NCBI GenBank assembly: GCA_026392155.1 | Contig: JAPLCP010000167.1 | Span: forward strand, 1 to 37,055 | Source of the DNA: Armatimonadota bacterium | Lineage (GTDB): Bacteria; Armatimonadota; Armatimonadia; Armatimonadales; Armatimonadaceae | Direction: 5' to 3' | Length of the DNA: 37,055 nucleotides | In this document: one piece after another, positions 1-37,055 of the stretch | How the letters are laid out: every line of letters starts with the position of its first letter | How positions within the stretch are numbered: position 1 is the stretch's first letter | Made by a program: the position numbers and the translations under genes | The notes under the pieces: model-generated | Told to the model about the DNA's origin: nothing | Databases searched by the model: none | Seen by the model: the letters and a program-made list of their open reading frames with translations, nothing else

Positions 1-1
1 A

Positions 2-268
2 AATAACTGGATATCTATAAAGCTGATTGGTCAATATTCAAATCGTGATGCTATAGGTGCTTTGGTTCAAATGAAATCTGGGGGTATAACACAACAACGC
101 TATCTTCATAGTGGAGGGAGCTTTCTCTCTGAGAGTCAGCGTTTATTGACCTTCGGGCTGGGGAAATTAAAAAAAATTGATGAAGTTAAAATTATTTGGC
201 CTTCTGGAAGAATCCAGATCCTAAATAATCTTCAGATTAACAAACGGTTTACAATAACTGAGGAGTAG
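2..268 (+). CDS. C-terminal part of an ASPIC/UnbV-domain (CRTAC1-like) protein, 5' truncated by window edge
   Basis: The frame is open from base 2 and gives 88 residues. They match the ASPIC/UnbV module that ends FG-GAP/VCBS-repeat exported proteins: a W-x-x-x-x-L-x-G start, SNRDAIGA, a central FGLG, WPSG, and a closing TITEE. The FG-GAP propeller expected upstream lies outside the window. Such proteins are normally secreted or surface bound; their substrate is unknown. The segment is much richer in A+T than everything after base ~650, and its codons often end in A or T, so this gene may have been acquired or belong to a different compositional block. A TTG at 62 could be read as a start but would cut the domain, so a partial gene is the better reading. 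Confidence 0.85.
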   Translation, partial: NNWISIKLIGQYSNRDAIGALVQMKSGGITQQRYLHSGGSFLSESQRLLTFGLGKLKKIDEVKIIWPSGRIQILNNLQINKRFTITEE

Positions 269-275
269 TTTTTCT

Positions 276-605
276 ATGAAAAATCAAATACCTGTTTGGG
301 CAATTATTGCCGCTGTAGTCGCTGTACTAGCTCTCGTTGCTTTCTTCGGAATACGAGCTCTTGGCCCCAACTCGTCTGGGGGACGTAATGTCGCTGATAC
401 TGAAGCGCAGGGACGTATGAAACAACAAATGGATAACATGCGAAAAGACATGACCGGGGGCGGAGCTCGTCCTAGTGGAGGCTATGCAGGGCAGGGTGGT
501 GGTTACGGTGGTTACGGCCGTCCCGGTGGCTACGGTGGCTACGGTCGCCCTAGTGGCCAAGGTGGTGGTTATGGTGGCCAAGGTGGTAGTTATGGTGGAC
601 GCTAG
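276..605 (+). CDS. small membrane-anchored Gly/Tyr-rich repeat protein
   Basis: This 109-aa protein has one hydrophobic segment at residues 8-29, a short polar region, then a tail (about residues 61-109) made almost only of Gly, Tyr, Gln, Arg, Pro and Ser in GGYGGYGRP-like repeats. A GAGGAG ribosome site lies 6-7 nt before the ATG and overlaps the end of the ASPIC/UnbV gene, so the two are probably co-expressed. The likely topology is N-in with the flexible tail outside or in the periplasm. Tails of this kind are low-complexity, adhesive or phase-separating in other proteins, but no function can be assigned. The TM half is AT-rich like the upstream gene; the tail is GC-rich because of its Gly codons. 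Confidence 0.75.
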   Translation: MKNQIPVWAIIAAVVAVLALVAFFGIRALGPNSSGGRNVADTEAQGRMKQQMDNMRKDMTGGGARPSGGYAGQGGGYGGYGRPGGYGGYGRPSGQGGGYGGQGGSYGGR

Positions 606-614
606 CTTCTCTTG

Positions 615-1853
615 ATGCTGACACGACGGCGCTTTTTGGGTGCGCTTGGCCTTGCTCCGCTCACAGGTTGCGGTCGGAGCAGTGCACGCACCACCATACG
701 CTTCTGGAACGGCTTCACCGGCCCCGATGGACGCACGATGCTTCGGCTCGTCCGGCGCTTTAACGAGGAGAACCCGGAGATCACGGTGCTCATGCAGCGC
801 ATGGACTGGGGCACCTACTACAACAAGCTCTTCGTGGGTGGGTTGGGTGGCCGCGCCCCCGAGGTCTTTGTGCTCCACACCCGCGCCTTGCTCAGGTTCG
901 CTCGTGCGGGCTTTGCTGCGCCACTGGATCCGCTGCTGGGTGACTTTCCTGCGGCCACAGACGACCTCGATCCCAATGTCTGGGAGGCGGCAAAAGTTGA
1001 GGGAAGCCACTTTGGTCTCCCACTCGATGTGCATGCGATGGGCATGTACTACAACCGCAAGCTCTTCCGCGACTCGGGGCTCGATCCCCAGAAGCCTCCG
1101 AGCAATCGTGTGGAGTTTCTGGAGGCGATGCGCCGCATCAAAAAGCCCGGTAAAAACGGCGAGCCCGATCAGTGGGGCTACGTCTTTACTAACTTTGAGA
1201 CCTGCACCTACACGTTTCTCAAGCAGTTCGGCGGCTCGCCCTTCACGCCGGACTACGCGCGTTGCACGCTCAACAGCCCCAAAAATATCGCGGCGCTGCG
1301 CTTCTGCCACGATCTCATCAAAGATGGCCTCGTGCCCTCGCCGGAGAATATCGACTCCTGGATTGGGTTTCGCCAGGGGCGCATCGGGATGGTCTTTGAG
1401 GGCATCTACATGCTCGCCGACCTCCAGAAGCAGAAAGACCTCGACTTTGCAGGCGCTCCCGTGCCCCAAGTGGCCGATCACACGGCGGTCTGGGCCGACT
1501 CGCACAACCTCTGCCTGAAGTCAGGGCTCACTCCTGAGAAGCAGCAGGCGGCGTGGAAATTCATGCGCTTCCTCTCTGACAATAGCCTCGACTGGGCCGA
1601 CGGCGGCCAGATTCCGACTCGCCCGAGCCTGCGCAAGACCGAGCGTTTTGAGAAAATGGCGGTGCAGAGCGCCTTTGCAAAGCAAATCTCGTTTGTGCAG
1701 TACCAGCCGCGCCTGCCCTTTATCTTTGAGTATCAGACTGAGTACAACTTGGCGGTGGAGAAGATCCTGAGGGGCAAGGCCAGCCCGGAAGACGCGCTCG
1801 CCGCCGCCGAGAAACGCGTCAATGAGATTATCAAGCGGGAGGCGACGCCATGA
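615..1853 (+). CDS. ABC transporter sugar-binding lipoprotein (extracellular solute-binding family 1)
   Basis: This 412-aa protein begins with a twin-arginine-like basic stretch (TRRRFLGALG) and a lipobox PLTGC with Cys19, so it is probably an exported lipoprotein. The body resembles family-1 sugar-binding proteins: an IRFWNGFTGPDG strand, FNEENPEI, YYNKLF, a GLPLDVHAMGMYYN core, and a WKFMRFLSD C-lobe helix. It would capture an oligosaccharide and deliver it to the two permeases that follow with a 4-bp ATGA overlap and then a 1-bp TAATG overlap. The GH43 genes downstream suggest an arabino-oligosaccharide, as in AraNPQ systems; this is inferred. A TTG at 612 is in frame, but the ATG at 615 is preferred. 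No ATPase gene is present, as is common when a shared MsmX/MsmK-type ATPase serves several importers. Confidence 0.9.
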   Translation: MLTRRRFLGALGLAPLTGCGRSSARTTIRFWNGFTGPDGRTMLRLVRRFNEENPEITVLMQRMDWGTYYNKLFVGGLGGRAPEVFVLHTRALLRFARAGFAAPLDPLLGDFPAATDDLDPNVWEAAKVEGSHFGLPLDVHAMGMYYNRKLFRDSGLDPQKPPSNRVEFLEAMRRIKKPGKNGEPDQWGYVFTNFETCTYTFLKQFGGSPFTPDYARCTLNSPKNIAALRFCHDLIKDGLVPSPENIDSWIGFRQGRIGMVFEGIYMLADLQKQKDLDFAGAPVPQVADHTAVWADSHNLCLKSGLTPEKQQAAWKFMRFLSDNSLDWADGGQIPTRPSLRKTERFEKMAVQSAFAKQISFVQYQPRLPFIFEYQTEYNLAVEKILRGKASPEDALAAAEKRVNEIIKREATP

Positions 1854-2746
1854 CAAATAAATCCCCTTCCTTGCGGCAGGGAAGGGGCCAGGGGATGGGT
1901 TCCTGGCTCTTTGCCGCGCCGCACTTGATCCTCTTTGTCGCCTTTGTACTGGGGCCGCTGCTCTTTGGCCTGGGGCTGAGCCTGTTTCGTTGGGACATTC
2001 TGACCGCACGCCCCGCGCAGTTTGTGGGGCCTGCTAACTACCAAGAAGCGCTCAAGGACGAGTATGTCTACAAGGCGCTCTGGGCGACGGTGCGTTTTGT
2101 CTATCTCGCGGTTCCGGCGACCATTCTGCTGGGGCTCCTGCTGGCGGTTGGCCTCTCCCAGGTCAATGAGAAGCGCCGCGCGTTTTGGCGGGCACTGTGC
2201 TACCTGCCGCACCTGCTGACCGTGAGTGTGGTTGGCCTGCTCTGGCGCTGGTTCTACAACACGGAGTTTGGGCTCTTCAATGCCTATCTGAACAAGTTCT
2301 TTGGCATCAAGATCGCCTGGCTCTCGGACGTCAACTGGGCGATGCCCGCTATCGTGATCATGACCCTCTGGTGGACTCTGGGCGGGCCGATGCTGGTCTT
2401 TCTGGCAGCGATCCAGAACATCCCAAACTCTTACCACGAGGCCGCCGCCATCGATGGAGCGACGGGGACACAGGCGTTCTTTAAGATTACCTTGCCGCTC
2501 CTTCGCCCGGTGCTGCTCTTCTCGATGGTGATGAACGTCATCGGCTCCTTCCAAGTCTTTGGCCAGGTCTTCATGATCACCCGTGGCGGCCCCGAGCTCT
2601 CGACCCGAACCCTGGTGCAGTACATCTACGACACCGCGTTTAACAACTACCGCATGGGCTACGCCGCCGCAATCTCCTGGCTGCTCTTTCTCGTAATCGC
2701 CGTCTTTTCGATTATTCAGTTCCGGCTGATGCGGGAGTCCAAATAA
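1850..2746 (+). CDS. ABC sugar transporter permease, MalF/AraP type
   Basis: This 298-aa protein has six predicted membrane helices and the inner-membrane permease signature EAAAIDGATGTQAFFKITLPLL (EAA loop, residues ~196-217), where the ATPase docks. The start ATG overlaps the stop of the binding-protein gene (ATGA). The first ~17 residues (KSPSLRQGRGQGMG) are not permease-like: they are translated from a palindromic insert at 1863-1887, so the original N-terminus was probably shorter or replaced. The gene is followed by its MalG-type partner with a TAATG overlap. Together with the lipoprotein it forms the membrane part of an importer, probably for arabinan or other plant hemicellulose oligosaccharides. 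Confidence 0.93.
   Translation: MTNKSPSLRQGRGQGMGSWLFAAPHLILFVAFVLGPLLFGLGLSLFRWDILTARPAQFVGPANYQEALKDEYVYKALWATVRFVYLAVPATILLGLLLAVGLSQVNEKRRAFWRALCYLPHLLTVSVVGLLWRWFYNTEFGLFNAYLNKFFGIKIAWLSDVNWAMPAIVIMTLWWTLGGPMLVFLAAIQNIPNSYHEAAAIDGATGTQAFFKITLPLLRPVLLFSMVMNVIGSFQVFGQVFMITRGGPELSTRTLVQYIYDTAFNNYRMGYAAAISWLLFLVIAVFSIIQFRLMRESK
1858..1900. repeat. GC-rich palindrome inserted in frame at the permease N-terminus
   Basis: CCCCTTCC (1863-1870) and GGAAGGGG (1880-1887) form a perfect 8-bp inverted repeat around the loop TTGCGGCAG, followed by a CAGGGGATGGG tail. It is read through as KSPSLRQGRGQG, a composition foreign to permease N-termini. It resembles in kind the other in-gene palindromes of this window, although its sequence differs from theirs. 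Confidence 0.65.
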
Positions 2747-3570
2747 TGCGCCGACGGAAACTCTCGCCTGCGGAGCTGCTGATTGCAATCGCTGCTCTGA
2801 TCTTTGTCTTTCCCGTGGCGATGATCTTTATCACGTCGTTCAAGCCCGATGGCGAGGTGGTCAAGTTTGAGAGCATCTTCCCCAAGCACGCGACTCTGGC
2901 CAACTTCCAGGAGGTGCTGGGAACCCCCGAAGAGATTCCTCTCCTGCGCTGGTTTCTGAACTCGCTTGGGATCTCCACGGCGACCACGCTGCTGGTGCTC
3001 TGCGTGGCGTCGCTCTCGGCCTATGCGTTCGCGCGGCTGGAGCTGCCGGGCAAGAAATGGGTTTTCCCTCTGGTCATTGGGACGCTCATGGTGCCGGGGC
3101 AGATTCTCCTCGTGCCAGTCTATCTGGAGCTCAATGCCCTCCACTGGCTCGACTCGCCGCTAGCGCTGATCGTCCCGGCGGGCGGCAGTGCCTTTGGCTT
3201 CTTCATGCTCCATAGCTTCTTTATGGGAATCCCGCGCGAGCTGGAAGAGGCCGCAGAGATCGATGGCTGCTCGCGCTTTGGGATCTTCTGGAACGTGATT
3301 ATCCCGCTCTCCAAATCACCGCTGGCCGCGCTGGCGATCTTCACCTTTGTGGGCTCCTGGAATGACTTTCTCGGCCCGCTGGTGTACTTAGACTCGGTGG
3401 ATCACTACACGCTTCCGGTGGGAGTCGCGCTGTTTCAGAGCAGCTACGCCAGTGAGTACGGCCTGACTCTGGCGGCGGGCGTCCTGTGCACGCTCCCCAC
3501 CCTTCTCGCCTTTCTGATCTTCCAGCGCCACATTCTAGCGGGAATGGCGTCGTCGGGGCTCAAAGAATAA
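2746..3570 (+). CDS. ABC sugar transporter permease, MalG/AraQ type
   Basis: This 274-aa protein has six predicted membrane helices. Features of the MalG branch are visible: the FITSFKPDGEV N-terminal segment, FLNSLGIS, the EAA-loop motif LEEAAEIDGCSRFGIFWNVIIPLSKSP split here as EEAAEIDG and IIPLSKSP (residues ~165-186), and an Asn-Asp-Phe (WNDFLGPLVY) sequence. The start overlaps the upstream permease stop as TAATG, which predicts translational coupling and a 1:1 ratio. It completes the transmembrane pore of the importer. The GH43 gene that follows has no normal start codon after this gene's stop. Confidence 0.93.
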   Translation: MRRRKLSPAELLIAIAALIFVFPVAMIFITSFKPDGEVVKFESIFPKHATLANFQEVLGTPEEIPLLRWFLNSLGISTATTLLVLCVASLSAYAFARLELPGKKWVFPLVIGTLMVPGQILLVPVYLELNALHWLDSPLALIVPAGGSAFGFFMLHSFFMGIPRELEEAAEIDGCSRFGIFWNVIIPLSKSPLAALAIFTFVGSWNDFLGPLVYLDSVDHYTLPVGVALFQSSYASEYGLTLAAGVLCTLPTLLAFLIFQRHILAGMASSGLKE

Positions 3571-4694
3571 TTCAGCATGTCCATGATCCGGTGCTGGCAA
3601 AGAGCGAAGGTAAGTGGCATTTATTTTCAACCGGCAATGGGATTCCCTACCGGCTCTCCGATGATGGCGTGAGCTGGAAGTATGTTAAAGAGATTTTTAC
3701 GACGCTTCCTGCCTGGCACAAAGAGCTTGTTCCCGGCACGCGCAACCCGTGGGCACCGGACATCTCGTTCTGGGGTGGGCGCTGGCGGCTCGTCTACTCC
3801 GTCTCTACTTTTGGGAGCCAGCGCTCGGCGATTGGGATGGCGAGCTGTGAAAAACTCGGCGGTGATGGCTGGCGCGACGAGGGCCCGGTCTTTATATCGC
3901 AAAAAGGCGATCCCTACAACGCGATTGACCCCAATATCTTTGTCGAGAAAGATGGGACGCCCTGGCTGAGCTTTGGCTCGTTCTGGCAGGGGATTTTCTT
4001 GCTCAAGCTTGATCCCAAGACGGGCAAGCCCATTTCAAACGCGGTGCCCAAGTGTATCGCGGCCCGACCGGGCTCCACCGCGATCGAGGCTCCGTTTATC
4101 ACCCTGCGCGGCGGCTGGTACTACCTCTTTGTCAGCCATGACTTCTGCTGCCGGGGCGTCAATAGCACCTATAAAAGCGTCGTCGGGCGCTCCCAGAAAA
4201 TCGAAGGGCCGTATCTCGACCGCGACGGCAAGCCGCTCTTGCAGGGCGGTGGAACCGTGGTTTCTCAAGGCCAAGGGCGCTGGCGTGGGCCGGGGCACTG
4301 CGCCGTGGTGGGCGACACGTTTCTCTGCCACGCCTACGATGCGGAGAACAACGGCATCCCCACTCTCTTCATGGGCAGTCTGCGCTGGGATCGAAGTGGC
4401 TGGCCGAGCCTGAAAGATGCCCCCAAGCCGCCCAAGTGGATGGGCTTGATCGGGGCCTGGGAGCACACCCCCGAGGGCGGCGCGGCGACTATGCTCACCT
4501 TTAAGGCCGATGGTACCACCAGTGCGCCCGGTGGAACCTGGAGCCAAGAAGGACAGACGGTGACCGTTCACTGGCCCGATGCAAAAGCGCCGGGTGGTGC
4601 TTGGCAAGATAGGCTCACGCTCGCGAGAGACTTCGCCACCTACCAGGGAGTCAACCTGCAAGGGCACCCCCTGCGAGGCCGCCGCGTTGCCTGA
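3570..4694 (+). CDS. GH43 endo-1,5-alpha-L-arabinanase-like enzyme, apparently intracellular
   Basis: The 374-aa reading shows a five-bladed GH43 core with the three acidic residues in place (counted from 3570): Asp6 in HVHDPV, Asp120 in NAIDPN and Glu173 in STAIEAPF. The block SVSTFGSQRSAIGMA and FVSHDFCCRGVNSTYK is typical of endo-arabinanases. After about residue 290 comes a small beta domain (WMGLIGAWEH...) like the C-terminal domain of extracellular arabinanases. No signal peptide is visible. The start is odd: the only codons between the permease stop and the conserved HVHDP are ATA and ATT. The ATT at 3570 overlaps the TAA stop (TAATT), mimicking the TAATG junction one gene earlier. The alternative is GTG at 3486, deep inside the permease gene. 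The product probably cuts imported arabino-oligosaccharides. Confidence 0.85.
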   Translation: MQHVHDPVLAKSEGKWHLFSTGNGIPYRLSDDGVSWKYVKEIFTTLPAWHKELVPGTRNPWAPDISFWGGRWRLVYSVSTFGSQRSAIGMASCEKLGGDGWRDEGPVFISQKGDPYNAIDPNIFVEKDGTPWLSFGSFWQGIFLLKLDPKTGKPISNAVPKCIAARPGSTAIEAPFITLRGGWYYLFVSHDFCCRGVNSTYKSVVGRSQKIEGPYLDRDGKPLLQGGGTVVSQGQGRWRGPGHCAVVGDTFLCHAYDAENNGIPTLFMGSLRWDRSGWPSLKDAPKPPKWMGLIGAWEHTPEGGAATMLTFKADGTTSAPGGTWSQEGQTVTVHWPDAKAPGGAWQDRLTLARDFATYQGVNLQGHPLRGRRVA

Positions 4695-5691
4695 GCCGAC
4701 TCCCTGGAAAATCCCGGTGATGCGTGGCGCGATCCGGCAGCGTAGCGGGGCGCTTCTGGGGGCACGCACGGAGCATGGCAAAGATGGCGCAACGGTGCTC
4801 GCGTCTCAGAGCACGGACTCCGGTAAGACCTGGGGCGAGCCCGTCTCCATTATCCGCGACCCGGACAATGCCACGGATCTGGGCGATGGCGCATTTCTGG
4901 ACAGCAAGCGCCATGGGCTGCTCTATGTCTGCCGCCACAACCACCACGCCCAGAAATCCTACGCCATCGAGGTCTATCAGAGCATTGACTCCGGCAAGAG
5001 CTGGCAGCAGCACTCGACAGTTATTGCTAATTCACAGGGGCTTTGGGCCCCGTTTTTGTTTGATACTCCCGGCGGGCGCTTGCTCTGTGTCTACGACGAC
5101 GAAGAGACGCCGTTTCTGCGCGGCTTTCCAGGGCACCAGTGGCTCATGGGGCGCTTCTGGGACGCAAAAACAAAGACTTGGGGCGAGCCGGTTGTGGTCA
5201 GCCGCGCAGAAGATAAAAAGCTCTCCCGTGATGGCATGGGCACTGTCGTGAGTGTCGGGAAGCGCTTAATCTGTGCTTTGGAGAGTGTGGATACCGAGCC
5301 GCCCCATCCCGGCGTGATTCGTATTGTCACCAGCGACGACGACGGGCAGACTTGGGCACCGCGCCGCCTGCTCTTTCAAGCACCACAGCGCCCCCACATG
5401 GCCCTCTCGCCATTTCTCGCCAAGCGCACCGACGGCACTCTCATCTGCATCTTCGGCACCGATGAAGCCCAAGCCACGCCGGATAAGCCCGGCACACCCG
5501 CCCCCAAGCTCCACCTCGATATTAAGCTCTGCTTCAGCCACGATGGCGGCGCGAGCTGGAGTGCTCCAGAAACACTCTTTGTTGGCGGTCACCGAAACTA
5601 CCTACCGGGCCTGATCGCGCTTCCCAAGAACAAGCTCTATGCCCACTGGCTCAACTTTGCCGAAGATGCACTGCAAGGAACCATACTATGA
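4687..5691 (+). CDS. sialidase-fold (BNR/Asp-box) protein in arabinan operon
   Basis: About 334 aa from a TTG start that overlaps the end of the GH43 gene; ATG 4720 is an alternative that trims 11 residues. Four Asp-box motifs (S/T-x-D-x-G-x-T/S-W) are visible: STDSGKTW, SIDSGKSW, TSDDDGQTW and SHDGGASW. This is the signature of six-bladed sialidase-like propellers. No signal peptide is visible, so it should be cytoplasmic unless the start is wrong. The classical sialidase Arg triad cannot be assigned by eye, and in an arabinan locus a true sialidase is unlikely; related Asp-box proteins include exo-arabinosidases and uncharacterised hydrolases. The stop overlaps the next GH43 start (ATGA). 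Confidence 0.85.
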   Translation: MPEPTPWKIPVMRGAIRQRSGALLGARTEHGKDGATVLASQSTDSGKTWGEPVSIIRDPDNATDLGDGAFLDSKRHGLLYVCRHNHHAQKSYAIEVYQSIDSGKSWQQHSTVIANSQGLWAPFLFDTPGGRLLCVYDDEETPFLRGFPGHQWLMGRFWDAKTKTWGEPVVVSRAEDKKLSRDGMGTVVSVGKRLICALESVDTEPPHPGVIRIVTSDDDGQTWAPRRLLFQAPQRPHMALSPFLAKRTDGTLICIFGTDEAQATPDKPGTPAPKLHLDIKLCFSHDGGASWSAPETLFVGGHRNYLPGLIALPKNKLYAHWLNFAEDALQGTIL

Positions 5692-6593
5692 ATCCAATCT
5701 GCGCCGGGGCCGATCCCTGGGTAATCCACCACGACGGACAGTTTATTCTATGCCAGAGCCATCACAACGGGGTGGCGATTCGGCGAGCGGCGACACTGGC
5801 GGGGCTGGGCGTGGCGGTGATTGAGCCGCTCTGGCAGGCACCAGAGACGGGGCCGTTCTCGAAGGAAATTTGGGCACCGGAGCTGCATCTCTACCAAGGG
5901 CACTGGTATATCTATGTCGCTGCCGACGATGGGGAGAATAAAAACCATCGGATGATTGCGCTCCACTCGGCGAGCTTGCTGGGGCCGTATGTTTCTGTGG
6001 GGAAGCTGGCGCTCACGCCCGACCGCTGGGCCATTGACGGGACGCTGCTGGTGCATCCCAAGACAAAGCGGCTTTACTATCTCTGGTCGGGCTGGGAGGG
6101 CACGGAGAACACGGCGCAGCATCTCTATATCTGCCCGATGGCCGATCCGCTGACCCCGAGCGGCGAGCGCGTGAAGATTTCGTCGCCGGAGCTTGCGTGG
6201 GAAAAACGCGGCAGTGGCGGCCCAGGGAAGCTCCCCACGATCAACGAGGGGCCACAGGTTCTGGAGCGCAACGGGACGATTCATGTGGTCTACTCGGCGG
6301 CGGGCTCATGGTGCGATGACTACTGCTTGGGCCGCCTCACACTCCCACCCGGCGGCGATCCGCTCAGTCCGAGCGCCTGGAAAAAGCACCACGAGCCCGT
6401 CTTTGCAAAAACGACGAGTATCTTTGGGCCGGGGCACTGCTCGTTTGTGCGCGAGGGCAAGAAAAACAAGCAAGACTGGATTGTCTATCACAGTGCACGG
6501 CACGCGGGCTCCGGGTGGGACCGGGTGATCCGTGCGCAGACGTTTCAATGGGAAGGGGACATTCCTATCTTTGGAGCGCCGAGGGTATCCTAA
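5688..6593 (+). CDS. GH43 family glycoside hydrolase (alpha-L-arabinofuranosidase / exo-acting type)
   Basis: This 301-aa single-domain GH43 propeller has Asp9 (AGADPWV) as probable base, Asp117 (WAIDGTLL) as modulator and Glu187 (TINEGPQVL) as acid. The motif IWAPELHLYQGHWYIYVAADDG is characteristic (read as IWAPELH then WYIYVAADDG). No signal peptide is seen, so it probably acts in the cytoplasm on imported arabino- or xylo-oligosaccharides. The gene is coupled to the upstream Asp-box gene by an ATGA overlap. Together with the arabinanase-like GH43 at the front it gives an endo/exo pair. Beta-xylosidase activity cannot be excluded from sequence alone. Confidence 0.9.
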   Translation: MNPICAGADPWVIHHDGQFILCQSHHNGVAIRRAATLAGLGVAVIEPLWQAPETGPFSKEIWAPELHLYQGHWYIYVAADDGENKNHRMIALHSASLLGPYVSVGKLALTPDRWAIDGTLLVHPKTKRLYYLWSGWEGTENTAQHLYICPMADPLTPSGERVKISSPELAWEKRGSGGPGKLPTINEGPQVLERNGTIHVVYSAAGSWCDDYCLGRLTLPPGGDPLSPSAWKKHHEPVFAKTTSIFGPGHCSFVREGKKNKQDWIVYHSARHAGSGWDRVIRAQTFQWEGDIPIFGAPRVS

Positions 6594-6597
6594 AAGC

Positions 6598-7617
6598 ATG
6601 ATCCACACCCATGACGAAGCTTTAGAGGCACTTCGTAAAAAGTTCGACCTGCCTGCTCTGGCGGCGGTTGTGGTGGCAGAGGGCAAGCCGCAGACCGTGC
6701 TCGTGGCGGGAGTGCGCAAGGCAGGCGGCACGGATCCCGCGCTCCCCACGGATGCCTTCCATATCGGCTCCGATACCAAGGCAATGACAGCCGCTCTGGT
6801 AGGGCTTCTCGTGGACGAAGGCAAGCTGAGCTGGAAGTCCACCCTGGGAGAGCTGGTTGCCGAGACGCCCACAGCCTGGAAGGCAACGACCATTGAGGCA
6901 CTCCTAGCCCACCGGGCGGGCCTGACAAAAGACGAGCCCAAAGGCAAGAACTTGCTCTACATGCATCGCTTTACGGGGCCCCTGGAAAAGCAGCGTGCTC
7001 GCTGGTATATCGAGCGCCTAGCCACTCCCCCCGATGAGACCGCTGGGAAGTACCAGTATGCCAACGCGGGCTACGCGATCCTGGGAATGCTGGTCGAAAA
7101 GCTCGCGGCAACGCCCTGGGAGCGCCTGATTGCCGAGCGGCTCTGGAAGCCCTTAGGCATTATGGGCGGCGGGTTTGGGGCACCTCCCCTCGTCTGGCAG
7201 CACCTGCGCGAGGACAAAAAGCTGGTGGCGATAGACCCTAAAGAGAAGGCTGACAACCCGCCTCTCATGTCTCCTGCGGGCCGTGTGCACCTCCCGATTG
7301 GGGAGTGGGGCAAGTTTGTGGCAGTCTTTGCCGACCCGGAGCGCCAGAAGCTCCTCAAGCCAGAGACGATGAAAGCACTGACCACGCCACTCTTGGGGGG
7401 AAACTACGCAGGCGGCTGGGTTGTGGCCCAGCGAAGCTGGGCAGGGGGCATGGTGCTCAACCATGCGGGTAGCAACACCATGAACTTCTGCACCACCTGG
7501 GTTGCACCCAAGAAGCGCCTGGCGGTGCTCGTGGCAACCAACGTGGCCGATGAAGAGGCCCAGAAAGCCTGCGATGCCGCTGTCGGCGTGGTGCTTGCGC
7601 CGTACCTAAAGGGTTAA
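6598..7617 (+). CDS. serine hydrolase, class C beta-lactamase/esterase family
   Basis: This 339-aa protein carries the penicillin-binding catalytic set: Ser58-x-x-Lys61 (GSDTK), Tyr154-Ala-Asn156 (YAN) and a C-terminal H-A-G box (LNHAGSN). ATG 6598 is 4 nt after the GH43 stop, so it is probably the last gene of the arabinan operon. There is no obvious signal peptide, unusual for a beta-lactamase, so a cytoplasmic esterase that removes acyl decorations (acetyl or feruloyl) from imported oligosaccharides is a reasonable guess. The stop overlaps that of the convergent YmdB gene by 4 bp. Confidence 0.87.
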   Translation: MIHTHDEALEALRKKFDLPALAAVVVAEGKPQTVLVAGVRKAGGTDPALPTDAFHIGSDTKAMTAALVGLLVDEGKLSWKSTLGELVAETPTAWKATTIEALLAHRAGLTKDEPKGKNLLYMHRFTGPLEKQRARWYIERLATPPDETAGKYQYANAGYAILGMLVEKLAATPWERLIAERLWKPLGIMGGGFGAPPLVWQHLREDKKLVAIDPKEKADNPPLMSPAGRVHLPIGEWGKFVAVFADPERQKLLKPETMKALTTPLLGGNYAGGWVVAQRSWAGGMVLNHAGSNTMNFCTTWVAPKKRLAVLVATNVADEEAQKACDAAVGVVLAPYLKG

Positions 7618-8402
7618 AGGGGAATCCGGCGGCGCAGGCGCTCGATGTGCTGGGCTCGGCCTGTGGTGTCATCCATGTCCACGACAACCCCGCAGAGGAT
7701 CGCCGCACCGTCGGCGACCTTGGAGCGAGTGGGGAGCTGGGTGCGAAAGCGTGCTAGGGAGACCTCGATATCCATCCCAATCACGGAGTTCTCCGGGCCG
7801 CACATGCCCACATCAGTGATATAGGCGGTGCCACCCGGCAAAATGCGCTCATCGGCGGTCTGGACATGGGTGTGGGTACCTACGACCACGGACGCGCGAC
7901 CGGCACAGTGCCACCCAAAAGCTGCTTTCTCGCTGGTGGCCTCGGCGTGGAAATCGAAGAAGAGCAGAGGGGTCTGCTGCAGTACTTCGGCAATAATGGC
8001 ATCTGCGGCGCGAAAGGGATCGTCGAGCGCCTCCATCGTGACACGGCCCATGAGATTTGCCACCCCGATCAGCTTGCCCTGCCGCGTCCGAAAGATCCCC
8101 CAGCCACGTCCCGGAGCGCCCGGTGGGTAGTTGGCGGGCCGCAGAAGCCGTGGCTCCTCATCGAAGAGATTCCACTCGTCGGACCGCGACCAGGCGTGGT
8201 TGCCCGTCGTAATGACATCTGCCCCACTGGCAACCAGCTCACGAACAATCGGCTCCGTGATCCCGCGTCCCGTGGTCGCCGCGTTCTCTCCATTGACAAT
8301 CACTAGCTCAGGTTTAAGCTCCTTGCGTAGCCCCGGCAAGTGCTGAGTCACTGCCTCCAAGCCTGGTTTTCCCACAACATCTCCGAGAAATAAAATGCGC
8401 AT
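7614..8402 (-). CDS. ymdB: YmdB-family metallophosphoesterase (TIGR00282)
   Basis: This 262-aa protein starts MRILFLGDVVGKPG. Metal ligands of the YmdB fold are in place: Asp8, Glu39 and Asn40 (NGENAA), Asn68-His69 (TTGNHAWS), His152 (DFHAEATSEK) and His177/His179 (GTHTHVQTAD). YmdB proteins hydrolyse 2',3'-cyclic nucleotides and influence RNA turnover, biofilm and sporulation decisions in Bacillus. The gene is often next to rny in Firmicutes; here it is divergent from RNase D, another RNA-processing enzyme. A TATAAT lies 8 nt before the ATG on the minus strand, which predicts a leaderless transcript. Confidence 0.95.
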   Translation of the reverse strand: MRILFLGDVVGKPGLEAVTQHLPGLRKELKPELVIVNGENAATTGRGITEPIVRELVASGADVITTGNHAWSRSDEWNLFDEEPRLLRPANYPPGAPGRGWGIFRTRQGKLIGVANLMGRVTMEALDDPFRAADAIIAEVLQQTPLLFFDFHAEATSEKAAFGWHCAGRASVVVGTHTHVQTADERILPGGTAYITDVGMCGPENSVIGMDIEVSLARFRTQLPTRSKVADGAAILCGVVVDMDDTTGRAQHIERLRRRIPL

Positions 8403-8410
8403 GAACTAGA

Positions 8411-8416
8411 ATTATA
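8411..8416 (-). promoter_or_regulatory. -10 box for ymdB (TATAAT), leaderless arrangement
   Basis: Minus-strand TATAAT ends 8 nt before the ATG at 8402, leaving no room for a 5' UTR with a ribosome site. Confidence 0.6.
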
Positions 8417-8462
8417 CGCCGGAGCGTCCAATTTAAGACAAGTTTAGGGTTTAATAGCCTCT

Positions 8463-9635
8463 GTGATTGCCCCCCTGACCCGCCCCGATGAGCTAGAAAA
8501 ACTCTCTACTGAGCTAGCAGCACGCCTTGACACCGACCCGCGCCTTGCGATTGACACCGAGTTTATCCGGGAGCGAACCTACGAGCCCGTCTTGGAGCTG
8601 GTTCAAGTCGGCACCGTGGACGGCATGATTGCCTTGCTGGATGTCCAGGCTCTGGGAGGACTTGGCCCCATTGGCGCGATCCTCACCGACCCTAGTATCC
8701 TTAAGATCGTCCATGCGGGCGGCCAGGATGTCGAGATTCTGACAGCGCTCTTAGGCCACATTCCTGCTCCCCTTTTTGACACTCAGATCGCGGCGGCCTT
8801 TGCGGGCTTTGGTACCCAAGTTGGCTATGGCGCACTCGTGCAGTCCGTGCTCAAGGTCAAGCTCTCCAAAGAGGAGGGCTTCTCCGACTGGTCGCGCCGC
8901 CCCCTAACTCCCTCGATGTGTAGCTATGCCGCCGACGATGTACGCTACCTTCACCAGCTCCACGACCGGCTCTCTGCCCGGCTAGAGCGGCGCGGACGAG
9001 TGGTCTGGGCCACGGAGCACACAGAGCGGCTCTTGACCGCTGCGGCCGAGACCACGCCCTTGGAGGATCTCTGGAAGAAAGTGGGCAGTAAGCAGGGGCT
9101 AAGCCGCCGTGAACTGGCGATCTTGCAGGAGCTGGCTCTGTGGCGCGATGACGAAGCGCGTCGGCGCAACAAGCCGCGTCGGACCGTTCTCAAGGACGAG
9201 CCGCTCGTCGAGCTTGCCAAGCGCAAGCCGAAAACAGCCGCTGCTGTGCTGGAGCTACGCGCTGTCAATGGTGTCGGGACGCGTCAGGCGGAGGAGCTCG
9301 TTCTGGCGATCCAGCGCGGCCTAGAAGTCCCTGAGGAGCTCTGGCCTGTCACCGAGTCATCGCCGCCGCTAGATGAGCACGGAGCCGCGCTCTTGGAGCT
9401 TCTCTCCGCCGTGGTGAAAGTCCGGGCGATGGAAGAGGACATGCCTCCCTCCCTGCTCGCCCCTTCGGATGCCCTGCGCCAGCTCGCCATCCAGCGCAAC
9501 CCCGCCTCGGTGCGTAATCTCTTCACCGGCTGGCGTCACGAGCTACTGGGCGAGGCACTGCAAGCCACACTCGCAGGCACTCTCTCGGTCGTCTGGGATC
9601 CTATAAAAGGCCAGCTCGCCTGCCGCTACGACTGA
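8463..9635 (+). CDS. rnd: ribonuclease D
   Basis: This 390-aa protein has a DEDDy 3'-5' exonuclease domain: Asp31 and Glu33 (DTEF), Asp89 (HAGGQDVEIL), and Tyr155/Asp159 (SYAADDVRYL). Two HRDC-type helical regions follow (residues ~205-290 and ~300-385), as in RNase D, which trims tRNA and other stable RNA 3' ends. The GTG at 8463 is the only good start before the conserved region. A TTTAAT box ends 7 nt upstream, so this may also be leaderless. The stop overlaps the convergent GntR gene by 10 bp. Confidence 0.94.
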   Translation: MIAPLTRPDELEKLSTELAARLDTDPRLAIDTEFIRERTYEPVLELVQVGTVDGMIALLDVQALGGLGPIGAILTDPSILKIVHAGGQDVEILTALLGHIPAPLFDTQIAAAFAGFGTQVGYGALVQSVLKVKLSKEEGFSDWSRRPLTPSMCSYAADDVRYLHQLHDRLSARLERRGRVVWATEHTERLLTAAAETTPLEDLWKKVGSKQGLSRRELAILQELALWRDDEARRRNKPRRTVLKDEPLVELAKRKPKTAAAVLELRAVNGVGTRQAEELVLAIQRGLEVPEELWPVTESSPPLDEHGAALLELLSAVVKVRAMEEDMPPSLLAPSDALRQLAIQRNPASVRNLFTGWRHELLGEALQATLAGTLSVVWDPIKGQLACRYD

Positions 9636-10477
9636 GCTCTTAGCTGCCCTAAGAGCTTCTCGACAATGCGGCGCTGGGCACGAATATGAGCCGAAAGCGT
9701 GGCGGCGGCGCGGTCTAGGTCGCGCTCTAAGAGAGCATCTAAGATCGCGCGGTGCTGGGCCGCCATCGCGTCCTCCATCTTGGTCTCGGGCGCAGCATGA
9801 TCAAAAAGCGCCGTGAAGTACGCGCCGTGCTGGGCAAAGAGCTGGGTGAGGAGCGGGCTATTGGCGGCAGCGATGAGATAGCGGTGAAGGTTGTTGTCGA
9901 GCTGTGCTCCCTCATTGCCATCCCGAAGCCGCACGAGCACAGTCGGGTCAAGGTGCGGCCAGGCTTGCTCCAGCGCCAGAAGCTCCAGCCGCTCACGCAC
10001 CAGAAGCCAGTCTTCGACCGCGGAGAGAGTCAGCTCGCGGGCACGCCAGCCACAGCGGGGAACATGCTCCACAAAGCCCTGGCCCGCAAGCTGGTGCAGT
10101 GCCTGCCGCAGCACGGTCCGACCAATCTCTAGCCGCTCGGCGAGGGCTTCTTCACGCAGAAACTCTTGATCGCCCCGAAGCGAGCGCTGGAGAATATCGG
10201 TGCGTAGCTCGGCTTCCCAGTCGCGAGCCCACCCGAACCCACCCGCCTCGTTGTTCCTTTGCACCCTCCCTTTTCCAAAGGAGGGCCCCGGGTGGATTCT
10301 CCCCGTCGCGGACTTTGTTAAAAAACCTAACTCAATCAGCTCGCGCACGGCCTGGCGCACGGGGGTGAGGCTTACGGAGTAGCGTGTCGCCAGCGCGGCC
10401 AGTGTGAGGGGCTCCTCGGAGACAGGCGGGTTGGCCCGCAGATCATCGGCGATAAATTTAGATAAAGTTTTTGACAT
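9626..10477 (-). CDS. GntR-type regulator with two winged-helix domains and an FCD-like ligand domain
   Basis: This 283-aa protein (ATG 10477; a TTG at 10486 adds three residues) has a first winged helix at residues ~8-60 (LAALATRYSVSLTPVRQAVREL) read as LATRYSVSLTPVRQAVREL. A second copy at ~90-150 carries LAERLEIGRTVLRQALHQL. An all-helical FCD-type effector domain occupies ~150-283. Two tandem DNA-binding units are unusual; a normal FadR-type protein has one. The linker between them (IHPGPSFGKGRVQ onward) is encoded by a palindromic insert at 10235-10299. The gene is divergent from the deaminase gene, and its start codon lies inside that gene's promoter, so it probably represses the hydroxyproline genes and itself, with hydroxyproline or an intermediate as inducer. 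Confidence 0.9.
   Translation of the reverse strand: MSKTLSKFIADDLRANPPVSEEPLTLAALATRYSVSLTPVRQAVRELIELGFLTKSATGRIHPGPSFGKGRVQRNNEAGGFGWARDWEAELRTDILQRSLRGDQEFLREEALAERLEIGRTVLRQALHQLAGQGFVEHVPRCGWRARELTLSAVEDWLLVRERLELLALEQAWPHLDPTVLVRLRDGNEGAQLDNNLHRYLIAAANSPLLTQLFAQHGAYFTALFDHAAPETKMEDAMAAQHRAILDALLERDLDRAAATLSAHIRAQRRIVEKLLGQLRAQS
10235..10299. repeat. palindromic element inside the GntR linker
   Basis: Outer arms GAACCCACCC (10235-10244) and GGGTGGATTC (10290-10299) pair at 9 of 10 positions. Inner arms CCCTCCCTTT (from 10264) and AAAGGAGGG (10277-10285) pair with one bulge. The element is about 65 bp and is read without a stop in the regulator frame, adding roughly 22 residues rich in Gly, Arg, Pro and Asn between the two winged helices. 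Confidence 0.7.
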
Positions 10478-10499
10478 TGTGTGCAAGATGAATTATAAT
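10471..10499 (+). promoter_or_regulatory. perfect sigma70-type promoter of the deaminase-peptidase operon
   Basis: TTGACA (10471-10476), a 17-bp spacer, and TATAAT (10494-10499): a full match to the sigma70 consensus. The ATG at 10506 starts 6 nt after the -10 box, so transcription would begin at or next to the start codon (leaderless). A promoter this strong normally needs tight repression, which fits the divergent GntR gene. Confidence 0.8.
10477..10486. promoter_or_regulatory. probable GntR operator between -35 and -10
   Basis: TTGTGTGCAA has TTG...CAA dyad arms and lies between the -35 and -10 boxes, overlapping the regulator's own start. FCD-type GntR sites often have TTG-N4/5-CAA-like dyads. 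A bound repressor here would block both directions. This is inferred from position and symmetry only. Confidence 0.4.
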
Positions 10500-10505
10500 C
10501 CATGC

Positions 10506-11420
10506 ATGATAAATAATCAAATCTCTCCCGTTTCTTTTTGTGGTGTCTTTCCTGCCGTCACCACCCAGATGCACCAAGACCAGAGCATTGACTGGGCAGC
10601 ACAGGCAAAGCACCTTGAGATTCTCATTGACTCGGGCATTCACGGCCTGATCCTATGCGGCTCACTGGGCGAGAACCAGACCCTGCTTCCCGAAGAGAAG
10701 CGCGCCGTAGTCAAGCATGCCAAAGAAGTCGCGGCAGGGCGCTTGCCCGTGCTCTCGGGCGTGGCGGAGATGAGCACGGCAGCCTCTTGTCAGTATGTTC
10801 AGGACATGGAAGCGCTTGGCGCGGATGGCGTGATGGTGCTTCCCGCGATGGTCTACAAGTCCGATCCACGCGAGACAATGGCGCACTTCCGCACGGTCGC
10901 TGCGGCCAGCAAGCCCCCGATCATCGTCTACAACAACCCCGTGGGCTACGGCGTGGACATCACCCCCAAGATGTTCGCTGAGCTCTCCGATGTCGAGACC
11001 CTCGTGGCGATTAAAGAGTCCTCGGCGGACACCACGCGCATCACCGAGCTCTACAATGCCTGCGGCGACCGCTATGCGATCTTCGGCGGCGTGGACACCA
11101 TTATCCCTGAGTGCGTCTTGATGGGCGCAACGGGCTGGATCGCCGGGGTCGGCCTCGCCTTCCCCAAAGAGAACGCCCGGATGTGGGAGCTGATGATGGC
11201 GGGGGATTGGGACAAGGCTCGCGAGCTCTGGCGCTGGTTTTTGCCCCTGATGACCCTCGATATCGGCCCGCACTTTGTCCAGAAGATCAAGCTTGTGCTT
11301 CAAGAAGCGGGCCTCGGAAGCGAGTGGGTGCGTGCCCCGCGCCTCACCCTCGCCGGCACCGAGCGCGACGAGATTCTTACCCTGATCCACAAAGGGCTCT
11401 CGGAGCGACCCAAACTATGA
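10506..11420 (+). CDS. DapA-family lyase, probably 1-pyrroline-4-hydroxy-2-carboxylate deaminase
   Basis: This 304-aa (beta/alpha)8 class-I aldolase-fold protein has Lys170 (VAIKESS) as Schiff-base residue, Tyr142 in YNNP, and a GSLGE phosphate/carboxylate-loop equivalent at residues 52-56. The family also includes dihydrodipicolinate synthase, N-acetylneuraminate lyase and KDG-type enzymes. The region also holds a hydroxyproline epimerase, an FAD D-amino-acid oxidase and a prolyl peptidase, so the deaminase step of trans-4-hydroxy-L-proline breakdown (EC 3.5.4.22, giving 2-oxoglutarate semialdehyde) is the best call. It starts 6 nt after a consensus -10 box, and its stop overlaps the peptidase start (ATGA). 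The semialdehyde dehydrogenase for the next step is not in the window. Confidence 0.85.
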   Translation: MINNQISPVSFCGVFPAVTTQMHQDQSIDWAAQAKHLEILIDSGIHGLILCGSLGENQTLLPEEKRAVVKHAKEVAAGRLPVLSGVAEMSTAASCQYVQDMEALGADGVMVLPAMVYKSDPRETMAHFRTVAAASKPPIIVYNNPVGYGVDITPKMFAELSDVETLVAIKESSADTTRITELYNACGDRYAIFGGVDTIIPECVLMGATGWIAGVGLAFPKENARMWELMMAGDWDKARELWRWFLPLMTLDIGPHFVQKIKLVLQEAGLGSEWVRAPRLTLAGTERDEILTLIHKGLSERPKL

Positions 11421-13807
11421 AAAACTACCCGACGGTTATCATCGGGATGGTTGTGTTGGTATTAGGGGTATCGGGGATGGCACAGGCGCAGGGAACGAAG
11501 GCGGACTACGAGCGGGCGAGCAAGCTCGGGGAGCTGTCGCGCGGGAAAGTCTTTCGTGCGAGTGTCGCACCCAACTGGCTGGAGGGTGGACGGCTCTGGT
11601 ACCGGGTGGAGACGGGGGCAAACGCCTTTGAGTGGGTGCTGGCTGAGGCCGATGGTAAGCTGCAGCGCTTTCCTAGTGAGGCGGCGCTCAAGGCCGCTTT
11701 AGGAGGAAAGCTCGGCACGGAGAGCGTCCAGCGACTCACGACACGGCCTCAGCAGGGCGAGGCGGGCGAGCGGGTGGATCTGGTTTTCGACAATCAGACC
11801 AGCAGCGAGCTCTCTCTGTTCTGGGTGAGTGGCAGCGACCGCACGCCCTACGGGAAAGTGGCACCAGGCAAGAAGTACAGCCAGAGCACGTTTGGTGGCC
11901 ATGCCTGGGAGGTGCGCGATGCCAGCGGGAAAGTGCTGGGCTATGCGACGGCTCCCGCGCTGGGGGGCACGGTAGTCGTGGATGGCAAGCGTGCCGCCCC
12001 GACGCGGCGCGAGGCGCAGCGCGGCGGAAATCCGGGTGCATCGCCCGATGGGAAGTGGATTGCCTTTGTAAAAGGCGACAACCTCTGGGTGCGCCCCAGC
12101 GCGGGCGGCGAGGCCGCAGCGCTGAGCACCGATGGCAAGCCCAAAGACTCCTACGATGGCACGGGATTTTTCTGGTCGCCCGATAGCACCAAAGTGGTCG
12201 CGTTTCGCACCGAGGCCGCGCAGGAGCACAAGGTCTATATCGTGTCGTCGTCGCCTAAAGAGCAGGTGCAGCCCAAGCTCGTGACGCTAGACTACCTCAA
12301 GCCCGGCGATAAGATCGAGCACCCGCGCCCGGTTTTGTTTGATGTGGTGAATAAGAAAGCCATGGCGCTGAACGAGTCGCTCTTTCCTGAGCCCTGGAGC
12401 CTGCCTGCACTGGGCGACTCGGGCTGGGGCGCGGGCGTGACTTGGAGTGCGGACTCATCGCGGTTCTTCTTTGCGTACAATCAGCGCGGCCATCAGCTCA
12501 TGCGCGTGATCAGCGTAGACGCGGCAAGCGGCACCCCCAAGACACTCTTTGAGGACGCGACCAAGACTTTTATCAACTACTCAGGCAAGTTCTGGGCACG
12601 CTACTTGGCAAAATCCAATGAGATTGTCTGGACGAGCGAGCGTGATGGCTGGAATCATGTTTTTGTACACGATGCCACAAATGGAAAGCTAAAGCGGCAG
12701 CTCACCCAGGGCGAGTGGACCGTGCGCGGCGTGGAGAGCTTCGACGAAGACAAAGGTGAGCTGCTGCTCCGAGTCGCAGGGCGCACGCCCGGCGAAGACC
12801 CGTATCACGTTCACTATGCCCACGTCTCGGTAAGTAGTGGCACACTCACGCCCCTCACCGACGGCGACGGCACGCACCGCATTGCTCTCTCGCCCGATGG
12901 CACGCGCTACTTGGACAGCTACTCCCGCGTGGACTTGCCGACGATCACCGAGCTACATAGCACATCGGATGGCAAGAAGCTCGCGACTCTTGAGAAAGGC
13001 GATGCGAAAGCACTGCTAGCCACCGGCTGGAAGCAGCCCGAGCGCTTTGTGGCAAAAGGCCGCGATGGCCAGACCGATATCTACGGCGTGCTCTGGCGGC
13101 CCACGAACTTCGACCCCGCAAAAAAATACCCGGTTATTGAGCAGATCTACGCCGGGCCGCAGGGCTTCTTTGTCCCGAAGCAGTGGAGCAGTAGCTACGG
13201 CAACGCCCAACAAATCGCCGAGCTGGGCTTTCTGGTGGTGCAGATCGATGGCATGGGCACCGATGGGCGCAGCAAGGCGTTTCATGATGTCTGCTTCAAG
13301 AACCTCAAAGATGCCGGCTTCCCGGATCGGATTCTCTGGATGAAGGCGCTGGCCCAGAAGTACCCATCACTCGACCTCACCCGCGTGGGAGTCTATGGCG
13401 GGAGCGCAGGCGGCCAAAACGCGCTGGCCGCGCTCCTCTGGCACGGGGATTTCTATAAAGCTGCCGTCGCCGACTGTGGCTGCCACGACAACCGCATGGA
13501 CAAGGTCTGGTGGAACGAGCAGTGGATGAGCTACCCGGTGGATAAGTCCTACGAAGAGAGCTCCAATGTGGTCAATGCCCACCTGCTCACCGGCAAGCTA
13601 TTGCTCACGGTCGGCGAGGTAGACAGCAACGTAGACCCCGCCAGCACGATGCAGGTCGCCGATGCCCTGATCAAGGCCAATAAAGACTACGAGCTGATTG
13701 TCTTCCCCGGCGCGAACCATGGCGCAGGCGAGAGCCTCTACGGCAAGCGCCGCCGCATGGACTTTTTTGTCAAGAACTTACTGGGAGTGGAGCCGAGAGG
13801 GAAGTAG
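11417..13807 (+). CDS. exported S9 (DPP IV-like) prolyl peptidase with an embedded VHL-type beta domain
   Basis: This 796-aa protein has a Sec signal peptide (residues 1-25, ending AQA). Residues ~116-190 resemble the von Hippel-Lindau beta domain: LVFDNQTS, LFWV, PYGKVAPG, STFGGHAWEVRDA. Against human VHL the pocket residues map as Trp88 to Trp136, Tyr98 to Tyr145, Ser111 to Thr158, His115 to His162, Trp117 to Trp164, with Asn78 as Asn126. A DPPIV_N-like propeller follows (SPDG/SPDS repeats, ~205-530), then an alpha/beta hydrolase with Ser663 (GGSAGG), probable Asp736 (GEVDSNVDP) and His768 (GANHGAG). S9B enzymes release X-Pro dipeptides. The gene overlaps the deaminase gene by ATGA. The inferred role is to bind and trim hydroxyproline-containing peptides outside the cytoplasm. 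The VHL assignment rests on alignment by eye. Confidence 0.92.
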   Translation: MKNYPTVIIGMVVLVLGVSGMAQAQGTKADYERASKLGELSRGKVFRASVAPNWLEGGRLWYRVETGANAFEWVLAEADGKLQRFPSEAALKAALGGKLGTESVQRLTTRPQQGEAGERVDLVFDNQTSSELSLFWVSGSDRTPYGKVAPGKKYSQSTFGGHAWEVRDASGKVLGYATAPALGGTVVVDGKRAAPTRREAQRGGNPGASPDGKWIAFVKGDNLWVRPSAGGEAAALSTDGKPKDSYDGTGFFWSPDSTKVVAFRTEAAQEHKVYIVSSSPKEQVQPKLVTLDYLKPGDKIEHPRPVLFDVVNKKAMALNESLFPEPWSLPALGDSGWGAGVTWSADSSRFFFAYNQRGHQLMRVISVDAASGTPKTLFEDATKTFINYSGKFWARYLAKSNEIVWTSERDGWNHVFVHDATNGKLKRQLTQGEWTVRGVESFDEDKGELLLRVAGRTPGEDPYHVHYAHVSVSSGTLTPLTDGDGTHRIALSPDGTRYLDSYSRVDLPTITELHSTSDGKKLATLEKGDAKALLATGWKQPERFVAKGRDGQTDIYGVLWRPTNFDPAKKYPVIEQIYAGPQGFFVPKQWSSSYGNAQQIAELGFLVVQIDGMGTDGRSKAFHDVCFKNLKDAGFPDRILWMKALAQKYPSLDLTRVGVYGGSAGGQNALAALLWHGDFYKAAVADCGCHDNRMDKVWWNEQWMSYPVDKSYEESSNVVNAHLLTGKLLLTVGEVDSNVDPASTMQVADALIKANKDYELIVFPGANHGAGESLYGKRRRMDFFVKNLLGVEPRGK

Positions 13808-13905
13808 CCATCTCCCCGGCTCGCTGGAGCTTGCCACCTCTCTTACCCTGATGGCTCGTGCCTCGCCGGGACGAGGGGAAGCGCTCTAAGGCGCGGGGAG
13901 ATGGC
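13807..13905. repeat. 99-bp palindromic element between convergent genes
   Basis: GCCATCTCCCCG (13807-13818) and CGGGGAGATGGC (13894-13905) are perfect 12-bp inverted arms; an inner hairpin CCTCG/CGAGG lies at 13861-13876. The peptidase TAG stop ends on its first base, and the right arm encodes the last residues (PGHLPAP) and TAG stop of the minus-strand reductase. It could serve as a bidirectional transcription end, though no T-run is present. Confidence 0.75.
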
Positions 13906-14659
13906 CGGGAGAGAGTCCCCCACGAGCGACACTGGCGCAGTTGATCGCGACCCACTCGGGGCGGCGCATGGCGACGATGAGCTTGTCCACATTCGGGAAG
14001 AACGCGGAGAAGCGGAGCATTTCGTCGGCAACGGTGGCTTTGTCTTTTCCTTGGCCCTCGACTTGCTTGTCCAGCTCCCAGCCGCGCACGAACGGTGACG
14101 TGGCGAGGGTCTCCCAGCCGAGGGCTTTGTAGGCGGCAAAGCGCGGCGTGGCATCGTCGGCGTTGGTGACATTGCACGGCGCGACGGCAAAGGCGTAGGG
14201 GCCAGGTTGAGGCGTGTCGAGCGGCGGCATCCAGGTGCCTAGTCGCCCGACATGGCCTGCTTGTTGCCACGAAACCGCCAGCGCTTCTTGCTGCTCCTGC
14301 GCCGCCGGATCACTCACGGGATGCACGACCAAGTGCTCGATATGCTCGCTCTGAAGCTCACGGAGCATCTGGTGAATATGCTGCGACTCGTAGGGCGCGT
14401 GGCCACCCACGGAGCCGTCGGGGCCGAAGTCGGTGAAGAAGTTCCAGGCGATGAGCTGCGCCTCACTGCGCCGCCCAAGCCGCTGGAGAGAGCTTCCCAG
14501 CGCGACTCGCTCGGGCAGGTAGGTCGTGTCGAAGGTCGTGATCCCCGCATCCAGACACGCCGCCACAATCGCGTCTTGCGTCTTCGTATCTGGCGCAGGA
14601 TCGGAGCCAAGCTGCGCGATAAACGAGTGCCCCCCCAGAATCAAACGATTACTTCCCAT
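13886..14659 (-). CDS. short aldo/keto reductase-like protein
   Basis: This 257-aa protein has an aldo/keto reductase-like TIM barrel: a LILGGHSF first strand, TTFDTTYLPERVALG with the expected Asp and Tyr, HLVVHP with a His at the expected strand, and TSPFVRGWEL near the cofactor region. The catalytic Lys is not in its usual place (LIAWNFF instead of ATK), and the protein is shorter than the usual 300-350 aa, so it may be an inactive or divergent member. Its last seven or so residues and stop come from a palindromic element. ATG 14659 follows a minus-strand TACAAT by 6 nt. It is divergent from a canonical aldo/keto reductase. The substrate is unknown. Confidence 0.8.
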   Translation of the reverse strand: MGSNRLILGGHSFIAQLGSDPAPDTKTQDAIVAACLDAGITTFDTTYLPERVALGSSLQRLGRRSEAQLIAWNFFTDFGPDGSVGGHAPYESQHIHQMLRELQSEHIEHLVVHPVSDPAAQEQQEALAVSWQQAGHVGRLGTWMPPLDTPQPGPYAFAVAPCNVTNADDATPRFAAYKALGWETLATSPFVRGWELDKQVEGQGKDKATVADEMLRFSAFFPNVDKLIVAMRRPEWVAINCASVARGGLSPGHLPAP

Positions 14660-14665
14660 AGCGCG

Positions 14666-14671
14666 ATTGTA
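14666..14671 (-). promoter_or_regulatory. -10 box TACAAT (CCGGTACAAT), leaderless arrangement
   Basis: Minus-strand TACAAT preceded by CCGG ends 6 nt before ATG 14659. It matches the recurrent GGTAMAAT motif of this window. Confidence 0.6.
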
Positions 14672-14708
14672 CCGGAACCACAAGCCCATATTTGGGTTAT
14701 TTGCTGGT

Positions 14709-15767
14709 ATGCAACTGGATCACTACCGACTTTTGGGGCGCAGCGGCCTGCGCGTCTCGCCGATCGCTCTCGGCACAATGACGTTTGGCACGGACTGGGG
14801 CTGGGGCGCGGATGCGTCTGAGAGCCGCAAGCAGCTGGAGCTCTACGCGGGGCGTGGTGGGAATTTTCTGGACACAGCGAATTTTTACACCGAGGGCACC
14901 AGCGAGAAGTTTCTGGGGGAGTTTCTTGTGGGGCAGCGCGATCAGTTCGTGGTGGCGACCAAGTACACGCTGAATCTGCGCGACGGCGACCCCAACGCGG
15001 GCGGCAACCACCGCAAGAGCCTGGTGCAGAACCTCGATGCCAGCCTCAAGCGCCTCCAGACGGACTATATTGACCTGCTCTGGGTGCACATGGACGATGG
15101 CATCACGCCGCTCGAAGAGACAATGCGCGCCCTTGACGATGTGGTGCGTCAGGGGAAAGTGCTCTATGTGGGCATCTCGGACATGCCCGCGTGGCGTGTC
15201 GCGCGAGCCAACACGCTGGCGGAGTGGCGCGGCTGGACACCGTTTGTAGGCCTTCAAATTGAGTACAGCCTCGCCGAGCGCACCGTGGAGCGCGAGCTGA
15301 TCCCGATGGCTCGGGAGCTAGGTCTTGGCGTCACGCCCTGGTCGCCGCTCGCCCAAGGCGTGCTCAGTGGCCGCTACACGGAGGCCGACCTAGCCCCCCC
15401 CGCCCCCAATACTGGGGGAGCCAGTGTGGGCCGCCACGAGCGCAATAAGACCAACGGGCGGCTCACGCCGCGCACGCTTGCGATTGCCAATGAGGCTAAG
15501 GCTATCGCGCAAGAGATCGGCGCGACGACCGTGCAAGTCGCGCTCCGCTGGCTCTTGGAGCAGCCGGGGGTCGTCTCGCCTATCATTGGGGCGCGGACTG
15601 CGGCGCAGCTTGAGGACTCGCTCGGGTGCTTTGCAATCACGCTCACCCCGGAGCACTTGGCCCGCCTCGACGCCGTCAGCGCCATTGAGCTAGGTTTCCC
15701 GCAGAGCTTCCTGCGCCAAGACTACGTCAAGAAATTTATGAGTGGCGGCACGACCATCATCCCGTAA
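14709..15767 (+). CDS. aldo/keto reductase
   Basis: This 352-aa NADPH-dependent oxidoreductase has a complete catalytic tetrad: Asp55, Tyr60, Lys85 and His127 (FLDTANFY, ATKYTL, LLWVHMDD). The cofactor-binding C-terminal region (SPIIGARTAAQLEDSLGC, read in parts SPIIGAR and QLEDSL) is normal. A stretch around residues 229-237 (LAPPAPNTGGASVG) is encoded by a GC-rich palindrome with a run of eight C, inserted in the variable loop before the last helices. The gene begins close to the start of the divergent reductase and ends 12 nt before the epimerase gene. The substrate is unknown; a role in reducing an aldehyde intermediate of the neighbouring pathway is possible but not shown. Confidence 0.92.
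   Translation: MQLDHYRLLGRSGLRVSPIALGTMTFGTDWGWGADASESRKQLELYAGRGGNFLDTANFYTEGTSEKFLGEFLVGQRDQFVVATKYTLNLRDGDPNAGGNHRKSLVQNLDASLKRLQTDYIDLLWVHMDDGITPLEETMRALDDVVRQGKVLYVGISDMPAWRVARANTLAEWRGWTPFVGLQIEYSLAERTVERELIPMARELGLGVTPWSPLAQGVLSGRYTEADLAPPAPNTGGASVGRHERNKTNGRLTPRTLAIANEAKAIAQEIGATTVQVALRWLLEQPGVVSPIIGARTAAQLEDSLGCFAITLTPEHLARLDAVSAIELGFPQSFLRQDYVKKFMSGGTTIIP
15388..15420. repeat. GC-rich palindrome inserted in frame in the aldo/keto reductase gene
   Basis: CCCCCA (15403-15408) and TGGGGG (15413-15418) around ATAC, preceded by a CTAG and a run of eight C (15394-15401). The CTAG followed by a C-run is like the end of the element at 18159-18237, which reads CCCCCTAG. It is read through as APPAPNTGGA. 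Confidence 0.6.
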
Positions 15768-15770
15768 AAT
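15765..15770 (+). promoter_or_regulatory. -10 box TAAAAT before the epimerase, near-leaderless
   Basis: TAAAAT ends 9 nt before ATG 15780 and overlaps the stop codon of the upstream reductase (GTAAAAT). Confidence 0.55.
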
Positions 15771-15779
15771 AGCCTATCT

Positions 15780-16697
15780 ATGCAGCGTATCTCTGTGATT
15801 GACTCCCACACGGGCGGCGAGCCCACACGCTTGATTATCTCCGGTGGCCCCGACCTAGGCAATGGCCCGCTCTCAGAACGCGTCGTTATTTTTGAGCGCG
15901 ACTTTGACCACTTTCGCCGCGCTACGGTCAACGAGCCGCGCGGCTCCGAGGTGATCGTCGGGGGGCTGATTGTCGAGCCGCATGCGCCGGGCTGTGTCTG
16001 CGGGATTATCTTTTTCAACAACGTCGGCTACTTGGGGATGTGCGGCCATGGGACGATTGGGCTTGTCGCGACACTAGCCTACCAGGGCAAGCTCGGCCCT
16101 GGCACGCACAAAATAGACACCCCCGTCGGGGTTGTCAGCGCGACTCTCCACCCCGATGGCCGCGTGAGTATCGAGAATGTCGTGAGCTACCGTACTGAGA
16201 AAGCCGTCGTGCTCACGCTCCCCAGTGGGCAGCGGGTCACGGGCGATATTGCCTGGGGCGGCAACTGGTTCTTTCTCTGCGCGGATCATGGCGAGGAAGT
16301 CAGCGTCGGCAATGTCGAGCGGCTTACCGCGCTCTCGTGGGAGATTCGGCGCGAGCTTAACAAAACCCACCCCGAGCTCGATCATATCGAGCTTTTTGCC
16401 CCGCCCGGCGACCCCGAAAACCACTCACGAAGCTTCGTCCTCTGCCCCGGCGGCGCGTACGATAGATCGCCCTGCGGCACTGGCACCAGCGCCAAGCTCG
16501 CCTGCCTCGCCGCCGATGGCAAGCTCGCGCCCGGGGAGATTTGGCGACAAGAGAGCGTGATTGGCTCCGTGTTTGAGGGCGGCGTCCAGCCTGTCGAAAA
16601 CGGCTTCATCCCCACCATCACCGGACGGGCGTGGATCAGCGCGGAGGCGACGTTGCTTCTGGACAACACCGATCCGTTTTGCTGGGGAATTGGATAG
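15780..16697 (+). CDS. 4-hydroxyproline 2-epimerase (proline racemase family)
   Basis: This 305-aa protein has both catalytic cysteines: Cys88 in MCGHGTIG and Cys232 in [10 protein letters not shown], with Asp228 beside the second. The Cys/Cys pair separates epimerases and racemases from the dehydratase branch, where the first Cys is replaced. The opening [11 protein letters not shown] block and the short length fit hydroxyproline epimerases (EC 5.1.1.8), which convert trans-4-hydroxy-L-proline to cis-4-hydroxy-D-proline. The following FAD oxidase gene is the usual next step and supports this over proline racemase. Start ATG 15780 follows TAAAAT by 9 nt. Confidence 0.93.
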
Positions 16698-16701
16698 GCT
16701 C

Positions 16702-16896
16702 ATGCTGAAAGCCCCCGTTGGCTACCGCTACTTGGGGCGAGGGACGCAAGGCCGTGGCGAAATTTGGACGGAGTACCTGAGCGACTCGAAACAGTGTGCT
16801 TGTGGTGCGATGTACATTGACGTGGATGCCGGGCGCTTTGGCTCATGTGATGGCGACCAGACCGTTCTGGTCTACCAGAAAAACTCCCCACAGTAG
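16702..16896 (+). CDS. 64-aa hypothetical protein between epimerase and oxidase genes
   Basis: The ATG lies 4 nt after the epimerase stop, and the frame ends 16 nt before the oxidase start. The protein has a PVGYRYLGRG opening, a WTEYLSDSKQCACGAMYIDVD core with a Cys-x-Cys pair, a third Cys (GSCDGDQ) and no membrane segment. No family is recognised. The position, codon usage like its neighbours, and an ordered aromatic/glycine pattern suggest it is real, but it could be the remnant of a longer gene. It carries the oxidase promoter just past its stop. Confidence 0.5.
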   Translation: MLKAPVGYRYLGRGTQGRGEIWTEYLSDSKQCACGAMYIDVDAGRFGSCDGDQTVLVYQKNSPQ

Positions 16897-16899
16897 CGG

Positions 16900-16905
16900 T
16901 ACAAT
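16900..16905 (+). promoter_or_regulatory. -10 box TACAAT (GCGGTACAAT) before the oxidase, leaderless
   Basis: TACAAT ends 7 nt before the GTG start at 16913. The ten-base motif GCGGTACAAT recurs exactly at 21707-21716 before another gene. Confidence 0.65.
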
Positions 16906-16912
16906 AGCCGCT

Positions 16913-18166
16913 GTGACTGTCTGCATTTTAGGGGGGGGAATTATCGGCTTGTGCTCGGCGTGGTACGCGGCGGAGCGGGGCTTTGAGGTTGTTGTACTGG
17001 AGCGTGGGGCTGAGAGCAGCGATAGCTGCTCGCTGGGCAATGCGGGGATGATCGTGCCGAGCCACTTTGTGCCGCTCGCTGCGCCGGGGATGATGGCCTA
17101 CGGTTTGAAGCAGCTCGCTAACCCCGAGAGCCCGTTCTGGATTCGTCCCAAGCCCACCAAAGAGCTGATCGACTGGGGGCTGAAGTTCATGCAGTCCGCC
17201 ACACAAGAGCACGTGGACAAGAGTGCGCCGCTCTTGCGCGATCTGAATAATCTCAGCCGCGCCGAGTACGAAACCCTCGCCGAGAGCTTTGGCAATAGCT
17301 TTGGGCTGGTGAAGCGCGGCCTGCTCATGCTTACCAAGACTCAGCACGCCCTCGATGAAGAGATTGCGATGGCGGCAAAGGCGCGGGCGCTGGGAATTCC
17401 TGCGGAGGCGCTCACGCCCGAGGAGACTGCCAAGCTCGACCCCAACGTGACGATGGACATCGCAGGCTCCGTTTACTTTCCCAACGACTGCCACCTCTCG
17501 CCCGGAAAGCTGGTTGCGGGGATGAAGGCGCGGCTGGCCGAGCGCGGCGTGCGCTTTGTCTATCAGGCAGAGGTCACCGGCTGGATCACGACCAAGGGAC
17601 GGGTCACGGCAGCAATCACCCGCGCCGGGCAGTTTGAGGCCGATCAGTTCGTGCTCGCAGGCGGCGCCTGGAGCCCCGAGGCGGCGCGTGGGCTCAGTCT
17701 CTCGCTGCCGATGCAGGCGGGAAAAGGCTATTCCATCACTCTGGAAAACCCCAAGCAGCTCCCCGAGATCTGCTCAATCTTTGTGGAGGCACGCGTGGCG
17801 GTCACGCCGATGGGCGGCACGCTTCGCGTTGGGGGGACGATGGAGATTGCGGGCAACGACCTGTCGGTGAACCCGCGCCGCGTGGCAGGAATTGTCAAGT
17901 CCGTGCCGCGTTACTACCCGGCGTTCTCTGAGGATGACTTTGCCAATCTGCCGACCTGGAGCGGCCTGCGCCCTGTCAGTCCGGATGGCCTGCCCTACAT
18001 CGGGCGGCCCGCGAAGTGGAGCAATGTTGTGGTCGCCACGGGCCACGCCATGATGGGCCTCTCGCTCGGCCCTGTGACCGGCAAGCTGGTTGGGGAAGTG
18101 CTGGCGGGAGAGCCCACGAGCATCGCGCTCGACAGGCTCTCCCCTGATAGATTTTCTCCCCCCTAG
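16913..18166 (+). CDS. FAD-dependent D-amino-acid oxidase/dehydrogenase, probably D-hydroxyproline oxidising
   Basis: This 417-aa DadA/DAO-family protein has a dinucleotide-binding motif at residues 7-12 (GGGIIG) and ends in the typical FAD segment GLRPVSPDGLPYIG and ATGHAMMGLSLGP. The start is GTG 16913; earlier in-frame starts would include unrelated sequence. DadA-type enzymes oxidise D-amino acids. Following the epimerase gene, this one most likely oxidises cis-4-hydroxy-D-proline to 1-pyrroline-4-hydroxy-2-carboxylate, the substrate of the deaminase at 10506. The codons for the Gly-Gly-Gly motif contain eight G in a row (16931-16938), a slippage-prone tract. The last residues (FSPP) and TAG stop come from a palindromic element. 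Confidence 0.92.
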   Translation: MTVCILGGGIIGLCSAWYAAERGFEVVVLERGAESSDSCSLGNAGMIVPSHFVPLAAPGMMAYGLKQLANPESPFWIRPKPTKELIDWGLKFMQSATQEHVDKSAPLLRDLNNLSRAEYETLAESFGNSFGLVKRGLLMLTKTQHALDEEIAMAAKARALGIPAEALTPEETAKLDPNVTMDIAGSVYFPNDCHLSPGKLVAGMKARLAERGVRFVYQAEVTGWITTKGRVTAAITRAGQFEADQFVLAGGAWSPEAARGLSLSLPMQAGKGYSITLENPKQLPEICSIFVEARVAVTPMGGTLRVGGTMEIAGNDLSVNPRRVAGIVKSVPRYYPAFSEDDFANLPTWSGLRPVSPDGLPYIGRPAKWSNVVVATGHAMMGLSLGPVTGKLVGEVLAGEPTSIALDRLSPDRFSPP

Positions 18167-18237
18167 CCCCCGCCAGGCGGGGGGATAAATAGGAATCAGA
18201 TTCCTTGTATTCCCCCCGTTGGACGGGGGTTAGGGGG
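18159..18237. repeat. 79-bp GC-rich palindrome that supplies stop codons to both convergent genes
   Basis: The left half begins CCCCCTAGCCCCCG and the right half ends CGGGGGTTAGGGGG; read inward both give CCCCCTARCCCCCG, then a small hairpin (GCC-AGG and TTGGA loops), then CGGGGGGA and AGGAA near the centre. The left TAG (18164-18166) is the oxidase stop and the right TTA (18230-18232) is the TAA stop of the minus-strand NHL gene. It is probably a MITE- or REP-like unit that also ends both genes. Confidence 0.8.
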
Positions 18238-19357
18238 TAAGCTTCTTAAGCAGCGTGACACGGCCAATGGGAAGCCACTCCACCACGAGAATATCGCCGT
18301 TGTGGAGGAACTTGGCCGAGTGCGGGTGCACAAACTTGCCCCCCACAAACTCACTGCGCGGGCGACCGCGGCCCGGAAGGTTGGCAACGGTTGTTCCATC
18401 CCCGAGCGCCGCCGCCACCTTGTTGTTCTTATCGAGCACCGTCACAATGCTTCGCAGGTCCGGCACCAAGAGCAGATCGCCCTGTGTGTGGAAGTGACAG
18501 GGCTGGCGCATACCGTCGGTGTCGAACTTGATGTGCTTGCCGTCCATGGTGAAGTACTGCAGGCGGCTATTGGCGCGGTCGGCCACCACCACTTGCGGCT
18601 CTTTTCCACGCGTGTCCACCCAGATGCCATGGGCCTGAAGCACCTTGCCGGGCTCCTTGCCCTTGCCCCCAAAGATACGGATAAACTCGCCCTTGATATT
18701 GTACTGCGTGATGTAGTCCGAGCCGTAGCCATCGGTGATATAGAAATCGCCGTTGGGAGCCAGCGCCACATTGGTGGGCGTAAAGTTCGAGTTGCTCTTG
18801 TAAACGCGCCCCGTATCGGCGATCAGGTCGTTGAGGCCCTTAGTCCAGAGCACCGTGCCATCAAGTGTCGTCTTCACCACGTTTCGATGTGCCGTGTCGC
18901 AGTGGTAGAGATACTCAACCCCACTCTCCTTGCGGATATCGAGCCCGTGGCCGCCGCCCTTGAACTGCGCCCCAAACGAGCGCAGGAACTTGCCGCTCTT
19001 GCTAAAGACATAGATCGCATCGTTGCTCTTGCTATCGCCGCCCACCGTATGGGAGATATAGATATTGCCCTTTTCGTCTTGCGCCACGCCCTGCGTATCG
19101 CCCCACTTGTGCGTGTCAGGTGGGATAAGCCAGTCGTGGATGCACTCGTAGCGCAGGGAGCCCGCGCCTAAGATCAGCTTGGGCGCGTTCTGCGCGGCCT
19201 CCGCATCGCCCGAGACAAGCAAGTCGGTGATCACCGCAGCGGCTGCCGTCGCCCCGGCTTTCAGAAGAAGGTTGCGGCGGGTCAGGAGGCCACGCTGCTC
19301 CAGAGGAAGATCGTTTTCCGTAAACTTTTCGTTCATGGCAGTTGCTTCGACAGCCAC
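18230..19357 (-). CDS. Tat-exported NHL-repeat beta-propeller protein
   Basis: This 375-aa protein (GTG 19357, with AGGA about 9 nt before it; ATG 19336 is an alternative seven residues in) has a twin-arginine signal LTRRNLLLKAG followed by a hydrophobic stretch and a likely AEAA cleavage. The mature part has NHL-type blades: GVAQDEKGNIYISHT, NVALAPNGDFYITDGYG, GIWVDTRGKEPQVVVADRANSRLQ (read as VVVADRANSRLQ) and HSAKFLHNGDILVVEW. Peptidyl-hydroxyglycine lyase and other six-bladed enzymes share this fold, but catalytic residues cannot be assigned by eye, so the function remains open. Its stop codon lies in a palindromic element shared with the convergent oxidase gene. Confidence 0.85.
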   Translation of the reverse strand: MAVEATAMNEKFTENDLPLEQRGLLTRRNLLLKAGATAAAAVITDLLVSGDAEAAQNAPKLILGAGSLRYECIHDWLIPPDTHKWGDTQGVAQDEKGNIYISHTVGGDSKSNDAIYVFSKSGKFLRSFGAQFKGGGHGLDIRKESGVEYLYHCDTAHRNVVKTTLDGTVLWTKGLNDLIADTGRVYKSNSNFTPTNVALAPNGDFYITDGYGSDYITQYNIKGEFIRIFGGKGKEPGKVLQAHGIWVDTRGKEPQVVVADRANSRLQYFTMDGKHIKFDTDGMRQPCHFHTQGDLLLVPDLRSIVTVLDKNNKVAAALGDGTTVANLPGRGRPRSEFVGGKFVHPHSAKFLHNGDILVVEWLPIGRVTLLKKLTP

Positions 19358-19382
19358 AAGAGGTTTTCCTGCGTTTTTCGCC

Positions 19383-19448
19383 GCCGATTAGAAATCGGCG
19401 TCTGCAGTGGCTTCGTTCCTCAGCCGCAAAGCCCGTTCCGGGCTGGTG
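19383..19448. repeat. solo half copy of the transposase-associated palindromic element
   Basis: The segment from GCGTCTGCAGTGG through AAGCCCGTTCCGGGCT matches the reverse complement of the right half of the 19873-20003 element with about one mismatch over ~45 bp. Its outer end has become a different hairpin, GCCGATT-AGA-AATCGGC (19383-19399). It lies in the 114-bp gap between divergent genes, which otherwise shows only a weak region before ATG 19472. Confidence 0.8.
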
Positions 19449-19471
19449 GGGGATTGGGTAGTCTTTGTGGT

Positions 19472-19881
19472 ATGGGAGTGAATCGTCGTTTTCGCCTATT
19501 TTTCCGCAAGAGTTTTCTGAGCCGCTATCCTGAGTTTGCCGAGGTGAACTGCATGCCTATTACACGATTGAAATTGGCATTGGTTCCGACTGGACAAAAC
19601 TAGAGGGAGCCTATCAAGCGGCTTGGCATCCTGGGAGAACTCGCATGGGAAGCTATCTTGAGAACGTGAGAGGAGACTTTTGGTGGAACCTTCTCTCCAC
19701 GGAGAAGCTGCGCCTCCTAAACCGGAAGACAGCACATCAAGAGTGGGTTTACACCAAAGATGGCGACGAGGCGGAGATTTTCTTGGCTGCCTTCGATGAT
19801 TTTGCGCAACGGTTCGAGACTTTTGTTTTGGCACCATTTCACACACGTCTTGCTGATGCGGTCGCTGATGATGCCCAATGA
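19472..19881 (+). pseudogene. hypothetical protein gene, single-base frameshift near 19546
   Basis: From ATG 19472 the frame reads MGVNRRFRLFFRKSFLSRYP then EFAEV, and closes soon after. Adding one G near 19546 (GAG GTG GAA CTG) joins it smoothly to the downstream frame ELHAYYTIEIGIG, SDWTKLEGAYQ, then an acidic C-terminal region (AEIFLAAFDDFAQRFETF). That continues to a TGA at 19879-19881, giving a 136-aa product with no recognised family. As sequenced, only the part from ATG 19645 could be made. The stop codon (GCC CAA TGA) is the first codon set of the adjoining palindromic element, so the natural C-terminus may have been altered by the insertion. A sequencing error is the alternative to a true frameshift. 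Confidence 0.6.
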
Positions 19882-20003
19882 AATTGAGCGTCGGCAGTTG
19901 CGCAAGTGCCACGAAGCCCGTGCTGGGCTAGGGAAGTTGGTAGCCCGGCACGGGCTTTGCGGCTGAGGAACGAAGCCACTGCAGACGCCTAATTTCATTG
20001 GGC
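19873..20003. repeat. full palindromic REP-like element, downstream of the transposase
   Basis: Ends are GCCCAATGAAATT (19873) and AATTTCATTGGGC (ending 20003), perfect 13-bp terminal inverted repeats. Inside are GCGTCGGCAGT/ACTGCAGACGC and AAGCCCGTGC...GGGCTT arms. Both ends read GCC CAA TGA in the flanking genes (upstream plus-strand frame and minus-strand transposase), so the element gives both the same Ala-Gln-stop end. Confidence 0.88.
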
Positions 20004-20438
20004 GCTCTCTTCGGGCGTGCGTTCCAAGGCAGCTCTAAGTTGATCGTCCGCATGGTGTTGTTTTTGGTTTTTGACGTAGAGAATCGCATTTTCGCGATGG
20101 CTATGGCTCAAGGAAAATGCTGCGTAGCCATTGGCCCAGCGAAAGTGCTCATCGTGTGGAAACTCTTCGTTCAGAAGGTGCGAGCTGGTTCCTTTGAGCT
20201 GGTGCATGAGCTTTGCCAGACTAACCGATGATGGGAGCATCACAATGAGGTGGACATGATCGGGCATCCCATTAAGTGCTAGAATAGGCACTCGTAGCTT
20301 TTCTGCCTCTGCAGAAAGACAGCGATACGCCCGCCGCTCTCGCTCGCCAACCAAGTAGGGCTGACGCTTCCAGGTTGTCCAAACAATGTGTACCGTCAGT
20401 GCAATCAAGTTGCGTCGTGATCGTTCCGTAGTTTTCAT
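19995..20438 (-). CDS. REP-associated tyrosine transposase (Y1/HUH, IS200-like)
   Basis: This 147-aa protein has the HUH pair His61-Val-His63 in GMPDHVHLIV, the substrate-handling LKGTSSHLLNE block, and the catalytic Tyr121 in YVKNQKQHH with Gln125 one turn on. All parts of the fold are present, so it is probably active. Such enzymes nick and rejoin single-stranded DNA at hairpins. The last codons (ESAQ and TGA) overlap the palindromic element at 19873-20003, and another copy lies 67 bp upstream of its start. Unlike a true IS200, both flanks are REP-like palindromes with terminal inverted repeats. It is more similar to the RAYT group (tnpA-REP), judged from the layout. Confidence 0.92.
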   Translation of the reverse strand: MKTTERSRRNLIALTVHIVWTTWKRQPYLVGERERRAYRCLSAEAEKLRVPILALNGMPDHVHLIVMLPSSVSLAKLMHQLKGTSSHLLNEEFPHDEHFRWANGYAAFSLSHSHRENAILYVKNQKQHHADDQLRAALERTPEESAQ

Positions 20439-20504
20439 CTGTCTGTAGAACGGTTGAACTTACTCGGATCTGATAAAAAGGGGCAACTTTTTTGCCGTGT
20501 GAGC

Positions 20505-20634
20505 GCCCAATGGAAATCGGCGTCTGAAGTAGCCTCTAGCTGCAAAGCCCGTTCCGGGCTACTAACTCCACCTCCCCAGCCCGGAACGGGCTTCGCGGCG
20601 CTTGCGCCACTGCCGACGCCTAATTCCATTGGGC
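20505..20634. repeat. full palindromic REP-like element, upstream of the transposase
   Basis: Ends GCCCAATGGAA (20505) and TTCCATTGGGC (ending 20634) form perfect 11-bp inverted repeats. The core has AAGCCCGTTCCGGGCT and AGCCCGGAACGGGCTT as inverted arms around a ~17-nt pyrimidine-rich centre. The 240-bp space between the transposase and the Gfo/Idh gene holds this element, a small AAAAAG/CTTTTT dyad near 20475-20495, and nothing else recognisable. Confidence 0.88.
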
Positions 20635-20678
20635 GATAAACGCAGGATTTTCCGAAATGCTTCGCGAACGTTGCGTCT

Positions 20679-21701
20679 ATGAGACTATTCAATGTTGCCA
20701 TTATTGGATATGGCTTTGCGGGGCGCTGTTTTCATAGCTACTTAATAGGGCTAACACCGGGGCTAAAGCTCCACGGGATCGCCTCACGTGATCCACAGAC
20801 GCGAGAGCGGATCGTGCGCGATCGTGGCTGCCGGGCGTATGCAGGGCTGGACGATGTCCTCAAAGACGACACCATTGATCTCGTGGTGCTTGCGTCACCG
20901 TCGGCGGTGCACTGCGAGCAGGCCGTGGCAGCGCTAGAGGCGGGCAAGAACGTGGTCACCGATAAGATCATGTGCCTCAACCTCGCCGAGTGTGACAAGA
21001 TGATCGCCGCTGCAGAGCGTAACAAAAGGCTACTCACGGTCTTTCAGAACCGGCGCTGGGACGGTGACTATCTCACCGTGAAGCATCTGATGCAGAGCGG
21101 CGAGCTGGGAACGGTGCGCTGGATGGAGCTGGCGTGGCAGGGCTTTGGGGCGTGGGCTGGCTGGCGCGGCGCGGCGGCAATGGGTGGTGGACGCTTCTTT
21201 GATCTGGGGGCGCACCTCGTGGATCAGCTCCTCACGCTTCAGGACTCCCCGGCGGAGAGCGTCTACTGCCGCCTGCGCCGCGACTACGACAACAGCGATA
21301 TTGACTCGGAGGCGCTGATTGTGATCAACTTTGCCAACCGGGCCACGGGAATCGCGGATCTCTCAGGGATGAGCGCCATCTCCAAGCCACGCTTTCGGGT
21401 GCATGGGAGCCGCGCCACTTTCGTGAAGTACGGCCTCGATCCGCAAGAGAAAGCCATGATCGCCGGGGAGATTGACACCGCGCTGGAGTCGCCAGAGCAC
21501 TACGGCGTCCTCCATGATGGCAAGATCGAGCGCCCCATTGTCACCCTGCCCGGTCGCTGGCGTAGCTTCTACGAGAATGTCGCGGAGAACCTTGCCCGAA
21601 ATGCGCCAATTGCCGTGCCTCTCGCGGACTCGCGGGCGGGGATGCAGGTCATAGATGCCGCCCTGAAGTCCGCAGCAACCGGCGAGGTCGTCCGGCTCTG
21701 A
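20679..21701 (+). CDS. Gfo/Idh/MocA-family NAD(P)-dependent oxidoreductase
   Basis: This 340-aa protein has an N-terminal Rossmann domain (GYGFAG at residues ~10-15, ASPSAVH, ALEAGKNVV) and a C-terminal alpha/beta domain with GGGRFFDLGAHLVDQ. The His in GAHLVDQ is the usual substrate-site position. The normally conserved EKP that positions the nicotinamide is TDKI here, so the Lys remains but the flanks differ. Members oxidise sugars, inositols or related polyols. No partner is nearby, so no substrate can be given. No clear ribosome site or -10 box is seen before ATG 20679. Confidence 0.92.
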   Translation: MRLFNVAIIGYGFAGRCFHSYLIGLTPGLKLHGIASRDPQTRERIVRDRGCRAYAGLDDVLKDDTIDLVVLASPSAVHCEQAVAALEAGKNVVTDKIMCLNLAECDKMIAAAERNKRLLTVFQNRRWDGDYLTVKHLMQSGELGTVRWMELAWQGFGAWAGWRGAAAMGGGRFFDLGAHLVDQLLTLQDSPAESVYCRLRRDYDNSDIDSEALIVINFANRATGIADLSGMSAISKPRFRVHGSRATFVKYGLDPQEKAMIAGEIDTALESPEHYGVLHDGKIERPIVTLPGRWRSFYENVAENLARNAPIAVPLADSRAGMQVIDAALKSAATGEVVRL

Positions 21702-21710
21702 TTCTAGCGG

Positions 21711-21716
21711 TACAAT
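21711..21716 (+). promoter_or_regulatory. -10 box TACAAT (GCGGTACAAT) before bpt
   Basis: TACAAT ends 9 nt before GTG 21726. GCGG precedes it exactly as at 16896-16905. Confidence 0.6.
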
Positions 21717-21725
21717 AAGTGCCCT

Positions 21726-22436
21726 GTGCGAATCTTGCAGACCATTGTTAACGGCCCTGAGCCCTGCCCCTATCTTGCCGATCAGAGCTGGACCATGAAG
21801 TACCAGCACATCGGCGAGATGGAGCCGGGCGAGTACGAGCGACGGCTCCGGCTGGGCTGGTTCAAGTTTGGGGCGTTCTTGCAGCGCCCTATCTGTGAGG
21901 GCTGCAATGAGTGCCTTTCCATGCGGGTTCCAATGGACGAATGGCAGCCCAATCGGATTCAGCGGCGCACTCTGGCAAAGAATGCGGAGCTGCGGATTGA
22001 GGTGAGCACCCCCCCGATCTGTGACCCCGAACGCCTGCTGCTCTACAACCGCTACCGGATCGCCCAGACACAAGAGAAGGGCTGGACTCCGACTCTTATG
22101 GACTCCGTCTCCTACCAGCGCGAGTTTCTCGTCGGCCCCACCGAGATGACGGAGATCAGCGTGTGGGAGGGGAATCGGCTCAAGGCGATTGTTTTAACCG
22201 ATGTCGAGCCCAATGCTGTGGCGGGTGTGACGCACTACTACGACCCGGACTGGCGTGAGCGCTCCATCGGGCTCTTTGCCATGCTCCAGACGTTTTTGCT
22301 CGCCCGCGAGCTGGGTAAGAAGTGGGTGTATTTAGGCTACTACGTGGAAAACAGCCCGACGATGGGCTACAAGCTCCAGTTCCGCCCCTGCGAGCTACGC
22401 GGCTGGGACGGCACCTGGGAGCGCATTGAAAAATAG
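21726..22436 (+). CDS. bpt: aspartate/glutamate leucyltransferase
   Basis: This 236-aa protein belongs to the bacterial Ate/Bpt family (EC 2.3.2.29), which transfers Leu from Leu-tRNA to proteins with N-terminal Asp or Glu and so marks them for ClpS/ClpAP. The N-terminal module has CPYL (Cys14) and the CEGCNEC cysteines; the C-terminal GNAT-like module has RSIGLFAMLQTF, WVYLGYYVENSPTMGYK and QFRPCELR. The length is normal. GTG 21726 is the only start before the conserved CPYL. It is a stand-alone gene with its own leaderless-type promoter; the clpS/clpA partner genes are not in the window. Confidence 0.95.
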   Translation: MRILQTIVNGPEPCPYLADQSWTMKYQHIGEMEPGEYERRLRLGWFKFGAFLQRPICEGCNECLSMRVPMDEWQPNRIQRRTLAKNAELRIEVSTPPICDPERLLLYNRYRIAQTQEKGWTPTLMDSVSYQREFLVGPTEMTEISVWEGNRLKAIVLTDVEPNAVAGVTHYYDPDWRERSIGLFAMLQTFLLARELGKKWVYLGYYVENSPTMGYKLQFRPCELRGWDGTWERIEK

Positions 22437-22459
22437 AGAAATCGGCGTAGTAATTGCGG

Positions 22460-22465
22460 TAAAAT
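22460..22465 (+). promoter_or_regulatory. -10 box TAAAAT (GCGGTAAAAT) before the DUF1501 gene, leaderless
   Basis: TAAAAT with preceding GCGG ends 6 nt before ATG 22472; no Shine-Dalgarno sequence is present. Confidence 0.65.
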
Positions 22466-22471
22466 GCTTCT

Positions 22472-23914
22472 ATGAAAAGCAACGCTTGCCACCAGTTTCA
22501 GCGCGCCCTCTCGCGCCGTGAGCTCCTCCAGACCAGCGCCTCGGGCTTTGGGATGCTCGCCCTCGCTGGGCTCCTCGCCGACGAAGCCAAGGCGGTGGAG
22601 AACCCACTCGCCCCGAAGAAGCCACACTTTCCGCCCAAGGCCAAGCGCGTGATTTTCTTATTTATGCACGGTGGTCCCTCACAAGTAGACACGTTCGACC
22701 CAAAGCCCCTGCTCACCCGCGATAGTGGGAAACCCTACGGAGGTCAGCGCCCCCGCGTCGTTTTTGCCCAGACCGGGAACTTACTGGGCTCGCCGTGGCA
22801 GTTCAAAAAATACGGCCAGTGCGGCACTGAGGTCAGTGATCTCTTCCCGGAGGTCGCTAAGTTCGTGGACGAGATGTGCGTGATCCGCTCACTTCACGGC
22901 AGTAACCCAGCCCATGGCGGCGCTCTGCTCAAAGTCCACACTGGCACCGATGTAGGAATTCGGCCCTCGATGGGAAGCTGGGCAGTCTATGGCCTCGGCA
23001 CCGAAAACCAAAACCTGCCTGGCTACGTCACGATCTGCCCGACCCTGGGCCACGGCGGCGTCCAGAACTGGAGCTCGGCGTTTCTTCCCGCCTGGACACA
23101 GGGCACGCCCATTGGCAACGCGGCTATCAAGGCTAAAGAGGCCAAGCTCGCACACTTAGGCAACGCGGATGCATCGGCGGCGCTCCAGCGGCTCCAGCTG
23201 GATAACCTTCATGACTTAGACTCCGAGCAGCTCTCTCACTGGGGTGTGGACCCGGTACTAGAGGGCCGCATCCAGAGCTTCGAGCTGGCGTTTCGCATGC
23301 AAGTGGAAGCGCCCAAGCTCATGGACATCTCCAATGAGACCCCGGCCACGCTGGATCTCTACGGCATCAATAAAGAGCCCACCGACAACTTTGGGCGGCA
23401 GTGCCTCCTCGCACGGCGCTTCTGCGAGGCGGGTGTTCGCTTCGTTCAAGTGACCCACTCGTACAAGTGGGACCAGCACGGCGACCTGAAAAACGGTCAC
23501 ACGAAAAACGCCGCTGAAGTAGACAAGGGAATCGCCGGGCTCCTCAAGGACCTCAAGCAGCGCGGACTCTTGGAAGACACGCTGGTGCTCTGGGGCGGCG
23601 AGTTTGGCCGTACGCCCACTGCCCAAGGTGGCGATGGGCGCGACCACAATCCGCACGGCTTCACGATGTGGATGGCAGGCGGCGGTGTCAATCCTGGTAC
23701 CGTCTACGGCTCCACCGACGACTACGGCTGGTTCGCGGAGGGTGACAAGTGCCACATCCACGACCTGCACGCCACAATGCTCCATCTGCTGGGCATTGAC
23801 CACACCAAGCTCACCTACCGCTACGCCGGCCGCGACTATAGGCTCACGGATGTCGAAGGCGTCGTAGCCGCAAAAGTCCTCAAAGACCCAAGTCGCCTAA
23901 AAGCCGTCGGGTAA
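22472..23914 (+). CDS. DUF1501 (sulfatase-like) protein with Tat signal
   Basis: This 480-aa protein begins with a Tat signal (SRRELLQTSASG) and then shows the DUF1501 pattern: VIFLFMHGGPSQVDTFDPKP (20 residues), SDLFPEVAKFVDEMCVIRS, THSYKWDQHGD, GGEFGRTP, GRDHNPHGFTMWMAGGG and IHDLHATMLHLLGIDH. The fold is related to alkaline phosphatase and sulfatases, with metal-binding His/Asp residues visible. In Planctomycetes and relatives it usually sits next to a DUF1549/DUF1553 gene; here that partner is missing. It is exported; substrate unknown. It has its own leaderless promoter. Confidence 0.94.
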   Translation: MKSNACHQFQRALSRRELLQTSASGFGMLALAGLLADEAKAVENPLAPKKPHFPPKAKRVIFLFMHGGPSQVDTFDPKPLLTRDSGKPYGGQRPRVVFAQTGNLLGSPWQFKKYGQCGTEVSDLFPEVAKFVDEMCVIRSLHGSNPAHGGALLKVHTGTDVGIRPSMGSWAVYGLGTENQNLPGYVTICPTLGHGGVQNWSSAFLPAWTQGTPIGNAAIKAKEAKLAHLGNADASAALQRLQLDNLHDLDSEQLSHWGVDPVLEGRIQSFELAFRMQVEAPKLMDISNETPATLDLYGINKEPTDNFGRQCLLARRFCEAGVRFVQVTHSYKWDQHGDLKNGHTKNAAEVDKGIAGLLKDLKQRGLLEDTLVLWGGEFGRTPTAQGGDGRDHNPHGFTMWMAGGGVNPGTVYGSTDDYGWFAEGDKCHIHDLHATMLHLLGIDHTKLTYRYAGRDYRLTDVEGVVAAKVLKDPSRLKAVG

Positions 23915-23921
23915 AAAAGCC

Positions 23922-24533
23922 ATGTCACGCATCCGTTTCTCAAAGTTCGATCTGCCGCAGGCACTCCAGAAAGTAGGGCTGACTCGGCTCACCGAGTGGC
24001 AGCCAAGCTTCACGCCACTGCCGCTCAGTGCCTACTTTGAGGAAAATATGCAGCGCCTGCGCCGCTTCGACACAGCACGCTCTGAAGGGGCCAAGCTGCT
24101 ACTCGCGGATGCCTTTTTCGAGGAGGCGATTCAGCCCTACACCAAGCTGCGCATCTTCAAAGAGACCACCATTCAAGGCAACGATACGGGCGGTCTTGTG
24201 GACTATCTGGTTGCGCCCGATGGTACGGTTCCTGTGATGCCGTTTCTCTGCGTTTCCGAAGCCAAGAAAGATGACTTTGACAAAGGGCTGGCGCAGTGCC
24301 TTGTGGAGATGCAGGCTTGCAGGGAGATCAATGCTAGAGCGGGGCGCGAGATTCCGGTCTTTGGGATCGTCACCAATGGCTCCTCGTGGCAGTTCTACCG
24401 CCTGGATGTTACCGGAGACGTCTGGGAAACCTCAACCTACTCCGTTGCACACCCGCAAGAAATCCTCGGAATCCTCGACCATATCTTTGCCCTCTGCGAA
24501 CAAAACCTGATGTCAGAAAAAAGTTCAAAATAG
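23922..24533 (+). CDS. PD-(D/E)XK nuclease-like hypothetical protein
   Basis: This 203-aa protein resembles the small restriction-endonuclease-like proteins often annotated as type I restriction N-terminal domain or DUF4268-like. A Gly-Leu-Val-Asp-Tyr motif (GGLVDYLVAP) and CVSEAKKDDFDKGLAQ give the D...E-x-K pattern, followed by GQ-like QCLVEMQ and FGIVTNGSSWQFYRL. The opening FDLPQALQKVGLTRLTEWQ block is helical. It lies 7 nt after the DUF1501 gene, but the functional link is unclear. No methyltransferase or helicase accompanies it, so it is not a complete restriction system. It may act alone, or be a regulatory member of the nuclease superfamily. Confidence 0.85.
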   Translation: MSRIRFSKFDLPQALQKVGLTRLTEWQPSFTPLPLSAYFEENMQRLRRFDTARSEGAKLLLADAFFEEAIQPYTKLRIFKETTIQGNDTGGLVDYLVAPDGTVPVMPFLCVSEAKKDDFDKGLAQCLVEMQACREINARAGREIPVFGIVTNGSSWQFYRLDVTGDVWETSTYSVAHPQEILGILDHIFALCEQNLMSEKSSK

Positions 24534-24546
24534 TCTCTGAATTCCC

Positions 24547-24578
24547 TTGACTCTCACCTGTACTTGAGGCTGTATGCT
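24547..24578 (+). promoter_or_regulatory. MerR-type promoter with 20-bp spacer and dyad operator
   Basis: TTGACT (24547-24552) and TATGCT (24573-24578) are 20 bp apart, longer than the 17 bp optimum, as at promoters activated by MerR proteins through DNA untwisting. CTCA (24553-24556) and TGAG (24565-24568) form a dyad centred in the spacer, where MerR dimers bind. It should autoregulate the gene at 24608. Confidence 0.6.
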
Positions 24579-24607
24579 GGCTTTGTTCGGTACAGGAGGC
24601 GACGACG

Positions 24608-25411
24608 ATGATCAAGATTGGGGACTTTGCGCGGCTGGGGCAGGTGACGGTTCCGACACTCCGGTTCTATGCGGAGGTCGGGCTGCTGAAGCCTGTCTCG
24701 GTGGATAGCGCCTCGGGGTATCGCTACTACGCTCTTTCCCAGCTCCCGCGCCTCAATCGCATCATGGCCCTCAAAGACCTGGGCTTCACTCTTCCGCAGA
24801 TCGAGCAGGTTCTCAACAGAGACCCAAATCTCGACACGCTCCGGGGGATGCTTTCCCTGAAACAGGCCGAGACCGAACAGCTTGTTGCCACCGAGCAGGC
24901 ACGCCTGTGCCGAATCGAAGCCCGGCTGCAACAGATCGAACAGGAGGATCGAATGTCTGAGTTTGATGTGGCGGTGAAGGCAGTTCCAGCGATGCTGGTG
25001 GCCGCGTCCACGGTGACCATTCCCACCAACGACCAAGCGTCTGCGTTTCTAGACCGCGCCTTTGGCGACGTCTTCTGCCAGCTTAATGCCCACGGAGCAA
25101 AGCCGGTCGGACCGTGCGGCGCGATCTGGCACCAGGGCTCTGAGGTTCTCGAAAACGAGGTCGCCGAGGTGATTGTCCCCATTGACCGGGCTTTCCCCGC
25201 CGCAGAGAGCGTCCAAGTCTACGAGGCACCCGCGCTCCAAGTGGCCGCCGTGGTGCACCAAGGCGGCTACGACAACCTGCCGCTGATGCACAAGGCCCTG
25301 CTCCAGTGGATGGAGGCCAACGGCTACGAAGCAGTGGGCTCTTACCGCGAGCTCTACCACAGCCCACCCGATGCAGAAACTCCCGTGCTGGAAGTTCAGT
25401 ACCCTATCTAA
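24608..25411 (+). CDS. MerR-family transcriptional activator with GyrI-like effector domain (BmrR type)
   Basis: This 267-aa protein has a winged-helix at residues 1-70 (IKIGDFARLGQVTVPTLRFY then LLKP, SGYRYY), a coiled-coil at ~80-115, and a GyrI-like ligand domain at ~118-267 (APALQVAAVVHQGGYDNLP, YRELYHSP, VLEVQYPI). BmrR-like proteins bind bulky cationic compounds and switch on efflux pumps. AGGAGG lies 7 nt before ATG, so this is a leadered gene with a classical ribosome site, unlike many of its neighbours. No efflux pump is adjacent, so the target may be itself or a distant gene. Confidence 0.93.
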   Translation: MIKIGDFARLGQVTVPTLRFYAEVGLLKPVSVDSASGYRYYALSQLPRLNRIMALKDLGFTLPQIEQVLNRDPNLDTLRGMLSLKQAETEQLVATEQARLCRIEARLQQIEQEDRMSEFDVAVKAVPAMLVAASTVTIPTNDQASAFLDRAFGDVFCQLNAHGAKPVGPCGAIWHQGSEVLENEVAEVIVPIDRAFPAAESVQVYEAPALQVAAVVHQGGYDNLPLMHKALLQWMEANGYEAVGSYRELYHSPPDAETPVLEVQYPI

Positions 25412-25427
25412 ATTAGTGGTGCATTTT

Positions 25428-25461
25428 ATGGTATCATCTATTGGTGACAAAAATGGTATCA
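25428..25461 (+). promoter_or_regulatory. direct repeat ATGGTATCA at the antitoxin start
   Basis: ATGGTATCA occurs at 25428-25436 and 25453-25461, 25 bp apart. TATCAT (25432-25437) is a possible -10 box ending 6 nt before GTG 25444. Two identical half-sites spanning the start would suit autoregulation by a dimeric ribbon-helix-helix antitoxin. Confidence 0.45.
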
Positions 25462-25707
25462 AAAAATGAAACGCAATCTTTTACCGTGCGCCTGCCAGCG
25501 GAGCTCTACGCGGCGAGTACCGCACTGGCTCAGGAGCGCCAGGTTAGCATGAACGCACTGATTCAGGAGCGCCTCTCGCTTCTAGTGCGTGAGGAAGCGC
25601 AGAAAAGCCTCTACGATGCCTTCAGCTTAGTAGGTGAGGACGAAGAAGAGTCGTCGGTTGCTTTTGCGCACGAGGCACAGGCAGAGGTAATCTGTCGCGA
25701 TGAGTGA
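25444..25707 (+). CDS. ribbon-helix-helix antitoxin of a MazEF-type pair
   Basis: About 87 aa. QSFTVRLPAELYAASTALA is a ribbon-helix-helix strand and first helix; SMNALIQERLSLL is the second. An acidic C-terminus (GEDEEESSVAFAHEAQAE) follows, suited to cover the basic toxin groove. Starts possible are TTG 25441, GTG 25444 and ATG 25453; GTG is 6 nt after a TATCAT. It overlaps the toxin start by 8 bp, typical of a coupled toxin-antitoxin unit in which the antitoxin is made first. Confidence 0.85.
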   Translation: MTKMVSKNETQSFTVRLPAELYAASTALAQERQVSMNALIQERLSLLVREEAQKSLYDAFSLVGEDEEESSVAFAHEAQAEVICRDE

Positions 25708-26062
25708 GCCAAAACGCGGCGAGCTTTTCTGGATAGACTGGTCACCGGGGCGCGGCTCGGAGCAGCAGGGCCGTCGCCCTGCCCTGATTGTCCAGACCGA
25801 TAGTGCCAACACCAATCCTCGTTACCCTAACACGATTGTGGTTGCGGTGAGCACCAAGGGCCGTCCGGTTCCTTTTCACATTGCGCTGGAACCCACGGCC
25901 CAAAGCGGTCTCAGTGAGCTCTCCTACGCCAAGTGCGAGCAGCTCATGACAATCAGCAAGGAGCGGCTGGGCGAAAAAATCGGCCAGATCACCCCCGAGG
26001 AACAGACTGCCGTAGACACCGCCCTGCGCCTGACGCTTACCCTAAACGAATACAGAGGATAG
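25700..26062 (+). CDS. MazF/PemK-family endoribonuclease toxin
   Basis: This 120-aa protein opens with RGELFWIDWSPGRGSEQQGRRPALIVQ (key residues R-G-E, D-x-x-P-x-x-G-S-E, R-R-P), the MazF signature, with Arg in GRRP as the expected catalytic residue and the following NPRYPNTIVVAVST strand. The C-terminal KCEQLMTISKERLGEKIGQI block is typical. It cuts mRNA at short motifs when the antitoxin is lost. The start ATG overlaps the antitoxin by 8 bp. Complete; no truncation is seen. Confidence 0.95.
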   Translation: MSEPKRGELFWIDWSPGRGSEQQGRRPALIVQTDSANTNPRYPNTIVVAVSTKGRPVPFHIALEPTAQSGLSELSYAKCEQLMTISKERLGEKIGQITPEEQTAVDTALRLTLTLNEYRG

Positions 26063-26068
26063 AGATTA

Positions 26069-26581
26069 ATGACGGATTGGAGTCTTGTCGAGGAAGTATT
26101 AGAATTTGCGCGAACCGGTTCACTTTTGGCAGGAAACACTTCAGGGATTTTTGAGGAAGTTGCTGTAGAGACAAATTTTGAGGCAGCATCGGATCATGCT
26201 CACATCCAATATCTCTGGGACGCTGAAGGTAATGTGAGAGACGATCACCACCCGTGGGCAGATGTGCGTGAGACTGAGATTGGTAATGTCTACGAGGCTT
26301 CTTATGAGCGCGAGGACTTAGATGACATAAAATCACGAACTCAAGCATCACAGAGCGAAGCTGCTAAACTTGTTTCAGAAAGGCTCGCGGAACTCTTCTC
26401 GGACGCTGTTGAGGAGGTAGCCTCAGATATGGAGCTTCTGATCGAAACCCGTGCGCTCGTGGGACGCGAAAACGCTTTTTTCGAGCAGCTCTTTCATTGG
26501 TACAAATCGGGTGTATGGCCTTGTGGGTGGCGTGGACGGTATCCCGAAGGGAAATTGCGAGTGTTTAACCCGCAGGAATAG
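26069..26581 (+). CDS. hypothetical protein, 170 aa, acidic
   Basis: It starts 6 nt after the toxin stop with GAGATTA-type spacing. The sequence is acidic and mostly helical, with aromatic motifs HHPWADVRETEIGNVYEASYE in parts (HHPWADVRE, GNVYEASYE), a helix SEAAKLVSERLAELF, and a closing FHWYKSGVWPCGWRGRYPEG portion (WPCGWRGRYP). No signal peptide or TM. No family is recognised. It could be a cargo gene co-transcribed with the toxin-antitoxin pair. Codon use is slightly more AT-rich than in flanking genes, which may reflect joint transfer with the module. Confidence 0.7.
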   Translation: MTDWSLVEEVLEFARTGSLLAGNTSGIFEEVAVETNFEAASDHAHIQYLWDAEGNVRDDHHPWADVRETEIGNVYEASYEREDLDDIKSRTQASQSEAAKLVSERLAELFSDAVEEVASDMELLIETRALVGRENAFFEQLFHWYKSGVWPCGWRGRYPEGKLRVFNPQE

Positions 26582-26608
26582 CCTAAGGAGATGCCGTACT
26601 TGTGGGAC

Positions 26609-27871
26609 ATGAACATGCTTCAAGACAACACGCAGCGGCTGCTCTCTGCCGCGCTTGCCTCGGACTTTGGCTACCAGCGCCTGGGCTATCTCTGTGACCG
26701 GATCGGAAATCGCTTGTCGGGCTCCAAAGGGCTGGAGAAGGCGGTGAGCTGGGCGGAGAGTGAGCTGCGGCGCGATGGGCTGGAGAATGTCCGTGCGGAG
26801 CCGGTGCTGGTGCCTAAGTGGGTGCGCGGGAAAGAGTCGGCGATGCTGCTCGCGCCCGAGAAGCGCCCGCTGGTGATGCTGGGCCTGGGCGGCAGTGTCG
26901 GGGGGCGCGTGACAGCTCCGGTCTTGGTGGTGGAGAGCTTCGATGAGCTGGCGGCGCGGTCAGGCGAGGTGCGCGGGAAAATTGTCTGCTTCAATGCGGC
27001 GTTTACGAACTACGGCGCGACCGTGCGCTACCGGGCAACGGGCGCGAGCGAGGCGGCGAAGCTTGGGGCGGTAGGCGTCTTGGTGCGCTCCGTGGGGCCG
27101 ACCAGCCTGCGGACGCCGCACACGGGAGCGCTACGCTACACCGACGGTGTCAAGAAGATCCCCGCGGCGGCTATCACCATTGAGGACGCCACGCAGCTTG
27201 CGCGGATGCAGGCACACGGCGAGAGCCCCGTGGTAGAGCTCGCCATGCAGGCACACTTCGAGAAAGACGCCCGCTCGGCCAATGTGATCGGGGAGTGGCG
27301 CGGTCGCGAAAAGCCCGATGAGATCGTCCTGGTGGGCGGGCACTTGGATAGCTGGGATGTCGGCCAAGGTGCCCATGACGATGGCGGTGGCTGCATCGTA
27401 AGCTGGGAGGCGGTGCGGCTCCTGAAAGCACTCAATATTCGGCCAAGGCGCACCGTGCGGGTCTGCTTGTTCACCAACGAAGAGAATGGCTCCCGGGGCG
27501 GCGAAGCCTACGCGGCGGCACATAAAACGGAGAAGCACGTCCTCGCCATCGAGAGCGATGGTGGCGTGGACACTCCCATCGGCTTTGGGTTGAGTACAAA
27601 AACGCCCGGTGGAATGGCGCGTGCTCGTGAGATCACCGAGCAACTCAAACTGGAGCTGAAAGACGGCGGCGGGGGCGCGGATATCGGCCCGATTGGCACC
27701 GCAACCGGCTGCCCGACGATGGGGCTGCTCAACGACATGAGCCTCTACTGGAATATCCATCACACCCCTGCCGATACGTTCGACAAAATAGACCTCAAGG
27801 CACTCCAAAAATGCATCGCAGCGGTGGCCGTGATGGCCTACTCTGCGGCGGAGCGAGACGAGACGCTTTAA
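26609..27871 (+). CDS. M28-family metallopeptidase with PA insert domain
   Basis: About 420 aa. A PA-like insert (residues ~95-215) is followed by the zinc peptidase core: His245 (GGHLDSWD), Asp257 (AHDDGGG), Glu291/Glu292 (NEENGS), Asp317 (ESDGG) and a C-terminal His (NIHHTPADT). The layout resembles plasma glutamate carboxypeptidase/aminopeptidase relatives. No signal peptide is visible. The start is uncertain: AAGGAG directly abuts ATG 26591, too close for use, and sits about 9 nt before TTG 26600; ATG 26609 and 26615 are alternatives. It may finish peptide degradation inside the cell. Confidence 0.9.
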   Translation: MNMLQDNTQRLLSAALASDFGYQRLGYLCDRIGNRLSGSKGLEKAVSWAESELRRDGLENVRAEPVLVPKWVRGKESAMLLAPEKRPLVMLGLGGSVGGRVTAPVLVVESFDELAARSGEVRGKIVCFNAAFTNYGATVRYRATGASEAAKLGAVGVLVRSVGPTSLRTPHTGALRYTDGVKKIPAAAITIEDATQLARMQAHGESPVVELAMQAHFEKDARSANVIGEWRGREKPDEIVLVGGHLDSWDVGQGAHDDGGGCIVSWEAVRLLKALNIRPRRTVRVCLFTNEENGSRGGEAYAAAHKTEKHVLAIESDGGVDTPIGFGLSTKTPGGMARAREITEQLKLELKDGGGGADIGPIGTATGCPTMGLLNDMSLYWNIHHTPADTFDKIDLKALQKCIAAVAVMAYSAAERDETL

Positions 27872-27904
27872 GATTTTTATGCAACCTTCGGCCTGGTTCA
27901 GAGG

Positions 27905-27910
27905 TAAACT
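27905..27910 (+). promoter_or_regulatory. -10 box TAAACT before ndh, leaderless
   Basis: GAGGTAAACT ends 7 nt before ATG 27918. Confidence 0.5.
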
Positions 27911-27917
27911 GAAACCC

Positions 27918-29201
27918 ATGAGCGAAGTGACGAAAAGGCCAAGAGTGGTTATTGTCGGGGGCGGATTTGGGGGTTGCGAGGCGGCCAAGGGCCTGCGCGC
28001 CGCGCCCGTGGAGGTGTTGGTTCTCGATAAGACAAACCACTATGTCTTCCAGCCATTGCTCTACCAAGTGGCGACGGCGGCGCTGGCCCCCACCGAGATC
28101 ACCTACCCGATCCGCACCATTCTCAGAAAACAGAAAAACGCGACGGTCTGGCTGGCTGAGGTGACCGGCGTGGATGTCAACGCGAAAACCCTCTCGACAT
28201 CAGAGGGCAAGACGATTTCCTACGACTATCTCATTCTGGCCTGCGGGGCGCGCCATAGCTACTTTGGCCGCGACGACTGGGAGCCACTTGCGCCGGGCCT
28301 AAAGACGCTGGGCGATGCGCTGGAGATGCGCCAGCGCTTTCTGATGGCCTTTGAGGAAGCCGAGAAGTGCGACGACCCCGTGCTCCAGCAAGCCTGGCTG
28401 ACGTTTGTGATTGTCGGCGGCGGCCCGACCGGCTGTGAGCTCGCAGGTGTGCTGCCAGAGATCGCCAAGAGAGCCCTGAGCCCAGACTTCCGGCGCGTCG
28501 ATCTCCATAAAACGCGGATTCTTTTGATCGAGAACAGCCCCTGCATCCTTAACGCCTTCCCGGAAGATTTAGCCAAGCGGGCCCAGCAGGATCTTACACG
28601 CCTTGGGGTGGAGGTGCGCAACGGCGTCAAAGTCACGGATATCCGCCCGGATGGCGTGACACTCTCATCGGGTGAGGAGATCCACGCCCGCACGGTGTTC
28701 TGGGCAGCGGGTAACAAAGCCGCGCCGGTTGGCGGGAGCCTGGGCGTCCCGACGGATCGTGCAGGCCGCGTGATTGTCGAGCGCGATCTCTCCATCCCCG
28801 GCCACCCGGAAGTGTTTGTGATCGGCGACATGGCCCAAGCCGCCCTCCGCGACTCTAGTGGCGAGCCTATCCCCGAGAAGCTCGTCCCCGGCGTGGCCCA
28901 AGGCGCAGTGCAAGGCGGCGCGTGTGCGGCCCGCAACATCATCCGCCGTGTCAATAATCACCCTACAGAGCCCTTTAAGTACCATAATCTCGGGGACTTA
29001 GCGGTTCTCGGGCGCGGCGCGGCCATCGCCAATCTGCCAGGTCTGAAGCTCAAAGGCTACCCCGCCTGGTGCGTCTGGCTCTTTATTCATGTCCTGAAGC
29101 TCGTCGGCTACCGCAACCGCCTCAATGTCTTGTTAGAGTGGGCCTACGCCTATCTCACCTACCAACGCGGCGCAAGGCTTATCAGTAATCGCCGACGGTG
29201 A
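27918..29201 (+). CDS. ndh: type II NADH:quinone oxidoreductase
   Basis: This 427-aa protein has two Rossmann motifs: VVIVGGGFGGCEAAKGL for FAD near the N-terminus and VIVGGGPTGCELAGVLPEIA for NADH. Also visible are the quinone-side HYVFQPLLYQVATAAL, FWAAGNKAAP, a VFVIGDMAQ FAD ribityl motif, and a C-terminal amphipathic membrane-binding region (WCVWLFIHVLKLVGYRNRL). It oxidises NADH without proton pumping. The in-frame ATG at 27879 is rejected because the sequence before 27918 does not fit and a -10 box lies in between. The gene overlaps the convergent 29182 gene by 20 bp. Confidence 0.95.
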   Translation: MSEVTKRPRVVIVGGGFGGCEAAKGLRAAPVEVLVLDKTNHYVFQPLLYQVATAALAPTEITYPIRTILRKQKNATVWLAEVTGVDVNAKTLSTSEGKTISYDYLILACGARHSYFGRDDWEPLAPGLKTLGDALEMRQRFLMAFEEAEKCDDPVLQQAWLTFVIVGGGPTGCELAGVLPEIAKRALSPDFRRVDLHKTRILLIENSPCILNAFPEDLAKRAQQDLTRLGVEVRNGVKVTDIRPDGVTLSSGEEIHARTVFWAAGNKAAPVGGSLGVPTDRAGRVIVERDLSIPGHPEVFVIGDMAQAALRDSSGEPIPEKLVPGVAQGAVQGGACAARNIIRRVNNHPTEPFKYHNLGDLAVLGRGAAIANLPGLKLKGYPAWCVWLFIHVLKLVGYRNRLNVLLEWAYAYLTYQRGARLISNRRR

Positions 29202-29775
29202 AGACCTTGCCTTTGCCGGGGGCGACGATCTCTTTTTTGTGCTGGTTGGCGTAGCGCAGGGCAGCGACGAAGTTGAGGTGCGGCTCGGCGATGAACTCTC
29301 CGGGGTAGAGGTCGGGCAGGAGGCGCAGAAACGGTGTGCCGCTGCGCCCATCTGGCCCGACGGTCTGGAAAAGATAGCCCATAGCCATCCCCTGGGCTCC
29401 GTCTGAGGGGCCCGTGATGGGCAGCAGAATGCGGGCCACCGGGCGGGAGTCGCCTGGTAGCGCGAAGCGTTTCTTAACCATCGGCGGAATACTCACCGTG
29501 TCAAAGAGCCAGAGCTGGCCCTCCGTGACCATATCAGCCTGTGTGGTCAGCTCCCCGCCGATCTCGTCGCGTGCCCCGGTTGCTACCGCCCAGATTCCCT
29601 TTTCCCACAAGAGAATCGGAAGCGGCTGGACGAGCGTGTCTTTCATCGCTCGCACATAGCTTTCGGCGCGTGTGCTGCGTGTCTTTGCCCACGTGGAGAG
29701 CTGGACGATCTCACTCTCGTGATATTGGAGAGCCTCCTCCAGCTCACGGCGGAGCGCAACAGCGAGTTCCGGCAT
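29182..29775 (-). CDS. hypothetical protein, 197 aa
   Basis: It starts at ATG 29775, 7 nt after a minus-strand TACAAT; an upstream ATG at 29784 overlaps that box and is unlikely. The N-terminal ~50 residues are helical (ELAVALRRELEEALQYHES); the rest looks mixed alpha/beta with PILLWEKGIWAVATGAR, ARILLPITGPSDGAQGMAMGYLFQ in parts, and YPGEFIAEPHLNFVAALRYANQ. No signal peptide or known domain. It follows the nucleoside hydrolase gene (stop 22 nt upstream), but its own promoter suggests separate control. Confidence 0.75.
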   Translation of the reverse strand: MPELAVALRRELEEALQYHESEIVQLSTWAKTRSTRAESYVRAMKDTLVQPLPILLWEKGIWAVATGARDEIGGELTTQADMVTEGQLWLFDTVSIPPMVKKRFALPGDSRPVARILLPITGPSDGAQGMAMGYLFQTVGPDGRSGTPFLRLLPDLYPGEFIAEPHLNFVAALRYANQHKKEIVAPGKGKVFTVGDY

Positions 29776-29782
29776 GATCAAC

Positions 29783-29788
29783 ATTGTA
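29783..29788 (-). promoter_or_regulatory. -10 box TACAAT before the 29182-29775 gene, leaderless
   Basis: Minus-strand TACAAT ends 7 nt before ATG 29775 and lies just after the nucleoside hydrolase stop. Confidence 0.6.
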
Positions 29789-29796
29789 GAGATAGT

Positions 29797-30687
29797 CTAC
29801 CCAGATTCGTCGCGGGTGACGCGAAAGTAGTGGGCGAAAAATGCGTCCACATCGACGGATATCGCGATCTCATGCGGCCCGTTTTTCTCAGCTTGCCAGC
29901 GTGTCAGGCCCTCCAGTGGCCCTGGCTCCATCACAGGCGTGACCGTACCACTCTGATAGGTGCACAGCTCGGGGGCAAAAAGCAGCGCGGCGGCCAGTGG
30001 GTCGTGGAAGGTGAGGTGGTCGGCGTGGTTGAACCAGACCTCCGCCATTCCCAGAGTTGCTGCAAGAGCTCCCCCCGCAGCCGCGAAGCGCTCCCGAACC
30101 GGCGCGGCGGGTAGCACGCACTTCAGGGTGACATCCAGCCCCACCGAGAGCAGCTTCCCCGTGCCATGCTTGTAGGTCAGCGCTGTAGCGATGGGGTCGA
30201 GAAGCGCATTCCACTCCCGCGCGCCCGGCCCGCCGTCGGTGAAGCGCCCGCACATTAAAACAATGCGCTTGAGTAGCCCCGGTAGCTCGGGATCGGCGGC
30301 AAAGAGTGTCCCGATATTGGTCAGAGGCCCCACGGCCAAGAGCGTGATCTCGCCGGGCCGCGAGCGAATCGCATTGCGCAGAAACTCCAGCGCCCCAAAG
30401 CCCGTCGGGTAGTCTTTTCGATGGGGCAGGCTCTTGATGGCGGCGTACTGCGCCACGCCCTGCGCGGTGCCGTGGAGCAGTGGCCCCGCAAGTCCTGCAT
30501 GAATGGGAATCTCCTCGCGTCCTGCCGCCCGGCAGATCACCTCACAGAGCGCGGCTCGCTTGGCTGTATCGCCGGTTGCCGTGGTGATGCCCACCAGCTC
30601 GCAGTCTTTCTGGCAGAGAAGATAGGCCAGCGCCACGGCATCGTCGATATCGTTGCCAATATCGGTGTCAAAGAGAACGGGGGTCAT
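29797..30687 (-). CDS. nucleoside hydrolase (IunH family)
   Basis: This 296-aa protein has the calcium-binding signature DTDIGNDIDDA (residues 7-17), which holds the ribose hydroxyls, VGPLTNIGTLF, and a late HDPLAAA with the calcium Asp. It splits ribonucleosides into base and ribose. The start ATG overlaps the thioredoxin-like gene stop (ATGA), so the two are co-translated. Specificity (pyrimidine or non-specific) cannot be read from sequence alone. Confidence 0.94.
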   Translation of the reverse strand: MTPVLFDTDIGNDIDDAVALAYLLCQKDCELVGITTATGDTAKRAALCEVICRAAGREEIPIHAGLAGPLLHGTAQGVAQYAAIKSLPHRKDYPTGFGALEFLRNAIRSRPGEITLLAVGPLTNIGTLFAADPELPGLLKRIVLMCGRFTDGGPGAREWNALLDPIATALTYKHGTGKLLSVGLDVTLKCVLPAAPVRERFAAAGGALAATLGMAEVWFNHADHLTFHDPLAAALLFAPELCTYQSGTVTPVMEPGPLEGLTRWQAEKNGPHEIAISVDVDAFFAHYFRVTRDESG

Positions 30688-31184
30688 CGCTTGGGAGCAG
30701 CCTTGGTGAAGGCATCCAGAATGGTCTGGCGCTTGGCATCACTCAGGCGTGGGGCAGTCTTCTTGAGCAGCTCACCAAAAGCGGCAATCTCCTCCGGAGC
30801 CGCCGGGCAGCCGATGTTCTGATCCTTGGGCATGACATTGGAGTCGGCGAGTTTCTTGCCTTTATCATCGAGAAAGACGAGAAAAGGCAGGCCGGACTTT
30901 GCCCCACCCATCGCCGTCATAAACTCGTTGCTTCCTGCATTCTCCAGCACTTTTTTAGGGCCATTCTCCAGGGCTACCAGCTCCACCATGACGTAGTTTT
31001 CTTCCAGAAGCGCCTTCACCTCAGGCTGCGCGATCACTTTCTCCAGCAGGCGGCACCAGCCGCACCACGACGCGCCAAAGTGAATAAAGACATTTTTCTT
31101 CTGCTTGCGGGCCGCCTTTGTCGCATCGCTAATAACAGTCTTGGTGGGCTTAGGAGCCGCCGCGGGCTTTTCCTGTCGAAACAT
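30684..31184 (-). CDS. thioredoxin-like protein (CGWC)
   Basis: This 166-aa protein has the active site WCGWC (Cys41, Cys44) after FIHFGAS, and the cis-Pro region SGLPFLVFLDDKG. A C-terminal extension (PAAPEEIAAFGELLKKTAPRL in parts) is helical. It lacks a clear signal peptide, although the first 30 residues are Lys/Ala/Pro-rich. It resembles thioredoxin_7/DUF255-like proteins that reduce disulfides. GGAGG lies about 9 nt before the ATG. It overlaps the nucleoside hydrolase gene by ATGA; the metabolic link is not obvious. Confidence 0.88.
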   Translation of the reverse strand: MFRQEKPAAAPKPTKTVISDATKAARKQKKNVFIHFGASWCGWCRLLEKVIAQPEVKALLEENYVMVELVALENGPKKVLENAGSNEFMTAMGGAKSGLPFLVFLDDKGKKLADSNVMPKDQNIGCPAAPEEIAAFGELLKKTAPRLSDAKRQTILDAFTKAAPKR

Positions 31185-31245
31185 TGAACTCTTCCTCCAG
31201 AGCCACCATTCGCGAAAAATCTCCTGAAACCCTCTTTCCGCACTG

Positions 31246-31259
31246 CCCTAAGCCTAGGG
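31246..31259. other. small dyad CCCTA-AGCC-TAGGG between divergent genes
   Basis: A perfect 5-bp inverted repeat in the 105-bp space between the thioredoxin-like gene and the 69-aa gene; a possible operator. Nothing else is clear in this gap. Confidence 0.3.
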
Positions 31260-31289
31260 AGTCTCTTAACCGAAAGAAAAGGCAAGAAA

Positions 31290-31499
31290 ATGAAGGTCAC
31301 AACACTTACCATAGATTATCAAGTCACCCGCTCGCGGGACTTCCAGTCCGTGCGGCTGGGCGGCTCGGTGGCGCTGGAGCTCACCGAGGGCGATGACAAG
31401 AAAGAGTGCTTAGAAAAAGCCCGCCGCTGGCTCGCCGGGCAGCTCAACGCCGCCGCCGATGAGGAGCTAGAGAACGTCCTCTTCGGCCCCCGGAAATGA
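31290..31499 (+). CDS. 69-aa hypothetical protein, first gene of protease-channel operon
   Basis: A small alpha/beta protein: two beta strands (KVTTLTIDYQVTRSRDF and SVRLGGSVALELTEGDD), then an amphipathic helix (KECLEKARRWLAGQLNAAADEE). No family is recognised with certainty; the pattern resembles small phage or DUF proteins that form dimers. The start follows AAGGCAAG-type purines. Its stop overlaps the protease start by ATGA, so the two products are probably made in fixed ratio, suggesting an inhibitor, adaptor or sensor for the protease. That link is inferred. Confidence 0.8.
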   Translation: MKVTTLTIDYQVTRSRDFQSVRLGGSVALELTEGDDKKECLEKARRWLAGQLNAAADEELENVLFGPRK

Positions 31500-32413
31500 T
31501 CGTCTTTGGTGGCGACGGGCGCAATCTCGCTCCGCCGCCCGATGCCCCCCGCCGCGCCTGCTGGGACTTGCAGGGCGAGTGGGGCAACTTTCTCGGCACG
31601 CCTGTCGCGGCCCGCTGGTTTCTCACGGCGACCCATGTCGGCGGCCAGCCCGGCGACACATTTCGCATTGGCAATAAACCCTACACGGCGATTTTGAGCC
31701 AAACCATTCCTGGCACCGATATCGCGCTCTGGCGCGTGGACAGGGCTTTTCCCCGCTGGGCGACGCTCTGCGAAGGCGATGAAGTGGGGCGTGAGGCGCT
31801 GTACTTTGGTCGGGGAACAGCGCGTGGCCTGGAGCTTCCGGGCAAGGGCTGGCGCTGGGGGCCGATCGACCATAAGCAGAGCTGGGGCACGAACAAAATC
31901 GAGCGAGTCTTTACCAGTAAGCCCTACGGTGAGCTGCTCTTTGCGACTTTCGATAAAAATGCCGGCCCCGATGAAGCCACGCTCTCGGATGGCGACAGCG
32001 GCGGTGGGGTCTTTGTCAAAAGCCGCGAGGGCAAGTGGCGACTGGCGGGCCTCAACCACGACATCAACCCCGGCGACGATGGGATAGATCGCTTCTACAG
32101 CACCACGGGGCGCAAAGACGAGCTCTTCCGCGCCGCCCTCTACGACGGTCGTGGGCTCTTTCTGGGCACACCCGAAACGCTCAAGCTACTCGCAGACAAC
32201 AGACCGCTTCCCACCGTCATTGCCGCACAACGGCTCTCTACCTATCTTCCTGCCATCCAGAGAATCCTTGCTCGCCCCGACAGTGCTTGGCCCACCCAGC
32301 CCGCACTGCTCGAAACGCGCCTGGCAAAGCGCGGCGGTGTGGCCCTTGCGGGAGCCAGCGTGCTCGGTTTGGCCGCCTACACGATCTACCGGAGCTGCCG
32401 TCGGGTATCCTGA
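31496..32413 (+). CDS. trypsin-like serine protease with C-terminal membrane anchor
   Basis: This 305-aa protein has the chymotrypsin-fold triad in order: His47 (TATHVGG), Asp75 (GTDIALWRV) and Ser168 (SDGDSGGGVF). No N-terminal signal peptide is present, while residues ~281-298 form one hydrophobic helix followed by a basic tail (RSCRR), so it is probably tail-anchored with the protease in the cytoplasm, or exported by another route. It overlaps the 69-aa gene (ATGA) and lies 5 nt before the ion-channel gene. A cytoplasm-facing trypsin fold next to a channel is an unusual combination. Confidence 0.85.
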   Translation: MIVFGGDGRNLAPPPDAPRRACWDLQGEWGNFLGTPVAARWFLTATHVGGQPGDTFRIGNKPYTAILSQTIPGTDIALWRVDRAFPRWATLCEGDEVGREALYFGRGTARGLELPGKGWRWGPIDHKQSWGTNKIERVFTSKPYGELLFATFDKNAGPDEATLSDGDSGGGVFVKSREGKWRLAGLNHDINPGDDGIDRFYSTTGRKDELFRAALYDGRGLFLGTPETLKLLADNRPLPTVIAAQRLSTYLPAIQRILARPDSAWPTQPALLETRLAKRGGVALAGASVLGLAAYTIYRSCRRVS

Positions 32414-32418
32414 AGGGC

Positions 32419-33522
32419 ATGCGCATCGCTCTGGCTCTGCTCTGTCTCCTGGTGATCGGAAGTGTCCTGCTCGAAGCCTTCGAGGGGCTCGTGCTTCCCC
32501 GGCGCATCAGCCGCCCGCTCCGAGCGGTTCGCCTCTTTTATGTCGCCCTCTGGAAGAGCTGGCGCAGTATCGGGCGGCGCTTGCGGCCCGGCATCCGTGA
32601 CGACTGGTTTGCGGTCTATGGCCCGTTCTCGGTGCTGGCGCTGTTTATCGGCTGGGGAATGCTCTTGGTCTTCGCCTTCGCAGGCCTCGGCTGGTCGCTC
32701 CGCCTGCCCATCAGCGCCCCAGAGCCGACCGTCACGTTTGCGACCTATCTCTACCTCTCGGCCACGACTTTCATCACGCTTGGCTTTGGCGATGTCGCCC
32801 CGCGCACCAGCCTTGCCCGCGCCATCACAGACTGCGAGGCCGCGCTCGGTTTTGGTTTTCTCGCCATTGTGATCGCCTACCTGCCCGTGCTCTACCAAGC
32901 CTTCGCCAAGCGCGAAGTCGAGATCGGGATGCTCGATGCCCGCGCCTCCACGCCCCCGAGTGCGGGAGAGCTTCTCAAGCGCATCGGCGGCTGCCCCGAC
33001 CTCGGCGACCTCAAAGACACGCTCAAGAACTGGGAGCGCTGGTCCGCCGAGCTGCTCGAAAGCCATCTTTCCTACCCCTCCCTCATGTACTGGCGCTCCC
33101 AGCACGACCGGCAGAGCTGGCTGGGAACCCTCACGACGATCCTGGATACCTGCGCCCTGATTATCGCCACCCAGCAAAAAAGCGCCCTGCTCTACCAGGC
33201 GCGCCTGACCTTCGCGATGGCCCGCCACGCCGCCGTGGACCTGCGCCTCGCATTGAATCGAACGCCCCTCACGCCGGATCGGCTCCCCGAAGCTGAGCAA
33301 GAAGCGCTCTTCACGCTCCTCACCGATGCCGGAATGACGCTGGACACCTCGCCCGAAGCCCATGCGCACTTCCGCGAGCTCCGCGCCCTCTACGAACCGC
33401 ATCTCGCTGCGCTGGCCCAGTGGCTAGAGCTCTCGCTCCCGACCATCGCCCCCAACCCCCACGCCCACGACCACTGGCGCATGAGCACCGATCCCTCGGG
33501 GCACTTTTTCAATATCGGGTGA
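32419..33522 (+). CDS. ion channel protein (two-TM K+ channel type) with cytoplasmic domain
   Basis: This 367-aa protein has an N-terminal hydrophobic helix (3-22), a TM at ~68-92, a pore helix with filter TLGFGD (residues 120-125; ATTFITLGFGD), and a TM at ~136-160, all matching Ion_trans_2 potassium channels. The filter GFGD differs from the usual GYGD by Phe, as in some known channels. Residues 161-367 are a soluble helical domain without a recognisable RCK or cNMP fold, so the gating ligand is unknown. It is the third gene of the operon. The stop is in a hairpin at 33519-33549. Confidence 0.88.
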   Translation: MRIALALLCLLVIGSVLLEAFEGLVLPRRISRPLRAVRLFYVALWKSWRSIGRRLRPGIRDDWFAVYGPFSVLALFIGWGMLLVFAFAGLGWSLRLPISAPEPTVTFATYLYLSATTFITLGFGDVAPRTSLARAITDCEAALGFGFLAIVIAYLPVLYQAFAKREVEIGMLDARASTPPSAGELLKRIGGCPDLGDLKDTLKNWERWSAELLESHLSYPSLMYWRSQHDRQSWLGTLTTILDTCALIIATQQKSALLYQARLTFAMARHAAVDLRLALNRTPLTPDRLPEAEQEALFTLLTDAGMTLDTSPEAHAHFRELRALYEPHLAALAQWLELSLPTIAPNPHAHDHWRMSTDPSGHFFNIG

Positions 33523-33549
33523 TCGCCCCGCTCCAACCGGGGCGATCAC
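33519..33549. terminator. bidirectional hairpin between channel and 33551 gene
   Basis: GTGATCGCCCCG (33519-33530), loop CTCCAAC, CGGGGCGATCAC (33538-33549): a perfect 12-bp stem. The channel TGA is in its left arm and the minus-strand gene TAA stop is 1 nt to its right. No T-run follows, so it is a hairpin of uncertain termination strength. Confidence 0.6.
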
Positions 33550-33550
33550 G

Positions 33551-35308
33551 TTACACCTCAAACTCTCTTTCTTCCACTTGTACCGACTGCTCCAGCGGCT
33601 TGCCGTCGAGGCTGCGGCGTACTCGCCAGGCGCGTTGGGAAAACGCCACTGTTCCGACCCGAAGCGCGTCGTGGGCTTCAAACTGCGGGTGGCGGACGTA
33701 GAACCCGCCGGGAGGAAGCAGAAACTCGTCGGTTTCGTAGTTGTCCTCACGGAAATTAGCGACCACACGAGTACCGTCGGTGTAGAGCGTCTCTTGCACC
33801 TGCCGATCCGGTGTCAGAAAACGGTGCGACTTGAGAAACGCCGCGAAGGTAAGCTGGTGCAGTGGACAGAGAATCGCGAGGGCAGCGGCAAGGAACCCCT
33901 CACCGATAGGCTCAAGAACGGTTCCCAAAGTGATCAGAGGAGCATCGAGGAAGAGAAGTTGTCGGGGGAATAGAAAAGGATTGGCAGCACGGCTCGTATA
34001 GGCCACCGAGGAAAAGGTCACGATGGCATCTCTCCAGACCACAGCATGGGAGAGACAACTGTCAAACTGCCAACAGAAATCTGTGGTTGTGGCCATCCAG
34101 TCATTGAGTCCCCCCGTTATCAAGGAAAATTGCGTTTGTAGCTCTCTGACTTCTCGCAGACGCTGCTCCATCTCTTCCCAAGAGCCGTCTGGGTGTCCCA
34201 TGAGGCCATTGTAGCTAGCTGCGCTGACCAGCTCCATCCCCGCCTCGCGCCAGGCCGCGACGCGAGGTTCTTGATAGTGGGGCGTATATGAAAGGGGTTC
34301 GTCACTACCAATGGAAACGGTTCCCCACATCCGCCACCCCGCTGACTGCCAGGCATGGATCAGTTCTACCTCTTGTTCTGCGGTGAGCCCAAGCCACTGG
34401 GGAAGCATCACGATCGGCTTTGGGAACTCGTGTACTCTCTGCCACCTTGCAGGTAGCGCGAGGAGTGTCCCCTCCGGTATCTCTTGCTTCGGGATCGGTG
34501 TGATGGGACTAATGGCGACTGCTCCAAGGAGTGACTCTAGCTGGGGGCGTTCCCGCATTCGCATCCGTAGGGTGCGGTGATGACGCTCCCCAACCAGCTT
34601 ATCCCGGTAGGCTTTGCAGATGGCAACCCCATCTCCCTTGGGTAAGACAACGATTCGAATATCCAGCCGTCGCCGCTCCGGGTCGCGCTGGTACTCCCAG
34701 TTAAAGGCCATCCCAGACTTTGGATAGCTCACTCGTGCCGTGGCGTAGGCGGAGTCCGTGAGGAGTGCCAAGGCACTTTCCCGGCGTACGGCTCCGAGAA
34801 AGGGCATTCGAAGCGTGTACCAGATACTCCCAGCAATCTCATGGGACGGCTCAGCCTCTTCCCAGAAAAGATGCTCCGGCCACTGGTCATCCCCCGTTGG
34901 CCAAAAAAGATACTCCCCCTCGGTGCAAACCGACGCCAGCCCCGGCAGGAGTCCCACGCGTTCCAGTAGGTGCGTCTTACTATCGCGGCTGGCCTCAACT
35001 GTGAGCTGGATGTCTTTAGAGCCACAGATGAGATAGATGTCAATCGGGACGCCGCCTGGTGCATCGAGGCCCAGCAAGATGCGCTTGCCCGCCGCGCCCA
35101 TCTTCTCGGCGATGCTGATGAGCTTGCACTCGCCAAAATCCGTTCGGGTGACTGCGCCCGTTGCGCGGTCTTTGAGCTCAATCCAGCCCAGCGAGAGCGC
35201 CGTGGCCCAGACGGTCTTGGTGACGGTCTCGGTGAGCGAGTAGGTCAGGTTGGTGCGATCTAAAACAAACTCATAGTCGCCAAACGCAATCCGAAAGAGG
35301 GTATTCAC
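33551..35308 (-). CDS. large uncharacterised protein, possible glycoside-hydrolase-like
   Basis: This 585-aa protein starts at GTG 35308, 6 nt after a minus-strand TACACT. No signal peptide. The N-terminal half is beta-rich (residues ~1-240); the middle has WGTVSIGSDEP, PIVMLPQWLGLT and WREAGMELVSAASYN, compatible with a TIM barrel; the end has ANFREDNYETDEFLLPPGGFYVRHP, typical of C-terminal beta domains of glycosidases that act on glycans (read in parts ANFREDNYE and LPPGGFYVRHP). It is reminiscent of DUF5696-like or GH101/GH129-like proteins, but I cannot confirm a family or name catalytic acids. Confidence 0.82.
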   Translation of the reverse strand: MNTLFRIAFGDYEFVLDRTNLTYSLTETVTKTVWATALSLGWIELKDRATGAVTRTDFGECKLISIAEKMGAAGKRILLGLDAPGGVPIDIYLICGSKDIQLTVEASRDSKTHLLERVGLLPGLASVCTEGEYLFWPTGDDQWPEHLFWEEAEPSHEIAGSIWYTLRMPFLGAVRRESALALLTDSAYATARVSYPKSGMAFNWEYQRDPERRRLDIRIVVLPKGDGVAICKAYRDKLVGERHHRTLRMRMRERPQLESLLGAVAISPITPIPKQEIPEGTLLALPARWQRVHEFPKPIVMLPQWLGLTAEQEVELIHAWQSAGWRMWGTVSIGSDEPLSYTPHYQEPRVAAWREAGMELVSAASYNGLMGHPDGSWEEMEQRLREVRELQTQFSLITGGLNDWMATTTDFCWQFDSCLSHAVVWRDAIVTFSSVAYTSRAANPFLFPRQLLFLDAPLITLGTVLEPIGEGFLAAALAILCPLHQLTFAAFLKSHRFLTPDRQVQETLYTDGTRVVANFREDNYETDEFLLPPGGFYVRHPQFEAHDALRVGTVAFSQRAWRVRRSLDGKPLEQSVQVEEREFEV

Positions 35309-35314
35309 GTAAGG

Positions 35315-35320
35315 AGTGTA
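35315..35320 (-). promoter_or_regulatory. -10 box TACACT (GCGGTACACT), leaderless
   Basis: Minus-strand TACACT preceded by GCGG ends 6 nt before GTG 35308. Confidence 0.6.
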
Positions 35321-35330
35321 CCGCCTAGAG

Positions 35331-35353
35331 CACCGCCGATCAGAACGGCGGTG
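35331..35353. other. hairpin CACCGCCG/CGGCGGTG upstream of the 33551 gene
   Basis: A perfect 8-bp stem with loop ATCAGAA; no T-run, so not a clear terminator. It lies just behind the -10 box, near where a -35 element or regulator would bind. Confidence 0.45.
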
Positions 35354-35356
35354 CTG

Positions 35357-35454
35357 GAGAGCCTACGGCTACGAAGGGCCACCCCGGGGGTACCCGGCCC
35401 ATATTCAGATTAATGGCCCGAAGCGGCCTTTGTAGCGGAGCCTGCGACGCTCTC
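35357..35454. repeat. imperfect ~98-bp palindromic unit in the 33551-35468 gene gap
   Basis: Outer arms GAGAGC and GCTCTC, inner arms GGCTACGAAGG and CCTTTGTAGC (imperfect), and core GGGCCA/TGGCCC form a nested palindrome. This fills most of the 159-bp intergenic space and looks like another REP-type element. Confidence 0.5.
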
Positions 35455-35455
35455 A

Positions 35456-35482
35456 AGCCACCCCGCTCTAACCGGGGTGGCT
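35456..35482. terminator. hairpin at the 3' end of the GMC oxidoreductase gene
   Basis: AGCCACCCCG (35456-35465), loop CTCTAAC, CGGGGTGGCT (35473-35482): a perfect 10-bp stem. The gene's TAG stop is in the loop and its last residues (SHPG) in the stem. Stem base and loop match the hairpin at 33519-33549 (CCCCG-CTCYAAC-CGGGG). Confidence 0.6.
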
Positions 35483-37054
35483 CAGATGCGCTCCCAGCCG
35501 GAACGCGAGGGCGAAGATGGTGAGCACGGGGTTGAAGCCGCCATTGGTGACGTGGACGCTGCCATCGCTGACAAAGACATTCTCAAAGCCATGGACGCGC
35601 CCGTTGCGATCCACGACGCCCGCACTGGGATCGTCGCTCATGCGGCAGGTGCCCGCCTGGTGCTGGCCGCCAGAGAGAGAGGGAGTGGTCGGAGGGCCGC
35701 CCCAGATTTGTTTCGCGCCCGACGCTTGCAGCCACTCGACCGCTTTTTTCTGCAAAAACTGCCCCGTGCGGATCGTCTCCGGGTGCGTGGTTCCACTAAG
35801 CCGTGCGACCGGCAGGCCCCAGCGGTCTTTCACCGCCGGGTCGAGCGTGACTCTTGCATCGGGGGAGGGAGTGTCCTGCACGGGGCCTTTGATATCCGAG
35901 AGATGGCGGTAGTTTTGGCGCAGCCAGTCCTTCGCCTCTTTTCCCCAGGTCGGCACACCCGGCGCACGGTAGCGCTTCCAGGCGATAATCGGCAGCAGGA
36001 TAAACTCATCGGCGAGCATCCCACCGCCAATAACCCCCTCGTTGCCGTGGCTCCACTCCGTCGTGGCCGTTGTGACGCCCGGCCCGAGGCCGTCCCAGAT
36101 CTCATCGGGGAAGAGCGCAGTGGCCCCGACATAGACATGCCCTTGCAGGTGCCGCCCGACCTGATCGTTGCCGATTCCTGAGAGCTGTAAGAGCCGCGCC
36201 GACTCAATGGCGCCCGCCGCGACCACGATTTGTTCCGCCGTTGCTGTCTTGGCCTCGTCGCCCACAAAGTACGTCACGCCGCTGGCACGCTTGCCATCGT
36301 GCTCGATCTTGGCCGCCATCGCGCCGGTATGTAAGAAAAGCCTTCCCGTGAGCTTTCCACGCGCAATCAGCGTGTTCTGCGAGCCATTTTTCGCGTCCAC
36401 GGGACAGGCAAACCCGACGCAGTGCTGACAGCGGGTGCACGCAGGCCGCCCCAGATACTCGGTCGAGTTGATCGCCAGCGGCACGGGCAGCGTCCGCCAG
36501 CCCAGCGCCTCCGCGCCTTTTCGGTACATCGTGCCTTGCTTGGTGACCGCCATTGGGGGCATGGGGTAGTCGTGTTTGTACTCCGGCAAGTGAAACATTG
36601 CCTGAGAGCTTCCGCACACCCCGATCTCGTGCTCCGCTTGCTCGTAGAACGGCGCGAGCTCTTGGTAGTCAATTGGCCAGTCTGCCAGCGACGAGCCTTC
36701 GGGGACGCCGTAAGTAGAAGCCATCTTAAAATCTAGCGGATGAAAGCGCCACGCCTGCGCCCCGTAGACCCGCGTCCCGCCGCCGACAGTCGCCGCATTG
36801 GCATGGTAGCCCCCGTCCCAAGGCGCGACCGTGCGCGTGTTGGCGACCCGTGGATGATCGCTATCTGGCCCCGCGTTGTGGCCATAGTGTGAGAGCCGCT
36901 GGTTTCGCAGATGATCCCGCCCCACTTCCTCAAAGCTCGGCTCGCCGCCGCGCTCTAAGAGCAGCACCCGCCGTCCTGCTTCGGCAAGCAAGCCCGCTGT
37001 CACCCCGCCGCCCGCGCCGGAGCCAATCACGATCACGTCGTAGTCAAACTTCAT
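35468..37054 (-). CDS. GMC-family FAD oxidoreductase
   Basis: This 528-aa protein starts at ATG 37054, one base from the window edge, with an FAD motif YDVIVIGSGAGGGVTAGLLA (20 residues). The C-terminal GMC pair is present: His in GGQHQAGTCRM and Asn in VTNGGFNPVLTIFALA. A Cys-rich segment CTRCQHCVGFACP near the middle resembles that of the membrane gluconate/sorbitol dehydrogenase branch and suggests an alcohol dehydrogenase feeding the respiratory chain instead of an oxidase. No signal peptide is visible. A gamma subunit (gluconate dehydrogenase subunit 3 type), often upstream, would lie outside the window. The stop is in a hairpin loop. Confidence 0.92.
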   Translation of the reverse strand: MKFDYDVIVIGSGAGGGVTAGLLAEAGRRVLLLERGGEPSFEEVGRDHLRNQRLSHYGHNAGPDSDHPRVANTRTVAPWDGGYHANAATVGGGTRVYGAQAWRFHPLDFKMASTYGVPEGSSLADWPIDYQELAPFYEQAEHEIGVCGSSQAMFHLPEYKHDYPMPPMAVTKQGTMYRKGAEALGWRTLPVPLAINSTEYLGRPACTRCQHCVGFACPVDAKNGSQNTLIARGKLTGRLFLHTGAMAAKIEHDGKRASGVTYFVGDEAKTATAEQIVVAAGAIESARLLQLSGIGNDQVGRHLQGHVYVGATALFPDEIWDGLGPGVTTATTEWSHGNEGVIGGGMLADEFILLPIIAWKRYRAPGVPTWGKEAKDWLRQNYRHLSDIKGPVQDTPSPDARVTLDPAVKDRWGLPVARLSGTTHPETIRTGQFLQKKAVEWLQASGAKQIWGGPPTTPSLSGGQHQAGTCRMSDDPSAGVVDRNGRVHGFENVFVSDGSVHVTNGGFNPVLTIFALAFRLGAHLSHPG

Positions 37055-37055
37055 G

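Follow-up and report, generated by a model that had tools for sequence, protein, structure and literature searches.

Here, we report that an S9 peptidase encoded by an Armatimonadota bacterium carries a true VHL beta domain (PF01847), an identification that we regard as settled on homologue profiles and a predicted structure, and we propose that the protein is probably an exported exopeptidase in which this domain serves as a putative hydroxyproline-binding accessory module that would concentrate substrate. In that proposal, hydroxyproline binding, selectivity over proline and substrate delivery are what we infer. The gene was analysed within a window of 37,055 nt, meaning the whole stretch of DNA under study (assembly GCA_026392155.1, contig JAPLCP010000167.1, positions 1-37,055, forward strand), and its features are collected in Table 1.

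The peptidase is the 796-residue product of an ORF on the forward strand (11417-13807) and is of the DPP4/prolyl-tripeptidyl-peptidase-like type, having the expected architecture of a DPPIV_N propeller followed by a Peptidase_S9 domain with a Ser-Asp-His triad. Of the presumed triad residues, Ser663 is invariant among the orthologues and Asp736 and His768 are each at least 90% conserved. The initial annotation had described an exported enzyme of the prolyl peptidase family, which is borne out by the S9 domains and by an N-terminus that, judged by eye, resembles a signal peptide. It was also right about the coordinates of the ORF, the ATGA that it shares with the DHDPS-family gene upstream, and the presence of an epimerase and an oxidase in the same region. 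The linkers on either side of the VHL domain (residues 101-118 and 195-204) were modelled with pLDDT below 50, which fits, without proving, a flexibly tethered VHL module.

Table 1. Features of the peptidase gene and its hydroxyproline locus, in positions of the window
Feature	Position	Strand	Basis
Probable pyrroline-4-hydroxy-2-carboxylate deaminase (DHDPS family)	10404..11420	+	PF00701; recurrent neighbour of epimerase and oxidase
Predicted signal peptide for export, residues ~1-25 (...GMAQAQ)	11417..11491	+	Read by eye; low pLDDT at residues 1-22
VHL beta domain, residues ~118-189, seven predicted strands	11768..11983	+	Pfam, homologue profile, AlphaFold, Foldseek
Trp136 (human Trp88), pocket	11822..11824	+	Alignment
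Tyr145 (human Tyr98), pocket	11849..11851	+	Alignment
Thr158 (human Ser111, which binds the Hyp hydroxyl in human VHL)	11888..11890	+	Alignment; human role from PMC9528729
His162 (human His115, which binds the Hyp hydroxyl in human VHL)	11900..11902	+	Alignment; human role from PMC9528729
Trp164 (human Trp117), pocket	11906..11908	+	Alignment
DPPIV_N beta-propeller, residues 205-508	12029..12940	+	Pfam PF00930, 1.2e-41
S9 catalytic domain, residues 592-788	13190..13780	+	Pfam PF00326, 1.8e-44
4-hydroxyproline 2-epimerase	15780..16697	+	NF010577, 425 bits (cut-off 442)
DadA-like FAD oxidase, probable D-hydroxyproline dehydrogenase	16796..18166	+	Resemblance to DadA

Taken singly, the window protein is just under the Pfam gathering cut-off for VHL, which is 21 bits: at full length it scores 15.5 bits (E=0.018, match at residues 119-170), and its isolated domain reaches 20.2 bits. 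A phmmer comparison of the protein with the PDB gave E values of at least 1.5, yet all of the matches listed were VHL, and BLASTP against human VHL gave E=4e-4 for that single comparison. Orthologues were gathered from whole genomes, yielding 24 loci with a homologous VHL domain, the window's own included. Every one of the 22 aligned bacterial homologues matched Pfam VHL (best E=8.2e-13), and a profile built from these 22 retrieved PDB chains of VHL at E=4.6e-11, with the next non-VHL chain at 8e-4. The AlphaFold model of the domain (from 75 sequences) has seven strands and a pLDDT of 89.8, and its best 50 PDB matches by Foldseek were human or mouse VHL only, with TM scores of 0.58-0.75 by query and rmsd mostly of 1.5-3 angstrom. 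Hence the proposed VHL match stands in HMMER with PF01847 at the level of the family and is just under the cut-off for the window protein by itself, and structure prediction returned the VHL fold rather than a different one. A chance resemblance, or another beta-sandwich fold, could be argued from the sub-threshold single-sequence score, but the homologue Pfam matches, the profile and the Foldseek result make it vanishingly improbable, and we rejected it on these grounds.

In human VHL, the central hydroxyproline site consists of Trp88, Tyr98, His110, Ser111, His115 and Trp117, side chains that are buried and mostly aromatic, and the 4-hydroxyl is bonded by Ser111 and His115 (PMC9528729). The initial annotation had equated five residues of the window protein (W136, Y145, T158, H162 and W164) with human W88, Y98, S111, H115 and W117, and alignment confirmed all five. 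Their conservation in orthologues, which had been set beforehand as a refutation test, proved near-invariant in 79 non-redundant S9-fused bacterial domains (one or two of which may come from proteins other than S9 peptidases and have cleared the same threshold): Trp88, His115 and Ser/Thr111 are each present in 79/79, Tyr98 in 78/79, Trp117 in 77/79 and His110 in 63/79, and position 111 is threonine in 72 of the 79. Ranked by conservation, the same five positions fall within the top seven of 79 columns (hypergeometric 9e-7). The residues that line the HIF-specific flanks in human VHL (Asn67, Arg69, Phe91 and Arg107) are not conserved in the bacterial domains as they are in human VHL. VHL-like domains of sulfatases, of an AraC regulator and of the later repeats of a MACPF protein keep Asn78 and have mostly lost Tyr98, His115 or Ser111; since they retain the fold and mostly lose the pocket, the pocket is not simply a requirement of folding. 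Trp88 and Trp117 may belong to the core as well. One paralogous S9-VHL protein (L188) has lost the pocket.

The domain is not confined to one position or one kind of protein. It lies N-terminal to the propeller in most of the 24 loci and follows the hydrolase at the C-terminus in eight, and copies that retain the full pocket occur on an unrelated protein resembling HExxH zinc peptidases (L170-L172) and in stand-alone VHL proteins of 127-132 aa (L183, L186), which look secreted from their signal-like N-termini. The HExxH zinc-peptidase-like family (L170, L171, L172, L173 and L120:11790-13514) bears its VHL-like domain N- or C-terminally, and several members have apparent signal peptides; its catalytic part gave no Pfam match in the members tested, and a related protein in L185 gave weak M90/ATLF matches. 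Two regulators also carry such domains. One (L175:3875-4723) joins an ArsR-type HTH protein to a VHL domain whose pocket is intact; its contig also has a HypE gene and encodes an HExxH protein in which the VHL domain is degenerate. The other, of the AraC type, has its VHL-like domain at the C-terminus, with a degenerate pocket, and is divergent from a DadA-HypE-deaminase-ALDH operon (L195:5555-12614, G519:C1), so a VHL-like domain is also found in a likely hydroxyproline regulator. Three sulfatases (L182, L184, L190) have C-terminal VHL-like domains in which the pocket is partly lost. VHL-like repeats, about five in tandem, make up part of a MACPF protein of 1663 residues (L181:1091-6079), and the pocket of the first of them is nearly intact. 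One record titled Klebsiella pneumoniae (L102) has a VHL-S9 protein that groups with Verrucomicrobiota loci and is probably a mislabelled metagenome bin.

Around the window's peptidase gene, the trans-4-hydroxyproline operon set of epimerase, D-hydroxyproline oxidase and deaminase is found together, and an aldehyde dehydrogenase relative (39% identity) is encoded elsewhere in the same genome. The hydroxyproline locus of the initial annotation recurs: some two dozen loci of Armatimonadota and Verrucomicrobiota have the fusion gene inside a hydroxyproline operon. The gene order varies, aminopeptidase P is often present, and in some genomes aldehyde dehydrogenase is too. The orders include AMPP-deaminase-HypE-S9VHL-DadA (L149 and L150; L196 likewise, with aminopeptidase P), deaminase-HypE-S9VHL-DadA (L135, Verrucomicrobiota), ALDH-AMPP-S9VHL-DadA-HypE-deaminase (L049), S9VHL-HypE-DadA (L041, L043) and HypE-DadA-S9VHL (L037, L047), with L034 and L114 being one genome, as are L037 and L116, so that each pair should count once. 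By our estimate, the chance that a random gene has an epimerase within 10 kb is roughly 1% or less in a several-megabase genome. Hydroxyproline genes are absent near many VHL-S9 genes. Upstream of the peptidase, the window also contains ABC sugar transporter genes beside two GH43 genes and a gene for a BNR-repeat protein (612-6593), possibly for the use of arabinose-containing glycans; the GH43 and ABC transporter genes would fit arabinosylated plant hydroxyproline-glycoproteins, a connection that is only suggestive. Elsewhere in the window, two products resemble, by eye, a REP-associated tyrosine transposase (a small protein, 19995-20438) and MazF/PemK toxins of toxin-antitoxin pairs (25700-26062).

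Across genomes, the VHL domain and the epimerase tend to occur together. Among 291 genomes of the window's phylum, the VHL profile was found in 77, the epimerase in 92 and both in 45, the epimerase being missing from 32 of the 77 VHL genomes. Outside one large family (f14, of approximate size), VHL was present in 26 of the 28 epimerase genomes of this phylum, as raw counts that ignore kinship, and in Verrucomicrobiota it was present in 7/16 epimerase genomes versus 13/225 others (p=7e-5, kinship likewise ignored). Twelve close S9 orthologues lack the VHL domain, all but a few of them from Planctomycetota, and since they are scattered on the tree the domain has probably been lost several times. 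The epimerase was encoded in 19/38 genomes of S9 orthologues with VHL versus 7/12 of those without. The 12 VHL-less orthologues showed no hydroxyproline genes within 10 kb, and the contrast in neighbourhood (11/68 with VHL versus 0/12 without) is not significant (p=0.20). Thus, the predicted co-occurrence of the fusion with the epimerase was found, but it is not specific to the VHL-bearing S9 enzymes: as the epimerase is about equally frequent without VHL, the operon link is one of the enzyme as a whole and not provably of the VHL domain. A pure VHL-to-epimerase link was considered and set aside, being inseparable from the S9 link in the comparison with the VHL-lacking orthologues. It is the peptidase family that these data connect with the use of hydroxyproline.

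In light of these observations, what might the VHL domain do for the peptidase? S9 enzymes of the DPP4/prolyl-tripeptidyl-peptidase type act on proline peptides generally. One option is that it is structural, a spacer or a means of dimerisation, and that its conserved residues form an aromatic core and bind nothing, in keeping with its repeated loss in Planctomycetota from enzymes that retain the S9 core and with the buried, aromatic character of the human pocket. We consider this unlikely, because homologous domains elsewhere lose His115, Tyr98 or Ser111 where the S9-fused ones keep them almost always, and because the domain switches between the N- and C-terminus on linkers that are probably flexible. 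Another option is that unmodified 4-hydroxyproline in peptides is not what the pocket recognises, its ligand being plain proline or something else, such as glycosylated hydroxyproline or another cyclic residue. The general substrate preference of these enzymes, the usual threonine in place of Ser111, the unconserved HIF-specific flanks and the many carriers without an epimerase would all suit such a ligand; we nevertheless give it little credence, given that the hydroxyl-binding pair of Ser/Thr111 and His115 is kept without exception and that the operons serve 4-hydroxyproline.

The best explanation is that the domain is a putative reader of hydroxyproline peptides that feeds a prolyl peptidase. 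This reading is favoured by a pocket that is near-invariant in S9 fusions and mostly lost in the sulfatase, AraC and MACPF proteins, by the hydroxyproline operon setting, by the co-occurrence of VHL and epimerase, and by the occurrence of the intact-pocket domain on either side of the S9 core, on an HExxH protein or alone. In such a mechanism, the peptidase would be exported with its VHL beta domain on a flexible tether, and the aromatic pocket, as in human VHL with HIF, would capture the 4-hydroxyproline of extracellular proteins or peptides (of the collagen or plant extensin/AGP type). The held substrate would thus be concentrated at the peptidase, whose S9 site may trim at proline or hydroxyproline sites, and aminopeptidase P, the epimerase, the D-hydroxyproline oxidase, the deaminase and the aldehyde dehydrogenase would then complete the breakdown. 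As a substrate-binding module, the VHL domain would be analogous to the carbohydrate-binding modules of glycoside hydrolases.

The bacterial domain shares with the beta domain of animal pVHL (PF01847) its fold, its homology and the pocket residues Trp88, Tyr98, Ser/Thr111, His115 and Trp117 (with His110 in most copies); it differs in being fused to a predicted exported peptidase and in not keeping the HIF-specific flanks. The alpha domain and Elongin C binding region of pVHL as an E3-ligase receptor were not seen in the window protein, which has a low-confidence linker and the DPPIV_N propeller instead. On the peptidase side, the nearest PDB entry by both sequence and structure is the prolyl tripeptidyl aminopeptidase of Porphyromonas gingivalis (2d5l), which, as with bacterial DPP4, has the propeller and S9 catalytic domain in common with the window enzyme; identity in the structural alignment is ~22-23%, and the window enzyme differs in its additional VHL beta domain of ~75 residues. 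The enzymes around the fusion gene are the set of described bacterial trans-4-hydroxy-L-proline operons (epimerase, D-hydroxyproline dehydrogenase, deaminase and ketoglutarate semialdehyde dehydrogenase), except that here an exported VHL-fused peptidase is included, for which we found no description. Bacterial VHL domains are already present in databases, and in the open-access literature we found them treated only in one report, on the Litorilituus sediminis protein EMK97_00595, which like the window protein is bacterial, predicted to be secreted and VHL-bearing (PMC9002001). That report proposes a tumour-suppressor link and mentions no peptidase, and we saw in it no discussion of a hydroxyproline locus or proposal of hydroxyproline binding by the bacterial protein. 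Likewise, we found no hydroxyproline role for a bacterial VHL domain in the open-access literature.

The HIF-PHD-VHL triad is reported to exist in animals only (PMC6235002). With the VHL domain found in a bacterium, its pocket intact and its gene in a hydroxyproline operon, the fold gains a plausible job besides oxygen sensing, and its origin becomes testable. It is possible, although we hold this idea tentatively and would not yet expect it to be correct, that bacteria have long used the VHL beta domain as a putative hydroxyproline reader to aim secreted peptidases at hydroxyproline-rich proteins, and that the animal oxygen sensor took it over. If the proposed binding is true, secreted peptidases would have in this domain a substrate-targeting module of a new kind, and small single-domain hydroxyproline readers may be of use as reagents, for collagen or for proteins of the plant cell wall.
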